The position numbers and the translations under genes were made by a program. DNA of 64,000 nt from Candidatus Eisenbergiella stercoravium (GTDB lineage: Bacteria > Bacillota > Clostridia > Lachnospirales > Lachnospiraceae), in NCBI GenBank assembly GCA_019113175.1, contig DXHY01000075.1, positions 1 to 64,000 of the forward strand, written 5' to 3'. This document shows positions 1-64,000 of this stretch, piece by piece. The notes below the pieces were generated by a model. It saw only the letters and a program-made list of their open reading frames with translations, was not told the DNA's origin and did not search any database. The first letter of the stretch is position 1; the number at the start of each line of letters is the position of its first letter.

Positions 1-665
1 ACTGTCAAAACATACCTGAAAGAGGACTGTCCGCTCATAAATGGGCACTATGACAGAAGACGGCCGGGAAAGCTGGCACCATATGAGAAGGAGATCATCG
101 AACTGCGGTCCAAAGGGCTGACTTATGCCAGGATCCATGAACATATCGCTCAGAAAGGATATACAGGCACGGTGCCTCCCTGAGAGTCTTTATGCAGAAG
201 GAACGAACACACCAGAAAAATATTTCCCCAAATGAGACTGTCCCTGTTGAGTACATTCCCCGCAAGACCATGTGTCAACTGATCTACCATGAACTGGAGA
301 GTGTGAAAGGGATCACGTCAGAACAATATGAGGCAGCGATTCAAAAGTATCCTGTACCCGGCCAGTTATATACACTGCTAAAAGAATTCTACCGTATTGT
401 ATTTTCCAGAAAAAGGGAGGAACTGGATTCCTGGATGGAAACGGCAGCGGAGCTGAAGATAGATGAACTGGACCGGTATATTAATGGCCTGCAAAACGAC
501 CTGAGAGCTGTAAAAAATGATATTATCTTTCCATACAATAATGGGTTGCCTGAAGGCAGTGTAAATAAAATCAAACTTACGAAACGAATTATGTATGGAG
601 GGAGTAGTTTTGCTTTATTGAAAGCAAAACTACTCATAAACGAATATTTTCATCAAATCAACTAA
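1..665 (+). pseudogene. ISL3-family transposase fragment, frameshifted
   Basis: Two overlapping frames together read as the C-terminal part of an ISL3-type DDE transposase. Frame 1 runs from the window edge to a stop at 181-183, and the homologous reading continues in frame 3 from about 180 (L-R-V-F-M-Q-K-E-R). The distal part carries the ISL3 C-terminal signature NGLPEGSVNKIKLTKR, whose E is the expected third catalytic residue, followed by the conserved tail ending LLINEYFHQIN. The frameshift at about 178-182 should inactivate the protein unless it is a sequencing error or a programmed shift. The 5' part lies outside the window. I could not identify the right terminal inverted repeat in the AT-rich stretch 666-772. 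The family call is from recognised motifs. Confidence 0.75.
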
Positions 666-772
666 ATCTGGAAAGAACCTATTTGGCGGTTACGAAGTTT
701 TTGAATTATTCTTCTAGACTTAAAATAATCAAAACTACGCTCTATTGTATAATATACAAGTTGTTAATCTTT

Positions 773-1273
773 TTATCCAAATAGAGCACTAGCTAAATTT
801 TGTTGAGCTTTTATGCATTGCGCAATTAAGCGCTCTCCTTTTATGTCTAAATTTACTGTTTTGACTGTTGTACCAATAGGAACAGTGGACAAATCTAATT
901 CAGGAAAATCCATTTCTTCATTCCGAATATTCATTAAAGGTTCTAAGGCTTCTTTTAGACAATTATAATGTAAACGATTTTCACTCCAATTTTTAGAAAT
1001 ATTAGAGTGTTCAATAATTGCATTTTCTAATTTATCAAGTAAATCTTGAGGATATTTAATAGTATGCGTTATTGGAAATGTTGTATTTGTCATTTCGTCA
1101 TATGAAACATTAAATAGTGAAAGTAAAGAACACAATTCATTTATATCCGGTATAGCAGTTCCATTTTCCATTCTACAATATTTACTTTTACTAATATGAA
1201 TCGCATCAGCAACTTCCTGTTGACTTAATTTTGCTTTTGTTCTATAGATACGCAATTTATTTGAAATAGTCAT
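773..1273 (-). CDS. XRE-family HTH transcriptional regulator
   Basis: A 166-residue protein. Residues about 3-60 form a Cro/CI-type helix-turn-helix (KLSQQEVADAIHISKSKYCR matches the HTH core). The remaining 100 residues have no domain I recognise. I placed the start at the ATG at 1273 because AAGGAGTT lies 9 nt upstream; the longer reading to 1348 would run through the promoter. The gene and its flanks are much more AT-rich than the rest of the window and abut a transposase remnant, which suggests recent acquisition. No toxin partner is adjacent, so it is not obviously an antitoxin. Targets are unknown; many such proteins repress their own promoter. Confidence 0.85.
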   Translation of the reverse strand: MTISNKLRIYRTKAKLSQQEVADAIHISKSKYCRMENGTAIPDINELCSLLSLFNVSYDEMTNTTFPITHTIKYPQDLLDKLENAIIEHSNISKNWSENRLHYNCLKEALEPLMNIRNEEMDFPELDLSTVPIGTTVKTVNLDIKGERLIAQCIKAQQNLASALFG

Positions 1274-1319
1274 AATCGAAACAACTCCTTTTAAAAAATA
1301 TTTTTTTGTTTCAAATATG

Positions 1320-1348
1320 ATTATATATGGAGTACAAATAATTGTCAA
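1320..1348 (-). promoter_or_regulatory. Promoter of the XRE regulator
   Basis: On the minus strand TTGACA and TATAAT are separated by exactly 17 bp, a perfect sigma-A consensus, with the -10 about 47 bp upstream of the start codon. An AT-rich leader with a GAAACA/TGTTTC partial dyad lies between promoter and gene and could hold an operator, but this is weak. Confidence 0.8.
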
Positions 1349-1367
1349 GCACTTTTAAATTCAAATT

Positions 1368-2597
1368 TCAGTGCACCGCCAGATAAGCCTTAAGCTCCGC
1401 CACCTCTTCCGTCAGCAGTCCGGTAAAATAAACCGCTCCGTCCGGATTCAGATGATCCGCATCCCCAAAGTATTTCAGATTGGTCTGGAACCGCTCATCA
1501 TGGGAGTAATCATAATAGCTCACCCCGTATTCCAGCGCGATGTCGTTGATCACGGTGTAGAACTCATACAGGAAATCTGCCGAAACATACTGATTGTAGT
1601 AAACCGTAAACGGTGTGGTGATCAGCACCGGCGTAATGTTGTTCTCTTTGCAGAGCGTGATCAGATCGATCAGATACTGCTTCTTTTCTTCTTCAAAATA
1701 CTCATCCTTATTTTCAAAATGTCTCTGATATCTTGCCAGCCCTCTGGCTTCAAATTCCGCAACCGTTTCAGCACCATAGATCTCCTCCGGCGTGGCGGAT
1801 TCAGCCGTGCCGGTTTCGGATGTGGCGGATTCTGCCGTATTCGTATCCGCTGGCGTTGTTGTATTGTCAGAAACTGTCGGCTCTGCTGCGGTGGAAGCGG
1901 CGGCGTCAGCAGTCCCTTCCAAGGTTTCTGATACAGCTTCAGCCCCGTCCGTGGCGCCATCCGTCGTGTCCGCCGCCGTCTCTGCCGGGGATTCAGCTGC
2001 TGCCTCCGCCGCTGCGTCCGCCATTCCCGCCTCTGCCGCATAGGTGATATTTTTCTTATTCTCAGAGAGCGAAGGGAAAATAATGGGCGGCTTGAACAGT
2101 TCAAAGATCTCATCTCCCGCGGAAAGGATCGGAAAACGCACTGTGACCAGATCCTTGTACAGGCTGTAGTCCGGATTGTACCGGGGGGACAGGATCCGGT
2201 AGTACCGGACGCTGATGGCTTCCTGATCCGCCGGATCCGTGGCTTCCTCGTTGAAGGAGAAGTAGGAGATGGGGATGAAAAGAATGCTTCCGTCCGCAAA
2301 ATCGTCCTTATGCATGTTGATCAGGGAGTAATCGTACAGGAAGGACTGGCTGGTGAGGGCGAAGTTGAAGGTTTCATAGCCCCGTTCGTTCGCCAGGGCG
2401 TCCCAGTTGAAGGCGCACTGGCCATGGGAGCTGCCTGTATTGGCGAGCTGAATGTTGTGCGGAACAAAATTGAATACGTTGACCTCCGACATTCCGGTGC
2501 TCACCTTCTGTTCATACATCATGTCCAGATAGAACAGGCAGCAGAAGGTGATGCATACGGCGAGGACGCTTTTGACGATAAATTTTTTCATGGGCAT
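1368..2597 (-). CDS. SGNH-fold partner of an MBOAT acyltransferase (DltD/AlgX-like)
   Basis: About 409 residues. An N-terminal signal-anchor (residues 6-26) is followed by the SGNH block-I-like NTGSSHGQ near residue 55-60 with the candidate nucleophile Ser, and a C-terminal DADHLNPDGA that supplies the Asp-x-x-His pair. The gene starts about 10 bp after the MBOAT stop codon, so translation is probably coupled. In this family pairing the MBOAT protein moves an acyl group across the membrane and the extracellular SGNH protein places it on a surface polymer; the polymer is unknown. Residues about 190-275 are an Ala/Glu/Thr/Ser-rich low-complexity insert, unusual for the fold. In-frame alternative starts are GTG 2603 and ATG 2591; none has a strong ribosome binding site. 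Confidence 0.75.
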   Translation of the reverse strand: MPMKKFIVKSVLAVCITFCCLFYLDMMYEQKVSTGMSEVNVFNFVPHNIQLANTGSSHGQCAFNWDALANERGYETFNFALTSQSFLYDYSLINMHKDDFADGSILFIPISYFSFNEEATDPADQEAISVRYYRILSPRYNPDYSLYKDLVTVRFPILSAGDEIFELFKPPIIFPSLSENKKNITYAAEAGMADAAAEAAAESPAETAADTTDGATDGAEAVSETLEGTADAAASTAAEPTVSDNTTTPADTNTAESATSETGTAESATPEEIYGAETVAEFEARGLARYQRHFENKDEYFEEEKKQYLIDLITLCKENNITPVLITTPFTVYYNQYVSADFLYEFYTVINDIALEYGVSYYDYSHDERFQTNLKYFGDADHLNPDGAVYFTGLLTEEVAELKAYLAVH

Positions 2598-2607
2598 TTT
2601 CACTCTG

Positions 2608-4110
2608 TCAGAATTGCATGTAAATGAATTCTGTGGTTACTCCTTTCTCGGAAAAAAGCAGGATAACGAGCAAAAGCAGGATATAAACCGGCCAGCGGAT
2701 GAAAAAGCGCTGTCTGGAGATCAGGGCGATCACATCTGTTTTCAGGGAGAACAGATCGAAGAAAAACAGCGGAATCAGCGGCAGGCAGTGAAACAGCAGG
2801 CTGGTAAAGGTGAGCCCCATCTGAAGCGCGCAGTCGTGGATATAGGTATAGGGGGAACCGATGCCCGTGAACATGTTTTGGAGTACATAGAGCGCGTCCT
2901 GAAAGGTGGCGGCCCGGAAAAAGATCCAGGCAAAGCATACCAGCAGGAAGGTGACCGGAACGGTGACGATGCACAGCAGGGCATGCAGCCGTCTGTCGGT
3001 CTGGAAACGGGAACCTTTTTTGTTCCATGGGAAAAAGCCTTCGATGACCTGAAGCGCGCCATGAATGCCGCCCCAGAGCACATAGTTCCAGCTTGCGCCG
3101 TGCCACAGTCCGCTGACCAGGAAGGTGATCATGATGTTGAGTGCATGCCGGATGCGTCCCACCCGGTTTCCTCCCAGCGGGATATAGATATAGTCTCTCA
3201 GCCAGCTGGAAAGGGAGATATGCCATCTTCCCCAGAAATCCTTAATGGAAGAAGCAAAATAGGGGGAACGGAAGTTGGGGGACAGGCGGATGCCCAGAAT
3301 TCCGGCGGAACCAAGAGCGATATCCGTATATCCCGAGAAGTCGCAGTAAAGCTGAATGGCATAGAAAAAGGTGGCAAGCACCAGCGCAAAGCCGGTGAAG
3401 GATGTCAGATCGCCATAAACCTGGTTCACATAGATGGAAAGCCCGTCCGCCAGCACCAGCTTCTTGAAAAATCCCCAGGCCATCAGCTTCAGACTGTAGG
3501 AAGCCTCTTTGTAATGAAAACGGCGGGGCTTATGAAGCTGGGGAAGCAGGGAAGCTCCCCGTTCGATAGGGCCCTGCATGACCTTCGGGAAAAAGGAAAT
3601 GTATACCGCATAGATTCCGAAATGACGTTCCGCGGGGATTTTTCCTTTGTACACGTCAACCAGATAGCTGATCGTCTGAAACAGGTAGAAGGAAATTCCG
3701 ATGGGAAGCGCGAGCTTCAGGGTAAAGGGCTGCATGGGAATGGAAAACTGCTGCAGCAGGGCTGCTACGTTTTCAGAAAAGAAGTTCAGGTATTTAAAGA
3801 AAAACAAAAGTCCTGTGCAGAACAGAATGGACAGAACGAGGACGGTTTTGGCTGCGGAGGCTGCCCTCCGGCCCTTTCTGCCGTCCGGGGATCTGTCCCG
3901 TTTCTTTCCCGCCTGTTCCATATACAGTGCCGCATAATAGGAAATGACGATGGTGAGAAGCAGTACCAGAAGGTATTCCGGCCCCCACGAGGCATAGAAA
4001 AAAAAGCTGGCAGCCAGCAGAAGCACCCAGCGCCATTTTCTGGGAGTGACCCAGTGCAAAAGGAATATGACAGGCAGAAAAACGGCATAGCCGAATGAAT
4101 TAAACAGCAT
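2608..4110 (-). CDS. MBOAT-family membrane O-acyltransferase (AlgI-like)
   Basis: A 500-residue polytopic membrane protein of normal length for the AlgI/DltB branch. Diagnostic motifs are FWGRWHISLSSWLRDYIYIP at about residue 297 and SGLWHGASWNYVLWGGIHG at about residue 335, whose His is the catalytic residue in the family. The protein starts MLFNSFGYAVFLPVIFLLHW, typical of AlgI homologues. The start has an AAAGGGAT ribosome binding site. It lies directly upstream of its SGNH partner and downstream of a promoter at 4162-4191. It should transfer acetyl or another acyl group from a cytoplasmic donor to the outside; the acceptor polymer cannot be read from sequence. A second MBOAT-SGNH pair lies at 32.2-35.2 kb. 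Confidence 0.9.
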   Translation of the reverse strand: MLFNSFGYAVFLPVIFLLHWVTPRKWRWVLLLAASFFFYASWGPEYLLVLLLTIVISYYAALYMEQAGKKRDRSPDGRKGRRAASAAKTVLVLSILFCTGLLFFFKYLNFFSENVAALLQQFSIPMQPFTLKLALPIGISFYLFQTISYLVDVYKGKIPAERHFGIYAVYISFFPKVMQGPIERGASLLPQLHKPRRFHYKEASYSLKLMAWGFFKKLVLADGLSIYVNQVYGDLTSFTGFALVLATFFYAIQLYCDFSGYTDIALGSAGILGIRLSPNFRSPYFASSIKDFWGRWHISLSSWLRDYIYIPLGGNRVGRIRHALNIMITFLVSGLWHGASWNYVLWGGIHGALQVIEGFFPWNKKGSRFQTDRRLHALLCIVTVPVTFLLVCFAWIFFRAATFQDALYVLQNMFTGIGSPYTYIHDCALQMGLTFTSLLFHCLPLIPLFFFDLFSLKTDVIALISRQRFFIRWPVYILLLLVILLFSEKGVTTEFIYMQF

Positions 4111-4161
4111 AGGGATCCCTTTCCGACCCGGAGCGGGTCTGTCGGTTATCTGACGAAGCTT

Positions 4162-4191
4162 ATTATACTACAGGACTGCAAAATGATACAA
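4162..4191 (-). promoter_or_regulatory. Promoter for the MBOAT-SGNH pair
   Basis: The minus strand shows TTGTAT, 18 bp, TATAAT, ending about 50 bp upstream of the MBOAT start. It follows immediately on a hairpin after the cotH-like gene, so the MBOAT pair can be transcribed separately from the VTC block. Confidence 0.55.
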
Positions 4192-4212
4192 GCCTGCGAT
4201 TCTTCGCAGGCT
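4191..4212 (-). terminator. Hairpin between CotH and MBOAT genes
   Basis: A perfect 9-bp stem (AGCCTGCGA / TCGCAGGCT) with a 4-nt loop lies downstream of the cotH-like gene. The minus-strand downstream tract TTGTATCATTTT is only moderately T-rich, so termination may be partial. Confidence 0.5.
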
Positions 4213-4296
4213 GCGTATGGTCCGGCGGGGGGAACAGTTTTCAATAGAGTGAACCATGTTCACTGGGCGGACTGTCTTAAACGGGATGAAGCTGGT

Positions 4297-6057
4297 TCAG
4301 CCCGCCCACTCGCCGTACAGAAATTCCTTCCTTGCTGCCAGGAAGGAACGGACCTGCTCCACCTGATTCAGGTAGGCCTGGCGTGCTGTTTCCACGAGGG
4401 AGGCTGTGGAGCTGTCTTCTGCGCCGGAGGGGATTGCTTCGGAACCGGGCTCTTCAGAACCGGCATCTTCGGAGAAGCCGGAATCCGCGCCGGGTGAGTT
4501 TTCCTCCCCGCCATTCAGCCGTCCCCAGCGCAGATAGTCCATCACCGCGCTGGCGGAAAGCTCCTGCGCCCATTGCGACAGGGTGGTTTCCACCAGCTCA
4601 TTCAGCCAGGGATACAGGACATTGGTATAAAGACTGACCACATCCTGGTAAAAGGCGTTGTTGTAATACAGAAGCTGCCACCAGATGAGGCTTCCCGGAA
4701 TATCACGGGCGGAAAAGCCGGTGGGATCCATATAGTTGATCTCCTCCTGGATGCGTTCCACCCCATAGGCCCAGTCGTAATCCCAGACCGGACCGGCGTA
4801 CAGCAGACCGCCCCGGTCTTTGTAAAAGTACTGGCTGGTGGAGGAGCAGTCGATATTTTTGCTCACCTCTTCCACAAGGTATTTCCCCACAAAGCTGGGG
4901 ATGTCAATCCAGGAAGAAAGGGATTCATAATCGTTCAGGCCCACGCTTTCGCGCATGACATTCTCGCACTCCTGGACATAGGAGGAGATGTACTGATACT
5001 GCGCTTCGGAAAGATATTCCGGTGATTTGGAAACCATATATGCGCCGCTTTCCAGAATGAATCCGCTGGCCTCGCCTGCGTAGCGCATGGCGTTGTCCGC
5101 CTCCAGGATGTAGCCTCCGGTGATGTTTTCCGGATCGCTTTCATAATCCCACCATTTTCCGGTGACGGACTGATTCCAGTCATCAAGCGTCAGGCCGGAG
5201 GTGAGCTGGTTCAGGTTATCTCCGCCCTGCAGGGGATTGGCCTGTTCGGTCAGCTCCTCCAGATCGGTGAGGTTCATGTTTTCCGGGGTAATCCGCTGAT
5301 ACAGCTCATATACGCCTTCAAAACTGTTGTTGATATACAGATTAACCCGGATGCAGGCCATGCTGCCGGTCCCCGCAAGTTCCCCCATTTCATTGGAGAT
5401 GCGGTTTCTCAGAAAGGTGAGGTCGCTGGAGGAGACCAGGGAATAGTCCGTTGTCTGGCCGGTCATGCCGGGGAGAAGGGCGGAATCCTCCAGTGTAATG
5501 TTATAAGGCTTTTTTTCCTGTTCCCAGCTGGTATTTCCCCTTCCCTTTATTTTTTCCAGCCCCCCGGAATAGACGGTTTCTCCGTCGCTGTCCAGAACTA
5601 CCGCCTGGCCGGAGTCTGACTGCTCCTTGTCCGAGCTGATGTGGGAAAGGTCATGCTTCAGCGTGAGATAAACGGAAGGGATCTGAGAGCCGGTCAGGAT
5701 GGTGAGCGTCTGTCCGCCGTCCAGCAGGAAGGTCTGGCCTGAGGAAAGGCGTGGAAGAGAAAGAGATATCCTGCGCTCACCGGAAGCTGTCTGAAGTTCT
5801 GCCCCCTCCGCCTGGAGCAGGCGGCCTTCAGCCCAGGAGGGCAGAAAAAGATAGTATTCCCCCGTATCGGAACACCAGGCGTCTACGGAAATGGAGGTCT
5901 CTTTGCTGGTGAGCTGGGCGGTGATGGCCGGAGTATCCCCGTCACCGGAGCGTATGCTGATAAATACGGTATACGACTGCTTCAGTCCTGACAGACAAAA
6001 CAGGAGAAAGACGCCGAAAAGCAGAAACAGTACCGTGACTTTCCATTTTTTGCACAT
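4297..6057 (-). CDS. CotH-family protein kinase, membrane anchored
   Basis: A 586-residue protein with an N-terminal membrane segment (residues 7-25). CotH-fold motifs are KGRGNTSWEQEKKPYN near residue 172, the Asp-x-x-x-x-RN segment (SDLTFLRNRIS), VNLYINNSFEGVYELYQ, and GPVWDYDWAYG near residue 425, whose Asp residues match the metal-binding part of CotH kinases. The C-terminal 60 residues are Ser/Glu/Gly-rich. CotH proteins phosphorylate surface proteins in spores, and homologues are frequently encoded beside VTC-domain and DUF4956 proteins, as here. That suggests an envelope role rather than a spore-coat role. The gene follows the DUF4956 gene by 18 bp, so the two are cotranscribed; the ribosome binding site AAGGAG overlaps the upstream gene's end. 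Confidence 0.85.
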   Translation of the reverse strand: MCKKWKVTVLFLLFGVFLLFCLSGLKQSYTVFISIRSGDGDTPAITAQLTSKETSISVDAWCSDTGEYYLFLPSWAEGRLLQAEGAELQTASGERRISLSLPRLSSGQTFLLDGGQTLTILTGSQIPSVYLTLKHDLSHISSDKEQSDSGQAVVLDSDGETVYSGGLEKIKGRGNTSWEQEKKPYNITLEDSALLPGMTGQTTDYSLVSSSDLTFLRNRISNEMGELAGTGSMACIRVNLYINNSFEGVYELYQRITPENMNLTDLEELTEQANPLQGGDNLNQLTSGLTLDDWNQSVTGKWWDYESDPENITGGYILEADNAMRYAGEASGFILESGAYMVSKSPEYLSEAQYQYISSYVQECENVMRESVGLNDYESLSSWIDIPSFVGKYLVEEVSKNIDCSSTSQYFYKDRGGLLYAGPVWDYDWAYGVERIQEEINYMDPTGFSARDIPGSLIWWQLLYYNNAFYQDVVSLYTNVLYPWLNELVETTLSQWAQELSASAVMDYLRWGRLNGGEENSPGADSGFSEDAGSEEPGSEAIPSGAEDSSTASLVETARQAYLNQVEQVRSFLAARKEFLYGEWAG

Positions 6058-6075
6058 TTATTTTTCACTGTCTCC

Positions 6076-6750
6076 TTAATAAACCGCTTCTCCGTCATGG
6101 GAGATGACGGAAGCGCTGAGCACGTGGTCGAGAGAGGAAACCGCGTCAAGAAGCTCGCTTTCCTGTCTGGTACGGCATTCCACGATGAGATCCGTTCCGT
6201 CCATGGTACGGTTGCGGGATTTGACCTTAAAGTTCTGCGTCAGCTTCTGAACGACCGGAAGAAGCTCTGCCTCTTTTCCTTCCCGATCCATGTTGACCAC
6301 CAGAAGAACGCTCATCCGGCCCTCAGGAACCAGCTCCAGAAGGAAGAGGAGAATGGTCACGACGATGGAAATGAGCAGGGCGAGCTCATAGTTGCGCGCG
6401 CCGAGGATGATTCCGATACCGATGGACCAGAAAAGAAAAAGCAGATCCTTCGGTTCCTTGACAGCGGTGCGGAAGCGGACAATGGACAGCGCGCCCACCA
6501 TACCGAGGGAGATGACCAGATTTGACTGCATCGCCAGGATGATGCCTGCCGTAATAATGGGCAGGACGCCGAGCACGATGTTGAACTGCTTGTTGTAAAA
6601 GCCCTTTTTCTGCGACAGATAGTAAACCGTATAGATGTAGATGCAGAACAGAATGGCGATGCCAAGCGTGATGCAGATGGAAGCTGTGGACAGTGTGCTG
6701 TTCTCCATTGTTTCCAGAATGGAGTTTTTGATGATATCCCGGAAGCTCAT
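6076..6750 (-). CDS. DUF4956 membrane protein
   Basis: A 224-residue protein with three or four membrane helices in the first 140 residues (around 20-45, 58-75, 78-90, 105-138) and a soluble C-terminal domain of about 80 residues. The central segment GALSIVRFRTAVKEPKDLLFLFWSI is characteristic of DUF4956 (given here only as a recognised family). Its biochemical role is not established. Genes of this family sit repeatedly between VTC-domain polyphosphate polymerases and CotH kinases, and this locus keeps that order. It lies 55 bp downstream of the VTC gene and 18 bp upstream of the CotH gene, with no terminator between them. Confidence 0.85.
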   Translation of the reverse strand: MSFRDIIKNSILETMENSTLSTASICITLGIAILFCIYIYTVYYLSQKKGFYNKQFNIVLGVLPIITAGIILAMQSNLVISLGMVGALSIVRFRTAVKEPKDLLFLFWSIGIGIILGARNYELALLISIVVTILLFLLELVPEGRMSVLLVVNMDREGKEAELLPVVQKLTQNFKVKSRNRTMDGTDLIVECRTRQESELLDAVSSLDHVLSASVISHDGEAVY

Positions 6751-6805
6751 TTGAAAAACACCTTTCTTTTCTTTATTTGAAAATAATTATGTTATACAGA
6801 ATTTT

Positions 6806-7555
6806 TTAAATCAGCCGATTCGTATCTGAAAAGGAGAGGGAGGCTGTCTTCTGTGAGGTCCCGCTTAAAGCATGGCTTCTGCAGAGCACATACTTGGAAA
6901 AGGTGATCCGCTCCAGCTTTCCCGTATCCAGCGCCTTTCGGATAAAACCGGGGAGAAATTCATCGTATTTTACCTCCATGATATGCTGCCCGGCAGCCAT
7001 GACAGGCCGTTTGGGAAGCTCCTGATCCGGAAAGCGCAGCACATAATCGGAGGATGCCAGATTCCGGTCAAAGGTGACGCGTACGTTTCCATCCCGGCAG
7101 GTATAGGCGGTTCGTTCATACTCCACGATGATTCTCGGAAGAAGGCGGCGCAGCAGCATTTCCGTCTGCAGCAGCGTAAAAAGCGGTCTGTCGCCGCCGG
7201 CGGAACGAACCGCCCTCCCGCGAAGCAGGGAAAGGCATTCTGTTTCCGTAAGGCGGCAGCTTTTCTTCCGCGTGAGATCATGGGCTTTGATTTTCTGTTC
7301 CAGATGGATGGCATCCATGCTCTCGTTATAGATCCGGATCCGGAATTTGCTGCGGGGAGAGACTCCGCTCAGATTCTGCCGCAGGGCCGAGTCCTGCCAG
7401 TCGTCAAAGTAAACGCTCCGGATGCGGTAGGCGCCTTCCGGATGAAAGGCGTCCGGTTTCATCAGTGGACGGATTCTGGCAGTGATGAGGGCGATGTCCC
7501 TCTCGTCCACCAGAAATTTCTGCTCGTGACGGTATTTTTCCCTGAAACGGTCCAT
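6806..7555 (-). CDS. VTC-domain polyphosphate polymerase
   Basis: A 249-residue protein made up almost entirely of a VTC/CYTH-like triphosphate tunnel domain. Visible elements are FREKYRHEQKFLV, VYFDDW, KFRIRIYN, HLEQKIK, IVEYERTAY, VRVTFDRNL and IMEVKYDEFLP, which carry the basic and acidic tunnel residues that bind ATP and the growing polyphosphate. In VTC4 this domain makes polyphosphate from ATP; the bacterial orthologues are annotated by homology. I chose the ATG at 7555 because AAAGGAG lies 8 nt upstream; a TTG at 7600 is an in-frame alternative without a ribosome binding site. First gene of the VTC-DUF4956-CotH operon, controlled by the leader at 7619-7826. Confidence 0.88.
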   Translation of the reverse strand: MDRFREKYRHEQKFLVDERDIALITARIRPLMKPDAFHPEGAYRIRSVYFDDWQDSALRQNLSGVSPRSKFRIRIYNESMDAIHLEQKIKAHDLTRKKSCRLTETECLSLLRGRAVRSAGGDRPLFTLLQTEMLLRRLLPRIIVEYERTAYTCRDGNVRVTFDRNLASSDYVLRFPDQELPKRPVMAAGQHIMEVKYDEFLPGFIRKALDTGKLERITFSKYVLCRSHALSGTSQKTASLSFSDTNRLI

Positions 7556-7618
7556 GGCCGCTCCTTTCCCGGCGGCATTTCTGCCGCGTGATTTTTCCAA
7601 GAATGCATAAAAAGGCCG

Positions 7619-7667
7619 AAAAAAAGCTGCTCAGAATATAGTTATACCCATCTATATTCCGAACAAC
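7619..7667 (-). terminator. Intrinsic terminator inside the leader of the VTC operon
   Basis: On the minus strand a 16-bp stem (left arm 7667-7652, right arm 7641-7626, three G-U pairs, loop of 10 nt) is followed directly by seven T residues. Eight base pairs nearest the loop (GAATATAG / CTATATTC) are perfect. It ends about 60 nt upstream of the VTC start codon and downstream of the operon promoter, so it must be bypassed for the operon to be expressed. Confidence 0.88.
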
Positions 7668-7827
7668 ACCTGTATGAATGAAACGGCGGCCCGCCTTCAG
7701 GCTGTAAACCATCTCCCCTGTCCGGCATCGGATCCCTCTGACGGTTCAGACCTGCCGGTCCGTGATGAATCTTTGCAGTACATTTCCCTGTTTCCCCAAA
7801 AGACGGCGTCTGTGACACCCAATTGTT
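7668..7827 (-). promoter_or_regulatory. Structured leader RNA of the VTC operon, candidate riboswitch aptamer
   Basis: This is the stretch between the promoter at 7834-7862 and the terminator at 7619-7667, read on the minus strand. It contains a nested hairpin, ACCGGCA...TGCCGG enclosing TCTGA-ACCG-TCAGA, and unpaired purine-rich blocks GGGGAAAC, GGGAAATG and CTGCAAAG. GAAAC near the 5' end could pair with GTTTC just upstream of the terminator. The short purine-rich blocks are loosely reminiscent of c-di-GMP-I (GEMM) riboswitches, but the GGCAAAC and 3' receptor blocks do not match, so I do not assign a class. No convincing leader peptide or T-box motif was seen. Confidence 0.5.
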
Positions 7828-7833
7828 GAGTGT

Positions 7834-7862
7834 ATTATGGCAGAGCGGAAAGAAAAAGTCAA
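7834..7862 (-). promoter_or_regulatory. Promoter of the VTC-DUF4956-CotH operon
   Basis: The minus strand shows TTGACT, 17 bp, CATAAT, a good sigma-A match. Transcription would begin near 7827, giving a leader of about 270 nt before the VTC start codon. The remainder of 7863-7924 shows nothing else recognisable. Confidence 0.6.
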
Positions 7863-7924
7863 TATTATAGATGATATGGTATCGGATACGGCGCGGACGT
7901 TTTAAGGAAAGGATGATGGAGGCC

Positions 7925-7954
7925 GTGGCAGAAGTGGGAAAAATCTGATAAAAT
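7925..7954 (+). promoter_or_regulatory. Possible promoter of the GH28 gene
   Basis: GTGGCA, 18 bp, TAAAAT lies about 90 bp upstream of the GH28 start codon. The -35 is a weak match, so this is tentative. Confidence 0.35.
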
Positions 7955-8046
7955 AGGCGGAAAAAGACGGAATGCTCAACAGCTTTCTTTCCGGAAGGAA
8001 AAGAACGGAAAGAGGCGGGCGCAGGTATTTCAGATCGGAGGAGGAC

Positions 8047-9312
8047 ATGGACAGAAAAGAAGAGTATTTTCCTGACGGAACTCCCATTGACGGATGGTTT
8101 TATGAAAACCGGATTCCGTCCCTGGAGGAGCTGGGCAAGCCCTATGTGCTTACAGATTATGGGATTCTGGATGATGGGAGGATACATACGGAAGAGATTC
8201 AGCAGCTGATCGATACGGCATATGAAAATGGGGGAGGCGTGATCGTGGTTCCCCGTGGTACCTATCGGACTGGTTCCCTTTTCTTCCGGCAGGGCGTGCA
8301 TCTGTATGTGGAAGAGAGCGGTGTGCTGAAGGGCAGCGACGATATCAGCGATTATGCTCTGCGGCTGACCCGGATCGAAGGGGAGACCTGCCGGTATTTT
8401 GCGGCGCTGATCAATGCGGATGAGGTGGACGGCTTCACCATGTGCGGGCGTGGAACCATTGACGGAAACGGACTGCGTTCCTGGAAGGCCTTCTGGCTGC
8501 GTCGGGACTGGAATCCTTCCTGTACCAACAAGGACGAGCAGAGGCCCAGGCTGGTATACATTTCCCACAGCAGGAACGTGCGGATCGCGGGACTTCATCT
8601 GATTAATGCCCATTTCTGGACCACGCATATCTATAAATGCGATCATGTGAAGTATCTGGGCTGCTCGATCTGCTCGCCGGCCTCTCCGGTGAAAGCGCCC
8701 AGTACGGACGCGATTGACATTGATGCCTGCACGGATGTACTGGTCAAGGATTGTTATCTGGAGGTGAATGATGATTCCGTCGTCCTGAAGGGAGGAAAGG
8801 GGCCATGGGCGGATCAGATGAAAGAGAACGGCAGCAATGAAAGAATTCTGGTGGAGGACTGTACCTATGGCTTCTGCCATGGCTGCCTGACCTGCGGTTC
8901 GGAATCCGTGCATAACAGAAACATTCTCATGCGCCGCATAAAGGTGAAAGAGGGGCATAATCTGCTGTGGCTGAAAATGCGTCCGGACACCCCGCAGCAT
9001 TACGAATATATCACGGTGGAGGATGTGGAAGGAAAAATTGATAATTTCCTCAACATCAATCCCTGGACCCAGTTTTTTGACCGGAAGGGCAGAACGGATC
9101 TGCCCATTTCCCGGGCAGATCACATCGTGATGAGAAACTGCAGCTGCGAGTGCGGCACGTATTTTAATGTACAGCGGGAGGATGCTCAGTACCGCCTCTC
9201 CGATTTCACCTTTGAAAATCTGCGGATCCGGGCAGAAAAGGATGGCTTTGACCGGGAGGCGGCAGAGAACATTTCCCTGAAAAACGTACAGGTGGAATGT
9301 AAGGATGCGTAA
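8047..9312 (+). CDS. Glycoside hydrolase family 28 (polygalacturonase-like)
   Basis: A 421-residue right-handed beta-helix protein. The GH28 signature is present in order: STDAIDIDAC (for the usual NTDG-D), EVNDDSVVLKGG with the paired catalytic Asp residues, FCHGCLTCGSE (for G-H-G), and LLWLKM near the position of the substrate-binding R-x-K. The first 90 residues contain the typical pectate-lyase-3-like LIDTAYENGGGVIVVPRGTY. No signal peptide is visible, so it probably acts in the cytoplasm on oligosaccharides. The start at 8047 has CGGAGGAGG directly upstream; the in-frame ATG at 7972 has no such site. GH28 enzymes cleave galacturonic acid or rhamnogalacturonan linkages; the exact substrate is unclear. 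It stands alone between two minus-strand operons. Confidence 0.88.
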   Translation: MDRKEEYFPDGTPIDGWFYENRIPSLEELGKPYVLTDYGILDDGRIHTEEIQQLIDTAYENGGGVIVVPRGTYRTGSLFFRQGVHLYVEESGVLKGSDDISDYALRLTRIEGETCRYFAALINADEVDGFTMCGRGTIDGNGLRSWKAFWLRRDWNPSCTNKDEQRPRLVYISHSRNVRIAGLHLINAHFWTTHIYKCDHVKYLGCSICSPASPVKAPSTDAIDIDACTDVLVKDCYLEVNDDSVVLKGGKGPWADQMKENGSNERILVEDCTYGFCHGCLTCGSESVHNRNILMRRIKVKEGHNLLWLKMRPDTPQHYEYITVEDVEGKIDNFLNINPWTQFFDRKGRTDLPISRADHIVMRNCSCECGTYFNVQREDAQYRLSDFTFENLRIRAEKDGFDREAAENISLKNVQVECKDA

Positions 9313-9328
9313 AAGTACGGAGATGTGC

Positions 9329-9348
9329 CGGCATAAAAGCCGTTTTTT
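9329..9348 (+). terminator. Terminator after GH28
   Basis: A short stem CGGC-ATAAAA-GCCG followed by six T residues, 17 bp after the GH28 stop codon. Confidence 0.6.
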
Positions 9349-9364
9349 CACTCCGGCGGATTAA

Positions 9365-9416
9365 TCCAGCGGATCACTCCATCGGATCATTCCAGCGGAT
9401 CATTCCAGCGGATCAT
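9365..9416. repeat. Four tandem copies of a 13-bp repeat
   Basis: The unit TCCAGCGGATCAT is repeated head-to-tail four times (copies 1 and 2 each differ by one base), filling the gap between GH28 and the stop codon of the minus-strand permease and overlapping that stop. Confidence 0.85.
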
Positions 9417-12106
9417 TCCGTGCGCAGCCGCTCCACAATGCTGTGTTTTTCCAGGTTCCGGAAGCAGATGCATGGGATCAGCACCGCAAACAGCAGAAGG
9501 ATGGGCGTACAGATGATAAGGGGCAGCAGGGTGAAACGGAAGGTGGTGAAGCCTCCGGCCACCATGGCGCGCACGCCGATTCCGACGGCCAGGGAGCCGA
9601 GCAGGTAGGAAGCTGCCAGGGTGATGACGGCATAGCAGAGGCCTTCATCGATCAGCATCCGGCGGAGCTGTTTCTTTGTCATGCCGATGGACTGGATGAC
9701 GGCGAATTCCCGTCTGCGGGAAACGATGGCCGTGACCATGGAGTTGACAAAATTGAGGATTCCCACCAGAGCTATGACAATGCTGATTGCGGAGCCGGTG
9801 ATGGAGGAGGAGCGGGTTTCCGTCTCGTACTGACTGGCCATGCTCTGCCGGGAGACCACGGGCAGACCAGGATTCACCGTTTTCATGTAGGAATCCAGAA
9901 ATGCCTGTGCTTCCTCCAGGTGCGCATCGTCTACGTTGAGAAACAGCTTTCTTAAGGTGTGATCCGGCCACTGAGCCTGAAATACATCGGCGGGCAGGAT
10001 GAACTCCATCTCAAACCGGCCGGAAGCACCCTGCTGGGAAGCGCCGGCGGTTACCGGATTTAAGGGATAGACCACGGCCATTACCGTATAGTTCCTGCCG
10101 TTCAGATTCACATCTGTTCCTGCCGTGGGGGCGGGAATCGCATCCGGAATCGTTCCCTGCTCCACGCTGGGCCCAACTGCCAGGACATAATTGCCCGTGG
10201 AAAATTCCTGTGCGTCATAGGAACCGGACATGATACAGTCATCCTGAGTGATGGCATTCAGCGGAATGCCGTCCAGCCCCAGAACGATGGCGGAAGCCAG
10301 TCCGCTGTCCAGAGCATCACGAAGCTGATCTGCACCCGCAGAATCGTAGGTCTCCCAGTCAGCGAGCCGGTCCTCAGTGTAGAAGGCGGCCAGATTCTGA
10401 ATGGTATCCTCCGTCATTTCCCAGTCCATCTGCGCGGAATAGAGATGCCCGGTTTCTTCCAGTCCATTCAGGGCTTCCGCCTGGCTGACCAGATCGGCGG
10501 AAAGGGTGGAGCCGTGAGGGTTGTAGCCGTTGAAATAATCCTCGTTGGTATTATCCGACAGCTCAAAGTCTGCCAGGGTCAGACTTGCCAGATATTTTTC
10601 CATATCGAAAGCGGCACTCTGTGCGTAAAAGCAGCTTAAAAGCACCAGTCCAAGGGTCAGGGAGCAGATCACGGTGACGGTGCGCTTCCGGTTCCTGCCC
10701 AGGTTGGCGAGCGCCATGGAGAACAGGGATGCGTTCTCCGGACGGAGTCTGTGCGCTCTTAGGGAATGAGTCGAAGACGCCCTCCGGGAATGTGCCGCAG
10801 CAGCCTTTCCCCGTCTTCCCGAAGGCGCTGAGCCGTCCGCGTCGCTCATGCGAAGTGCCTCCACCGGAGAAACCTTTGCGGCAATCCGCGCAGGACGCAG
10901 GCAGGAGATCAGCACGGTGAGCCATGAGAACAGGGCGGAGCCGATGAAGATGACCGGGCTTGCGGAAACGGAGGACTGTTCAGCTGTTCCCATGAGAACG
11001 GGAACCAGCACCATGCCCAGGAGCCAGCCGAAAAGCAGGCCCGCGGGAATGCCCGCCAGGCAGAGGCGGTCTGCCTGCCCATAGAGGAGTTTCCTGATCT
11101 GGCGTGTGGAAGCTCCCAGAGTTTTCAGCCTGCCGTAAAACTGGATATCCGCGGTGACGCTGATCTGAAAAATGTTATAGATGATCAGATATCCGGCAAC
11201 GAATACCAGTACCATGCCCACATACATGGGAAGGCTTTCCTGAAAGGCGGAGGCGTTCATTTCCGGGCTGTAGGCGAGATTCACATTGTATTCCAGCCCG
11301 GTCAGTCCGGTATCCGCCAGGATGCCGTCCATGACGCCTTCAATGTTCTGATCCGTATAGAGGCTGATCTGGAGCATTCGCAGTCCCAGGTAGGAATTGG
11401 CGGAATCGGTGCCCTCGGCATTTACGGAAGCTTTTCCGGTATCTGCCGCTTCTTCGGAGCCGGAATTTGCGGCCTCCGCGGCACTCTCCGTCATGGCATC
11501 GGCGTATTCCCGGCTCACCCATGCGAAATGGGAGTAGGAGGATTCATTCCCCTCCCAGAAGCCGACGAGGGTGAAGGTGGAAGAGATTTTTTCATCGGAA
11601 TTCAGATCCTTCCGCCACTCCAGCGTGACCGTCTGCCCCAGCTCATGGGGGACTCCCAGGCGGTCCAGCGTAGCGGTATCCAGAGCGGCCTCGTCCGCTG
11701 TTTGCGGCATCCGGCCTGTGGTGGGTGCGGAGAAGGAGTGGGCCGCATAGCTGTCGTCCGCCCAGCGGATTTCCACGGACGATCCGGCAAGGGCGGTATT
11801 TTCTGCAAGGCCGAGAACGATGCTTTCTCCGGTTCCCGCCACATCCGGATGGGCTGCGATCCGTGCTGCCTGCTCCTCAGTAAGACCGCGGATGGAAGCC
11901 TGCGTATCGCTTCCGGTCTGCCGGAAGGTCATTTCAATCATGTTCCGGTTCAGGCTCTGGGCCAGGGTGAACAGGGTGGTAAACATCAGAGTGGTCAGGA
12001 TGATGGCGAGAATGGCCGCCAGATTCCGGCCTCTGTTATTCCGAAAGGTGCGGCTTCCCAGCACCCGGATCGGAGACAATTCTTTTTTCTCAGAAACGGT
12101 TTTCAT
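9413..12106 (-). CDS. FtsX/MacB-type ABC transporter permease
   Basis: An 897-residue permease with two FtsX repeats. A first helix (about residues 28-50) is followed by a large extracytoplasmic MacB-like domain, three helices (about 290-420), another helix (about 475-495), a second extracytoplasmic domain, and three final helices (about 765-885) ending LEKHSIVERLR. The segment RREFAVIQSIGMTKKQLRRML is the typical coupling region of FtsX permeases. Such permeases do not open a pore for small solutes; they work mechanically on peptides, antibiotics or lipoproteins. The ATPase gene lies just upstream in the same orientation, separated by a three-hairpin 5'UTR element. A GAGGTAGC ribosome binding site precedes the ATG. 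Confidence 0.9.
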   Translation of the reverse strand: MKTVSEKKELSPIRVLGSRTFRNNRGRNLAAILAIILTTLMFTTLFTLAQSLNRNMIEMTFRQTGSDTQASIRGLTEEQAARIAAHPDVAGTGESIVLGLAENTALAGSSVEIRWADDSYAAHSFSAPTTGRMPQTADEAALDTATLDRLGVPHELGQTVTLEWRKDLNSDEKISSTFTLVGFWEGNESSYSHFAWVSREYADAMTESAAEAANSGSEEAADTGKASVNAEGTDSANSYLGLRMLQISLYTDQNIEGVMDGILADTGLTGLEYNVNLAYSPEMNASAFQESLPMYVGMVLVFVAGYLIIYNIFQISVTADIQFYGRLKTLGASTRQIRKLLYGQADRLCLAGIPAGLLFGWLLGMVLVPVLMGTAEQSSVSASPVIFIGSALFSWLTVLISCLRPARIAAKVSPVEALRMSDADGSAPSGRRGKAAAAHSRRASSTHSLRAHRLRPENASLFSMALANLGRNRKRTVTVICSLTLGLVLLSCFYAQSAAFDMEKYLASLTLADFELSDNTNEDYFNGYNPHGSTLSADLVSQAEALNGLEETGHLYSAQMDWEMTEDTIQNLAAFYTEDRLADWETYDSAGADQLRDALDSGLASAIVLGLDGIPLNAITQDDCIMSGSYDAQEFSTGNYVLAVGPSVEQGTIPDAIPAPTAGTDVNLNGRNYTVMAVVYPLNPVTAGASQQGASGRFEMEFILPADVFQAQWPDHTLRKLFLNVDDAHLEEAQAFLDSYMKTVNPGLPVVSRQSMASQYETETRSSSITGSAISIVIALVGILNFVNSMVTAIVSRRREFAVIQSIGMTKKQLRRMLIDEGLCYAVITLAASYLLGSLAVGIGVRAMVAGGFTTFRFTLLPLIICTPILLLFAVLIPCICFRNLEKHSIVERLRTE

Positions 12107-12193
12107 GCTACCTCTTTTCCGCCGCCGACGGCGGCATTTTAATCATGGAAGAACGGCGAAGCCGTTCTTTGGCACGAACCTGTTGGTTCGTGC
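12107..12193 (-). promoter_or_regulatory. Three-hairpin 5'UTR element, copy 1
   Basis: Read towards the permease start codon: a GCACGAACC/GGTTCGTGC stem (12185-12193 with 12172-12180), then AAGAACGGC/GCCGTTCTT (12161-12169 with 12149-12157), then GCCGCC/GGCGGC (12130-12135 with 12121-12126), then the ribosome binding site and ATG. The same three-part order recurs at 49026-49114, and the last two parts recur at 58522-58586. Confidence 0.75.
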
Positions 12194-12205
12194 AGGCCTG
12201 TGTAT

Positions 12206-12889
12206 CTAGTCCGGGCTTCCCACAATGTGTCCGTCCTCGATGTGGATGACCCGGTCTGCCATCCGGGCGATTTCCGGATTATGGGTGATCATGACGATGG
12301 TCTGGTGAAATTCCCGGCTGGTCATTTTCAGAAGGCCGATCACATCGTCGCTGGTCCGGGTGTCAAGATTCCCGGTGGGCTCATCGGCCAGGATGATGGA
12401 GGGCTTGCTTGCGAGGGCCCTTGCGATCGCAACACGCTGCTGCTGGCCGCCGGAGAGCTGGTTCGGAAGGCTGTCCAGCTTCTTTTCCAGCCCCAGGAGC
12501 TGAACGATTTTCATGATGAATTTCCGATCCGGCCTGCGGCCGTCCAGGGAAATAGGAAGGATGATGTTTTCCCACACGTTCAGGACCGGCACCAGATTAT
12601 AGTTCTGGAACACGAAGCCGATCTGCTTGCGCCGGAACACGGTGGCCTCCTCGCTATTCAGCTTCGCAAGCTCTGTATGATCCACCAGGATGCTCCCAGC
12701 GCTCGGTGTGTCAAGCCCTCCGAGCATGTTCAACAGAGTGGACTTGCCGGATCCGGAGGTTCCGATGATGGCGGTGAATTTTCCCCGTTCGATGTCCAGA
12801 TTCACGTTGTCCAGGGCACGGACCTCCGTTTCTCCCTTTCCATAATATTTTTTCAGGCCTCTGGCCTGCAGGATGATATCGTTGTTCAT
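12206..12889 (-). CDS. ABC transporter ATP-binding protein (MacB/LolD type)
   Basis: A 227-residue ATPase. Walker A is GTSGSGKST, the Q-loop lies in [10 protein letters not shown], the signature is [15 protein letters not shown], Walker B is [12 protein letters not shown], and the switch His is in [30 protein letters not shown] is typical of the MacB/LolD group. I chose the ATG at 12889 because AAGGAGG lies 7 nt upstream; the longer frame to 12937 lacks one. It partners the permease at 9413-12106. A dyad at 12961-12984 upstream may be an operator. Confidence 0.93.
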
Positions 12890-12960
12890 GTCTGCCTCCT
12901 TGCCGAACTGTTTTTGTTTCTGTAAAGAAAATATCATGCCAGTGTTACGGTGAAGGTACT

Positions 12961-12984
12961 TTTGTGGTACAATTTTGTAACAAA
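12961..12984. promoter_or_regulatory. Inverted repeat in the divergent ABC/flavoprotein promoter region
   Basis: Arms TTTGT-GG-TACA and TGTA-ACAAA flank a central ATTT. The core TACA-N4-TGTA resembles the inverted repeats bound by response regulators of Bce-type detoxification systems, which fits a transporter next to a two-component system. It lies between the divergent ATPase and flavoprotein genes. Similarity is by eye only. Confidence 0.4.
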
Positions 12985-13060
12985 CCGTTGCTTTATGGTA
13001 ATCCGTATTGTAGCATGGGAGCAGGTTGACCTGCGGAGAGGGAAGGAGAAGAAGAGAATT

Positions 13061-13492
13061 ATGGAAAAACTGACCTCAAAAACAGAACGGCTCATGACAG
13101 AGCGCTTCGGAAAGGATACGGTGATCGCCCTGGCGACCACGGAGGATGGCGTTCCGTATGTCCGGTATGTGAACGCGTTTTACGAGGATGGGGCGTTTTA
13201 CATCATCACCCACGCGCTTTCCGGGAAGATGAAGCAGCTGGGGAAAAATCCGGCCGCAGCAATCGCCGGGGAGTGGTTTACCGCGCAAGGGACGGGAATC
13301 AATCTGGGATATTTCGGAAAACAGGAGAACCGGAAGATCGCAGAAAAGCTGAGAAAGGCGTTTGCCGCCTGGATTGACAACGGACACAATGATTTTGCGG
13401 ACGAAAATACCTGCATTCTCTGTGTGCGTCTTTCGGATGGCGTTCTTTTGTCGCATGGGGAAAGATATGAGATTGATTTTACAAAAGAGTGA
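13061..13492 (+). CDS. Pyridoxamine 5'-phosphate oxidase-like flavin protein
   Basis: A 143-residue protein with the split-barrel fold of the PPOX family: VIALATTEDGVPYVRYVNAF (first strands), GAFYIITHALSGKMKQLGKNPAAAI (flavin-phosphate loop region) and a C-terminal VRLSDGVLL strand. It probably binds FMN; the substrate is unknown and small members of this group are often labelled general stress or nitroimidazole-resistance-like proteins. The ATG at 13061 has GAAGGAG upstream. It is divergent from the first exporter and convergent with the second, sitting between two related ABC systems. Confidence 0.8.
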   Translation: MEKLTSKTERLMTERFGKDTVIALATTEDGVPYVRYVNAFYEDGAFYIITHALSGKMKQLGKNPAAAIAGEWFTAQGTGINLGYFGKQENRKIAEKLRKAFAAWIDNGHNDFADENTCILCVRLSDGVLLSHGERYEIDFTKE

Positions 13493-13520
13493 CTTTTATA
13501 CCTGTTTAACAATACCTGTT

Positions 13521-13591
13521 TAAAAGCCCGCCGTGGGGCTGTCCGGAACTGCTGCATGCTGTGGCAGCTCCGAATGGTCCTCCGGCGGGCT
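13521..13591 (-). terminator. Terminator-like dyad after the second permease
   Basis: AGCCCGCCG (13525-13533) pairs with CGGCGGGCT (13583-13591), enclosing a smaller GGAACTGC/GCAGCTCC hairpin. On the minus strand it is followed by TTTTAAA. A short direct repeat of TACCTGTTTA precedes it on the plus side. Confidence 0.55.
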
Positions 13592-13597
13592 GTCTGT

Positions 13598-16135
13598 CTA
13601 TTCAGATATTCCCATCCTCTGCCTGATACTCCCCTTCCGCAGGAAATGCAGGCACAGAAGCGGTACCGTCAGGGAGAAAAACAGAATGACGGGCAGGATG
13701 ATCCATAAAGGGACGAGGGAGAAGGTATACGCCGACGCCCAGGAGTAGTTATTGACCACATCCGGCATGATGAAGCAGGTGAACAGGATGGTGGGCAGCG
13801 CTACGATGAGGATGCACAGGGCGGCATAGAGGAGGCCTTCCAGCGCCAGCAGACAGGTAAGCTGGCGGCCGGTCATGCCCAGGCTCTCATATACGGCAAA
13901 TTCCTGTTTCCTGCTGACGGCCTTTGCGGCCAGCAGGTTGCAGAGGTTTAAAAGGGCGATGCCCATCAGCACGGCGCCCACGATCAGCTGCGGAAGCACG
14001 GTGTTCAGACGGGCGTTCCTGAAGTTTTCAAGGTATTCGCTGCGGCGGTTGATGCCGGCTCCGTATTGAAGGCTGCTGGCCCACCCATCCAGCCAGGCTT
14101 CGAAGGAATCCTGAGCAGAATGGTCAATGTTTACCGCGATCTGCCGGATGCCCTGCCCGGGGAAAAGGGAGTCAAAAACGGAAAGCGGTACAATATAGAC
14201 GATGGAAAAGGCCGCATCCGGGCTGTCCGAGCCGCTGATGTAGGAATCATCGTGCATGACTGAGCCCATCACAGTAAAGGGCTTCCCTGCCAGCGTTACG
14301 GTCTCTCCTGCCATCGGGGAGGAAATCCCTTCATAGTACGCTCCTCCCGCGATCACGCAGCCGCCGGACAGGAACTGTTCCTCATCAAAGCTTCCGCTCG
14401 TGAAGGGACAGTATTCCAGCAGATAGTCCAGATAAACGCCCTCCAGTCCGATGACGAGGGCCGTATATTCTCCGGTTGCCTCCAGACGCTCCAGCCCTTC
14501 GCACCATTCCGGAAAGCCGGACTGGGTGTCCCGAAGGGACTGGTTTTCATCGTAGGGCTGGTTATAGAAGTCCGTCAGCCGTTTTCGCAGCTCATCGGAG
14601 GCGGTCAGGGGTATCTCTCTGGTTTTCAGGGCGCTGACGGAAACCGTTTCGGGGCGGGCACGAAGCTCCTGAAGGGCTTCTGCCGTGAGGGCGTGGCTGT
14701 CCTGGTTATAGATCTGAAGGGACAGAGCGGCAGAGCCGTCAGTGATGGAATAGTCCCAGGGGGACAGGGCGGAGAGATAAACTTCCTCCTGTAGTCCGAG
14801 AAAGATCAGCCAGAGATAAGACAGAAGCAGGGTGGCGAGCAGCAGGACGCCTGCGGACAGGACCATACGGCCCCGGCTCCTTTGCAGGGTTCGCAGGGCG
14901 AGGCGCGGCAGAGTCATCCTTCCGTCCGGACAGCCTCTGCCGTTTCTGACGGTACCCGTCTGTTTCCGGAGCAGAGGGGCCGGAAGGCTGGCTGACAGGC
15001 GCAGTGCAGGCAGCAGGAAGGAGAGAAGAACGGTACCCAGGGTGCAGGCGGCCGCCAGCGCAAAGGGAGGCCAGTTCAGAAAATACAGGGCAGGATGCTC
15101 CTCCATTCCGATGATGACCCGGCCGGTGATGAGGACATCCAGAAGGAACCCGATCAGCCAGCCGGGAATCAGGCCGGACAGAGTGACGAGACAGCCCTTT
15201 TCCAGCAGAAAATACCGGATCTGCCGGGGTGTCATGCCCTGGGCCTTCAGGCCGGCAAAAAACAGGAGATCCCGGTCCGCTGTCACATGGACGATGCCGA
15301 AGATCATCAGAAAGCCGCACACCAGCACCAGAATCGCCGGCGTGTAGTAAGGGCGGGACTGTCCGGCTGCCTGTGCCCGTCTTGCTTCGTTGTAGGCCAG
15401 ATTGGTGGTGAAGGATACGCTGGAGACACCCTGTTCCTCCAGAAGATGCGCGGCCTGTTCGTCCAGATTCCGGGGCTGCCAGAGGGTAACGCCCAGCGTG
15501 ATGCACGGCGCGCTTTCGTCATTGTAGCCGGGAAGGAGCTCTTCTGCGGCTTCCTTCGTGATCCAGGCGCAGGATTCGGTGAAGTTGGTGGGGCTTTCCC
15601 ACCAGCCGCAGAGGATGAAGGCGGAGGTATGTTCTATCCCCTCAGGGTCAGTCCAGAGAATGCGGACGGGAGCGCCAGCCTCGTGGGGGATCCCAAGGGA
15701 GTCCATGGTGAATTCATCCAGCGCGATTTCATCCGCTTTTTCGGGAAGCCGGCCTGTGGTGGGCACGGAGAGGATGGTTTCCGCATAGGCCCGGTCGGTG
15801 ACGGCAAGCTTTACGGAACGCTGTCCGATCTGCGGGTCTGTGAGCTGTCCCAGGCTGCTGAGGCGGACAGCGCTTTTTATATCCGCGTTTTGTTCAATCC
15901 TTTCCGCCTGATGCTCCGTCAGGCCGGTATATAAAATGTGGCTGGTGGAGCCATAGGAATACTGGTAATTCAGAAGAAAAGCGCCTTCCACCGCGTCCCC
16001 CAGCAGAAACACGAAGGAGTACAGCCCCGTCACCAGAGCGGCGGCGAGAATCAGGATGATGGTTCCGGTTTTGTGAAAAGAAAAATCCCGCCGTACCAGC
16101 TTCCGGCAGATTTTCAGGTTGTTGTTTGCAAGCAT
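13598..16135 (-). CDS. FtsX/MacB-type ABC transporter permease, second exporter
   Basis: An 845-residue permease with the same double-FtsX layout as the one at 9413-12106: first helix at about 27-48, extracytoplasmic domain, helices around 265-395, helix at about 425-447, second extracytoplasmic domain, and three C-terminal helices. The coupling segment SRKQEFAVYESLGMTGRQLTCLL is conserved. The two permeases are clearly diverged, so this is an old duplication or two separate acquisitions. The cognate ATPase at 16239-16904 ends about 100 bp upstream. The substrate is unknown; linkage to a two-component system suggests export of, or resistance to, an envelope-active peptide. Confidence 0.88.
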   Translation of the reverse strand: MLANNNLKICRKLVRRDFSFHKTGTIILILAAALVTGLYSFVFLLGDAVEGAFLLNYQYSYGSTSHILYTGLTEHQAERIEQNADIKSAVRLSSLGQLTDPQIGQRSVKLAVTDRAYAETILSVPTTGRLPEKADEIALDEFTMDSLGIPHEAGAPVRILWTDPEGIEHTSAFILCGWWESPTNFTESCAWITKEAAEELLPGYNDESAPCITLGVTLWQPRNLDEQAAHLLEEQGVSSVSFTTNLAYNEARRAQAAGQSRPYYTPAILVLVCGFLMIFGIVHVTADRDLLFFAGLKAQGMTPRQIRYFLLEKGCLVTLSGLIPGWLIGFLLDVLITGRVIIGMEEHPALYFLNWPPFALAAACTLGTVLLSFLLPALRLSASLPAPLLRKQTGTVRNGRGCPDGRMTLPRLALRTLQRSRGRMVLSAGVLLLATLLLSYLWLIFLGLQEEVYLSALSPWDYSITDGSAALSLQIYNQDSHALTAEALQELRARPETVSVSALKTREIPLTASDELRKRLTDFYNQPYDENQSLRDTQSGFPEWCEGLERLEATGEYTALVIGLEGVYLDYLLEYCPFTSGSFDEEQFLSGGCVIAGGAYYEGISSPMAGETVTLAGKPFTVMGSVMHDDSYISGSDSPDAAFSIVYIVPLSVFDSLFPGQGIRQIAVNIDHSAQDSFEAWLDGWASSLQYGAGINRRSEYLENFRNARLNTVLPQLIVGAVLMGIALLNLCNLLAAKAVSRKQEFAVYESLGMTGRQLTCLLALEGLLYAALCILIVALPTILFTCFIMPDVVNNYSWASAYTFSLVPLWIILPVILFFSLTVPLLCLHFLRKGSIRQRMGISE

Positions 16136-16238
16136 GTCAATCCTCGTTCCAGGTTCGTCTGTTCTGCCGGCGGCGGCCGTTATTGTACCGGAATGCGTCC
16201 GTCTTTTTGGGGCGGCGTCCGGCAGGAGGCAAATGCCA

Positions 16239-16904
16239 TTATCCGGGAATACGCCCGTCCTCGATCCGTACTACCCGGTCGGCCATCTGCGCCAGCTCCA
16301 GATTGTGTGTGATCATGATGAGTGTCTGATGCCAGGTTTCCACGGTAAGCTTCAGAAGGCCGAGCACGTTCTGGCCGTTTCGGGAATCCAGATTTCCCGT
16401 CGGTTCGTCGGCAAGGATCAGCGCAGGCCGCATGATGAGCGCCCGGGCGATGGCCGTCCGCTGCTGTCCGCCTCCGGAAAGCTGTGCCGGAAAGGCATCC
16501 AGCCGTTCCGAAAGGCCGAGGGTCCGGGTGATTTCCTGAAAAAAGGCCGTATCCGGAGTATTGCCCGACAGGCTCAAGGGAAAGAGAATGTTTTCCCGCA
16601 CCGTCAGGGTTGGAATCAGATTGAAATTCTGGTAGACAAAGCCGACCTTATTGCGGCGGAATACCGCCAGCTCCCTTTCCTTCATGCCGGAAAGCCGGAC
16701 GCCGTCCACGATCACCTCTCCTTCGTCGGGCCTGTCCAGCGCGCCGATCATGTTTAACAGGGTGGTTTTGCCGGAACCGGAGGCGCCGATGATGGCGGTG
16801 AATTTCCCCTTTTCGATGGAAAGATCGATGCCGTCCAGGGCTTTGACCTGATTCTCCCCTTTTCCGTAATATTTTTTCAGGTTCTGAATGGTTACGATGT
16901 TCAT
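16239..16904 (-). CDS. ABC transporter ATP-binding protein, second exporter
   Basis: A 221-residue ATPase with Walker [11 protein letters not shown]-loop VYQNFNLIP, signature [15 protein letters not shown], Walker [13 protein letters not shown] and switch region [11 protein letters not shown]. The signature reads LSGGGQQ rather than LSGGQQQ, a mild variant. It closely resembles the ATPase at 12206-12889 and lies upstream of its permease in the same orientation, probably in one transcript with the response regulator and kinase genes upstream. A GCGGC/GCCGC hairpin sits directly before its ribosome binding site. Confidence 0.92.
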
Positions 16905-16918
16905 AATTTCCTCTTTTT

Positions 16919-16935
16919 TGCGGCTAAAGGCCGCA
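16919..16935 (-). promoter_or_regulatory. Hairpin immediately upstream of a ribosome binding site
   Basis: TGCGGC-TAAAG-GCCGCA forms a 6-bp stem about 15 nt before the ATPase start codon. It is a simple example of the start-proximal hairpins seen repeatedly in this window. Confidence 0.5.
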
Positions 16936-17029
16936 TCTGATCTGTGTGAAGAAGCGAGTCAGTGATTCTTGCTCCTCTTTAGGCCTGCTTCCGGCAGACG
17001 AGTTTTTTCGTTCATTTTCCGGCAGGGGA

Positions 17030-18145
17030 TCAGCTGAGCAGATAAACGGAAAAGGTAGTTCCCTTTCCTGCCTTTGACACGACGCTGATGTAGCCCTTCT
17101 GGCGGGTGATGATGCCGTTCGCCAGATACAGTCCGAGGCCGACGCCCTCCATGGCGGCGGCTTCCTCTCCGCGGTAGAAGCGCTGGAACACATCATGGTA
17201 ATGTTCCTCCGGAATGCCGATGCCGGTATCCGTGATGTCGATACGGGTGTAAAACTGCCAGGGGCGTACCGAGACGGAGACGCTTCCGCCCTCCGGCGTG
17301 TATTTTACCGCGTTGTCCAGAATGTTTCCCAAAGCTTCAGCAGTCCATTTGGGATCGTGCTGCACGCTGATATTGTCCGCGCAGTCCGCCGACAGATGGA
17401 TCCCCTTCTGATCGGCTTTCGTCCACACCGTGCTCATGGCGCGGGCGATGGTGTCGTTCAGCCGCCCCTCCGCCATGTGGAGGACGAAGGTTCCTGTTTC
17501 CAGGCGGGACATTTTGATGAGGGACTGCAGGAGAAAATCCAGCTTGTCGATCTGCTCCGTCATGGTGGCAAGAAAAGTTTCCCGCTGGCTGTCGGAGAGC
17601 GTGTGTTTCTGCAGGATCTCCGCAAACATCCGGATGTTCGCGATGGGGGTCTTTACCTGATGGGAAATGTCGCTGACCAGTCCCTGGATGGTTTCCTTGT
17701 CCCTGCGGCTCTGGAGTCTGCCTTCATTGGCAAACTCATAATACTGCATCAGCTTTCCCTGTACCCTGGAGGCCAGGGAATCGTCATAGGGATGGGAGAG
17801 GTCGGGCCTTCGGTCGGACAGGAGGGCGTCCAGGGTTTCACACAGCTCGTCGGCAAAACGGTCGGTCTGGCGGCGCTGCCTGAAAACCCACAGTCCGGCG
17901 AGGACGCAGAGACCGGTACAGGCCGAAAGGATTCCTAAACGCACGGGCTCTCTGGGCACAAAGGTCCATAGAAGCCATAGAAGGATGGCCGAGAGGCAGA
18001 CCGCGGCCAGAAGAAAAAGGGCGGGAATGAGGGTGGAAGAGGGAAGGAGACTGCGGACAAATCCGCGCACCTTCCGGAAGCCGGCCGTCTCCTTCCGGGA
18101 ACCGGCCAGCGGGCGCGTTTCGGTCTGTTCGTTCGTTTCGTTCAT
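17030..18145 (-). CDS. Sensor histidine kinase, intramembrane-sensing type
   Basis: A 371-residue kinase. Two helices (about 38-62 and 70-88) are separated by only seven residues, so there is no extracellular sensor domain. The H-box SDISHQVKTPIAN puts the phosphorylated His at 162; the N-box is LGNILDNAVKYT, the G1 box is DTGIGIP and the G2 box is GVGLGLYL. The short-loop architecture is that of kinases which sense through a partner ABC transporter (BceS-like), matching the two downstream exporters. The start overlaps the response-regulator stop by 4 bp, indicating translational coupling. Confidence 0.9.
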   Translation of the reverse strand: MNETNEQTETRPLAGSRKETAGFRKVRGFVRSLLPSSTLIPALFLLAAVCLSAILLWLLWTFVPREPVRLGILSACTGLCVLAGLWVFRQRRQTDRFADELCETLDALLSDRRPDLSHPYDDSLASRVQGKLMQYYEFANEGRLQSRRDKETIQGLVSDISHQVKTPIANIRMFAEILQKHTLSDSQRETFLATMTEQIDKLDFLLQSLIKMSRLETGTFVLHMAEGRLNDTIARAMSTVWTKADQKGIHLSADCADNISVQHDPKWTAEALGNILDNAVKYTPEGGSVSVSVRPWQFYTRIDITDTGIGIPEEHYHDVFQRFYRGEEAAAMEGVGLGLYLANGIITRQKGYISVVSKAGKGTTFSVYLLS

Positions 18146-18867
18146 TTCCGGCCTCCTGTCCAGATATAGCCCATCCCGCGCACCGTGCGGATATAGGCGT
18201 GATTTTCGTCTTCGATTTTGGCGCGCAGCCGGTTCATGGTCACGGTGAGGGTATGGTCATCCACGAAATTTCCGCCGCTGTCCCAGAGCCGCTCCAGCAG
18301 AAGCTGCCTGGTCAGGATATTTCCCGCGTTCTCGGTCAGCACCCGAAGCAGCTTATATTCGTTGGGCGTGATGGAAAGCTTCTCGGCAGAACGGGGATCG
18401 CTTCCCCGCGACGCGGTGAGGGAAGAAAAATCCAGGGAAAGGAAGCCGTCGCTCCAGCGGTCCGCGCTTCCAGCCTCTTCCGGTCCGTTCGGGCCTCCCT
18501 TGGAGCCGCTGCGGCGCAGGGCCACCTCCATCCGCTTCAGCAGGATCTGCATGCGGAAGGGCTTTGTCACATAATCCTCCGCTCCAAGGTCAAAGCCGTT
18601 TAATACATCTTCCTCCAGATCGTTTGCGGTCAGAAAGATTACCGGCTGTGCCGCATTCTGCGCCTTGATTTCCCGGCACAGGTCGAAACCGTTTCCATCC
18701 GGCAGGTTTACATCCAGAAGGATCAGGGAAAAGGAGCCGTCCGCAAGCAGAGCCCTTGCCTTGGCACAGGTATAGGCGGGAACGGAGACATATCCCGCAC
18801 TGTCCAGTTCAAACAAAAGTCCCGCGCTCAGCGCGAGATCGTCTTCTACCACTAAGATTCGTTCCAT
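18142..18867 (-). CDS. OmpR-family response regulator
   Basis: A 241-residue regulator. The receiver domain has the acidic pair at 9-10, the phosphoacceptor Asp52 in LLDVNLPDG, and the conserved Lys in DYVTKPF. The winged-helix DNA-binding domain occupies the last 95 residues (LSITPNEYKLLRVLTENAGN, then YIRTVRGMGYIW). Between them, about residues 125-145, is a Gly/Pro/Ser linker. It is the first gene of the regulator-kinase-exporter cluster and probably controls one or both exporters. Confidence 0.93.
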   Translation of the reverse strand: MERILVVEDDLALSAGLLFELDSAGYVSVPAYTCAKARALLADGSFSLILLDVNLPDGNGFDLCREIKAQNAAQPVIFLTANDLEEDVLNGFDLGAEDYVTKPFRMQILLKRMEVALRRSGSKGGPNGPEEAGSADRWSDGFLSLDFSSLTASRGSDPRSAEKLSITPNEYKLLRVLTENAGNILTRQLLLERLWDSGGNFVDDHTLTVTMNRLRAKIEDENHAYIRTVRGMGYIWTGGRK

Positions 18868-18890
18868 TGGTACCTCTCATCCGTTACGTC

Positions 18891-18916
18891 TGAAAAATCT
18901 GCCCGAAAAAGGGCAG
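18891..18916 (-). terminator. Terminator after the phosphoketolase gene
   Basis: On the minus strand CTGCCC-TTTTTC-GGGCAG is followed by ATTTTTC. Immediately upstream (18919-18955) is a second dyad with a perfect 10-bp stem, GGAAAGGCGC / GCGCCTTTCC, and a 17-nt loop. Together they separate the phosphoketolase from the response regulator. Confidence 0.7.
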
Positions 18917-19006
18917 TCGGAAAGGCGCGGCCGTACTGCATGACTGCGCCTTTCCCTGATAAAAACTGTATAAGTTGTCGCTTGCCTGACCCGCTGCAGG
19001 CGCTTT

Positions 19007-21382
19007 TTAAGCCTCCGGCACGTGCCACTTCCAGTCGCGAACCTCCGGCAGATCGATGCCGTACTCATGGATGTACTGCTTATGCTCCACCAGCTTGTCG
19101 TTCATCATCTGGATCAGATAGGAGCCGCGGTTGCCGAGCTGCGGCAGGTTCTGGACCGCGTTTTTCACCAGGCTGAACCGGTCGATCTCGTTCTGCACGC
19201 GCATGTCGAAGGGGGTGGTGATGGTACCCTCCTCCTTATAGCCATACACGTGGATGTTCCGGTTCTCCCGGCAGTAGGTCAGCTCATGGATAAGCGTAGG
19301 GTAGCCGTGGAAGGCGAAGATGATGGGCTTATCCTTCGTGAACAGAGCGTTGTAATCCGCATCGGTCAGGCCGTGCGGATGCATGGTAGAAGGCTGAAGC
19401 TTCATCAGATCCACCACGTTGATAACCCGGATTTTCAGCTCCGGCAGAGCCTCTCTTAATATGGTAACCGCTGCCAGGGTTTCCAGAGTAGGCGTATCGC
19501 CGCAGCAGGCCATGACGATGTCAGGCTCCTCGCCCGCGTCGTTGCTCGCCCACTCCCAGATGCCGATGCCCTGGGTACAGTGCTTGACGGCCTGTTCCAT
19601 GGTCAGCCACTGCGGTCTGGGATGCTTGCTGGTCACCAGCACGTTCACATAGTTCCGGCTGCGGATACAGTGATCGAAGCAGGAAAGCAGGCAGTTGGTG
19701 TCCGGCGGAAGATACAGCCGCACCACGTCCGCCTTCTTATTGGATATATGATCCAGGAAGCCGGGGTCCTGATGGGTGAAGCCGTTGTGATCCTGCTGCC
19801 AGACGTTGGAGGAGAGGATCAGGTTCAGGGAGGCGATGGACTGTCTCCAGGGAAGCTGGTTGCAGACCTTCAGCCATTTCGCGTGCTGGGCGCACATGGA
19901 ATCCACCACGCGGATGAACGCCTCGTAGCTTGCGAAGAAGCCATGGCGTCCCGTGAGAAGATAGCCCTCCAGCCAGCCTTCGCACATGTGCTCACTGAGG
20001 AAGGAATCCATTACACGGCCGTCGTGGGCCAGAAATTCATCCGTGTCCAGAAGCGCATTGTTCCAGTCGCGGTTGGTTTCTTCAAACACCTTTCCCAGAC
20101 GGTTGGACATGGTCTCATCCGGCCCGAAGATGCGGAAGTTATGCGCGTCTTCATTGAGTTTGAAGATGTCGCGGACAAAGCCGCCAAGCTCCACCATATC
20201 CTGGGATTCTACCGCGCCGGGAGAGGGCACTTCGATGCCGTAGTCGCGGAAGTCGGGCATGCGCAGGTCGCGCAGCAGCTTACCGCCGTTGGCGTGGGGA
20301 TTGGAGCCGATTCTTCTGTCCCCTGTGGGTGCCAGTGCCTTCAGCTCAGGAATCAGCTTTCCGTTTTCGTCGAAAAGCTCTTCAGGATGATAGCTCATCA
20401 GCCAGTCTCTCAGCATGTCCAGATGCTCCGGCTGGTCCATCATGATCGGAACCTGATGGGCGCGGAAGGAGCCTTCGATCTGCTTGCCGTCCACAACCCT
20501 GGGGCCCGTCCAGCCCTTGGGCGTGCGCAGCACGATCATGGGCCACTTGGGTCTGGTGGAATCGTGGTTTTCCCTGGCGTTTTTCTGGATGGCCTTAATC
20601 TCGTCCATGGCGGCGTCCAGCGCTTCCGCCATTTTGCGGTGCATTTCCATTGGCACATCGCCTTCCACAAAATAGGGCTTCCAGCCGCAGCCGTCGAAGA
20701 AGTGCTCCAGCTCCTCATGGGTGATGCGGGCCAGCACCGTCGGGTTGCTGATCTTATAGCCGTTTAAGTGCAGGATGGGCAGAACGGCGCCGTCCGTTTC
20801 CGGATTCAGGAATTTATTGCACTGCCAGGAGGTGGCAAGAGGGCCTGTCTCCGCTTCACCGTCGCCCACAATACAGGCGGCGATCAGATCGGGATTGTCG
20901 AACACTGCGCCAAAGGAATGGGCCAGGGAATAGCCGAGCTCGCCGCCCTCATTGATGGAGCCGGGAGTTTCGGGAGCCACGTGGCTGGAGATGCCGCCCG
21001 GGAAGGAGAACTGCTTGCAAAGCTTCTTCAGTCCGTCCATATCCTCCCCGATGTTGGGATACACCTCGCTGTAGGTGCCCTCCAGGTAGGTATTAGCCAC
21101 AAAGAAATTGCCGCCGTGGCCGGGGCCGGAGACCAGAATCATGTCCTGGTCATATTTTTTGATCACGCGGTTTAAATGAACATAGATAAAATTCTGACCG
21201 GGAACGGTTCCCCAGTGTCCCACGATTTTTTTCTTTACATGTTCCATTTTGAGGGGCTCGCGCAGAAGCGGATTATCCAGCAGATAAAGCTGCGCTGCGC
21301 CGAGATAGTTGGCGGCACGCCAGTAGGCGTCCATCTTTTTCAGATATTCGTCTGTAAGCGGCAGTCTTTCTTCGATTTCCAT
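19007..21382 (-). CDS. xfp: Phosphoketolase (xylulose/fructose-6-phosphate)
   Basis: A 791-residue thiamine-diphosphate enzyme of normal length. It splits xylulose 5-phosphate, and in many members fructose 6-phosphate, with phosphate to give acetyl phosphate plus glyceraldehyde 3-phosphate or erythrose 4-phosphate. Visible family signatures are [26 protein letters not shown] (signature 1) and the segment ending in [15 protein letters not shown] (signature 2, ThDP and Mg binding), then MTAWQ-like catalytic blocks further on. I chose the ATG at 21382 because AAAAGGAGG lies 7 nt upstream; the frame is open to 21424. It is monocistronic between its own promoter and terminator. Confidence 0.96.
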
Positions 21383-21486
21383 ATGTACCTCCTTTTTTAT
21401 TTGTTTTATGCCGGCATACTGCACAACGTGCTGGACCCACGGAATGACGGCGGAATGGCCGGCATGCTTTTTGTCTGTCAGAATCT

Positions 21487-21515
21487 ATTTTAAACGGAAT
21501 CCGCATATCGGGCAA
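21487..21515 (-). promoter_or_regulatory. Promoter of xfp
   Basis: The minus strand has TTGCCC, 17 bp, TAAAAT, about 105 bp upstream of the xfp start. The leader can form a long-range stem, ATGCCGGC with GCCGGCAT, around a GCAC-GTT-GTGC hairpin, ending just before the ribosome binding site. Confidence 0.55.
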
Positions 21516-21629
21516 TGGGAAATTGACAAAAAACCGCATGATTTTGGTAAAATTCACGAAAACAGGATGAACAGAGAGAAATTTTCCTGTATTCTTTATG
21601 AGGCATGTGGACGAAATTACTTTTTGGTG

Positions 21630-21658
21630 TGGACAGTCATATATTTTCGTATTAAAAT
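21630..21658 (+). promoter_or_regulatory. Promoter upstream of the cas6-like gene
   Basis: TGGACA, 17 bp, TAAAAT. It lies about 215 bp before the cas6-like start codon; a second weaker candidate (TTGACA, 19 bp, TAAAAT) begins at 21523. Nothing else was recognised in 21659-21873. Confidence 0.5.
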
Positions 21659-21873
21659 ACATTTGTGTCACATCTATATCCCATTTCCTGCGCCTTTGGT
21701 TACGGCGTGTCTGTTTTGCTTTCGGGATAAGACCTTCTTTTTCTTATTGACAAAGTGAACGTGAATAAACCGCAACACACTGTGTAATCCATGGTATGAA
21801 AATAAAATATCTTGCGGTGAGCACTGGGGCGTCCTCTGCTTGCGTGAGACAAAGTGAGGGAGGACATTCAGTT

Positions 21874-22566
21874 ATGTTGGTATTTGAGTTGCCGCTTAAG
21901 ATCTGTTTCCTGACACCGTTGCTGTCTGCATGTGTGTCGGAGAGGATCGGTCAGTTTATTTCCGGAGCCCTGCATACATCGGAGGATGATTCGTTCTTTT
22001 GTGAAAATGTCAGATTCCGGTCTTATACTTTCGATCAGCCATATCCGCTCGAGTCGGAGCATATTTACCGGGAAGGAAAAATATATACGGTCCGGATAAG
22101 AACCATCAGCCAGAAGCTGGCAGAATTTTTTGTCAGACAGCTTCCTTTGTATGCGGACGGCTGCCTGCAGGTCCTTGATGGAGAACTTAAGGTGATTCCA
22201 CGTTATCTGTTGGAACGGGTGCATACGCTGACCCCTGTGGTGGTGAAAACCAGGCAGGGATACTGGCGCAATCAGATGCGGGTGGATGAATTTGAGGAGC
22301 GGCTGAAGGCCAATCTGATCCGAAAATACAATTTTTTTCAGCATAAAAAACTGGAGGGAGGTTTCTGCCTGTTCCGCCGGATGGAATTCATGAACAGAAA
22401 ACCGGTCCGGGTGCCGCAGAAAAACATTTCCCTGCTGGGAGACAAGATCAGCCTGACAGCGGCACAGAATGAGACGGCGCAGGAGCTTCTTTATATGGCC
22501 CTGGGAACCGGCGTCGGGGAAAACAATGCGGAAGGATGCGGGTTTTTAGGATATCGTTTTCGATGA
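21874..22566 (+). CDS. cas6: Cas6-like CRISPR RNA endoribonuclease, solitary
   Basis: A 230-residue RAMP-type protein. The C-terminal GTGVGENNAEGCGFLGYRF is the glycine-rich loop of Cas6 (usual form G-x-G-x-x-N-x-x-G-x-G). The N-terminal half has the ferredoxin-like pattern LVFELPLKICF...ISGALHTSEDDSFF, with His and Ser residues that could serve in catalysis. Cas6 cuts pre-crRNA within the repeat. No other cas gene and no repeat array lies in this window, so the protein either serves a distant array or has another role. The start at 21874 has GGGAGG 10 nt upstream; the frame is open from 21796. A strong terminator follows at 22608. Confidence 0.8.
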   Translation: MLVFELPLKICFLTPLLSACVSERIGQFISGALHTSEDDSFFCENVRFRSYTFDQPYPLESEHIYREGKIYTVRIRTISQKLAEFFVRQLPLYADGCLQVLDGELKVIPRYLLERVHTLTPVVVKTRQGYWRNQMRVDEFEERLKANLIRKYNFFQHKKLEGGFCLFRRMEFMNRKPVRVPQKNISLLGDKISLTAAQNETAQELLYMALGTGVGENNAEGCGFLGYRFR

Positions 22567-22607
22567 GAACGTTAAAAAAACAGTAACCTATATATAGACA
22601 GAGATTG

Positions 22608-22636
22608 AAAAGGGAGCGCGGCGAGAGCTCCCTTTT
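22608..22636 (+). terminator. Terminator after the cas6-like gene
   Basis: AAAAGGGAGC pairs with GCTCCCTTTT around a 9-nt loop. The stem is a perfect 10 bp and T-rich on both strands. Confidence 0.85.
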
Positions 22637-22766
22637 GTCATCAGGAAAGGATTCCGTTTTAGAAAAAAATATAATATAATGGGACATGAAAATACGAATC
22701 AAAACCAAACCGTATAGCGGCAGGAGGGAGAATATATGCCGCCTGAAGGCAGCAGAAGGAGGGGAA

Positions 22767-22982
22767 ATGCTTCGCAGAAAGAAGGAACGTGAGGAGGATC
22801 ATGCCTGGGACGGGCAGCAGCCTGCGATGAAAAGCAGTATCTGCACCGGAGAAACGGTTGCGGGCTTCCTGGATTCCGGAGGAAAGTTTCACGAGATAAT
22901 GCTGATTTCAGGGGAAAAGGATCTTGCGCTTTTTTGCAGGAGATATGGTGTGAAAAAAGAGGAAGTCAGGCATATTTTTTGA
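22767..22982 (+). CDS. Small conserved-type hypothetical protein
   Basis: A 71-residue protein with a charged N-terminus (MLRRKKEREEDHAW) and a compact core SSICTGETVAGFLDSGGKFH followed by EIMLISGEKDLALFCRRYGV. It has one or two Cys residues and no membrane segment. The start has GAAGGAGG upstream. I have the impression that similar SICTGE-x-VAGF small proteins occur in other gut clostridia, but cannot verify this here. Function unknown. It lies between the cas6 terminator and GH3 and may be cotranscribed with GH3. Confidence 0.6.
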   Translation: MLRRKKEREEDHAWDGQQPAMKSSICTGETVAGFLDSGGKFHEIMLISGEKDLALFCRRYGVKKEEVRHIF

Positions 22983-23034
22983 GAGATGCTTTTAGAATTA
23001 AAAGGCCGTCTGCGGCGGCAATGAGGAGGCAATT

Positions 23035-25998
23035 ATGAACAGAAAAAAGATCGGGGTGCCCCTTGAGGGCTTTGGAGAGCTGTGCCGGAGCGCGGCGGCG
23101 CAGGGGGCGGTTCTTCTGAAAAATGAGGAGGAGACGCTGCCGGTGACGGATGGGGAGCGGATCGCCGTGTTCGGGCGGATTCAGAAGGATTATTACAGGA
23201 GCGGGACCGGGTCGGGAGGCGCGGTCAATGCTCCCTATGCCACCAACCTGCTGGACAGCCTGCGGGAGTGCGGTAATCTGCAGGTGGACGAAGAGCTTGC
23301 AGCGGTATATGAGGAATGGATCCGGGAGAATCCGTTTGACGATGGAGGCGGAGTCTGGGCCGGAGAGCCCTGGAGCCAGAGGGAGATGGAGGTGTCTGAC
23401 GAGCTTGCGGCCGCAGCTGCCGGCAGGGCGGACAAGGCGCTGGTTGTGATCGGGCGCACGGCAGGAGAGTCGAAGGATTATGAGGATCTTCCGGGAGGTT
23501 TCCGGCTGAGCGGAGAGGAGGAACGGCTTCTTCGGACGGTGACGAAGTATTTCCGCAGGACCGCGGTGATCCTGAACGTTTCCTGTATCATTGACATGGG
23601 CTTTCTGGATGCCCCGTATGAAAATCCGGTTACCGCTGTGCTCTATGTGTGGCATGGCGGCCAGGAGGGAGGCCGCGCGGCGGCGGACGTGATCAGCGGA
23701 CGCGTGACGCCCTGCGGCAAACTGGTGGATACGATCGCAGGCTGTATCGCGGATTATCCTTCCACGGCGAACCATGGAAATCTGCGGGAAAACGTCTATC
23801 AGGAGGACGTTTATGTGGGCTACCGCTATTTTGAGACCTTTGCTCCCGAAAGGGTGAGGTTTCCCTTCGGCTTCGGGCTGTCCTACACCACATTTTCCCT
23901 GAAGCCGGATTCGGCCCGTGTGAAAAATGACCGGATCGGGATACGGGTATGCGTCCAAAATACGGGAAGCCGATATGCGGGCAGGGAAGTGGTGCAGGTC
24001 TATTACAGCGCTCCTCAGGGAAAGCTGGGGCGGCCGGCAAAGGAGCTCGCCGCCTTTGCAAAAACCGGGCTCCTGAAGCCGGGAGAGAAGGAAGTGCTGA
24101 CGCTTTCCTTTCCGGTCTCCGCCATAGCGGCCTACGACGACGGCGGCTATACGGGCAGCCGTTCCTGTTATGTGCTGGAGGAAGGACTGTATGAAATCTT
24201 CGTGGGAAACAGCAGCAGGGATCTGGTACGCGTGCCGGTTGCGGAAGAAGACGGCGCGCCGGAGAATGAAAAAACGGAAGCCGGTCTTCGAGTTCCCACT
24301 CTTCGTGTGGTAAAGCAGCTGGAGGAAGCCTGTGCGCCGCCAAGAAGCTTCATCCGGCTTGTTCCGGGAAGACGGAAAGAGGACGGAACGTATGAGCCTG
24401 CGGGACAGTGTGTCCCGAAAGCGACGGTTTCTCTAAAAGAGAGGATCAGGAACCGTCTGCCCGGCGCTCTGCCCCGGACCGGCAGTCAGGGAATCATGCT
24501 GCAGGATGTGAAGAAGGGGACCGCTTCTCTGGAAAGCTTTGTAGCTCAGCTTTCCGATGAGGAACTCTCTGTCATTGTAAGGGGAGAAGGCATGTGCTCT
24601 CCCAGAGTGACGCCCGGCGTCGCGTCCTGCTTCGGCGGCCTGACCGAATCCATGCAGAAGGACTATGGCATTCCTGTGGCGGCTGCCTCCGACGGCCCTT
24701 CCGGCATCCGCATGGATGTGGGCGCGCTGGCCACGCAGGTTCCCATCGGAACACTTCTTGCCTGTACCTTTGATGAAAGGCTGGTGGAGGAGCTGTATGT
24801 GATGGAGGGAAAAGAGCTGGTGCGCAACGAGATTGATACCCTGCTGGGACCGGGGCTGAATCTTCACCGAAATCCTCTGAATGGCAGGAATTTTGAATAT
24901 TTTTCCGAGGATCCTCTTCTGACCGGAAAGATGGCCGCCGCCAACGTCCGGGGAATCAAAAGGGGAGGCTCCCATGCCACCATCAAGCATTTTGCCTGCA
25001 ACAGCCAGGAAATGGAGCGCAGTAAGGTCAATGCCCTGGTATCGGAGAGGGCGCTGAGGGAGCTGTATCTGAAGGGCTTTGAGATCGCTGTGAAGGAGGG
25101 CGGAGCGGACAGTGTCATGACCGCTTATAATCCCGTCAACGGGCACTGGTGCGCATCCAACTATGATCTTAACACCACGATCCTGCGCGGAGAGTGGGGC
25201 TTTACGGGAATCGTGATGACGGACTGGTGGTCCACCATGAACGACTGCGTGGATGGAGGAAAGGAAAGTCCCTCCAATACCGCAGCGATGGTCCGGGCAC
25301 AGAACGATCTCTACATGGTGGTGGACAATCTGGCCGCAGAAAGAAATCCCATGCAGGACAATACCCTGGAGGCACTGGCAGACGGCAGGCTGACTCTGGG
25401 TGAGCTGCAGAGATGTGCGGCGAACATCTGCCGCTTTCTTCTGAACGCGCCGGTAATGGAGCGGTTCATGAACCAGGAGGCAGAGGGGCCGGAGCTGATT
25501 CCAGCCCTGGCCTTTGATGGAGAGGGAGCAGCCGAAAGCGGCGAAGGTGCCAAAGAAGATTGCCGGAGGTTCGGAGAAGGCCGTGAAAGGTCTGAAGAAG
25601 ACTGTCAAAAGTTCAGTGAGGCCCGGAGTATGGCGGTGCAGCCCGGCGCAGACGGTTCCTTCCATCTGGTGCGTCCTTCTGAAACAGGAGTGCGCTTCTG
25701 CGTCCCGGAAGCGGAAGGGGACAGGGGCCGGACAGCTTCCGGACAGGCCCGCCCCTGGAAGGTACGCGTATGTATGAAATTCAGCAATAAGGATGCCCGG
25801 GCCCAGTCGGCCTGCAATCTGCTGTTGAATGGCGTCCGCTTCGCCACGCCCCAGGTCAGCGGAACAGGCGGAAAGAGCGTGACCTGTGATATGGGAGCCG
25901 TGCTTCTGGAAGCAGGTATATATGAGCTGACCCTGCAGAACACCAAAATGCCCGGTATGGAGGTGGAGTGGGTGGAATTTACGCCGGAATCCCTGTAA
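23035..25998 (+). CDS. Glycoside hydrolase family 3, circularly permuted domain order
   Basis: A 987-residue enzyme. The GH3 C-terminal alpha/beta sandwich comes first (residues about 10-240, with AGESKDYEDLPGGFRLSGEE holding the likely acid/base Glu). A fibronectin-III-like domain introduced by FPFGFGLSYTTFSL follows (about 280-400). Only then comes the GH3 N-terminal TIM barrel (about 500-790: GPGLNLHRNPLNGRNFEYFS, KHFACNSQE, and GIVMTDWWS with the nucleophile Asp). Usual GH3 order is barrel first, so this is a permuted form. A Glu-rich linker (about 830-865) leads to a C-terminal 100-residue beta domain resembling a carbohydrate-binding module. No signal peptide. Probably a cytoplasmic beta-glycosidase. 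Strong AGGAGG site. Confidence 0.9.
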   Translation: MNRKKIGVPLEGFGELCRSAAAQGAVLLKNEEETLPVTDGERIAVFGRIQKDYYRSGTGSGGAVNAPYATNLLDSLRECGNLQVDEELAAVYEEWIRENPFDDGGGVWAGEPWSQREMEVSDELAAAAAGRADKALVVIGRTAGESKDYEDLPGGFRLSGEEERLLRTVTKYFRRTAVILNVSCIIDMGFLDAPYENPVTAVLYVWHGGQEGGRAAADVISGRVTPCGKLVDTIAGCIADYPSTANHGNLRENVYQEDVYVGYRYFETFAPERVRFPFGFGLSYTTFSLKPDSARVKNDRIGIRVCVQNTGSRYAGREVVQVYYSAPQGKLGRPAKELAAFAKTGLLKPGEKEVLTLSFPVSAIAAYDDGGYTGSRSCYVLEEGLYEIFVGNSSRDLVRVPVAEEDGAPENEKTEAGLRVPTLRVVKQLEEACAPPRSFIRLVPGRRKEDGTYEPAGQCVPKATVSLKERIRNRLPGALPRTGSQGIMLQDVKKGTASLESFVAQLSDEELSVIVRGEGMCSPRVTPGVASCFGGLTESMQKDYGIPVAAASDGPSGIRMDVGALATQVPIGTLLACTFDERLVEELYVMEGKELVRNEIDTLLGPGLNLHRNPLNGRNFEYFSEDPLLTGKMAAANVRGIKRGGSHATIKHFACNSQEMERSKVNALVSERALRELYLKGFEIAVKEGGADSVMTAYNPVNGHWCASNYDLNTTILRGEWGFTGIVMTDWWSTMNDCVDGGKESPSNTAAMVRAQNDLYMVVDNLAAERNPMQDNTLEALADGRLTLGELQRCAANICRFLLNAPVMERFMNQEAEGPELIPALAFDGEGAAESGEGAKEDCRRFGEGRERSEEDCQKFSEARSMAVQPGADGSFHLVRPSETGVRFCVPEAEGDRGRTASGQARPWKVRVCMKFSNKDARAQSACNLLLNGVRFATPQVSGTGGKSVTCDMGAVLLEAGIYELTLQNTKMPGMEVEWVEFTPESL

Positions 25999-26002
25999 AG
26001 AT

Positions 26003-27235
26003 TCACAGCCCCATATCCCGGATCCAAAACGCGATCTGATAGGGAAACAGCTCAGTAGGCGTGCGCAGCTCGTTTCCCAGAAGGCGCTTCATGTTCTGAA
26101 TGCGGTAATTGACGGTATTCCTGTGTGTGAAGGTGGCTGCAGCCGTTTTGATAAGGCTGCGGTCATTTTCTATGTAGGCGCGGAGTGTGGCGGCATAGCC
26201 TGCGTCGCAGTGCGGTGAGGGGGCAGCGGACGGGCCTGTGCCGGATTCCGGCTTCGCAGAGGCCGCATGGCGGCTGTCATATGCGTCAAGCGGGGCCAGA
26301 AGGCTGTCGGCATAGCTCTTCAGAAGTTCCGGGTCCGAGGAAGAAAACAGGATGCCGAAGAATCCCATCTGATTGAAATCCACGATTTTCAGGTTCATGT
26401 GGCAGGCCATTTTCAATGCGGTGCGGGCACGGCTTAAGGCCAGCTTCAGATTCCGGATATCCTGACAGGCAGGGCCGATTCCGAGATGCAGCCGGCTGTC
26501 AGCAAAGAAATCCGCAAACAGATCCTCAATCTGGCCGGTCAGCTCCGGCACATCCTGATCGGGCAGGTCGTTGACCGAGAGAATCCATGCTTCATTCAAT
26601 TCCAGAAGAAAATAGGGAAAACGGATTTTGGAGCCGTTCTTCCACAGGCCGAAAGCGTTTTCCAGCCTCAGGACGGCCTGCCGGAACAGCACATTTTCCT
26701 CCGGTGTGAGAACGGGTTTCATACAGAAGATGCGGAAGGTCCCTTCCAGATGAAAACGGCTTCCGATTTCGTCAAAGAAATCCTCCGGGACCGTTTTGCC
26801 GAGAAGCAGGCGGGCGAACAGAGCTCCAGTCTGCTCCTCCCGGCGGGTCTGCTGCATGATGCGCATGCAGTAATCCTGGATGAGCCGGGTCACGGAGATT
26901 TCCCAGGGCATCTCCAGAAGAGGAAAATCATGCTCCTCACACCAGGTGATGACCTGCCGCGGCACGGCGGCAAGATAGCGGCCGGTATTGACAATGAGTC
27001 CTGTACAGCCCGCATTCTTCATGGCGGTGACAAGCCGGATAAGCCAGCCCTCCGTCCCGGCCTTCATTCCGGTGGTGACGGCCAGCTCCGTTCCGCCGAA
27101 ACGGCTGATGATGGTCTCGTCCTCTACCATATGCACCCAGCTCACTACGCTGTCCATGCCGTTTTTTCCGGCAAGAAGGCGGAGCTGATACTGACCTTTT
27201 GTTTCTTCAAACATTTCCCAGAAGCGAATTGCCAT
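26003..27235 (-). CDS. PucR-family transcriptional regulator
   Basis: A 410-residue regulator. Residues about 1-130 match the PucR N-terminal purine-catabolism-type domain (SVVSWVHMVEDETI, ELAVTTGM), the middle is a GGDEF-like CdaR region, and the C-terminal 60 residues are the PucR helix-turn-helix TFTHRNTVNYRIQNMKRLLG. The ATG at 27235 has GGGAGGGGAA upstream. It is convergent with GH3 (4 bp between stop codons) and divergent from a small gene. The signal could be a purine, sugar acid or amino compound; neighbours do not decide. Confidence 0.88.
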   Translation of the reverse strand: MAIRFWEMFEETKGQYQLRLLAGKNGMDSVVSWVHMVEDETIISRFGGTELAVTTGMKAGTEGWLIRLVTAMKNAGCTGLIVNTGRYLAAVPRQVITWCEEHDFPLLEMPWEISVTRLIQDYCMRIMQQTRREEQTGALFARLLLGKTVPEDFFDEIGSRFHLEGTFRIFCMKPVLTPEENVLFRQAVLRLENAFGLWKNGSKIRFPYFLLELNEAWILSVNDLPDQDVPELTGQIEDLFADFFADSRLHLGIGPACQDIRNLKLALSRARTALKMACHMNLKIVDFNQMGFFGILFSSSDPELLKSYADSLLAPLDAYDSRHAASAKPESGTGPSAAPSPHCDAGYAATLRAYIENDRSLIKTAAATFTHRNTVNYRIQNMKRLLGNELRTPTELFPYQIAFWIRDMGL

Positions 27236-27282
27236 CGAATTTCCCCTCCCGTCCGCACCCATTTTCTTCCAGAAAACTTTTT

Positions 27283-27312
27283 TTGACAATATTTTCTGAA
27301 AATTTGTATTAT
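27283..27312 (+). promoter_or_regulatory. Promoter, PucR/small-gene intergenic region
   Basis: TTGACA, 18 bp, TATTAT on the plus strand, upstream of a second promoter at 27352. It overlaps the leader region of the divergent pucR-like gene. Confidence 0.55.
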
Positions 27313-27351
27313 AAGTACAAAAAAACTTTCTATTTTCAGATTATCAGATGA

Positions 27352-27380
27352 TTGGCAGAAAGTCCATAAAATATTATAAT
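27352..27380 (+). promoter_or_regulatory. Promoter of the 62-residue protein gene
   Basis: TTGGCA, 17 bp, TATAAT, about 80 bp upstream of the small gene's start codon. It is one of the better sigma-A matches in the window. Confidence 0.7.
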
Positions 27381-27459
27381 TAAATCAGAAAAAAGGGAAG
27401 GCAGAAACATCTGTGCGGAGTGGGCTGAACGGATGCGGGCCAAAAAGGGAGGGCTGTAT

Positions 27460-27648
27460 ATGATCGCATTTGGTCTTAATATTTCTGAAAATCTGGAAAA
27501 CGAGCAGGAAGAACAATTTTATCCTGAGTGGGTGAAGACGGAGAGGCTGTATAACTGTGAGAATTTCAGCCGGATTTTCTCCGGAAGGCCGCGGATTCTG
27601 GAGCGGTTCCAGAGCATCCTTCCAAAGAGAAAAGGATCCTGTGCGTAA
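27460..27648 (+). CDS. Small hypothetical protein
   Basis: A 62-residue acidic-then-basic protein (MIAFGLNISENLENEQEEQF then RPRILERFQSILPKRKG). No membrane segment or known motif. Support for a real gene is its setting: two good promoters upstream, an AAAGGGAGGG ribosome binding site, and a very strong terminator downstream. Divergent from the PucR regulator, which may control it. Function unknown. Confidence 0.55.
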   Translation: MIAFGLNISENLENEQEEQFYPEWVKTERLYNCENFSRIFSGRPRILERFQSILPKRKGSCA

Positions 27649-27711
27649 CATACAAAAAAAGAAGGCCGGTTGAGAAGATGAGGGCCAGCCATGCGGCGGT
27701 CCGTCCGGCAG

Positions 27712-27754
27712 AGAAACCGCCCGTTTCCCGGAAGGGAACGGGCGGTTTCTCTTT
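27712..27754. terminator. Strong bidirectional terminator
   Basis: AGAAACCGCCCGTT pairs perfectly with AACGGGCGGTTTCT (14 bp, 11-nt loop), followed by CTTT. It separates the small gene from the convergent aminotransferase gene. Confidence 0.85.
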
Positions 27755-27817
27755 GCCGGTAAGACTCTTCCGCTGTATGACCGACAGCGGAAAAACGGCC
27801 TGCATTCCATTCTTATC

Positions 27818-29026
27818 TTATATGCAGGACTTGTTGAACACATATTCATCCAGCCTGTGCATGGCTTCCTTTACCAGAGAAAGCGGCACGGCCAGATTCA
27901 TCCGGATGGCCCAGGGGCGGTTGAACGGGCGGCCGTCCTGCCAGATGACGCCGACGGAAATGCCGGCGCGGATCAGCTCGTCCATGCTCACTCCGCGGCG
28001 GGCGCACCACTCTTCGCAGTCCAGATAGAGCATGTAGGTGCCCTCCGGCTTCGCAAGCTTTACCCCTTTGAAGTTTTCAAGGATATAATTATATGCATAG
28101 TCCACATTTTCCGTCAGTACCTCACGAAGCTCGTCCAGCCATTCCTGGCCTTCCGGGCGGTAAGCCCCGATGAGCGCGTGCATGGACAGCACGTTCATGC
28201 TGTTGTAGTGGCTGAGGCTGGACTGCTTTACAACCCTGTCCCTCAGATACGGATTGTAAATGATGTGGTAGGAACCGATCAGCCCGGCCAGGTTAAAGGT
28301 CTTGGAGGGCGCGTAGATGGCGATAGTTCTGTTTTTCGCGTCCTCGCTCACGGACTGGGTGGGGATGTGCTTATGTCCCGTAAGCGTCAGATCGGACCAG
28401 ATCTCGTCGGAGATCACCACGCAGTCGTTTCTCCGGTAAACCTCCATGGCTGCCTCGATTTCCTCCCGTTCCCATACGCGGCCTGTGGGATTGTGAGGAG
28501 AACAGAAAATGGCGAAATGGATGTGGTTTTCTTTGATTTTCTGATCCATATCCTCATAATCCATCCGCCACACGCCGTTTTCATCCAGCTTCAGATCGCT
28601 CAGAATGATCTTCCTGCCGTTGTTTTCCAGCGTTCCGGTGAAGCCGATGTAGGTGGGAGAGTGCAGAAGCACGGCCTCTCCGGGAGCCGTGAAGGCCTGA
28701 AGGGCGGAGGCTACGCAGCCGAGAACGCCGTTTTCATAGCCGATTTCTTCTTTTGTCAGGCCTTCCACGCCGTTTCTCGTTTTCTGCCAGGAAATGATGC
28801 TGTCATAATACTCGTCGGTAGGATCAAAGTAGCCGAAGGCCGGATGCTTTGTCCGCTCGATGACGGCCTCCTGGATGGTGGGAGCCGTGGCGAAGTTCAT
28901 GTCGGCAACCCACATGGGAATTCTGGAAAAGCCTTCCTGAACGGAGGCATCCGGAAACGGGATGAGTTCCACCGCGATGGCGTCCTTTCCGGTTCTGTCG
29001 ATGATGGAAGTAAAATCGTATTTCAT
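27818..29026 (-). CDS. MalY/PatB-type PLP aminotransferase or cystathionine beta-lyase
   Basis: A 402-residue fold-type I PLP enzyme. The family opening MWVADMNFATAP, the conserved FCSPHNPTGRVW, SDEIWSDL with the PLP-binding Asp, and the Schiff-base Lys in APSKTFNLAGL are all visible; the C-terminal RMNLAVP holds the carboxylate-binding Arg. MalY/PatB proteins cleave cystathionine or related C-S bonds and some also act as regulators; aminotransferase activity is an alternative. A GGAGAAATGCA site precedes the ATG, and a GCCGCC/GGCGGC hairpin lies just upstream of it. Confidence 0.92.
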   Translation of the reverse strand: MKYDFTSIIDRTGKDAIAVELIPFPDASVQEGFSRIPMWVADMNFATAPTIQEAVIERTKHPAFGYFDPTDEYYDSIISWQKTRNGVEGLTKEEIGYENGVLGCVASALQAFTAPGEAVLLHSPTYIGFTGTLENNGRKIILSDLKLDENGVWRMDYEDMDQKIKENHIHFAIFCSPHNPTGRVWEREEIEAAMEVYRRNDCVVISDEIWSDLTLTGHKHIPTQSVSEDAKNRTIAIYAPSKTFNLAGLIGSYHIIYNPYLRDRVVKQSSLSHYNSMNVLSMHALIGAYRPEGQEWLDELREVLTENVDYAYNYILENFKGVKLAKPEGTYMLYLDCEEWCARRGVSMDELIRAGISVGVIWQDGRPFNRPWAIRMNLAVPLSLVKEAMHRLDEYVFNKSCI

Positions 29027-29042
29027 TGCATTTCTCCTTTAC

Positions 29043-29066
29043 GCCGCCGGATGGGAAAAAGGCGGC
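29043..29066 (-). promoter_or_regulatory. Hairpin upstream of the aminotransferase ribosome binding site
   Basis: A GCCGCC/GGCGGC stem with a 12-nt loop lies 16 bp from the start codon, directly before the AAAGGAG site. It is the same stem that forms the start-proximal hairpin of the elements at 12107, 49026 and 58522. Confidence 0.6.
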
Positions 29067-29115
29067 ATCCTTTGTATTGCCGTTTATCCGCGGATGAAGC
29101 GGATGAACGAATTCT

Positions 29116-29159
29116 ATTATACATTCGTAATTGACACTTATCAATTATAATGTTATTAC
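29116..29159. promoter_or_regulatory. Overlapping divergent promoters with a TTGA-N6-TCAA dyad
   Basis: Minus strand: TTGATA (29144-29139), 17 bp, TATAAT (29121-29116) for the aminotransferase. Plus strand: TTGACA (29131-29136), 17 bp, TATTAC (29154-29159) for GH43. The two -35 boxes lie in one palindrome, TAATTGA-CACTTA-TCAATTA (29128-29147). TTGA-N6-TCAA is the half-site pattern recognised by Crp/Fnr-family regulators. Confidence 0.6.
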
Positions 29160-29310
29160 AGTAGGAGAGATTTTGATACTGGTCACAGGGGGACCGGTAA
29201 CGTGATTTCAGCCGGGAGGCAATGCCGTGCAGACGCCGGCGGAACGGAGTTATTACAGGAGGTAGTGTGATGGCAGAGCCCCGTCACTACGCTCCGGAAA
29301 GGGAATTTTT

Positions 29311-30657
29311 ATGGAGAAAATATTTGCGACGGGATTTCATAATCCTTTTCTGCCGCTGGATATCTACATCCCGGACGGGGAGCCGAAGGTATTTGACGGA
29401 AGGGTGTATCTGTACGGCTCGAAGGATGTGTTCGGAGGCGAATACTGCTGCCACAAGTATCATGTGTATTCTGCGGATACCAGGGATCTGCAGCACTGGA
29501 CGGACCATGGGCCGGCGCTGGCCTCCACGGATGAATATGCGGACGAGGGAATCATGGACGGGGTGCCCTGGTCGGACGGCCTGCTCTGGGCGCCTGACGT
29601 GGTGGAGCGGGACGACTGGTATTATCTGTATTTCTGCCTTTCGGACGGCACGGAGGGCGTGGCGAAAAGCCGGAAGCCTTACGGCCCCTTCACGGATGCC
29701 AGGCAGATTCTCATGAATGGGGAGCCCATTTCCGGAATCGATCCTTCCGTTCTGAAGGACGGGGAGGACTATTATTATACCTGGGGCCAGGGAAACTGCC
29801 ATATGGCAAAACTGAAGGACGATATGTATACCCTGGATGAAACCACATACGCGGAGGCCCTGATTTCCCACGAAGACGGCTGCCAGGGCTTCCATGAAGG
29901 TTCTTCCTTAAGAAAAATCGGAGACACCTACTGCCTGGTCTATGCCAGCGAATACACGAAGGAATATCCGAACCGTGGCGGAGCGCCCACAAAGCTGGAT
30001 TATGCGGTGAGCAAAAACGTATACGGCCCCTATGAATACAGGGGAACCATCATTGACAATACGGGCGTGGACCCCAGCACATGGAACAACCACGGTTCCA
30101 TCATCAAGATCGAAGACCAGTGGTATGTGTTCTATCACGGCTCCTCAGGCAACCGGAAATACAACAGACGGGCCAGGGTGGAGCGGATCTGTGTGGATGA
30201 AAAAAATGCGGTGATCACGCAGGCGCAGATGACCTCCAACGGTTTTGCAGATGCGCTGGATCCGGGAGAGGAGCTGGATGCGGCCTATGGCTGTCAGGTG
30301 CTCGGCGGTGCGTATTTTACGGAAAAAGATGGCGGCTTCCCCATGGTGAACATCACTTCGGGATGCAGTGTTTCCTATCGTTATTTTGACTATGGCGCCG
30401 AGGCGCAGAACCGGGAGATCGGGCTGGAAATCCGCGCGCTTCAGGAGGGCGTGGCAGTCATCCTTGTGAATGGAGAAAAAAAGGCGGAGATCGCCTTTTC
30501 ACCGGAACAGGCAGAGCCTTCACAGAAGGGCGGGCTGATCCGGATCCGGGGAAGGCTGGAAGGCGTTTCCGGGAAGGCGGAGCTCACCATCCGTTTTCAG
30601 TCACAGCAGCCGGGAGAACTGGCGGAGCTGTATCGGATCGGGCAGGCCGTCAGGTAA
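29311..30657 (+). CDS. Glycoside hydrolase family 43 (arabinosidase/xylosidase-like)
   Basis: A 448-residue protein. Residues 1-320 are a five-bladed propeller with the three GH43 acids in expected places: base Asp near the start (FLPLDIYIPDGEPKVFDGR), Asp in SGIDPSVLKDGEDYYY, and acid Glu in GFHEGSSLRK. The last 120 residues form a beta-sandwich accessory domain. No signal peptide, so intracellular. It probably removes arabinose or xylose from oligosaccharides. The start at 29311 has only a GGAAAGGGA site. A much stronger AGGAGG with ATG at 29270 opens a different frame that overlaps the gene, which is odd (see findings). Confidence 0.88.
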   Translation: MEKIFATGFHNPFLPLDIYIPDGEPKVFDGRVYLYGSKDVFGGEYCCHKYHVYSADTRDLQHWTDHGPALASTDEYADEGIMDGVPWSDGLLWAPDVVERDDWYYLYFCLSDGTEGVAKSRKPYGPFTDARQILMNGEPISGIDPSVLKDGEDYYYTWGQGNCHMAKLKDDMYTLDETTYAEALISHEDGCQGFHEGSSLRKIGDTYCLVYASEYTKEYPNRGGAPTKLDYAVSKNVYGPYEYRGTIIDNTGVDPSTWNNHGSIIKIEDQWYVFYHGSSGNRKYNRRARVERICVDEKNAVITQAQMTSNGFADALDPGEELDAAYGCQVLGGAYFTEKDGGFPMVNITSGCSVSYRYFDYGAEAQNREIGLEIRALQEGVAVILVNGEKKAEIAFSPEQAEPSQKGGLIRIRGRLEGVSGKAELTIRFQSQQPGELAELYRIGQAVR

Positions 30658-30710
30658 GCTTTTTGTGGGGGAAATAGAAGGAGAAGAAAAGAAAGGAAGA
30701 TTTCAAAATC

Positions 30711-32165
30711 ATGAAGCAGCAAACCCTTTGGTTCCGGAAAGACAGCCGGACGGCCTTTTCGGCGCTTATGCTGGGCCTGTGCCTCCTGTTTTACCTGTTT
30801 TTTGCCTTCTGCGACGGCGCGGTGATCTGCGTGGACTCCCCAAGCTATATCAATATGGATATTTCCAGGGAGCCGCTGTACTGCATGTTCCTGGCGGGAC
30901 TGCGGGCGTTTTTCTCCCTGTTCCCCGCGGGAGTTCTGCCGGAGGATTTCTATCTGACGGCGGCGGCCTTCCTGCAGAGCCTCCTTGCGGCGTTTGCGGC
31001 CTGGAGCCTGGTAAATTACCTGTGGAAAAGCATCGGTCTTCCGAAAGCTGTGGCGCTGGTTCTGCTGTGCATGCCGCTTGCGGTTTCCCTGCTGTGCCGT
31101 TTTGCGGCAAAACGGGGATCCATGTATTCCAACAGCATTCTTACGGAGGGAATTACCATCGCTCTCTATCTGCTGTTTTTCCGTTTTCTTCTGGAATATT
31201 TCCGGACGGAGTCAAAAAAGAGTCTGGCGCTGTGCTGTGTGCTTTCGTTTCTGATGATTTCCGCCAGAAAGCAGATGCTGATTTCCCTCGCCATGCTGGC
31301 GGTGTGCATTCTGATCATCTTTATCCGAAAGAAAAGGCTTCTGCGGGGAGCCGGGCTGCTGCTCGGCTGCGCGATTTTGGTCATGGGGGCAGGTACGCTG
31401 CTGGATCTGGGCTACAACTATGTGGTGCGGGGAGAAGCGGTTACCCACTCCAGCGACGGACGCTTCCTGACCACGATGGCGTTCTATACGGCGGAGCGCA
31501 GTGACGCAGAATACATTGAAGATGAAAAGATCCGGGAGCTGTTTCTGGAAATCTATGATATCTGTGACGAGGCGGGGTATCTGAAGCACAGCGCGGGAAA
31601 GGGCTGGCTGAACCGGGTGAGCCATTTCGGAGATTCCTATGACTGCATCCAGATCGATACCATGTGGCCCGCGGTGAATACTTTTGTACAGGAAAACTAC
31701 GGAGACGGAACGGTATTTTTAAGCGAGCATGCGGATCAGGTCATGGGTATGATCAACCGGTCCGTCATCCCCCATAACCTGGGTAAAATCCTTGGCTCCT
31801 TCCTGGATAATTTCCTTTCCGGCCTGATCACCACCGTGGCCCAGCGAAACAGGATTCTGAACTGGTACAGCCTGGCTGTCTATCTGCTTTATCTGGCATT
31901 GTTTGCATGGAACTTCATCCATGAAAAGAGACATCCGGATACGGGAAATGCGAAGGGCGGGAAAGAGAGCGGGTTTTGCATGTCAGGACAGATTTCCGCG
32001 GTGGCGGGCCTTACGCTTCTGTCCATTCTGTGCAATGTAGGGCTGGTGTCTCTGGTGATTTTCTGCCAGACCAGATATACAATTTACAACATGCCTCTGT
32101 TTTACATCAGCCTGATCCTGATGCTTTACAATTTCCTGCTTGTCAAAAGAAGACGGATGGTCTAA
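30711..32165 (+). CDS. Polytopic membrane protein, glycosyltransferase-39/GT-C-like
   Basis: A 484-residue protein with about ten hydrophobic helices and one extracytoplasmic stretch (residues about 245-350). ICVDSPSYINM after the first helix resembles the Asp-containing loop of GT-C-type lipid-linked sugar transferases, but no specific family can be named. It begins a run of plus-strand envelope genes (MBOAT, SGNH protein, DUF6077-like proteins). A hairpin with a short T-tract follows the stop. Confidence 0.65.
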   Translation: MKQQTLWFRKDSRTAFSALMLGLCLLFYLFFAFCDGAVICVDSPSYINMDISREPLYCMFLAGLRAFFSLFPAGVLPEDFYLTAAAFLQSLLAAFAAWSLVNYLWKSIGLPKAVALVLLCMPLAVSLLCRFAAKRGSMYSNSILTEGITIALYLLFFRFLLEYFRTESKKSLALCCVLSFLMISARKQMLISLAMLAVCILIIFIRKKRLLRGAGLLLGCAILVMGAGTLLDLGYNYVVRGEAVTHSSDGRFLTTMAFYTAERSDAEYIEDEKIRELFLEIYDICDEAGYLKHSAGKGWLNRVSHFGDSYDCIQIDTMWPAVNTFVQENYGDGTVFLSEHADQVMGMINRSVIPHNLGKILGSFLDNFLSGLITTVAQRNRILNWYSLAVYLLYLALFAWNFIHEKRHPDTGNAKGGKESGFCMSGQISAVAGLTLLSILCNVGLVSLVIFCQTRYTIYNMPLFYISLILMLYNFLLVKRRRMV

Positions 32166-32170
32166 ACTGA

Positions 32171-32196
32171 AAAAGGCCGCATCGGACGGCCCTTTT
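32171..32196 (+). terminator. Weak terminator or attenuator
   Basis: AAAAGGCCG-CATCGGA-CGGCCCTTTT: a GC stem of 5 bp flanked by A/T, located between the membrane protein and MBOAT genes. Confidence 0.5.
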
Positions 32197-32263
32197 CGGA
32201 AAATTCAGGTCTGCGGCCGTAAGGCTCCGGACCCCTGCAGAAAATCATATTTGGAGCGGACCC

Positions 32264-33775
32264 ATGCTGTTTAATTCCTATATATTCATTTTCCTGTTTC
32301 TTCCCCTCTGCCTCGGAGGCTTTTATCTGTTTGCGCACCGGGGAAAAAGCGTGCCTGCCAGACTGTGGCTGACAGGCTTTTCGCTGTGGTTTTACGGATA
32401 CTTTAATTCCAGCTATCTGCTGATCATGATATGCAGCATCCTGTTTAACTACGCGGTTTTTAAGGGAATGGAGCTGGCAGGAAGAAAATCTCCCAAATGG
32501 TGCAGACCCGTGATGATTTTCGGCGTGGCGGCCAATCTGGCCGTGCTGTTCTATTTCAAGTATTATGATTTCTTTGTGGAAAATGTGAACGCAGTTTTCG
32601 GGACCTCCTTTGTGCTCAAGGGTATCCTGCTCCCGCTGGGAATCAGCTTTTTCACCTTCCAGCAGATCGGCTTTGTGGTGGATGCGTACCGGGGCGAGGT
32701 GAAGAACTGTTCCTTTCTGGACTACGCGCTGTTCGTTTCCTTCTTCCCCCAGCTGATCGCAGGCCCCATCGTGAGCCAGAGCGAGATGCTGCCTCAGTTC
32801 GCGCAGATCGGAAGGAAGAGGCTGGATCTGGAAAAATTCACTGCCGGCATATATCTGTTTACCTTAGGAATGGTGAAAAAGGTCCTTGTGGCGGATACCT
32901 TCGGTCTGGCGGTGGACTGGGGATATTCCAATATCCCGGCCCTATCCTCTGTGGACAGCCTGCTGCTCGTTTTCTTTTACTCCATCCAGCTCTATTTTGA
33001 TTTCAGCGGCTACTGTGACATGGCCCGCGGCCTGGCGTGGCTGTTCGGTATGGAGATCCCCGTGAACTTCAATTCCCCCTATAAGGCGGTTAATATCATC
33101 GATTTCTGGAGAAGGTGGCACATCACTCTGAGCCGCTTTTTCCGTCAGTATGTATACATCCCGCTCGGCGGAAACAGGAAGGGAAGGCCCCGTATGTATG
33201 CGAACCTCATCCTCATTTTCCTGCTGAGCGGAATCTGGCACGGCGCAGGCTGGACCTTCGTGACCTGGGGAGCGGCCCAGGGCGTTCTTTACATTATCAC
33301 CCGCGCCTGCCAGCTCTACCGGAAGGACCATCCCAGGTCCGGTACAGCCGCAGCCCTGCGATTCCCACACCGCCTGACCATGGCGGCGGGAACCCTGTTC
33401 ACCTTCTGCTATTACAGCTTCGCCTGCGTCTTCTTCCGCTCCGAGACCATGACTCAGGCCTTCGCCGTATTCCGCAGACTGTTTACCGGAGGCATTGCCC
33501 TTCCTGCAGCCTCCTTCCTGGAAGGCTTCAACCTGGACGAGTTCTGGTACGTCATCAAACTCCTTCGCCTGGACACCCTTCCCTACAGCAGCCTTTACCT
33601 TCCGGCCATCATCACCCTGGCAACCCTGCTCGTCATCTTCCTCGCTCCCAACGCCGGACAATGCGCCGAACGCTTCCGCCCCCGCGCATGGAACGCCCTC
33701 CTGACAGCGTTTTTGTTCCTGTGGTGTGTTCTGTCACTGTCCGGAGTGAGCAGTTTTTTGTACTTCAACTTTTAA
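32264..33775 (+). CDS. MBOAT-family membrane O-acyltransferase, second copy
   Basis: A 503-residue AlgI-like acyltransferase. FWRRWHITLSRFFRQYVYIP at about residue 280 and SGIWHGAGWTFVTWGAAQG at about residue 325 contain the family residues, including the catalytic His. Its closest analogue in the window is the MBOAT at 2608-4110, but the two are well diverged. The SGNH-type protein 315 bp downstream is its likely partner. From about 33,270 to the end the coding strand turns strikingly C-rich at third positions, unlike the first part of the gene. Confidence 0.9.
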   Translation: MLFNSYIFIFLFLPLCLGGFYLFAHRGKSVPARLWLTGFSLWFYGYFNSSYLLIMICSILFNYAVFKGMELAGRKSPKWCRPVMIFGVAANLAVLFYFKYYDFFVENVNAVFGTSFVLKGILLPLGISFFTFQQIGFVVDAYRGEVKNCSFLDYALFVSFFPQLIAGPIVSQSEMLPQFAQIGRKRLDLEKFTAGIYLFTLGMVKKVLVADTFGLAVDWGYSNIPALSSVDSLLLVFFYSIQLYFDFSGYCDMARGLAWLFGMEIPVNFNSPYKAVNIIDFWRRWHITLSRFFRQYVYIPLGGNRKGRPRMYANLILIFLLSGIWHGAGWTFVTWGAAQGVLYIITRACQLYRKDHPRSGTAAALRFPHRLTMAAGTLFTFCYYSFACVFFRSETMTQAFAVFRRLFTGGIALPAASFLEGFNLDEFWYVIKLLRLDTLPYSSLYLPAIITLATLLVIFLAPNAGQCAERFRPRAWNALLTAFLFLWCVLSLSGVSSFLYFNF

Positions 33776-34089
33776 AAGCTACGAGCCGGGCAGCCGGAAG
33801 ACAGACAGCCCGGCGGGAAACCGCCGCAGGCGGCTTACCGGCCGGCGCTGCCTGACTTCCGGCTATGCGGCGACAGCCGCAAAGCGAGACGAAGCGAAGC
33901 GCAGTCGAGCGTGCCCGGCGGGGTGGAGGATGCAGCTTCCCCTCCCCTTCCCGGCGGGACAGGCGAAGCCGCATCCCGCCCTCACAGCGAACCGGCGAAA
34001 GGAACTCCCCACCCCCGCCGGCGGGACAGGCGAAGCCGCATCCCGCCCTCCACAACGTCCCGCCCCCTTCTTTCATTCAGGAGAACAAC
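33776..34089. repeat. GC-rich intergenic region with a 33-bp direct repeat and a large dyad
   Basis: Two perfect 33-bp copies lie at 33951-33983 and 34018-34050 (start CCGGCGGGACAGGC, end ATCCCGCCCTC). Before them AGCCGGAAG (about 33791) can pair with CTTCCGGCT (about 33857), enclosing an ACCGCC/GGCGG-type hairpin. The stretch is strongly pyrimidine-rich on the plus strand. No gene is evident; frames through it are low-complexity Pro/Arg. Confidence 0.8.
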
Positions 34090-35151
34090 ATGAACCAATA
34101 CAAAAAATGGCTGCTCCTTTTCTTCGCAGCCCTCATCACAGCCCTGCTGGCCATAACCGCCCTGGTCCTCACAGTAGACCCGTTCTTCCAATACCACGCT
34201 CCACTCCCGGGCTACCCCTACAAGGTGGACAACCAGCTTTCCCAGAACCCGGGAATGGCCAGACACCTGGACTACGACAGCGTCCTTCTCGGCTCCTCCA
34301 TGACGGCCAGCTTTGACACCGACTGGTTCGGAGAGGTCCTGAACCTCAACACCGTAAAGCTCAGCTACAACGGCGCCCTCCCAAAGGACGAAGCCAACAT
34401 CATGGACATCATTTTTGACGCAAAACAGGACACCGTGAAGACCATCTTTATGGCCCTGGACCAGAACACCCTGTCCGCAGGAACGGAGGAGACCAAATTC
34501 CCCATTCCGGAATACCTGTACGACAAAAATCCTTTTAACAACATCCAGTACGTTTTCAATAAGGATGTCCTGCTCAACTACATTCTGAAGCCTCTGGCAG
34601 ATCCCACCGAACGGACGGACTGGACCCAGCTTTACAAGCCCTGGTGGACGGATCAGTATTATACCAAGGCAAACGTGCTGATGTATTATACGCCCGCGGA
34701 AGAGGCAGACGAAGAAATGCCGGAGGACCTGTTCCTTTCCGGCACGGCGGCAAACCTGGATCAGAATATCTGCCCCTATATTGAAGCGCATCCGGAAACG
34801 GAATTCATTTTCTTTTACCCGCCCTACAGCATCCTTTACTGGAACGACGTGATGCGTCAGAAGCAGCTGGATGCGGAAATCGCGGAGCTCAAATACGTGA
34901 CCGAACGCCTTCTTTCTTATGATAATGTCCGCATGTTCTGCTTCCAGAATCAGAGGGATATTGTCTGTGACCTGAACAATTACGCGGACTACACCCACTA
35001 TCATGCGGACGTCTGCCGCTATATTGTGGAATGCTTTGCAAGCGGGGAATGTGAGCTGACGATGGAAAATTATGAGGAGGTTTTTGCCGATCTGGCGGAA
35101 CTGGCCTCAACCTATGATTACGAAGCGATTTACGACAACTGGTATGAATAA
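34090..35151 (+). CDS. SGNH/DltD-like partner of the second MBOAT
   Basis: A 353-residue protein with a signal-anchor (residues 7-29). VLLGSSMTASFDTDWF puts a candidate nucleophile Ser at 69-70, in the position seen in DltD-like proteins, and NYADYTHYHADVCRYI near residue 300 supplies the Asp and His. The pairing with the upstream MBOAT implies transfer of an acyl group to a surface polymer outside the membrane. I chose the ATG at 34090 because it starts the signal-anchor and follows AGGAGAAC; the open frame upstream (to 33865) crosses the direct repeats. The early codons share the C-rich bias of the preceding region. Confidence 0.72.
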   Translation: MNQYKKWLLLFFAALITALLAITALVLTVDPFFQYHAPLPGYPYKVDNQLSQNPGMARHLDYDSVLLGSSMTASFDTDWFGEVLNLNTVKLSYNGALPKDEANIMDIIFDAKQDTVKTIFMALDQNTLSAGTEETKFPIPEYLYDKNPFNNIQYVFNKDVLLNYILKPLADPTERTDWTQLYKPWWTDQYYTKANVLMYYTPAEEADEEMPEDLFLSGTAANLDQNICPYIEAHPETEFIFFYPPYSILYWNDVMRQKQLDAEIAELKYVTERLLSYDNVRMFCFQNQRDIVCDLNNYADYTHYHADVCRYIVECFASGECELTMENYEEVFADLAELASTYDYEAIYDNWYE

Positions 35152-35229
35152 ATACTGAAAGGAAGGCTTTTGTGACAGTCCGGAAAGACCGGAACCGTTG
35201 CAGAGCTTCCGGGATGGAGGAAAGAACAG

Positions 35230-36393
35230 ATGGCTGAACTGTTGGCGGCGTTTGCCGTTCTGATTGCAGCTCCCTTCTGCATCGGGCTGCTTCCGGCACT
35301 TGCCATGCCGGGAGAAAAGATAGCCTGGCATGAAGAACGGGCCGAAGAAAATAAGAAGGCGGGGATCCGAAGAATTTTCCTGGAACGAACTCCTGTGAGC
35401 GTCTGTCCGGCAGCCGTTTACGCGGCCGGTTTTGTGATTGTGCTGGCGGTGTTTCAGATTGTGGCTGTGCCGGTCATTCTTTTTGAAACCTGGGGATTCC
35501 CAAGAATTGTAACCATCTATTCCATTCTGCTTGCGGTATTATCCGCTGCGGGACTGATATTCGGTTTCCCCGTACTGCGCGGAATGGCTGTGGATGCGCG
35601 TACATGGATTGTAAAAAGGAAAAGGCCGTCCGTGGAAACAGCGCTTTACTGGGTGATTGCCGTCGGTCTGATCCTGTTTCAGATGTATATGGCCTATACC
35701 CATGAGTTTTTTGACGGGGACGACGCCTATTATGTGGCGCAGTCCGTCATCGCGGAGCAGACGGATGTGCTTTACCGGATTCTGCCCTATACAGGACTGA
35801 GCACCTCGCTGGATATCCGGCACGCGCTGGCGTCGCTCCCCATCTGGGAGGCCTATCTGGCAAGGGTGACCGGGATTCATCCGGCCATCATCGCCCACAG
35901 CGTGCTGCCGCTTATATTGATTCCCCTCACCTATCTGGTCTATTACCGGATCGGCATGCGGCTTTTTAAAGGAGCGTTTCGGAAAACGGCGGTATTTCTG
36001 ATCCTGGTGAGCCTGCTTCAGATTTTCGGCAATACCTCGATCTATACGAATGCAACCTTTTTCCTGATGCGGACCTGGCAGGGAAAATCCGTTCTTTGCA
36101 ACTTTGTACTTCTCACTGCTGTGTGGAGCCTTCTGCGGCTGTGGGAAACGGGAGCGGACGGAGAACAGAAAGGAAAAAAGCAGGCGGGCTGGTGGCTTCT
36201 GATGGCGGCTAATAACGTGACGGCAGCCATGGCGACCACGATGGGAGCTTTCCTGCTGGGGCTTTTCATCGCCATTGCCGGACTCGTGATGGCTGTCAGA
36301 CAGAAACGCCCCGGCCGTCTGATCCCTCTTGCTGCGACATGCCTGCCGGGGCTTGTCTACCTCGGCATCTATGCAGCGGTGGTTTTCCTGTGA
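35230..36393 (+). CDS. Polytopic membrane protein, DUF6077-like
   Basis: A 387-residue protein with about nine helices. The loop YTHEFFDGDDAYYVAQSVIAEQ after helix four carries an acidic Asp-Asp motif like that of GT-C membrane glycosyltransferases. I recognise it tentatively as a DUF6077-type protein. It follows the SGNH gene by 78 bp with a GGATGGAGGAAAG site. The next gene may encode its C-terminal partner: this protein stops right after a hydrophobic segment (IYAAVVFL) and the next begins with another. Confidence 0.55.
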   Translation: MAELLAAFAVLIAAPFCIGLLPALAMPGEKIAWHEERAEENKKAGIRRIFLERTPVSVCPAAVYAAGFVIVLAVFQIVAVPVILFETWGFPRIVTIYSILLAVLSAAGLIFGFPVLRGMAVDARTWIVKRKRPSVETALYWVIAVGLILFQMYMAYTHEFFDGDDAYYVAQSVIAEQTDVLYRILPYTGLSTSLDIRHALASLPIWEAYLARVTGIHPAIIAHSVLPLILIPLTYLVYYRIGMRLFKGAFRKTAVFLILVSLLQIFGNTSIYTNATFFLMRTWQGKSVLCNFVLLTAVWSLLRLWETGADGEQKGKKQAGWWLLMAANNVTAAMATTMGAFLLGLFIAIAGLVMAVRQKRPGRLIPLAATCLPGLVYLGIYAAVVFL

Positions 36394-36474
36394 TGCGGAC
36401 GTCCCTGCAGGCGCTGCGAAGTCGTATGGCGCAAAGGCCGTAGTGAAAGGCCGCTGCGCGGAAATGGAGTGTTC

Positions 36475-37242
36475 ATGAGAGAAATCCTGACAATATTTAT
36501 GGACTACTGCGGAAACGGTATCTATCCTTTTCTCTTTCTTGCAGCGCTGATCTATCTGCTGGCAACGGAAAAAGACAGGAGAGTGCGTCTGATTCTGGCA
36601 GAAACTTCCCTGGTGACGCTGATTCTGTTTTTTATTCCGCTGTTCAAAATGGTGATGGACAGAGTGGAAGAGGCGGGAACCTATTATCGTATCCTGTGGC
36701 TCCTCCCCATGACGGCGGTTACCGCATATGCCGGGGTGAAGCTGATCGGGAGACATACGAGAATCGGTCTTGTGGCGCTTGCCGCAGTGTGTATTCTGGG
36801 CGGCAGCTATGTATACGGCAATGTGAATGTATCGAAGGCGGAAAACCGCTACCATCTTCCGGCGGAGGTGCCGGCAATCTGTGATCTGATCATGCCGGCA
36901 GAGGATGAGGAACGGGTCTGGGCCGTGTTCCCCTCAGAACTGGTCCAGTATATCAGGCAGTACACCTCGGAAATCCAGATGCCCTATGGCCGCGATATGC
37001 TGGTGGCGAGCTGGGATCACACGGAGCATCCCATTTACGCGCTGATGGAGGCGGAAACCATTCATATTGATCTGGTCGCCCAGCTGCTGGATGATTATGG
37101 AATTCAGTACCTGATTCTGAATAAGGCGAAGCCTGTGGAAGGGGAGCCGTCAGAATGCGGGCTGGAAAAAATCGGAGAAATCGGCGGCTATGATGTGTTC
37201 CGGAACGTGGATGTGCCGATTTATAAGACGGTGACCGGTTGA
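36475..37242 (+). CDS. Membrane protein, possible companion of the DUF6077-like protein
   Basis: A 255-residue protein with about four helices in the first 125 residues and a soluble extracytoplasmic tail of about 130 residues (YHLPAEVPAICDLIMPAEDE, then QLLDDYGIQYLILNKAKP). The tail pattern is that of large membrane proteins which end in a small periplasmic domain. The ATG at 36475 has TGGAG 5 nt upstream; GTG at 36469 is in frame but lacks a site. It is probably the distal half of a functional unit with the preceding gene, either naturally split or by decay of one longer gene. Confidence 0.6.
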   Translation: MREILTIFMDYCGNGIYPFLFLAALIYLLATEKDRRVRLILAETSLVTLILFFIPLFKMVMDRVEEAGTYYRILWLLPMTAVTAYAGVKLIGRHTRIGLVALAAVCILGGSYVYGNVNVSKAENRYHLPAEVPAICDLIMPAEDEERVWAVFPSELVQYIRQYTSEIQMPYGRDMLVASWDHTEHPIYALMEAETIHIDLVAQLLDDYGIQYLILNKAKPVEGEPSECGLEKIGEIGGYDVFRNVDVPIYKTVTG

Positions 37243-37267
37243 CAGGGCACTGTGGATAATAAGCGAT

Positions 37268-37318
37268 GGAGACAGCCGCCTGATTTTTGCGGGAACAGGA
37301 CGGCTGTCTCCTGTTTTT
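37268..37318 (+). terminator. Terminator closing the 30.7-37.2 kb operon
   Basis: GGAGACAGCCG pairs perfectly with CGGCTGTCTCC (11 bp, 22-nt loop), followed by TGTTTTT. It abuts the first box of the operator at 37315. Confidence 0.85.
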
Positions 37319-37381
37319 GCAAAGAAGGAATAAATTCTTCAAGAATCAGAGATATTTTTCAGAATTATATGGAGGTATACT
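37315..37381 (+). promoter_or_regulatory. Two-box operator and promoter of the first sulfatase
   Basis: Box 1 TTTTGCA (37315-37321), box 2 TTCAAGAATCAGAGATAT (37338-37355), then TATACT (37376-37381) as the -10. Box 2 covers the -35 position, which has no good consensus of its own. The same boxes with the same distances occur at 41097-41163 before the solute-binding protein gene, so both are probably activated by the AraC-type regulator at 39000-40979. Confidence 0.7.
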
Positions 37382-37425
37382 TAATAATAACAGTTTGTCT
37401 GGAACAGCGGAAAAGGAGACGGGTT

Positions 37426-38904
37426 ATGAGAGCGGTTATGATGATGTTTGATTCTCTAAACAGGCATTTCCTTCCCAATTATGGTTGTGCCTGGACTATC
37501 ATGCCTAATTTTCGGAGACTTGCGGAAAGAACATTGACATTTGAACGTTTTTACGCAGGAAGCCTTCCCTGTATGCCAGCCCGAAGGGAACTGCATACAG
37601 GCCGTTATAATTTCCTTCATACGGCATGGTCCCCTTTGCAGCCATATGATGACTCCGTGATAGTGAGAATGAGGGAAGCGGGAATTTATACGCATATAGC
37701 GACAGATCATTTTCACTACTGGGAGGATGGCGGAGGAGGGTATCTGACCCGGTTTGACAGTTATGAGATGATTCGGGGCCAGCAGGGAGATGCCTGGAAG
37801 GGACAGGCGGCGTGGCCGGAAATCCCGGAGACGCTTTCCGGCAGAAAGAATACCCAGAACTGGAGGCATGAATGGATTAACCGGGGATTCCTGAAAAAAG
37901 AGGAAGACATGCCGCAGAAGAAGACATTTGACTGCGGTCTGGACTTTATCCGGAGAAATGCGCGGGAGGATGGATGGTTTCTTCAGATAGAGGCGTTTGA
38001 TCCGCATGAGCCTTTTTTTACCCTGCAGGCTTATCAGAAGTTGTATCCGGATGATTACCACGGACCCAATATGGACTGGCCGGATTATGGAGAGAACAGG
38101 TACGGAGAAGAAGTAACCCGGCATATCCGTTATGAGTATGCGGCTCTTATGAGCATGTGCGATCACTATCTGGGAAAGCTTCTGGATATCATGGATGAAC
38201 TGAATCTGTGGAGAGATACGCTACTGATCGTCAATACGGATCATGGTTTCATGCTGGGAGAAAAGGAGTGGATGGGTAAAAATGTACAGCCCGTGTTTGA
38301 AGAAATCTCACACATTCCCTTCTTCATTTATGATCCGAGATTCCCGGAGTGCAGGAATCAGAGAAGAAACGTGCTGGCACAGACTGTGGATATCGCGCCG
38401 ACGCTGGCTGACTTTTTCCAAATAAGCTCTCCGGAATTTATGGACGGAAGAAATCTTCTGCCTGTGATAAGGGACGATACGCCTGTCAGAGATACTGCGC
38501 TTTTTGGCGTATACGGGGGACATGTGAATATCACGGACGGCAGATATGTATATATGAAAGCGCCCGCGATGCCGGAAAACGGACCGTTATATTCATATAC
38601 CCTGATGCCGTGTCATATGAGAAATATGTTTTCTGCGGAGGAACTGAGACAGGTGGAACTTGTGGACGGTTTTCCACATATGAAGGAATGCCGGGTGATG
38701 AAGATACCGCAGCGGGGATCTGACCGGGCCTATGGATTTGGGAATCTGTTATATGATCTGCAGACAGATCCCTTTCAGCAGTCTCCGATACACTATGAAG
38801 AAACGGAAAAGAGACTGACTGAACAGATAAAGGAACGGATGGAGGAAAATGAAGCGCCGGAGGAACAGTATATCAGGCTTGGAATAAAGGGACAAGGGAA
38901 GTGA
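37426..38904 (+). CDS. Sulfatase (type I, Cys-type)
   Basis: A 492-residue sulfatase. The formylglycine motif is C49-M-P-A-R in GSLPCMPARRELHTGRYNF, so the active-site Cys must be oxidised by an anaerobic sulfatase-maturating enzyme. Metal-binding residues include VNTDHGFMLGE. The extreme N-terminus MRAVMMMFDSLNRHFLPNYG has a single Asp where many sulfatases have an Asp pair. No signal peptide, so it likely acts in the cytoplasm on imported sulfated sugars. ATG 37426 has AAAAGGAG upstream; the frame is open back to 37252. First gene of the sulfated-glycan locus. Confidence 0.92.
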   Translation: MRAVMMMFDSLNRHFLPNYGCAWTIMPNFRRLAERTLTFERFYAGSLPCMPARRELHTGRYNFLHTAWSPLQPYDDSVIVRMREAGIYTHIATDHFHYWEDGGGGYLTRFDSYEMIRGQQGDAWKGQAAWPEIPETLSGRKNTQNWRHEWINRGFLKKEEDMPQKKTFDCGLDFIRRNAREDGWFLQIEAFDPHEPFFTLQAYQKLYPDDYHGPNMDWPDYGENRYGEEVTRHIRYEYAALMSMCDHYLGKLLDIMDELNLWRDTLLIVNTDHGFMLGEKEWMGKNVQPVFEEISHIPFFIYDPRFPECRNQRRNVLAQTVDIAPTLADFFQISSPEFMDGRNLLPVIRDDTPVRDTALFGVYGGHVNITDGRYVYMKAPAMPENGPLYSYTLMPCHMRNMFSAEELRQVELVDGFPHMKECRVMKIPQRGSDRAYGFGNLLYDLQTDPFQQSPIHYEETEKRLTEQIKERMEENEAPEEQYIRLGIKGQGK

Positions 38905-38999
38905 CAGAAAAGGAAGAGTATTTCTTAAAAAGAAAGAAATAACTGTTTATAATTTCCGTATAATCACGTCAAAATATCAGGAGAAAGAGGCTGGAAACA

Positions 39000-40979
39000 A
39001 TGGATGAAAGCAGAAAAATACGTTATATCCGTTTTGTAATTGCTTACAATGTTGTTCTGTTGATTCCTTTGCTTGTGATTAGTCTCAGCGTTCTGTATCT
39101 TTTTTATGAACAGCAGCGTCATAAGCTTAATGACGAGATGAAAATTGTGCTGGAAAGGCAGAATGATTTCTGGAGTCAGCAGGTGTCAGTCATTCATGCG
39201 TTTAATACATTCTGTAAATATGATAAAAAATATAATGAACGGTATTCTGATGTGCCCATAGTTTATTTTGATATCTGGGAAGAGCTGGGCAAACAGGAAG
39301 AGAGTTTTCCATTTGCCGATGGGATTTATCTTTATGATAAACAGAATGAAATTGTTCTGACGTCCGGCGGAAACGTGAAGCCGGAGCTGTTTTTTTCTGA
39401 AATATGCATTATGGACAGGTCTGTTTTTGACATAGATGATACGCATGAGAATATCAGCGCTTATAGGGTATTTCTCAGAACGGACAGCAGGCCCGGTCTT
39501 GTGCTGGCAGCGCCGCTGCAGGTCTGGGGAAAGACCGGAAGAGAAACGAAATACCTGCTGTATACGGTTAAGAACGGGAAACTGACATCCCAGTTTGAAG
39601 AAGATGAGAAAGAAACGGTAATCCTGTTTCAGGATGATGTTGTGTATTCGTCCGGAAACTGGAATACAGAGGAAGATTGGAATGACAAAAACCGGCTGAT
39701 GCAGGCTTCCGGGGATTATTATATATACAGAATCGAACTGGGAAACGGATTTGAGACAATAAGCTATGTTCCGAAGAGCAGCATCATAAAAAGCATGAAA
39801 ATATATATACAGGGTTACGGAATCTGGCTGCTGTGCAGTGTTGTTCTCGGTCTGGGACTGGCGGTGATGTCATCCCGGAAGCCATATAAAATGTTTCGGG
39901 AGCTTACGGATCACAACGTACAGCTGGAGGAAGAAAGGGACAGCCTGCGGATGGAGAGCTGCCTGTATGAACTGCTGTCAAAGGAGATGACACAACAGGA
40001 TTCCCTGTGGAAGAAATGTGTGAACAGTCAGATCTATGTCAATCGGAAATATAAATTTTTTGTTGTTCTACCAGAAGACAGGGCAAAGAATCAGAGTCTG
40101 TACGACTGGCTGGAATGGAAGAGAAACCTCTACGGCGTGACCAATGCCTATCGGATTGAAGTAGTGGAGGGAATTCTGATTTATCTGGTATGCAGTGATG
40201 AATCCGCTTCAGCGCTGCAGGGAAAGCTTTCAGAGCTTATCGGTCACGGCGCAGAGGCTGGTGTCGGAAGTCTGATCATGGATGTGAGACGACTGAGGCA
40301 GTCCTATAAAGAGGCGCAAAAGCGGATGAATGCCTGCCGGGAAGAGGAAAAATATCCGGAAAGAGAAGTGTTATCTCTGAAAGAGGCAGTAGAAGACGGG
40401 GACTTTTCAAGGGAACAGCTTTTGCTTGAAACAATAAGAGAGCTGGTGAAGGGGATGAATGATATGGCGGCGACAGCCATATTATGGGATGTCGCAAGGG
40501 TGTATCAGATGAATACGGCCGCAGTGCTGGAGATCCCGCGGGAAGAGAATGAATGCCTGGCGGATTTTGTAAGGGAATTTCTTCTGCATTTGAAAGAAAG
40601 GATACCGAAGGAGCAGCCCCCGGAAGAAAAGATGACCGGTTATAAAAAGAGAAATATAGCGGATATTCTGGAATATATTCAGGAGCATTATCTGGACGAT
40701 AATTTCAGCGTGAAATATATGGCGTCCTGTTTTGAAACTTCGGTTTCGAATATCAGCCATTTCTTTAAGAAAAATACAGGCGTCACCATATCGCAGTATG
40801 TTGAACAGATTAAACTGGAAAAGGCAAAGGAGCTACTGGAAAACAGCGACAGAAAGGTCGCGGAGATTGCGCGGATGCTCCGCTATAACAACAGTACGGT
40901 ATTCATTGAGATGTTTAAAAGATATGAAGGTGTTACGCCGGGAGGATATCGGGAAAATATATGGAGCGGGAAGAAGTAG
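39000..40979 (+). CDS. Membrane-bound AraC-family regulator
   Basis: A 659-residue protein. Helix one (about 14-33) and helix two (about 270-290) bracket an extracytoplasmic sensor domain of about 235 residues. The C-terminal 105 residues are a double AraC helix-turn-helix (NFSVKYMASCFETSVSNISH, then KVAEIARMLRYNNSTVFIEM). This one-protein design, with sensing outside and DNA binding inside, is common beside LplB-type glycan importers. The most likely targets are the shared operators at 37315 and 41097. No such operator is seen in front of its own gene. Confidence 0.9.
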   Translation: MDESRKIRYIRFVIAYNVVLLIPLLVISLSVLYLFYEQQRHKLNDEMKIVLERQNDFWSQQVSVIHAFNTFCKYDKKYNERYSDVPIVYFDIWEELGKQEESFPFADGIYLYDKQNEIVLTSGGNVKPELFFSEICIMDRSVFDIDDTHENISAYRVFLRTDSRPGLVLAAPLQVWGKTGRETKYLLYTVKNGKLTSQFEEDEKETVILFQDDVVYSSGNWNTEEDWNDKNRLMQASGDYYIYRIELGNGFETISYVPKSSIIKSMKIYIQGYGIWLLCSVVLGLGLAVMSSRKPYKMFRELTDHNVQLEEERDSLRMESCLYELLSKEMTQQDSLWKKCVNSQIYVNRKYKFFVVLPEDRAKNQSLYDWLEWKRNLYGVTNAYRIEVVEGILIYLVCSDESASALQGKLSELIGHGAEAGVGSLIMDVRRLRQSYKEAQKRMNACREEEKYPEREVLSLKEAVEDGDFSREQLLLETIRELVKGMNDMAATAILWDVARVYQMNTAAVLEIPREENECLADFVREFLLHLKERIPKEQPPEEKMTGYKKRNIADILEYIQEHYLDDNFSVKYMASCFETSVSNISHFFKKNTGVTISQYVEQIKLEKAKELLENSDRKVAEIARMLRYNNSTVFIEMFKRYEGVTPGGYRENIWSGKK

Positions 40980-40986
40980 CGTATGG

Positions 40987-41031
40987 GCCGTTGCAAAATA
41001 GATGAGTAATCATCTATGGAGCAATGGCTCC
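40987..41031 (+). terminator. Hairpin after the AraC-type regulator gene
   Basis: A perfect inner stem ATAGATGA-GTAA-TCATCTAT is extended by GCCGTTGC/GCAATGGC (one G-U). The following CTCCTTTCTTC is only partly T-rich. Confidence 0.6.
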
Positions 41032-41096
41032 TTTCTTCTGCCTCCGAATGTTGAAAAAGCTGTCAGATTAAAAGGAAAATGCGGAAAAAACAGATA

Positions 41097-41163
41097 TTTT
41101 GCACGAAACCGGGGTTCCGTTCAAAAATCAGAGATATATTTTGAATAAAAAATACGGTAATAT
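41097..41163 (+). promoter_or_regulatory. Two-box operator and promoter of the importer operon
   Basis: Box 1 TTTTGCA (41097-41103), box 2 TTCAAAAATCAGAGATAT (41120-41137), then TAATAT (41158-41163). Box 2 is 17 of 18 identical to the one at 37338, and both the box1-box2 distance (23 bp start to start) and the box2 to -10 gap (20 bp) are the same at the two sites. It also has an overlapping TTCAAAA/TTTTGAA inverted repeat. Confidence 0.7.
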
Positions 41164-41249
41164 GACAGCATCAACCAGAAACCTGCGCAGAAAACTCTGG
41201 TTATCTGAACGAAGCGGAAAAATGTACATGAGGACAGGAGGTTATATTT

Positions 41250-42902
41250 ATGAAAAATAAAATACTGCGAAAAGGCGCTCTGGGAATGAGCATTCTGATG
41301 CTGGGAATCACGATTCTTACAGGCTGTTCCGGGCAGGGGCAGGCAGATGAAGCGCAGAGTGTGGCGGAAGAAGCGGGAGCGGAGACAGCACAGGAAGCGG
41401 ACGGAGAGGCGTCTGATAATTTTAATGCGGAGAACCTTCCAATTGTAAACGAAAAGGAAACCTTCACAATTGCAGTACAGCAGATCAGCTCTTTAAAAAG
41501 CGCGGCAGAAAAGGCATGCGTAATTGATACGGAAGAGGCAACCAATATCCATATTGAATGGATCGAGATCCCCGCTTCCGGATGGAGCGAAAAAATCAAT
41601 ATTATGTTCAGCACCGACAGCCTGCCGGACGCTATTATCGGAGATGTCGATATGGCGAGAAACTATGAACAGCTGGTAGCGCTGGACGATTATCTGGAGG
41701 AGTATGCTCCGAATGTGACGGCGTTTTTTGAAACCAGAGATGATTACCCGCAGGCACTTCGCGCCCCTGACGGAAAGATCCGCGCTTTGCCGACCGGTGA
41801 TGAGGTTTCTGCAAATATGATAGATTCTCTTCTGTGGATCAATCAGGGGTGGCTGGACAGGCTGTCCCTGGATATGCCGGAAACGCCGGAAGAGCTGAAG
41901 GAGGTTCTGATTGCATTCCGGGATCAGGATCCCAACGGAGACGGACTCCAGAACGAGATTCCCTTTACCTTTCAGGATGCGTGGGGCTGGGGAAGTTCAA
42001 TTGAAAACCTGTTTGGCGCATTCGGCGTTCTGGAAAACGGATATCATGTATTTACTCAGGACGGGAATGTCATATTCAGCGCAAAGGAACAGGGATATTA
42101 TGATACCCTGGCTTATCTGCATGATTTGTATCAGGAAGGACTGATCGATAAGGATGTTTTTACTATCAGTTCTGATCAGTATGCCGCAAGAGGGGCCAGC
42201 GGAGATATCCTCGGACTGGTAGCCGGCTACAGATCAAGCGATGCGGGCGTTTATGACACGGAAGCTTATCAGGTACTGCCGATTTTGAAACAGGAGGACG
42301 GATCGCAGATGGTCGGCATCAACAATGTAACCAAAACGGGAGGATTTGTCATCACCCAAAGCTGCGAAAATCCGGAAGCTCTGGTGCGCTGGTATGATTA
42401 TATCAATTCCACCCTGGAGCTTGCGCTTGAATGGGGCCGTGGAGCGGAAGGCGTGGCATGGAATATTCTGGAAGAGAATGGAGAGGAGGTTCCTCAGCTC
42501 CTGACCATGGACAACGAAGCTCTGGCGGCAAACGGCGGCTATAAATCTGCAGCCGAATACAGACAGGCGGAAAGCTTTGCTGGACAGACGCCTTCCCTGT
42601 ACAGATATGAATACTTTGAAAGACAGGTTTATGACGAGGATAGCAGAGCGAAGGCAATCAAAGAACAGCTTCCATACGGAGTGACCGGACTACCGGCGGG
42701 GACGGCGTCTCAGGAGAATGAAGAGCAGAGATCCATTCTTTTGACGGATATCGATACCTATCTGAAAAAATTCATCGCGGACTCCGTCATAAACGGAATT
42801 GATGACGCGAAATGGCAGGAACATCTGAATGCGCTTGAGAGCCTGAAGGTGGATGAGTATACGCGGCTTTGCCAGGAATTTGTGGATTCCATGGCAGACT
42901 GA
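41250..42902 (+). CDS. Extracellular solute-binding lipoprotein (LplA-like)
   Basis: A 550-residue family-1 solute-binding protein. The signal peptide ends in a lipobox LTGC with the lipidated Cys at residue 26, followed by a Glu/Ala-rich tether (about 27-60). The body has typical elements such as DPNGDGLQNEIPFTF and LVRWYDYINS of large LplA-type binders of complex glycans. It delivers an oligosaccharide, here probably sulfated, to the two permeases downstream. A strong AGGAGG site precedes the ATG and an AraC-type operator lies at 41097. Confidence 0.93.
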   Translation: MKNKILRKGALGMSILMLGITILTGCSGQGQADEAQSVAEEAGAETAQEADGEASDNFNAENLPIVNEKETFTIAVQQISSLKSAAEKACVIDTEEATNIHIEWIEIPASGWSEKINIMFSTDSLPDAIIGDVDMARNYEQLVALDDYLEEYAPNVTAFFETRDDYPQALRAPDGKIRALPTGDEVSANMIDSLLWINQGWLDRLSLDMPETPEELKEVLIAFRDQDPNGDGLQNEIPFTFQDAWGWGSSIENLFGAFGVLENGYHVFTQDGNVIFSAKEQGYYDTLAYLHDLYQEGLIDKDVFTISSDQYAARGASGDILGLVAGYRSSDAGVYDTEAYQVLPILKQEDGSQMVGINNVTKTGGFVITQSCENPEALVRWYDYINSTLELALEWGRGAEGVAWNILEENGEEVPQLLTMDNEALAANGGYKSAAEYRQAESFAGQTPSLYRYEYFERQVYDEDSRAKAIKEQLPYGVTGLPAGTASQENEEQRSILLTDIDTYLKKFIADSVINGIDDAKWQEHLNALESLKVDEYTRLCQEFVDSMAD

Positions 42903-42993
42903 AAGAAATGAGATTCCGGCATGGCTTATCCATGCCGGAATCTGTAGAGAGGACTTCCGTAGGAAGATTTTATTTCATAATCAGGAGCAAAAA

Positions 42994-43923
42994 ATGACTG
43001 TTGGAAAAAAACGAAAAAAAAGGAAGAGCAGTATGCGTCTGCTGAAAAAAAACTGGATATGCTATCTGTTTGTTCTTCCAATGTTGATCTATGTTCTGAT
43101 TTTCAGCTATCTGCCAATGTATGGTATTCAGCTGGCTTTTAAGGATTATCGTGTATCGGATGGTATCTGGGGAAGCGCATGGGTCGGACTGAAGCATTTT
43201 AAAACCTTTTTTGATTCTTATCAGTTTAAAGATCTGCTTTGGAATACGCTGTCTCTGAGTATTTATTCCCTGATCGCCGGATTCCCGATGCCGATTATCT
43301 TTGCGCTTTTTTTAAATTATATTACAGATGTGAAGCTGAAAAAAACGGCGCAGATGATTACCTATGCGCCGCATTTCATTTCGACAGTAGTATACTGCGG
43401 TATGATTCTGATTTTCCTGTCCAGTGATGGCGTTGTCAATCAGATTTTGATGCGTCTGGGAATGGACCCGGTAAACTTTCTCTCCAATCCGTCCAACTTC
43501 CGTCATATTTACGTGTGGTCCGGAGTGCTGCAGAATATTGGATGGGGATCGATAATGTATATTTCCGTGCTGACATCGGTAGGGCCGGAGCTGCATGAGG
43601 CCGCCACTGTGGATGGAGCGACAAGATTCCAGCGGCTTTGGTACATCGATGTGCCTTCGATTGTTCCGACGATGGTGATCATGCTGATCATGAGAGCGGG
43701 AGAGATCATGGATCTTGGCTTTGAAAAGGCGTTCCTGCTGCAGAATAGCATTAATCTGGATTATTCGGAGATTATTGCAACTTATGTATATAAAATCGGT
43801 ATACAGGGAGGGCAGTTCAGTTACTCCTCGGCAATAGGACTTTTTAATAATATCATTAATCTGATACTGCTGGTGGTTGTCAATAAGGTTGCCGGAAAGG
43901 TTTCCGATATCAGTCTGTGGTAA
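42994..43923 (+). CDS. ABC sugar permease (LplB/UgpA type)
   Basis: A 309-residue permease with six helices. The cytoplasmic EAA loop reads ELHEAATVDGATRFQRLWYI. The N-terminus is very basic (MTVGKKRKKRKS). I chose the ATG at 42994 because CAGGAG lies 6 nt upstream; the frame is open to 42853, inside the preceding gene. It pairs with the permease at 43936. No ATPase gene is present in the locus, as is usual for this importer type, which borrows a shared MsmX-like ATPase from elsewhere. Confidence 0.93.
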   Translation: MTVGKKRKKRKSSMRLLKKNWICYLFVLPMLIYVLIFSYLPMYGIQLAFKDYRVSDGIWGSAWVGLKHFKTFFDSYQFKDLLWNTLSLSIYSLIAGFPMPIIFALFLNYITDVKLKKTAQMITYAPHFISTVVYCGMILIFLSSDGVVNQILMRLGMDPVNFLSNPSNFRHIYVWSGVLQNIGWGSIMYISVLTSVGPELHEAATVDGATRFQRLWYIDVPSIVPTMVIMLIMRAGEIMDLGFEKAFLLQNSINLDYSEIIATYVYKIGIQGGQFSYSSAIGLFNNIINLILLVVVNKVAGKVSDISLW

Positions 43924-43935
43924 GGGGGAAATGCT

Positions 43936-44829
43936 GTGAAAAAATTAAAACGAATGGGGAAAAGGGATCTGATTTTTCTCGTGATTGTGCATGGGAGCGT
44001 TATTCTGCTGTCCGCGGTCATTCTGTATGCGCTGTGGTTTGTGGTAATTGCGTCCATAAGCGATCCGAATCTGGTGGCGTCCGGGGAAGTTCTGTTCCTG
44101 CCCCGGGGAATTACCTGGGAGGGATATAAATATATTTTAAGGGATAAACGGATATGGACAGGATATTTTAATACGATCCGCTACGCCGGAGTTGGAACGA
44201 TATTCGCTCTTTTTATCACCATTCCGGCAGGATATGCGCTGTCCCGGCAGGATATGGTGGGACGGAGTCTGATTATGAAGCTGCTGCTTTTTACAAAATA
44301 CTTTTCCGGTGGTCTCATTCCTACCTATCTGGTCGTAAAAGGGCTGCATCTTGTGGATACGCCTTATGTGCTGATGATTCTGGGATCCTTTTCCGTGTTT
44401 AACCTGATTCTGTGCCGTACCTTTTTCATCAACACCATGCCGATGGAGCTTCAGGAAGCGGCTGAAATTGACGGCTGCAATATCTTTCAGTATTTTATCC
44501 AGATTGTTATTCCGCTTTCTAAAGCGATTATTGCCATTATGGCCCTGTACTATGCGGTTGGCCACTGGAATTCATTTTTCAATGGCCTGATTTATGTGAC
44601 GGATAACAGACTGTATCCTCTGCAGGTAATTCTCCGGGACATTCTGATCAGCGGACAGTCCGTCGATCCTACGACTACAGATCCGGATGCGCTGGAAATG
44701 ATGAAGCAGATTGCCCGGACAATCAAATATGGCGTTATCATTGTATCCTCTCTTCCGGTGCTTGTGATGTATCCCTTTGTACAGAAATATTTTGTCAGGG
44801 GAGTCATGATCGGTTCTGTGAAAGGCTGA
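43936..44829 (+). CDS. ABC sugar permease (LplC/UgpE type)
   Basis: A 297-residue permease with six helices and the EAA loop ELQEAAEIDGCNIFQYFIQIV. Translation starts at a GTG (43936) with a GGGGGAA site. The gap from the previous gene is 12 bp. With the permease at 42994 it forms the channel heterodimer of the importer. Confidence 0.93.
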   Translation: MKKLKRMGKRDLIFLVIVHGSVILLSAVILYALWFVVIASISDPNLVASGEVLFLPRGITWEGYKYILRDKRIWTGYFNTIRYAGVGTIFALFITIPAGYALSRQDMVGRSLIMKLLLFTKYFSGGLIPTYLVVKGLHLVDTPYVLMILGSFSVFNLILCRTFFINTMPMELQEAAEIDGCNIFQYFIQIVIPLSKAIIAIMALYYAVGHWNSFFNGLIYVTDNRLYPLQVILRDILISGQSVDPTTTDPDALEMMKQIARTIKYGVIIVSSLPVLVMYPFVQKYFVRGVMIGSVKG

Positions 44830-44899
44830 ATGAAATTAGAGAACAGAATAGGGCACGGAATGGGGACGAGTAGCATGGCATGAAATGAAAGGATGAAAA

Positions 44900-46255
44900 A
44901 TGCAAAAAAATATATTGATCATATATACGGATCAGTTTCGCAGAGATGTGCCTGGCTGTTATGGAGGCCGCGAAGTGGAAACTCCCAATATTGATGCGCT
45001 GGGTGAACAGGGAATTATTTTCGAAAGGTTTTATACCTCGAGTGCGGTATGTACGCCGTCCAGAGGATGCTTTATGACGGGAAGATATCCGCACAGAAAC
45101 GGGGCGTACAGAAATGGCGTTCCGGTTGGAATGACGGAACATGGATTTGCTGAAGCTTTTGCCCAGGCCGGTTATCATACGGGCTATATTGGAAAGTGGC
45201 ATTTGGCCGACCACAAAGAGAGAGGAGAGGCTCTGGGAGAATATAACCCGCTTGGATTTGAAGAATGGAAGGATCCTGTGGAGTTTGGCCATTGCAAATC
45301 CGTATCCAGAGAAAATGGGATGGCAAAACCCTGCAGGCATGTAGGAAATGAAAAAACCTACACGACAGACTGGCTGACAGATGAGACTATTCGTTTCCTG
45401 CAGGGCAGGGTGGATAAGAAATCCTCCTTTCTGTTTATGGTAAGTATTCCTGACCCGCATCAGCCTTTTGAAGTGAGACGCCCATATGATACCATGTTCG
45501 ATCCGTTGAAAATGGAAATCCCGGAAAGCTTTTATGAAAAGGAAATTCCTGACTGGGCAGACCGGGATACATGGGGAAGACAGCATTATTTTCCTCAGGG
45601 ACTGTTTGAGAGGGAAGGACATTTTCGAAGGCTGAAGGCACAGTATCTCGGAGAGATAAAGTGCATCGATGACAATGTCGGAAGAATCACGGCATATCTG
45701 AAAGAAAGCGGCCTGTGGGAGAATACCATTGTTATTTTCACGACGGATCACGGAGAATATCTGGGTGAGCACGGTCTCATGGAAAAAAATAATCTGTATG
45801 AGAGTGTCTATCATATTCCTCTGCTGATGTCAATGCCAGGGGCTGGTTTCGTTCATCAGCGCTGCAAAACCTGGCTGAATGTGGTTGACTTCGGTAAGAC
45901 TTTGGCGGGTTTTGCAAATGTTGATTATCCGTTCGATACGGACGGAGAGGACCGTTCCGGGCAGATTCTCAGAAACGAAACGGGGGTGGAAGAACTTTAT
46001 ATTCATCCATATGATGTACCAAAGGCAGGGATTCTGACGCCGGAATATGAATTGGCATATGTGGGAAGGGGGCATTGCGGAGAAGTATTTCACGATCATG
46101 TATTGTTTGACTGCAGAAGGGATGTGTATCAGATGCATAATCTGTTCGGACGCCCTGAGTATCGTGAAATTCAGGAACAGCTGACGGAAAAGATCCGCAG
46201 ACATCACAGAAAACTGGGAACTCCCCAGCAATTTTTGCCGAAAGAGGTCCGGTAA
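44900..46255 (+). CDS. Sulfatase (type I, Cys-type), second
   Basis: A 451-residue sulfatase of standard form: N-terminal IIYTDQFRRD with metal-binding Asp11, formylglycine motif C51-T-P-S-R in SSAVCTPSRGCFMTGRYPHR, GKWHLAD, and TTDHGEYLGEHGLMEK. No signal peptide. It has a canonical CTPSR motif, unlike the first sulfatase, so the two may act on different sulfate positions. Last gene of the importer operon, 70 bp after the second permease. Confidence 0.94.
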   Translation: MQKNILIIYTDQFRRDVPGCYGGREVETPNIDALGEQGIIFERFYTSSAVCTPSRGCFMTGRYPHRNGAYRNGVPVGMTEHGFAEAFAQAGYHTGYIGKWHLADHKERGEALGEYNPLGFEEWKDPVEFGHCKSVSRENGMAKPCRHVGNEKTYTTDWLTDETIRFLQGRVDKKSSFLFMVSIPDPHQPFEVRRPYDTMFDPLKMEIPESFYEKEIPDWADRDTWGRQHYFPQGLFEREGHFRRLKAQYLGEIKCIDDNVGRITAYLKESGLWENTIVIFTTDHGEYLGEHGLMEKNNLYESVYHIPLLMSMPGAGFVHQRCKTWLNVVDFGKTLAGFANVDYPFDTDGEDRSGQILRNETGVEELYIHPYDVPKAGILTPEYELAYVGRGHCGEVFHDHVLFDCRRDVYQMHNLFGRPEYREIQEQLTEKIRRHHRKLGTPQQFLPKEVR

Positions 46256-46291
46256 AACAGGAATATTCTGGAAACCACAGGGCAAAGCAGA

Positions 46292-46325
46292 AAAAGCGGC
46301 AGGTGAAAACGCACTTGCCGCTTTT
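46292..46325. terminator. Bidirectional terminator between sulfatase and SGNH genes
   Basis: AAAAGCGGCAGGTG pairs with CACTTGCCGCTTTT (14 bp, one G-U) around AAAACG. Confidence 0.85.
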
Positions 46326-46329
46326 GCAG

Positions 46330-47574
46330 TTAATCTCTGATCAGGAAAATCTTCTCCGCAAATCTCCGGGCGATCCGTTCCCTTCCCGCCTCATTCAGAT
46401 GATAACCGTCCGTCAGGCATTCTTCTGCCTGATTTTCTGTTACGGAGCCATAATAATTATCCAGAATGCTGACTCCGTTCGCCATGGCTACATCGATTTC
46501 ATGGAGGATATAGTCCGGAAGGGTGCCGTTTCCCAGATCCTCCGTATCCGCATTGATCAGATTTCCGTTCTCATCGGTGTACTGCCCGTAGGAAGGGGAG
46601 AGGACTACGATGCGGATATAGGGATAGGTCTGCTTGATCAGGCCGATGGAGGCGTTAAGCGCTCCGTTCCAGGTGAGCAGATTGATATCGTTGTTTTCAT
46701 CCATCACCGGGCGGTCGTCCTTATAATCGCTCAGATCATACATGATGACGATCATGTCCACGGTGGAAAAATCCACGCTTTTTAGCGTATTAAGCGCTTC
46801 CCGAGTCCCTTCGGTATCCTCTACCAGGCCGGCGGCATGCTCCATCAGCGTGAAATCCCCGCCGCACAGGGAAGCTGTGACCAGATACAGGCTCAGAGCG
46901 TCCTGCGGATAGCTGTCGGAATACTCCTGATACTTCATGGAAAGGTAGGAATCCGGAAACGCACAGTTATAAACAACAGCATCACATTTCTGTGCGATCA
47001 TTTCAGCCAGTCCGGTGCTTCCACGCTCATCGGAAAAAGGGGCGTTCCCCAGCGTGACGATGGTGGTGATTCCGTCGTCCTCGTGTCCTTCCAGAAGGCT
47101 GGCATCCATGGGCTGGATATAATCCTGAGGTTCCGTATCGAACTCGGAAGTATCCGCGTTCGGATCATAACCGGAATCCTCGCCGATGTTCCAGATGATC
47201 AGCCGTATGACAGCGCTCAGGAACATCAGCAGAATCACCGCCAGAATCGCCAGATGAATATAATCCGAGCGAGTCATGCGCCGCCGCTTTCTGCCGCGTG
47301 AGGAAGAACGTGAAGCGGAGCCGGCGGATTTCCTTACGCCTTTCTTTCTGCGTCGGTTTCCTCTGCCGGACGATCCTGTTTTGCCGGATGTCCCTGTCCT
47401 CCGGTCCGTGGAGCCGGACCGCGAACCGGCGCCGCCCTGCTTTCCGGACTGCTGGGTATTTTCTTCCTCTAAAAAAAGATCCTCCTCCAGAAGCTCTTCT
47501 TCTGAAAACAGGAGATCATCGCCGGAGGATATGGCTTCTTCCGGCTCCCGGGACTGTCTGATATCGTCTGTCAT
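46330..47574 (-). CDS. Membrane-anchored SGNH/GDSL hydrolase-like protein
   Basis: A 414-residue protein in three parts. Residues 1-100 are cytoplasmic: an acidic stretch followed by a Gly/Ser/Arg-rich basic stretch. One helix follows (about 105-127), then an extracytoplasmic SGNH domain with VTLGNAPFSDERG at block I and DGYHLNEAGRERIA at block V (Asp and His). The block-I Ser is not in the usual GDSL form, so catalysis is uncertain. SGNH proteins of this build deacetylate or acetylate envelope polymers. Start: ATG 47574, or TTG 47583, which has a better-placed GGAG. Confidence 0.72.
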   Translation of the reverse strand: MTDDIRQSREPEEAISSGDDLLFSEEELLEEDLFLEEENTQQSGKQGGAGSRSGSTDRRTGTSGKTGSSGRGNRRRKKGVRKSAGSASRSSSRGRKRRRMTRSDYIHLAILAVILLMFLSAVIRLIIWNIGEDSGYDPNADTSEFDTEPQDYIQPMDASLLEGHEDDGITTIVTLGNAPFSDERGSTGLAEMIAQKCDAVVYNCAFPDSYLSMKYQEYSDSYPQDALSLYLVTASLCGGDFTLMEHAAGLVEDTEGTREALNTLKSVDFSTVDMIVIMYDLSDYKDDRPVMDENNDINLLTWNGALNASIGLIKQTYPYIRIVVLSPSYGQYTDENGNLINADTEDLGNGTLPDYILHEIDVAMANGVSILDNYYGSVTENQAEECLTDGYHLNEAGRERIARRFAEKIFLIRD

Positions 47575-47719
47575 ATGATTCAATCTCTTTTCTCCATTCC
47601 TTTTTGATGAAAAGCAGGCCGTATGAGACCGGAGCTGCATTGTGAAATATCTGCTTCCTATATTACCATTTCTTCCCCCGGCCTGTCCACGAAGTAACAG
47701 ATTTTTCATATTTTTATAA

Positions 47720-47938
47720 GAAATACAGTTACAGTTCACTCCGCGCCATTCGCAAAGCCGCGCTCCGCGCTCTCCGCTGCTTCGCAGCTACGAGAAATCG
47801 CCTTTGGCGATTTCTTGCTCATAAACGGGCGCGGCACGGTAGGGCGAGTGCCCTTCGTCCGCTCAGGATCAGTCATCTGTTCGTGCAAGCACGACATCTG
47901 ACTGGTTCTGACGGACGAGTGAACTGTAACGAAATACA
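47720..47938. mobile_element. Small inverted-repeat element (MITE-like) with 8-bp target duplication
   Basis: Terminal inverted repeats GTTACAGTTCACTC (47728-47741) and GAGTGAACTGTAAC (47917-47930) are perfect over 14 bp. Both ends are flanked directly by GAAATACA (47720-47727 and 47931-47938). The 203-bp interior has hairpins such as GAAATCGCC-TTT-GGCGATTTC and no gene. This is the structure of a non-autonomous transposable element. A related element lies at 56843-57036. Confidence 0.75.
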
Positions 47939-48005
47939 GGTTCCGGAATTATTTGAAAAGAACAGGGTTCTGTGTTATGGTGTATGGGACCGAAGCCGGT
48001 CGGAA

Positions 48006-48401
48006 ATGAGAGGAAAAACCGTGGAGAAAAAGAAAAATGAAGGTAGAAAAGAACTCAGGCTGAGGGATATCCTGATTCTGCAGGCTGTGATCGTTATTTA
48101 TACCCTTTCCAGTGTGATGGCGAAACTGGCGAGCGGGGAGGAGCCGTTTTCCGCTCCGTTTCTGCTGTTTTATCTGGCCGAGCTCATGATCCTCGGCATT
48201 TATGCTGTTCTCTGGCAGCAGATGATTAAGAAATTCGAGCTGTCCGTAGCCTATACCAACCGGGCGATGGCACTTTTGTGGTCCATGCTCTGGGCGGTGG
48301 TCCTGTTTCATGACCGGGTGTCTGTGAAAAACATTATCGGCGTGGCGCTTGTGATTGCGGGAACGCTGATAGTCAACGGCGGAAAGGAGGAGATGCAGTG
48401 A
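48006..48401 (+). CDS. EamA/SMR-type 4-TM membrane protein, subunit 1
   Basis: A 131-residue protein with four helices in the half-size EamA/EmrE layout (LQAVIVIYTLSSVMAKL, FLLFYLAELMILGIYAVLWQ, AYTNRAMALLWSMLWAVVLF, NIIGVALVIAGTLIV). Half-size pairs of this kind form heterodimers; ArnE/ArnF, which flip an undecaprenyl-linked sugar, are a known example. Start could be ATG 48006 or GTG 48021, the latter with a better AGAGGA site. Its stop overlaps the next start (TGATG). Confidence 0.75.
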   Translation: MRGKTVEKKKNEGRKELRLRDILILQAVIVIYTLSSVMAKLASGEEPFSAPFLLFYLAELMILGIYAVLWQQMIKKFELSVAYTNRAMALLWSMLWAVVLFHDRVSVKNIIGVALVIAGTLIVNGGKEEMQ

Positions 48402-48763
48402 TGGCGGAAACGATTTTGGGTGAAAATAATCTTCTCTATTACTCTTTCCTGCTCGCCGGAGTCCTGGCAGCATCCTTTTCACAGGTGCTTCTGAAAAAAG
48501 GCGCGATGCGTACCTGGCCTTCCTTCATCCGGGAATATCTGAATCCCTGGGTCATGGGCGGTTACTTCCTGCTTCTGTGCTCCACCGCGCTGAATATCTG
48601 CGGGCTGAGGGGCCTGTCCTTCCTGAACGGCCCCGTGATGGAATCCTTCGGATATGTATTCGTCCTTTTTCTCAGCCGTCTGTTTTTCAGAGAGCCGATT
48701 ACGAAACGGAAACTTGCAGGTGTGGGCTGTATTCTGGCCGGGATGCTGATTTATTATCTGTAA
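48401..48763 (+). CDS. EamA/SMR-type 4-TM membrane protein, subunit 2
   Basis: A 120-residue protein with four helices and the typical ending KRKLAGVGCILAGMLIYYL. It begins on the last base of the previous stop codon with an AAAGGAGG site upstream, so the two are translated together and probably work as a heterodimer. Substrate unknown; lipid-linked sugar flipping is plausible given the surface-polysaccharide neighbours. Its 3' end overlaps the convergent zinc-ribbon gene by about 65 bp. Confidence 0.78.
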   Translation: MAETILGENNLLYYSFLLAGVLAASFSQVLLKKGAMRTWPSFIREYLNPWVMGGYFLLLCSTALNICGLRGLSFLNGPVMESFGYVFVLFLSRLFFREPITKRKLAGVGCILAGMLIYYL

Positions 48764-49025
48764 CGGAAGCCGGACGGGCGGGATCGGACGACTGAAACCA
48801 TTGTCTGCCGTTTCGTCTGCGGTATTCCACAGAAAGTTCGCGCAGATTTTTTTCATCGGCGCATTTTTCCTTCAATGCGTGGCGCTCCTCACGGGTCAGA
48901 TTGACGTATTTTATATAGGAAATATTCAGCTCTGAAAGCTTACCGCTGCAGGCAGGGCAATAGAGCTTGTGTCCGTTAAGAATATGAATGCGCCGACAGT
49001 ATTTGCAGTAATGAATGTACATCAT
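48699..49025 (-). CDS. Small zinc-ribbon protein
   Basis: A 108-residue protein with two Cys-x-x-Cys knuckles, YCKYCRRI and YCPACSGK, spaced as in a zinc ribbon, followed by a charged helical region (LTREERHALKEKCADEKNLR). The C-terminal third is antisense to the end of the EamA gene. Function unknown. The start (ATG 49025 or 49022) follows GGAGAGGAAG and one of the three-hairpin 5'UTR elements. Confidence 0.7.
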   Translation of the reverse strand: MMYIHYCKYCRRIHILNGHKLYCPACSGKLSELNISYIKYVNLTREERHALKEKCADEKNLRELSVEYRRRNGRQWFQSSDPARPASVTDNKSASRPEYSPHLQVSVS

Positions 49026-49114
49026 AACTTCCTCTCCTTTCGCCGCCGAAGGCGGCATAAAATCGTTAAAGAATGGCTTCTGCCATTCTTCGGCACGAAC
49101 CTTCAGGTTCGTGC
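49026..49114 (-). promoter_or_regulatory. Three-hairpin 5'UTR element, copy 2
   Basis: Towards the zinc-ribbon start codon: GCACGAACC/GGTTCGTGC (49114-49093), AAGAATGGC/GCCATTCTT (49090-49069), GCCGCC/GGCGGC (49056-49042), ribosome binding site, ATG. Compared with copy 1 the middle stem changes AACGGC/GCCGTT to AATGGC/GCCATT, so both strands of the stem change together. Confidence 0.75.
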
Positions 49115-49288
49115 TGCGTTCTTTTTTTCTTATTCTGGCACATCCCTTCTTCTCCGGCAAGAAAAAGAGTTCGACAAAAAGGGACAGGGCAGGCGTCGGT
49201 TTGGGCGGTTTATGTGGTCTGCCGGCGGATTTCGGATATCTTAAGAGAAGATTAAGAAAGGAAAAAGGTGAAACAGGGAAAAGTGCGG

Positions 49289-49318
49289 TTGAAGAAGGAA
49301 AGCGTCCTGTGCTATACT
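49289..49318 (+). promoter_or_regulatory. Promoter of the GH25 muramidase gene
   Basis: TTGAAG, 18 bp, TATACT, about 90 bp upstream of the start codon. Confidence 0.55.
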
Positions 49319-49409
49319 GTCCGTACATTATGAAGAAAAAACGTTGTTGGAAGCGGAAAATGAAAGAGATATCAGATATATGACTGAGAAGGAACGGGAG
49401 CAGGAGAAA

Positions 49410-52400
49410 ATGTCGAAAGATACCGATGATTTACAGCGTGCCTTTGAAGAGGGATGGGAAATCAGTGAGGATGATTTCGAGGAGACGCAGGATTTGACGA
49501 AAACTGCTGCATGCCTTTCTGATAAGGTGTCCTTTTCGGAAGAAGGAGAATATGAAGAGAAGCCGGTCGATCAGGGGGCAAAAGAGGAAAAGCTCCGGAG
49601 CGAAAGCAGAAGCCATGTAGATCGCGCGGCCGGGAAGATGGATTGGGACAGCGATGTACGGAAGGGCAGTGCAGCACAGAAGGGCAGTGCAGCACAGAAG
49701 GGCAGTGCTGCACGGAAGAGCAGTGCAGCACAGAAGGGCAGTGCAGCACGGAAGAGCAGTGCAGCGGGAAAACGCAGCGCATCGCAGAATAGCAATGCGG
49801 CGGGAAAACACAGCACATTGCAGAATAGCAGTGCGGCGCACAGGAACAGCATACACGGGACGGATCCGCAGAAAAAAAAGTCACCCGGAAACCGAAAGGC
49901 TGATTCCGGCAGACGGGACCGGCGGACCGAACATGTTCTCCGCGGGCATACAGCAGACAGACCGAGGAAAAAGAATAGAAGACAGGAAAACGGATTTTTG
50001 GCATTTTTAAAGGGACTATCTGCCATGGACAGGGTGATTGGCCTGACAGGGGCGGCAGTCTGTCTGTTTGCAGTATTCACGTTTAGCTTCGTCCTGGCCG
50101 CGAGGGCACAGGAACGGCAGGTAGCGTCGTTTGCCTCCGTCGGTGAACAGCTTTCCCGGATATCGGTGGCGGATGAGAGCACCTTTCTTGCTGTAGCTGA
50201 CAGCGTGATCGCAAGACAGCAGGCTGCAGAATATGTGGAAACTGAGTATGAGGAGAAGGATGAAGCTTCCGAGATTCAGGTTGGATTGAATATGACCTCT
50301 GTGGAAAAGGATCTGAAAATCAAGTTTGTCAACCGTGAAACGGGAAAACTGATCCCTTACGTAGCTTTTGAGGTGAAGATCACCGGCCCGGACAAATCAT
50401 ATGAAAAGACGGATGACGATGAGGATGGAATCATCTATCTGACAGGAATCGCCGGAGGAAGCTATACGGTGGAGGTGACCGGTCCGGAGGGGCTGGAAGA
50501 ATATGTTCTGCCAAAGGGAGCACAGAGCGTAACCGTTAAGAGTCAGATTGCGTATGAGAAAATCGATGTGGCAGATGAGATCAAGAGTGAATCCGAGGTA
50601 AATGCGGCAGCAGAGGATACGGAGATTAAGACGCAGGTGGAATCTGTGCTGCAGGATACGGTCGAATGGGTGGAATCCACCCGGACGCCTATTGGAGACG
50701 AAGGCAGTCTGTACATTGAGGTAAAAAAGGAAGATATTCCTGATCCATCCCAGACGGCAGCGCTGTCCTTTGCTTTATTTGCGGGAGTCAGGGAGGATGG
50801 AAGGCTTCTGAAGACATCGGCAGCAGAAACTTCGGAGCTTCAGACGTTGACAGAAGCTCCGCCAACAGAAACAGAAACACAGACAACGGAGAATACGTCA
50901 CCACCGGAAGAAACGCCGGATCCGCCGACGGAGACCGATACGCAGGCTCCTTCTGTGCCGGAGACTGTGACGGTTACAGGCGTTTCCGCCAGCCCGTCCA
51001 GCCTGAACGGAAAGGTTGGAGAAAGCGGGAACATCAGTGTGACGGTAAGTCCCGACAACGCGTCGAATAAGGGCGTAAGCTTTTCTTCTGATAATGCAGG
51101 CGTGGCAGAGGTGGACAGCAGCGGTCATGTTTCCTTTAAGGGAGCAGGAAGCGCTGCCATCACGGTGAAAACAAATGACGGCGGTTATACCGCTTCCGTA
51201 TCCGTGAACGTTTCCGCAGCGGAGAAAAAAGTGGACAGTGTTTCCATCTCCGGAGATTCCATAGTGACGGTGGGCAGCAGCATCAGCCTCAGCGCTTCCG
51301 TAAGCCCTTCGGATGCCACTTACAGCGGTATTTCCTGGTCCTCCTCCAATACCGGAATTGCGACGGTGGATAATGGAAAGGTGACAGGCGTGGCGGCTGG
51401 CAAAGTGACCATTACCGCTGAGGCGGGTGGCGTGAAGGCAACGAAGGAAATCGAGGTGAAGGCGGCGGAGGTGACTCTTACCGGCATCAAAATTACCGGC
51501 TTTGCCAGCGCCAAAAAGGGAGAGACCGTCCAGCTTTCCATTACGGCGGAACCTTCCGGAGCGGACGCTTCGGTAACCTGGTCCTCCTCCAATGCGGATA
51601 TCGCAAGCGTAGACGGAAACGGAAAGGTGACCTGCAGTGCGGTGGGAAGTACGACCATCACCGCGGTTTCCAGGAAGAACACGAATATCAAAGATTCCAT
51701 TACCTTTACGGTGACCTCTGATGAGTCCAATTCCGTGACGCTGAATGAGATGAAGATCACGGCGGGACAGACGAAGGCGGCTGATGTGAAGATCACGGGG
51801 AACGTTTCCTCCAGCAGCTTTTCCATCGCCAATACGAAGTACGCCACGGTGGATGGAAATGGAAATATTAAAGCCATTCGTGCCGGAAGCACGGAGCTTA
51901 CGGTGAAGGTGGATTTTTCTGACGGCAGCACGCAGACAAAGACGGCAAAGCTGACTATAGAGGCGGCTGAAGTAAAGGGAATCACCCTGGATCAGACGAA
52001 GGTGACGCTGAAGGTGGGAGAGAGCCTGAAGCTTAATCCGACGATCGACACAACCGGTTATACAGGATGCCTTTGGTATACCTCTGACTCCTCTGTTGTG
52101 ACCGTGACGGAGCACGGAAATGGAACCATCACGGCAGCGAAGGCGGGTAAGGTGACGATTACGGCATGCAGCTCCGAGGATACCTCCAAAAAGGCGACCT
52201 GCGAGGTGACGGTGACGGGCGGAAAGGCCGAGGAAGACACCAAAACCCTTCTGAAAGATAAGGACGGCAGGCAGCTTTATATCTTAAAAGACGGAAAATA
52301 TGTGGAAGCGGTCGTCGCCGACTATTTTAAATATGACGTGTTCTACCGGCTGAACGATAATGTGGAATACAAATATACCGGATGGCAGACCATAGATGGA

Positions 52401-53099
52401 AAACGGTATTATTTTGACAAGAACGGAAACAAGGTGACCGGGACGCAGATCATCCAGGGTGTCCAGTATGATTTTGGAGAAGACGGTGCGTTAAGCAGCG
52501 GTTCCGGCGTGCTGGGCATCGATGTGTCCAAACATAACGGAAGCATTGATTGGGAGAAGGTGAAAAATTCCGGAGTGTCTTTCGTCATTATCCGCTGTGG
52601 CTACAGAGGCTCCGCTACGGGGGTCATGGTTGAGGATCCAAAGTTTAAGAGTAATATTCAGGGAGCCACTGCAGCGGGGCTGAAGGTGGGTGTTTACTAT
52701 TTTTCACAGGCGGTTAATCGTGTAGAGGCCGTGGAGGAAGCATCCGCAGCCCTTGATATCATTGCAGGTTATAAGATTTCCTATCCTGTATTTATCGATG
52801 TGGAAGCGGCAGGAGGAAGAGCGGACGGCATCAGCAGCGCCACACGTACCGAGGTGGTACAGGCATTCTGCGAGACCATCCGCGACAGCGGATATACCGC
52901 AGGCGTTTATGCCAACAAGACCTGGCTGGGAAGCAAAATGAGCACCGGAAGCTTCAGCGGCTATAATATCTGGCTGGCTCAATATGCTGCTGCTCCAACC
53001 TATAATGGAAGATATGAAATGTGGCAGTATTCCAGTACGGGAAAGATCGATGGCATCAGCGGCAATGTGGATCTGAATATCAGCTACCTGGGATATTAA
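49410..53099 (+). CDS. Large surface GH25 muramidase with Ig-like domains
   Basis: A 1229-residue protein. Order: cytoplasmic N-terminus; ten or so copies of a hexapeptide (K/R)-x-S-A-A-x at about 85-147; a basic region; one helix (about 209-231); a prealbumin/SpaA-like domain (about 300-370); a Thr/Pro/Glu linker (about 480-515); four or five bacterial Ig-like (Big_2) domains (about 517-950, each with WSSSN or equivalent); a choline-binding-type repeat (GWQTIDGKRYYFDKNGNKV); and a C-terminal GH25 domain from about 1032, with GIDVSKHNG and FIDVEAAGG carrying the catalytic acids. It cleaves peptidoglycan beta-1,4 bonds. I chose ATG 49410 for its CAGGAG site; ATG 49380 and TTG 49344 are in frame. 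Confidence 0.9.
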   Translation: MSKDTDDLQRAFEEGWEISEDDFEETQDLTKTAACLSDKVSFSEEGEYEEKPVDQGAKEEKLRSESRSHVDRAAGKMDWDSDVRKGSAAQKGSAAQKGSAARKSSAAQKGSAARKSSAAGKRSASQNSNAAGKHSTLQNSSAAHRNSIHGTDPQKKKSPGNRKADSGRRDRRTEHVLRGHTADRPRKKNRRQENGFLAFLKGLSAMDRVIGLTGAAVCLFAVFTFSFVLAARAQERQVASFASVGEQLSRISVADESTFLAVADSVIARQQAAEYVETEYEEKDEASEIQVGLNMTSVEKDLKIKFVNRETGKLIPYVAFEVKITGPDKSYEKTDDDEDGIIYLTGIAGGSYTVEVTGPEGLEEYVLPKGAQSVTVKSQIAYEKIDVADEIKSESEVNAAAEDTEIKTQVESVLQDTVEWVESTRTPIGDEGSLYIEVKKEDIPDPSQTAALSFALFAGVREDGRLLKTSAAETSELQTLTEAPPTETETQTTENTSPPEETPDPPTETDTQAPSVPETVTVTGVSASPSSLNGKVGESGNISVTVSPDNASNKGVSFSSDNAGVAEVDSSGHVSFKGAGSAAITVKTNDGGYTASVSVNVSAAEKKVDSVSISGDSIVTVGSSISLSASVSPSDATYSGISWSSSNTGIATVDNGKVTGVAAGKVTITAEAGGVKATKEIEVKAAEVTLTGIKITGFASAKKGETVQLSITAEPSGADASVTWSSSNADIASVDGNGKVTCSAVGSTTITAVSRKNTNIKDSITFTVTSDESNSVTLNEMKITAGQTKAADVKITGNVSSSSFSIANTKYATVDGNGNIKAIRAGSTELTVKVDFSDGSTQTKTAKLTIEAAEVKGITLDQTKVTLKVGESLKLNPTIDTTGYTGCLWYTSDSSVVTVTEHGNGTITAAKAGKVTITACSSEDTSKKATCEVTVTGGKAEEDTKTLLKDKDGRQLYILKDGKYVEAVVADYFKYDVFYRLNDNVEYKYTGWQTIDGKRYYFDKNGNKVTGTQIIQGVQYDFGEDGALSSGSGVLGIDVSKHNGSIDWEKVKNSGVSFVIIRCGYRGSATGVMVEDPKFKSNIQGATAAGLKVGVYYFSQAVNRVEAVEEASAALDIIAGYKISYPVFIDVEAAGGRADGISSATRTEVVQAFCETIRDSGYTAGVYANKTWLGSKMSTGSFSGYNIWLAQYAAAPTYNGRYEMWQYSSTGKIDGISGNVDLNISYLGY
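49662..49850 (+). repeat. Tandem 18-bp coding repeat
   Basis: About ten 18-bp units coding for K-G-S-A-A-Q and variants, near-perfect at the start and decaying towards the 3' end. It lies in the cytoplasmic part of the muramidase, before the membrane helix. Confidence 0.85.
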
Positions 53100-53129
53100 A
53101 GGCGGATATTAAAGGCCGGCAGGTTTTGT

Positions 53130-53158
53130 TTGGTAAATCAGGAATTATGTGTTATACT
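53130..53158 (+). promoter_or_regulatory. Promoter of the rml/polysaccharide locus
   Basis: TTGGTA, 17 bp, TATACT, about 45 bp upstream of the rmlB start codon. Confidence 0.6.
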
Positions 53159-53203
53159 ATGATAAAAAATGACAAAGCGGAAGCGCTTTGGAACGGAGGA
53201 AGC

Positions 53204-54289
53204 ATGAGAACCTATCTGGTAACGGGCGGCGCCGGATTTATCGGCTCCAATTATATTCATTATATGTTTAAGAAGTATGGCGATCAGATCCGCATTATCA
53301 ATGTGGACGCTCTGACTTATGCCGGAAACCTGGAGAACCTGAAGGATGTGGAGGGAAGGGACAATTATACCTTCATCCGCGCCAATATCTGTGACAAAGA
53401 GGCAATTGAAAAGATTTTTGCAGAAAATGACATCGACCGTGTGGTGCATTTCGCAGCGGAGAGCCATGTGGACAGAAGCATAAAGAATCCGGAAATTTTC
53501 GTACAGACCAACGTGCTTGGCACGGCCGTGATGCTCAACTGCGCGAAGGCGGCGTGGGAGAAGCCGGACGGAAGCTTTAAGGAGGATAAGAAATTCCTTC
53601 ATGTGTCCACGGACGAGGTTTACGGTTCTCTTGAAAAGGAAGGCGAGTATTTTTATGAGACCACGCCCTATGCTCCGCACAGCCCCTATTCCGCAAGCAA
53701 GGCGGGATCTGACATGCTGGTGAAGGCGTATATGGATACCTATCATTTCCCGGCCAATATCACCAACTGCTCCAATAACTACGGCCCCTATCAGTTCCCG
53801 GAAAAGCTGATCCCTCTGATCATTAACAATGCTCTTCATGGGAAGAAGCTTCCGGTTTACGGAGATGGCAAAAACGTACGTGACTGGCTGTATGTGGAGG
53901 ATCATGCGAAGGCCATCGATATGGTGCAGGAGAAGGGACGTCTGTTTGAAACCTACAATGTCGGCGGCCATAACGAGAAGCAGAACATTGAGATCATTCA
54001 TATCATTATCAATACGCTGCAGGAGATGCTGCCGGACTCCGATCCCAGGAAGGCGCTTGTCAGCGACGATCTGATCACCTATGTGGAGGACCGCAAGGGA
54101 CATGACCGCCGTTATGCCATCGCGCCGGACAAGATCAGGGCGGAGATCGGCTGGGAGCCGGAGACCATGTTCGCAGAGGGCATCAAAAAGACCATCAAAT
54201 GGTATTTTGAGCACGAGGACTGGATGAAGAATGTTACCAGCGGAGATTATCAGAAGTATTACGAGGAAATGTATCACACCGAAGCATAA
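53204..54289 (+). CDS. rmlB: dTDP-glucose 4,6-dehydratase
   Basis: A 361-residue extended SDR. NAD-binding GGAGFIGSN at residues 8-16, catalytic STDEVYG with the Thr-Asp-Glu triad, and YSASKAGSD with the Tyr-x-x-x-Lys pair. It converts dTDP-glucose to dTDP-4-keto-6-deoxyglucose, step two of dTDP-rhamnose synthesis. ATG 53204 has CGGAGGAAG upstream; the frame is open to 53021 inside the muramidase gene. First gene of the surface polysaccharide locus. Confidence 0.97.
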
Positions 54290-54318
54290 GAATGAAAAGA
54301 AAAAACGGAGGATGTGCC

Positions 54319-55188
54319 ATGAAGGGTATCATACTTGCAGGAGGAAGCGGAACCAGGCTGTACCCGCTCACCAAGGCGATTTCCAAGCAGATCATGCCGG
54401 TGTATGATAAGCCGATGATCTACTACCCCCTTTCTACGTTGATGCTTGCGGATATCCGCGAGATTCTCATCATTTCCACCCCGCGGGATCTGCCCGTGTT
54501 CCGGGAACTGTTCGGAACCGGAGAGCAGCTGGGACTTTCCCTTTCCTATGCGGTACAGGAAGAGCCCAGAGGACTTGCCGAGGCATTCCTGATCGGGGAA
54601 GAATTTATCGGAAATGACCGTGTTGCACTGGTGCTTGGGGACAATATTTTCTACGGACAGAGCTTTTCCAAAGTGCTTCGTGCGGTTGCGGCAAGAGAAA
54701 AGGGAGCCACGATTTTCGGCTATTATGTCCGTGACCCCAGAGAATACGGTGTGGTAGAGTTTGACGAAGACGGAAAGGCCCTTTCCATCGAGGAAAAGCC
54801 GGAGCATCCGAAGAGCAACTATGCGGTGCCTGGACTCTATTTTTACGATAATGACGTGGTTGAGATCGCAAAGAACGTGAAGCCTTCTGCCAGAGGCGAG
54901 CTGGAGATCACCGCCGTGAACAACGAATACCTGCGCAGGGGAGACCTGAGAGTTGAGACGCTGGGCAGGGGCTTTGCCTGGCTGGATACGGGCAGCCATG
55001 ATTCCCTGCTGGATGCGTCCGATTATGTGGCGGCTGTTCAGAAGAGGCAGGGGCTGTATGTCTCCTGTATCGAGGAGATCGCCTACCGCCGCGGCTTCAT
55101 CTCAAGGGAGCAGCTTTTGAAGCTGGCTGAGCCTCTGATGAAGACCAATTACGGAAAATATCTGGTAGAAGTGGCAAATGGACTGTAA
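54319..55188 (+). CDS. rmlA: Glucose-1-phosphate thymidylyltransferase
   Basis: A 289-residue nucleotidyltransferase. The N-terminal [20 protein letters not shown] signature is the activation and substrate loop; VLGDNIFYG and [15 protein letters not shown] are standard RmlA blocks. It makes dTDP-glucose from glucose 1-phosphate and dTTP. It follows rmlB by 29 bp with a GGAGGATG site. Confidence 0.97.
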
Positions 55189-55234
55189 AGAGGACGGGCG
55201 CCGCCCTCGGAAATAAAGGAGAAAGATTGAAAAG

Positions 55235-55807
55235 ATGGGTAAGATAACGGTAGAAACATGTGAAATTGAAGGCCTGAAGGTAATTACCCCTGCGGTTTTC
55301 GGAGATGAGCGGGGATACTTTATGGAAACCTATCACTATGAAGCCTATAAGCAGGCCGGAATTGATCAGGTTTTCGTGCAGGACAACCAGTCCTCTTCCA
55401 GAAAGGGCGTTCTGAGAGGCCTGCATTTTCAGATCAATTTTCCCCAGGCGAAGCTGGTGCGGGTCCTGAAGGGAGAGGTATTTGATGTTGCCGTGGACTT
55501 GAGAGAGGGCTCCCCTACCTTTGGAAAGTGGCACGGGGTTCTGCTGTCGGAAGAGAACAAGAAGCAGTTTTTCATTCCGGAGCATTTCGCGCACGGCTTT
55601 GTGGTGCTCTCCGATGAAGCGGAGTTTGCTTATAAGTGTACGGATTTCTACCATCCCAACGATGAGGGCGGCCTGAAGTGGGACGATCCGGAAATCGGCG
55701 TGAAGTGGCCGATCCCGGAGGGAATGGAGCTGATTCTGTCCGAGAAGGATCAGAAATGGGGCGGCCTGAAGGAATACGCTGTGGACGGCGGCCGAAAAAA
55801 GGAATAG
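55235..55807 (+). CDS. rmlC: dTDP-4-dehydrorhamnose 3,5-epimerase
   Basis: A 190-residue cupin. VLRGLHFQ holds the catalytic His and Arg, and PEHFAHGFVVLSDEAEFAYK is the second conserved block. It epimerises the keto-deoxy sugar at C3 and C5. The reductase gene rmlD needed for the last step is not among the genes that follow within the window. Confidence 0.96.
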   Translation: MGKITVETCEIEGLKVITPAVFGDERGYFMETYHYEAYKQAGIDQVFVQDNQSSSRKGVLRGLHFQINFPQAKLVRVLKGEVFDVAVDLREGSPTFGKWHGVLLSEENKKQFFIPEHFAHGFVVLSDEAEFAYKCTDFYHPNDEGGLKWDDPEIGVKWPIPEGMELILSEKDQKWGGLKEYAVDGGRKKE

Positions 55808-55814
55808 TACAGGA

Positions 55815-56837
55815 ATGAAGAAAGAGAAAAAAGAAAATGCGGCGGCCAGGAAGCCGCTCAGCAAAAAGACAGGGATTGCCATTTTCACCCTCATCATGCT
55901 CATCATGGGGGTGATTATTGCGTGTTACCATAATCCGCTGGCGGATCCGTCGGATGAGCTTTTAAAGAAAATCATCGCCTGCGTACTGATCGTGGCAGCC
56001 ATTGTGGTGTTCGCCCGCTTTTATGATAAAATTACCCAGCTTCCTCAGGAGCTGTATGCCAACCGGCGGCTGATCTGGCGGCTGGCTAAAAACGACTTCA
56101 AACGGCGTTATGCCGGTTCCTATATGGGCGCGGTCTGGGCCATGGTGCAGCCGGTGGTGACGGTGGCTCTGTATTTTGTGGTTTTTCAGGTGATCATGCC
56201 GCAGAAGATAGAGCTTGCAGGAAAAGGAGTAACGGTCCCCTACCTGGTGTTCCTGACTGCCGGACTGGTTCCCTGGTTTTATTTTTCCGAGGCGCTCACC
56301 AGCGGCATGATGGCTCTTCTGGAGTATGATTATCTGGTGAAGAAGGTGGTGTTCAAGATCAGCATCCTTCCCATCATCAAAATCATTGCCGCCACGTTTA
56401 TTCATGCCTTTTTTGTAATTGTTCTGCTCGTCATATCGGCCTGCTACGGCTTTTATCCAAGTCTGTATACTCTGCAGGTCTTCTATTACAGCTTCTGCAC
56501 CTTTGCGCTGGTGCTGGCCATCAGCTATACCACCTGCTCCGTAGTGGTTTATTTCCGTGATCTCCAGCAGATTGTCGGCATTGCGATGCAGATCGGCATG
56601 TGGGCCACGCCGGTCCTGTGGAATATCGGACAGATGAGCGAAAATGTCCAGATGGTTTTGAAAATCAATCCTCTGGTGTACATTGTGGAAGGATACCGCA
56701 GTGCGATTTATGGAGAACAGTGGTTCTGGGAGGATTTTTACTCCACCATGTATTTCTGGATCATTACCGTCGTGCTGTTCGTTATCGGCACGCTGGTGTA
56801 TAAGCGGCTGAAGGTGCACTTTGCGGATATCATGTAG
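55815..56837 (+). CDS. wzm: Polysaccharide ABC transporter permease
   Basis: A 340-residue ABC-2 type permease. Two helices at the N-terminus (about 20-40 and 52-70) precede the usual six-helix domain (about 115-330); RLAKNDFKRRYAGSYMGAVW is the conserved amphipathic start of Wzm/TagG permeases. The extra N-terminal hairpin is longer than in standard Wzm. It exports a lipid-linked polysaccharide with the ATPase downstream. It starts 7 bp after rmlC. Confidence 0.9.
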   Translation: MKKEKKENAAARKPLSKKTGIAIFTLIMLIMGVIIACYHNPLADPSDELLKKIIACVLIVAAIVVFARFYDKITQLPQELYANRRLIWRLAKNDFKRRYAGSYMGAVWAMVQPVVTVALYFVVFQVIMPQKIELAGKGVTVPYLVFLTAGLVPWFYFSEALTSGMMALLEYDYLVKKVVFKISILPIIKIIAATFIHAFFVIVLLVISACYGFYPSLYTLQVFYYSFCTFALVLAISYTTCSVVVYFRDLQQIVGIAMQIGMWATPVLWNIGQMSENVQMVLKINPLVYIVEGYRSAIYGEQWFWEDFYSTMYFWIITVVLFVIGTLVYKRLKVHFADIM

Positions 56838-56842
56838 GGAGA

Positions 56843-57036
56843 GTTACTATTCACAGCCCCTCCACCCGCATGCGCAAAACCAGTCAGCTCCGCTGTCTGC
56901 CGCTGCTGACGCAGCTTCCCGTTTTGCTTATTTGGGTGGAGTGACTGATTCCAGTCTGCCGGATCAACGCTTTGCTCTGCTTACATGCGAGCATGACGCA
57001 GAGTAATCCTTGATCCGGCAGGCTGTGAATAGTAAC
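56843..57036. mobile_element. Small inverted-repeat element between wzm and wzt
   Basis: Perfect 16-bp terminal repeats GTTACTATTCACAGCC (56843-56858) and GGCTGTGAATAGTAAC (57021-57036) enclose 162 bp with several internal dyads (for example GGATCAA/TTGATCC) and no gene. The ends share the form GTTAC-N2-TTCAC with the element at 47728-47930, and both interiors contain a TGC(A/G)AGCA(C/T)GAC motif. The flanks (TAGGGAGA and AGGAAGGA) are not a clean duplication. Confidence 0.6.
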
Positions 57037-57049
57037 AGGAAGGAACAAT

Positions 57050-58444
57050 ATGGAGACAAAACAGCTTGCCATCCACGTGGAGGGATTGAATAAGGTTTAC
57101 CGCCTGTACGACCATAACAGGGACAGGCTCATTGATTCGCTGGGGCTTGCCAGAAAAAAACGTTATCGGGAGCATTTCGCTCTGAACAATGTGGATCTGG
57201 ACGTATATCAGGGGGAATGTGTGGGAATTATCGGAACCAACGGCTCCGGAAAGTCCACCATTCTGAAGATCATCACCGGCGTGCTCAATCCCACCTCCGG
57301 CACCGTGCAGGTGAACGGGCGTATATCCGCCCTGCTGGAGCTTGGCGCGGGCTTCAATTATGAATACAACGGCATTGAAAATGTCTATCTGAACGGCACC
57401 ATGATCGGTTTTTCGGAGAAGGAGATCGATGAAAAACTGCAGGATATTCTGGATTTCGCGGACATCGGAGACTACGTATATCAGCCTGTGAAGACCTATT
57501 CCAGCGGTATGTTCGTGCGCCTGGCCTTTGCGGTGGCCATCAACATCGATCCGGAGATTTTGATCGTGGATGAAGCTCTTTCCGTGGGAGATGTGTTTTT
57601 CCAGGCGAAGTGCTACCACAAATTCGAAGAGTTCAAAAAGCAGGGAAAAACGATCCTCTTCGTCAGTCATGATCTGAGCGCAATCAGCAAATACTGTGAC
57701 AGAGCGGTGCTCTTAAATCAGGGCGTGAAGCTGGGAGAGGGTAGCCCCCGTGATATGATTGACATCTATAAGCAGGTGCTGGTGGGCCAGTATGAGCTCC
57801 CTTCCGGAGATAAAAAGGCAAATCTGGCGGCGGATGAGGACATCCGAAGAGCAGCAGCTGAGAAGATGGACGGAAAGAAAACAGAAACCTCACAGGAGCA
57901 GTCGGATCAGACCGGACAGAGGGGAGACGGAAAGGCAGAACAGCCTGTGGCTGAAGGCGGAGGCCGTCCCGTGCCTGGCCTCAATGTCCAGGCGTTGGAG
58001 TACGGCACCAAAGAGGCCGAGATTGTGGAATACTACATGACGGACGGGGCGGGACTGCGCACCTCCGCCATCCTGAAGGGAGAACCCTTCACCCTTCACA
58101 TGAAGGTGCGGGCCAATAAGGACCTCGCGGCTCCCATCTTCGCCCTTTCCATCAAGAACATCAAGGGCGTGGAAATCACGGGAACCAATACCATGGTGGA
58201 GAGAAGCTTTCTGGAAAGCGTGAAGGCCGGAGAGATTCTGAACATCACCTTCACCCAGAAGGTGCGCCTGCAGGGCGGTGAATACCTGCTTTCCCTCGGT
58301 GTGACGGGCTATGAAGGGGATACCTTTACGGTATACCACAGACTGTACGATATTTTGAACCTCACCGTGATTTCGGACCATGATACGGTGGGATACTTTG
58401 ATATGGAATCGGATGTGAAAGTAGAGTACGAGAAGAAGATCTAA
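57050..58444 (+). CDS. wzt: Polysaccharide ABC transporter ATPase with C-terminal carbohydrate-binding domain
   Basis: A 464-residue protein. ATPase residues 1-245: Walker A GTNGSGKST, signature YSSGMFVRLAFAVA, Walker B ILIVDEAL, switch His in FVSHDLSAIS. A Lys/Glu/Gln-rich linker (about 255-310) leads to a C-terminal beta-sandwich of 150 residues (LNVQALEYGTKEAEIVEYYM...). In E. coli O8/O9a this domain of Wzt recognises the modified non-reducing end of the polymer before export; short Wzt proteins lack it. Ribosome binding site AGGAAGGA lies just outside the inverted-repeat element. Confidence 0.93.
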   Translation: METKQLAIHVEGLNKVYRLYDHNRDRLIDSLGLARKKRYREHFALNNVDLDVYQGECVGIIGTNGSGKSTILKIITGVLNPTSGTVQVNGRISALLELGAGFNYEYNGIENVYLNGTMIGFSEKEIDEKLQDILDFADIGDYVYQPVKTYSSGMFVRLAFAVAINIDPEILIVDEALSVGDVFFQAKCYHKFEEFKKQGKTILFVSHDLSAISKYCDRAVLLNQGVKLGEGSPRDMIDIYKQVLVGQYELPSGDKKANLAADEDIRRAAAEKMDGKKTETSQEQSDQTGQRGDGKAEQPVAEGGGRPVPGLNVQALEYGTKEAEIVEYYMTDGAGLRTSAILKGEPFTLHMKVRANKDLAAPIFALSIKNIKGVEITGTNTMVERSFLESVKAGEILNITFTQKVRLQGGEYLLSLGVTGYEGDTFTVYHRLYDILNLTVISDHDTVGYFDMESDVKVEYEKKI

Positions 58445-58586
58445 ACCGGCAGAAGACGCCGGTTAAGATCTTCTATAGGAAACGACAAATTTATTTGTCG
58501 TTTCCTATACGTCTCGTACGGAAGAATGGCACACGCCATTCTTTTATGATTCAAGATGCCGCCTTCGGCGGCAGAAACGAGGTAAT
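58444..58586 (+). promoter_or_regulatory. Hairpin array upstream of the methyltransferase-kinase gene (5'UTR element, copy 3)
   Basis: In order: AACCGGC-AGAAGAC-GCCGGTT (58444-58464); TAGGAAACGACAAA / TTTGTCGTTTCCTA, a perfect 14-bp stem (58476-58507); AAGAATGGC-ACAC-GCCATTCTT (58522-58543); GCCGCC-TTC-GGCGGC (58558-58572); ribosome binding site and ATG. The last two hairpins match copies 1 and 2; the GCACGAAC stem of those copies is replaced here by the 14-bp stem. Confidence 0.75.
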
Positions 58587-60656
58587 ATGACGGAGCAGAT
58601 CGGAAAAGTGACGCTGGACCTGTCTCATTATCCGGGGGAGGATTATTACTGTGACGGGACGGTGGAGGATGAGATCCTGGAAATCGTGAAAAATGCTCCC
58701 TCAGGGGATTATCAGAAGCAGATCGAGGAAAAGAAAAGCTGGCCGGTATTCTATCATCTGTCACCGCAGCGGGAGAACATCGTCTCCTGGCTTCCCATGA
58801 ACAAAAGCACGAAGGTGCTGGAGGTGGGAAGCGGCATGGGGGCTGTGACGGGCGTTCTTGCCGAAAAGGCGGGAAGCGTCACCTGTGTGGATCTGTCGAA
58901 GAAGCGCAGCACCATCAACGCCATCCGAAACCGGGAGCGGGACAACGTGACGATTCATGTGGGGAATTTCACGGATATCGAGCCGGATCTTCCCTGTGAC
59001 TATGATTATGTGCTCCTGATCGGGGTGTTTGAATACGGGCAGAGCTATATCCCTACGAAAACGCCCTTTGAGGATTTTCTGAAAATCAACCTGAAGCATG
59101 TGAAGCCGGGCGGAAATCTGGTCATCGCCATTGAGAACAAGATGGGGATGAAGTACTGGGCGGGATGCCAGGAGGATCATCTGGCGAAGTTCTTTGCGGG
59201 AATCGAGGATTATCCGGAGGGAGGAGGCGTGCGTACCTTCACGAGGAAGGGGCTGGAGCGGCTGCTTCAGACCTGCGGGGTGTCGGATTATCATTTTTAT
59301 TATCCCTATCCGGACTACAAATTTGCGGATGTGATCTATTCGGACAGACGGCTTCCCCGTCTGGGAGAGCTCTCCCGCAATCTTCGGAATTTCGACGGGG
59401 ACAGGCTGCTTCTGTTTGATGAGAAAAATGCCTTCGACATGGTGATCCGGGAAGGGATTTTCCCCATGTACAGCAATTCCTACCTGCTCATGACCGGGCC
59501 CGCGCCGGAAACCATTTATTCCAAGTTTTCCAATGACCGGGCGGATATCTATGCCATCCGGACGGATATCACGCAGGACGCCGCCGGAACGAAGCGGGTT
59601 CTGAAGTATCCGGACAGCCCGGCGGCCGCGGAGCATGTGGAAAATATCGCCCGTTTCGGTAAGATGTTAAGGGAGCGGTATGAGGAGGGCGGTCTGTATG
59701 TGAACCGCTGTGAGATCATAAGGCAGCCGGACGGCCTTCCCTGTGCCTGTCTGGAATATCTGGAAGGGGTAACGCTGGAGGAGCTTTTGGATGACTGTCT
59801 GGAGGAAGGGGACCAGGCGGGCTTTCATGCGCTGTTTGAAGAATATCTGGAGAAAATACGGGTTCATCAGGAGATGGAGGTTTCCGACTATGATCTGGTG
59901 TTCGGAAACATTCTGATTGATTCACAGGGACGCTGGAATCTGATCGATTATGAATGGACCTTTGAGGAGCGGGTGGATATGGAGGCGCTGGCCTACCGCT
60001 CACTTTACTGCTACCAGATGGGCGACGGAAGGCGGAAGAACCTCGCCATGGAGCCTTTCCTGAAACGGCTCGGCATCAGTGAGGAAAAGGCGGAGGAGTA
60101 CCGGGCGAGGGAGAGAAGATTTCAGAAGGCGGTGACGGGGAACCGGGTTTCCATTTCCGATATGCGCGTGCTCCTGGGCCGCAGAGCCGTGCCCTGGCAG
60201 TCCTTTTTCTCCCAGGTGGAGCGCAGTGTGGTGGAGGTGTTCGAGGATTTCGGACACGGTTACAGTCCGGAGCATTCCTACCATCTGTATCCCAGTTACG
60301 TGGCGGCGGACATGATGCGCCTTTCCATTCCTCTGAAGGAGGGCGTGCGCGGTGTGCGCGTGGATCCCGCGGAATGCTCCTGCATCATCCGGATGAAGGC
60401 GGCAAGGCTTTCCGGAAAGGAGCTGGATCTCGCAGACAAGACGGTGCTCGCCATGAACGGCTGGGAACTGACCGGAAAAGGGGAAAGGATGCCGGTATTC
60501 TTTTTTCATACGGGCGATCCGAACATCAACATCCGTCTGGAAAAGGAAAACGGGGAAGCGGGGGAGATCCTGGAACTGGAATTTGAGATCAACAGGATGC
60601 CGGAGGAAACCGCTGCGGCCCTGGATGCGAATCTGAAAAGGAGACACTGGTTTTGA
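58587..60656 (+). CDS. Methyltransferase-kinase fusion, WbdD-like chain-capping candidate
   Basis: A 689-residue protein. Residues about 60-240 are a class I SAM methyltransferase (VLEVGSGMGAVTGVLA, then VTCVDLSKKR and LLIGVFEYG). Residues about 330-470 resemble an aminoglycoside/lipopolysaccharide-kinase fold: YDLVFGNILIDSQGRWNLID has the catalytic Asp and the metal-binding Asn, and LIDYEW the second metal-binding Asp. The rest (about 560-689) is beta-rich. E. coli WbdD has the same methyltransferase-then-kinase order and caps O-antigen chains, and its gene sits with wzm/wzt, as here. The kinase catalytic residues look intact. Alternative: two unrelated modifying activities fused. Confidence 0.8.
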   Translation: MTEQIGKVTLDLSHYPGEDYYCDGTVEDEILEIVKNAPSGDYQKQIEEKKSWPVFYHLSPQRENIVSWLPMNKSTKVLEVGSGMGAVTGVLAEKAGSVTCVDLSKKRSTINAIRNRERDNVTIHVGNFTDIEPDLPCDYDYVLLIGVFEYGQSYIPTKTPFEDFLKINLKHVKPGGNLVIAIENKMGMKYWAGCQEDHLAKFFAGIEDYPEGGGVRTFTRKGLERLLQTCGVSDYHFYYPYPDYKFADVIYSDRRLPRLGELSRNLRNFDGDRLLLFDEKNAFDMVIREGIFPMYSNSYLLMTGPAPETIYSKFSNDRADIYAIRTDITQDAAGTKRVLKYPDSPAAAEHVENIARFGKMLRERYEEGGLYVNRCEIIRQPDGLPCACLEYLEGVTLEELLDDCLEEGDQAGFHALFEEYLEKIRVHQEMEVSDYDLVFGNILIDSQGRWNLIDYEWTFEERVDMEALAYRSLYCYQMGDGRRKNLAMEPFLKRLGISEEKAEEYRARERRFQKAVTGNRVSISDMRVLLGRRAVPWQSFFSQVERSVVEVFEDFGHGYSPEHSYHLYPSYVAADMMRLSIPLKEGVRGVRVDPAECSCIIRMKAARLSGKELDLADKTVLAMNGWELTGKGERMPVFFFHTGDPNINIRLEKENGEAGEILELEFEINRMPEETAAALDANLKRRHWF

Positions 60657-62644
60657 ATATCAAGAAAATGCTGCAGGCTCCCATGCGCAGCAGACAGACG
60701 TTAAAATATGAGGCGAGAATCAAAGAACAGACCGTGCGTTACCATGACTGGATCCTCAGAAAGGAGGAGAAGGAGCGGAAAGGACGCATTCTGGAAGGGG
60801 CGGACCTCTCTGTGAAATGTGTCTCTTTCGGCTCCTGCCGGGCGGGCTTTTCCGTTAAAAATGTGGGAGAAGGCGCAGATATTCTGGTCTTTCATGCGGA
60901 CTGCGGGAAACCGGAGGAGGAAGCAATCCGGCTTTTGGCTGACTTTTTTGCCAGAAATCCGGAAGCGGTTCTGGCCTATGGTGATGAGGACGAGGTACTG
61001 CCGGAGAACGGCGGACGCCGCACCAATCCCTGGCTGAAGCCGGACTGGTCTCCGGATACGCTGATTTCCTATTTCTATTTTGGTAATATCTTTGCCGTAA
61101 GAACCTCTGCGGCCTGCTGCGTTTCCTGGCTCGGGGATACGGACTGGAAACGGAATCTGTATGATTTCTGCCTGAAGCTCTCCGAAAAGTCAGGGGCCGG
61201 TCATGTGGACAGCGTGCTCTTTCATGGAAACGCGCCCATTCAGCCCTTCGGTATGGAAGAAGAATATGCGGATCTGAAAAAGGAAGCCTACATAAGGCGG
61301 GGATGGCCGCTTGAACCGGAGGGAATGGTTTCTATCGTGATTCCCTCCAAGGACAATCCGGGCGTGCTTTCCACCTGTATTCATTCCGCCATGGAAGCCA
61401 GCAGCTACCGGGATTTTGAGATCATCGTGATCGACAACGGCAGCAGTGAGAAAAACCGTGCCCGGATCGAGAGGATGCTTTCCCAGATGACTCCGGAATG
61501 CCGGTTCCGCTATGTGTATGAGCCCATGGAGTTCAATTTTTCCCGCATGTGCAACATGGGAGCTGCCCTGGCAAAGGGAGATTATATTCTGTTTTTAAAC
61601 GACGATATAGAGATCATTCAGGAGAACTGGCTGGAAAAAATGGTGGAAAAGGCCCAGCTTCCCCATGTTGGAGCGGTTGGCGTGAAGCTTCTCTACCCTT
61701 CCAGCCGCGCCATTCAGCACGCGGGCATCACCAACATCCGGCTGGGCCCGGCCCATAAGCTGCAGTACCGGGACGATCGGACGGATTATTATTTTCTCCG
61801 AAACCGACTTGCCTTCGATGTGCTGGGCGTGACGGGCGCCTGTCTGATGGTGAAAAGAAGCCTTTTTGAAAAAAGCGGCGGATGGAACGAGGACCTGCGG
61901 GTCGCTTTCAACGATGTGGATTTCTGCTACCGCCTGCATGATATGGGCTATGTGAATGTGGTTCGGAACGATGTGGCGCTCTATCACCATGAATCCTTAA
62001 GCCGCGGACTGGACGACAGCGTAGAGAAGCTGAAGCGGCTGCACGGGGAACTGGACCTCCTGTACGAACTGCATCCTTCCATTTATGGCAGAGATCCTTA
62101 CTATCACCGGTATCTGGTGAAGGATGTGCTGGATCAGGAATTTTATGCGGGCAACCGCTATGAATATGAGGACCGGATGGACCGGGTTGCTCCGGAGATC
62201 ATGAAGGACGGCCTGCGGCCTGAGTGGAGCAACGAGGTGCTCCGCATGGGCATTGAATTCGCCGGAGACATGGATAAGTGGGAGAGCGGAAAAAGCGGCG
62301 GCGGTGATTATTTCATCCAGGGCTGGTGCTATGCCCTTCAGGTGGATAACAGCCAGTACCGCTTCAATCTGATTCTGAAGCCGGCGGGACGGGGCGACGG
62401 CCCTGCCGGAGAAGAGGCGGGAGCGGTGTGGAAGCTTTCCGTAAACCGTCAGTACCGCCCGGACATTCAGGAAAATCTGGGTCATCTGGAGAAGAATCAG
62501 GTGGCGCTCACCGGCATCTGTGTGAGCTTTCCCAGAAAGGCACTGCCTGAAGGCGAGTATCAGATCGGCTTCCTGTGGGAGGACTGCTGCTCCAGGCAGA
62601 AGCTGTACCAGTGGACGGCGGAGACGATGGAAGTCAGATATTGA
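60653..62644 (+). CDS. Family 2 glycosyltransferase
   Basis: A 663-residue protein. Residues about 50-200 look like a degenerate GT-A domain, followed by a full GT2 domain from about 224 (MVSIVIPSKDNPGVLSTCIH), with the DXD-type FLNDDIEI near 314 and GWNEDLRVAFNDVDFCYRL near 413. The last 130 residues are beta-rich. It probably extends a rhamnose-containing chain. The start is TTG 60653, which overlaps the preceding stop by 4 bp and has AAAAGGAG at normal distance; the next ATG (60668) is too far from a site. Confidence 0.88.
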   Translation: MNIKKMLQAPMRSRQTLKYEARIKEQTVRYHDWILRKEEKERKGRILEGADLSVKCVSFGSCRAGFSVKNVGEGADILVFHADCGKPEEEAIRLLADFFARNPEAVLAYGDEDEVLPENGGRRTNPWLKPDWSPDTLISYFYFGNIFAVRTSAACCVSWLGDTDWKRNLYDFCLKLSEKSGAGHVDSVLFHGNAPIQPFGMEEEYADLKKEAYIRRGWPLEPEGMVSIVIPSKDNPGVLSTCIHSAMEASSYRDFEIIVIDNGSSEKNRARIERMLSQMTPECRFRYVYEPMEFNFSRMCNMGAALAKGDYILFLNDDIEIIQENWLEKMVEKAQLPHVGAVGVKLLYPSSRAIQHAGITNIRLGPAHKLQYRDDRTDYYFLRNRLAFDVLGVTGACLMVKRSLFEKSGGWNEDLRVAFNDVDFCYRLHDMGYVNVVRNDVALYHHESLSRGLDDSVEKLKRLHGELDLLYELHPSIYGRDPYYHRYLVKDVLDQEFYAGNRYEYEDRMDRVAPEIMKDGLRPEWSNEVLRMGIEFAGDMDKWESGKSGGGDYFIQGWCYALQVDNSQYRFNLILKPAGRGDGPAGEEAGAVWKLSVNRQYRPDIQENLGHLEKNQVALTGICVSFPRKALPEGEYQIGFLWEDCCSRQKLYQWTAETMEVRY

Positions 62645-62703
62645 GTTACGGCTCTGCGGAAAACGCGGAGCGGACGGTAACAGAATGAATGAAAGGCAGA
62701 CAG

Positions 62704-64000
62704 ATGGATAAGGATTACAGGGAAGCATACGAACAGGAGAAGTATAAGAGCACCTATCTTGCGGGCCGGGTGGCCGAGCTGGAGGATCAGGTGGATGATC
62801 TCCAGTTTAAGCTGGACCGGATCAAGAACAATCCGGTCTGGAAGGCCAGCGCGCCGTTCCGCAGGTGCATGCATTTCTGCATCCGCCAGGTGGACCGGGT
62901 AAAAAACTGCGGCAGCCTTTCCGGCGTGATCGACAAGATGAAATACAAGGCCAACGAGCGGAAGGCCATGTGCCACTACGGTACGGAAAGCTTTCCGGAT
63001 GACGCGGAGCGGGAACGCCAGAAAAATACGGTGTTTGACCGCATGGTGAAGATCAGCGTGCTGACGCCTCTGTGGAACACGCCGGAGAATTTCCTGCGGG
63101 AAATGATTGAATCCGTGCAGGCGCAGACCTATCAGAACTGGGAGCTCTGTCTGGCGGACGGATCGGATGACGCTCATGCCTATGTGGGAGAGATCTGCCG
63201 GGAATATGCGAAGAAGGACAGGCGGATTGTATACAAAAAACTTGAGAAAAACGGCGGAATCGCGGAGAACACCAACCGGTGTCTGGAAATGGCAACAGGC
63301 GAGTACGTAGCGCCTTTTGACCACGACGACCTGCTTCATCCCTGCGTGCTGTATGAATACGTGAAGGTGATCAATGAAAAGGATGCGGATTATATTTACT
63401 GCGACGAGGCCACCTTCAAAAACGGCGATGTGAATCAGATGATCACCATGCATTTCAAGCCGGATTACGCCATCGACAACCTGCGTGCCAACAACTATAT
63501 CTGTCATTTCAGCATGTTCGATAAAAAGCTGCTGGAGGGGACGGAGCTGTACCGGACCAAATTTGACGGGAGCCAGGATCACGACATGATTCTGCGCCTG
63601 ACAGACAAGGCGAGGAATGTGGTCCATGTGCCAAAGCTCCTGTACTACTGGAGACAGCATGCGGGAAGCGTATCCTCCGGCGTGGAGGCCAAGCCCTATG
63701 TGGTGGAATCCGCAAGGGGCGCGGTGGCGGATCATCTGAGACGGCACGGCTTTTCCAATTTCAAGATCACCAGCACCAGGGCATTTGAGACCATTTTCAA
63801 GATCACCTATGAGATCATCGGAGAGCCGAAGATTTCCATCATCATCCCCAATAAGGATCATGTGGAGGACTTAAGGCGCTGCATCACTTCCATCATCGAG
63901 AAGTCCACCTATGACAACTATGAGATCATCGTGGTGGAAAATAACAGCGAAACCAGAGAAATTTTTGCTTATTATGAAGAACTCGCAAACAATCCGGCGG
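62704..64000 (+). CDS. Family 2 glycosyltransferase with two GT domains, partial
   Basis: The gene runs off the window; 432 residues are visible. A coiled coil (about 5-45) is followed by a first GT2 domain (about 115-340: ISVLTPLWNTPENFLREMIE, FDHDDLLHP with the DXD motif, SQDHDMILRL) and the beginning of a second GT2 domain at about 376 (KISIIIPNKDHVEDLRRC). Dual-domain GT2 proteins with N-terminal coiled coils are common in rhamnan-type clusters. ATG 62704 follows AAAGG. A hairpin with GTTAC/GTAAC ends (62645-62681) lies between it and the preceding gene. Confidence 0.88.
   Translation, partial: MDKDYREAYEQEKYKSTYLAGRVAELEDQVDDLQFKLDRIKNNPVWKASAPFRRCMHFCIRQVDRVKNCGSLSGVIDKMKYKANERKAMCHYGTESFPDDAERERQKNTVFDRMVKISVLTPLWNTPENFLREMIESVQAQTYQNWELCLADGSDDAHAYVGEICREYAKKDRRIVYKKLEKNGGIAENTNRCLEMATGEYVAPFDHDDLLHPCVLYEYVKVINEKDADYIYCDEATFKNGDVNQMITMHFKPDYAIDNLRANNYICHFSMFDKKLLEGTELYRTKFDGSQDHDMILRLTDKARNVVHVPKLLYYWRQHAGSVSSGVEAKPYVVESARGAVADHLRRHGFSNFKITSTRAFETIFKITYEIIGEPKISIIIPNKDHVEDLRRCITSIIEKSTYDNYEIIVVENNSETREIFAYYEELANNPA

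Follow-up and report, generated by a model that had tools for sequence, protein, structure and literature searches.

Leaders in which RNA polymerase pauses before a terminator are the closest described counterparts of the locus considered here. Two thirds of NusA-stimulated leader pauses lie upstream of known attenuators (excerpt of PMC12288461), and in the cases known from such accounts, pausing serves a second input, namely FMN, TRAP or a stalled ribosome (excerpts of PMC12288461 and PMC9226507). The vmlR leader presents the order pause hairpin, TTNTTT and terminator, and mutation of its pause hairpin is described as having little effect in vivo (excerpt of PMC9226507). Y77, N81 and T82 are given as the pausing residues of NusG, and the first two T residues of the pause motif are numbered -12 and -11, a numbering from which that of a review differs slightly (excerpt of PMC8060035). 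The LoaP-associated dfn and mln leaders carry near-identical UNCG hairpins and combine a small early hairpin, a pause and a terminator (excerpt of PMC12691694). With regard to the genes, those for polyphosphate polymerase, DUF4956 and CotH accompany some Pel clusters of Gram-positive bacteria as accessory genes (excerpt of PMC7112168, the main text of which does not contain the word riboswitch), and in a Clostridium perfringens locus a VTC-domain gene is separated from a CotH gene by a single other gene (excerpt of PMC2879425). Full-text searching, judged on titles and the openings of abstracts, returned no publication on the regulation of VTC-DUF4956-CotH operons, and a full-text search returned none with both Eisenbergiella and riboswitch.

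The window, that is, the whole stretch of 64,000 nucleotides from Candidatus Eisenbergiella stercoravium that was analysed, contains such an operon on its minus strand. Judged from the sequences compared, its leader is conserved, clade-restricted and laid out like a transcription attenuator with a pause-like core, from which we infer pausing.

Promoter, terminator and the operon downstream

The features of the locus are collected in Table 1. A preliminary description of the window had proposed a VTC-DUF4956-CotH operon, and all three families were confirmed by Pfam, with MBOAT and DltD-like genes following. The order VTC-DUF4956-CotH-MBOAT-DltD also occurs in L040, L041, L042, L044 and L045; L039 and L043 are stretches that stop inside the operon and cover its gene order in part. 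Beyond the operon, which is richer in GC, lies an AT-rich helix-turn-helix gene of the XRE type (773-1348, minus strand) with a promoter-like TTGACA...TATAAT immediately upstream. This gene has no match in L039-L045, and L046 has a 36% HTH match upstream of VTC.

Table 1. Coordinates of the leader and operon features in the window
Feature	Position	Strand	Remark
Sigma-A-type promoter TTGACT-17-CATAAT, extended -10 (TGC)	7834..7862	-	10/12 consensus
Hairpin P1, GGTGTC-ACA-GACGCC	7805..7819	-	hairpin at that place in seven leaders
Conserved GTCTTTTGGGGA, T-rich non-template tract	7793..7804	-	placed like NusG pause motif
Purine block AGGGAAA	7783..7789	-	AGGAGA or GGGAGA in relatives
Variable insert (aptamer region of the preliminary description)	7671..7782	-	length and sequence vary in relatives
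Intrinsic terminator, 16-bp stem, 10-nt loop, T7	7619..7667	-	stem conserved and covarying
Spacer, terminator to VTC	7556..7618	-	AAAGGAG ribosome-binding site 7567-7561
VTC-domain protein, first gene	6806..7555	-	Pfam PF09359, E = 4.8e-42
DUF4956 protein	6076..6750	-	Pfam PF16316, E = 1.3e-13
CotH-domain protein	4297..6057	-	Pfam PF08757, E = 2.7e-25
MBOAT O-acyltransferase	2608..4110	-	Pfam PF03062, E = 7.9e-27
DltD-like protein, last gene of the conserved unit	1368..2603	-	Pfam PF04914, E = 1.5e-05

The promoter named in the preliminary description proved to be the sole minus-strand promoter-like site in 7500-8100, and its hexamers recur identically in all seven leader-bearing species with the same 17-bp spacing and a TG before the -10 box; the transcript start predicted from it is at about 7827. 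The terminator that had been noted upstream of VTC is equally present, with 7667-7652 pairing with 7641-7626 around a loop at 7651-7642 and the seven T residues at 7625-7619. Covariation in homologous leaders, which the preliminary description had named as a check on its stems, is found for this stem: across the seven leaders, 97.3% of its cells are paired (38-50% when the stem is slid) and both sides have changed in 4 of 16 pairs. The hexamer GTTGTT of the 5' arm is invariant in all seven, two of its pairing partners vary, and the loop keeps an invariant GG and A. A weak promoter-like site lies within the terminator stem in L005 and L006. The distance from the -10 box to the end of the terminator ranges from 106 to 233 nt across the seven species.

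The VTC start codon (ATG, 7555-7553) lies 63 nt past the terminator, and the corresponding spacer measures 58-64 nt across the seven species. The idea of a structured hairpin in the spacer, ahead of the ribosome-binding site, was rejected, as equally stable hairpins arose in 16, 86, 44, 0, 8, 10 and 32 of 100 shuffles (L001-L007). In the same spacer, a terminator-like hairpin with a T run is found in the opposite orientation (7570-7587, plus strand), and it could stop antisense transcription.

Distribution of the leader

A search with the leader DNA matched 7 of 13 genomes of the same genus, always before the VTC orthologue, and a model of the terminator (R1) finds these seven leader-bearing genomes at E <= 4.3e-16. 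These genomes coincide exactly with those whose VTC reaches 75% identity; of the other six, five have VTC matches of at most 45% only and one has no match. Since the L040 and L041 leaders are identical, seven distinct leaders are available. The window (L001) has an oppositely oriented GH28 gene as upstream neighbour, L002 and L006 have an FtsX-type permease there, L004, L005 and L007 a phosphoketolase, and L003 an AAA ATPase; with four kinds of neighbour, the block from the -35 box to VTC can be regarded as one unit, promoter and leader going with the operon. Together with the lack of any promoter-like site in the terminator-VTC spacer of each of the seven species, this supports the attenuator layout that had been proposed from the window alone.

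From these comparisons, the leader appears to occur only in a single Eisenbergiella clade among the genomes examined. The VTC-DUF4956-CotH locus L046, which is more distant (55% VTC identity), lacks it, and in the wider family, where 147 of 200 genomes have a VTC match and 29 loci were read, the core motif with up to two substitutions is absent from about 450 nt upstream of VTC in the 28 placeable loci (L029 was not placeable). As a separate observation on the 13 genomes, CsrA is encoded in five Eisenbergiella genomes, all leaderless, and in none of the seven that bear the leader, and the genus may be split into two clades by these CsrA and leader traits.

Among the matches inspected, no second copy of the leader was recognised in the 13 genomes of the genus or the 299 of the family. 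The pattern TCTTTTGGGGA-N1-9-GGAGA gave 12 matches in the 299 family genomes, while the reversed pattern, used as control, was found in about five genomes. At eleven of them the site falls in an open frame on the same strand that spans 144-866 codons from stop to stop, and at L126 in one of 63 codons. Promoter-like sites are missing from the 120 nt upstream of all 12, and a run of six T follows within 200 nt at L122 and L126 only, so none of the 12 looks like this leader. In the genus, the terminator model gave 17 weaker matches at E <= 1 besides the seven leaders; the four that were inspected, L140, L149, L146 and L136, are other terminators or a dispersed repeat, L144 and L150 are the opposite strand of the leader itself, and the remaining 11 have E values of 0.05 to 0.92. 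In the family, under stricter filters, two further matches in one genome belong to the same repeat. This repeat is a terminator-like hairpin (GCTGTCGCAT...) present in two nearly identical copies in the present genome (G000:C7:68-141 and 12836-12908; L140, L149) and twice in a genome of another genus (G116:C1:685395-685468 and 67594-67667; L155, L156), where the two copies share downstream sequence; the repeat resembles a mobile-element end.

The same layout would also be that of a gene for a trans-acting free small RNA some 100-230 nt long, with the operon expressed by leakage or otherwise, and the G-rich conserved single-stranded stretch would suit such a molecule. That all seven matches lie directly before VTC, with no other copy recognised and no promoter-like site in the spacer before VTC, and that the length varies about twofold, makes this alternative improbable.

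Conserved core, variable insert and candidate sensors

Upstream of the terminator, only a small core is common to all seven leaders, consisting of a P1-type hairpin, the motif UUGGGGA or UAGGGGA, and the purine block. The hairpin varies in sequence, length and loop among relatives and ends 0-2 nt before UCUU in 7/7; a hairpin as stable at that place was obtained in 0, 2, 4, 0, 2, 0 and 0 of 40 shuffles (L001-L007). After UCUU the leaders carry UUGGGGA, or UAGGGGA in one, the core motif being TCTTTTGGGGA in six of the seven species and TCTTAGGGGA in L002. As a side observation, ACACTCAA can pair with TTGGGTGT within 7833-7815 (minus strand) and would compete with P1; this pairing is probably not made as RNA, since most of its 5' strand precedes the expected start.

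The preliminary description had placed a ligand-sensing RNA between promoter and terminator, in about 160 nt with nested dyads and purine blocks. The larger stretch 7835-7600, which starts some bases before the expected transcript start, does fold somewhat better than shuffled sequence (z = -1.71; 9/200 shuffles as good), whereas 7792-7671 does not (z = +0.36; 118/200) and is mostly unalignable with relatives. The distance from GGGGA to the terminator, purine block counted, ranges from 13 to 123 nt in the seven species and is only 13 nt in the close relative L003. This stretch is alignable among L004, L005 and L007, and other leader pairs exceed shuffles through the purine block and a few T-rich bases after it. 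The insert of the window resembles relatives only in pieces of about 20 nt, and no conserved aptamer domain was found in 7792-7671 across the homologous leaders. One such piece, 7722-7703 (GACAGGGGAGATGGTTTACA), is similar to what comes after GGGGA in relatives, namely the purine block and T-rich element (the mid-insert match to L005, L007 and L002 was reached by 2, 2 and 8 of 200 shuffles), and the last 20 nt of the insert resemble L007 (1/200 shuffles). Since the best match of the element is at 7722-7703, the window leader has gained either about 70 nt ahead of the element or a duplicate of it. At 7762-7703 (minus strand), a stem CCGGCA/TGCCGG is followed directly by ACAGGGGAGATGGTTT, as if the hairpin-plus-purine-block module were repeated. 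The long insert of the window would thus be mostly spacer rather than sensor.

A search of Rfam, which the preliminary description had named as a check, found no family at gathering score in the window or in the loci of six relatives. At E <= 10 there were four chance-level matches (E 2.9 to 8), and c-di-GMP-I, to which a loose similarity had been reported, was not among them; c-di-GMP-I and other Rfam riboswitches were rejected, as no covariance model matched. A shared antiterminator is likewise rejected. Upstream pairing of the terminator 5' arm was equalled in 25, 37, 57, 38, 22, 55 and 2 of 60 shuffles (L001-L007) and exceeds shuffles only in L007, and a 5-bp RCAU/GUGUU pairing seen by eye before the terminator in some leaders was dropped, as the shuffle test gave it no general support. 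With its putative aptamer reduced to a mostly variable insert, no Rfam match and antiterminator pairing above shuffles in one leader of seven, the ligand-sensing RNA as first proposed is not borne out.

Very small aptamers exist, preQ1-I being an example. With this precedent, a small riboswitch might be formed by the core itself, P1, UCUUUUGGGGA and the purine block binding a metabolite or ion and controlling the terminator. The promoter-leader-terminator layout and the conservation of GGGGA and the purine block, for which no pairing partner is obvious, would fit such an element; however, the missing Rfam match, the variability of P1 in length, loop and sequence, the antiterminator result and the want of a recognised second copy render it unlikely.

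The conserved GGGGA and GGGAGA, the invariant GG and A of the terminator loop and the invariant GTTGTT with its varying partners could also mark the binding site of a clade-specific RNA-binding protein acting in antitermination on the purine-rich core or the terminator loop. We consider this quite unlikely, since no candidate was found when LoaP and CsrA were looked for. In leader-bearing genomes, a LoaP model gave no more than one match each, none of which reached the cut-off, and G008 had no match at all. LoaP antitermination was rejected with 0 of 13 genus genomes above the cut-off, in a search that has no positive control, as 0 of 14 control genomes exceeded it either. Control by CsrA fitted the GGGGA/GGGAGA motif, but the protein is absent from all seven leader-bearing genomes and present in 5/6 others.

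Ribosome-dependent attenuation through a leader peptide is very improbable. The purine block resembles a ribosome-binding site and is closely followed by AUG in L001, L003 and L006, but a start codon with a ribosome-binding site is missing in 3/7 leaders and the peptides predicted from the other four are unrelated; a leader peptide was rejected, as no open reading frame with a ribosome-binding site is common to the seven leaders.

Proposed pausing at the core and comparison with known systems

The reading that we tentatively prefer, with a chance falling just short of even, is that the VTC-DUF4956-CotH-MBOAT-DltD operon is controlled by a promoter-proximal pause-and-terminate attenuator, which general elongation factors would tune. 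RNA polymerase would form P1 and pause about 10-12 nt further on, with NusG holding the T-rich non-template tract and NusA helping the P1 hairpin during the pause. The polymerase would then meet the terminator, where most transcripts would end at 7619-7625, and a fraction would read through into VTC, its size governed by how much the polymerase pauses and how efficiently it terminates (NusA, NusG, elongation rate). Given a pause-like hairpin and a strong terminator before VTC, expression probably depends on how frequently polymerase passes.

The geometry of the core is consistent with this proposal. In 7/7 leaders, the P1-type hairpin ends about 11-13 nt from the predicted 3' end of the paused transcript, the criterion of the class being 11-12 nt. 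With TCTTTT at -11 to -6, GGGGA occupies -5 to -1 and the end of P1 about -12 to -14; the GTCTTT register shifts these positions by one. The tract reads TCTTTT, GTCTTT or ATCTTT in six of the seven, with one mismatch to TTNTTT in either register. L002 has TCTTAG at this place and, some 20 nt downstream, a perfect TTCTTT preceded by a hairpin (0/40 shuffles), as if its pause site had moved. A pause-site scan ranked the P1 site best in five leaders (L003-L007; 0, 1, 3, 0 and 0 of 40 shuffles as good), while in the window leader L001 another site outscores it and 8/40 shuffles were as good. A NusG-like protein, looked at in this genome only, contains WYVVRNT, in which the Tyr, Asn and Thr corresponding to Y77, N81 and T82 of B. 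subtilis are retained. The residue numbering is from the solved chain 8ehq_G, which we take to be B. subtilis NusG. As for a second input to pausing, none was found when a shared uORF and a known aptamer were looked for, and the conservation of the terminator loop and of GGGGA is more than pausing alone would explain.

If this reading is true, a surface operon of a gut bacterium is gated at elongation by general factors, and NusG-type pausing control extends to the Lachnospiraceae. The locus also illustrates that an aptamer-like stretch in one genome can prove mostly spacer once relatives are compared. A broader proposal, which we regard as doubtful, is a minimal class of attenuator in which hairpin, UCUUUUGGGGA and purine block constitute the only conserved sensor, either with NusG pausing itself as the input and no ligand, uORF or dedicated protein involved, or with the core of about 30 nt binding a ligand or protein that controls surface-polymer genes.

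Compared with described systems, the grouping of gene families is that of the accessory genes of Gram-positive Pel clusters (as excerpted from PMC7112168), whereas the Eisenbergiella operon continues with MBOAT and DltD-like genes. The c-di-GMP-I riboswitch has the same succession of promoter, structured leader and terminator, but the leader has no match to it at E <= 10 and the stretch concerned is mostly unalignable with relatives. The LoaP-dependent dfn and mln leaders likewise place an early small hairpin, a pause and a terminator before a long operon (as excerpted from PMC12691694); in contrast to them, P1 is not conserved in sequence or loop and no LoaP lies above the cut-off in the 13 genomes. 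The vmlR, tlrB, ribD and trp leaders of B. subtilis resemble the Eisenbergiella leader in having a pause hairpin, a T-rich tract at matching distance and a terminator before the first gene, and a NusG with the pause-specific residues is common to those attenuators and this genome, whereas the Eisenbergiella leader has no shared uORF or known aptamer, carries a tract one base off TTNTTT and precedes another operon. The kind of attenuator is already known, and the Eisenbergiella leader would be a new, clade-restricted example of it.
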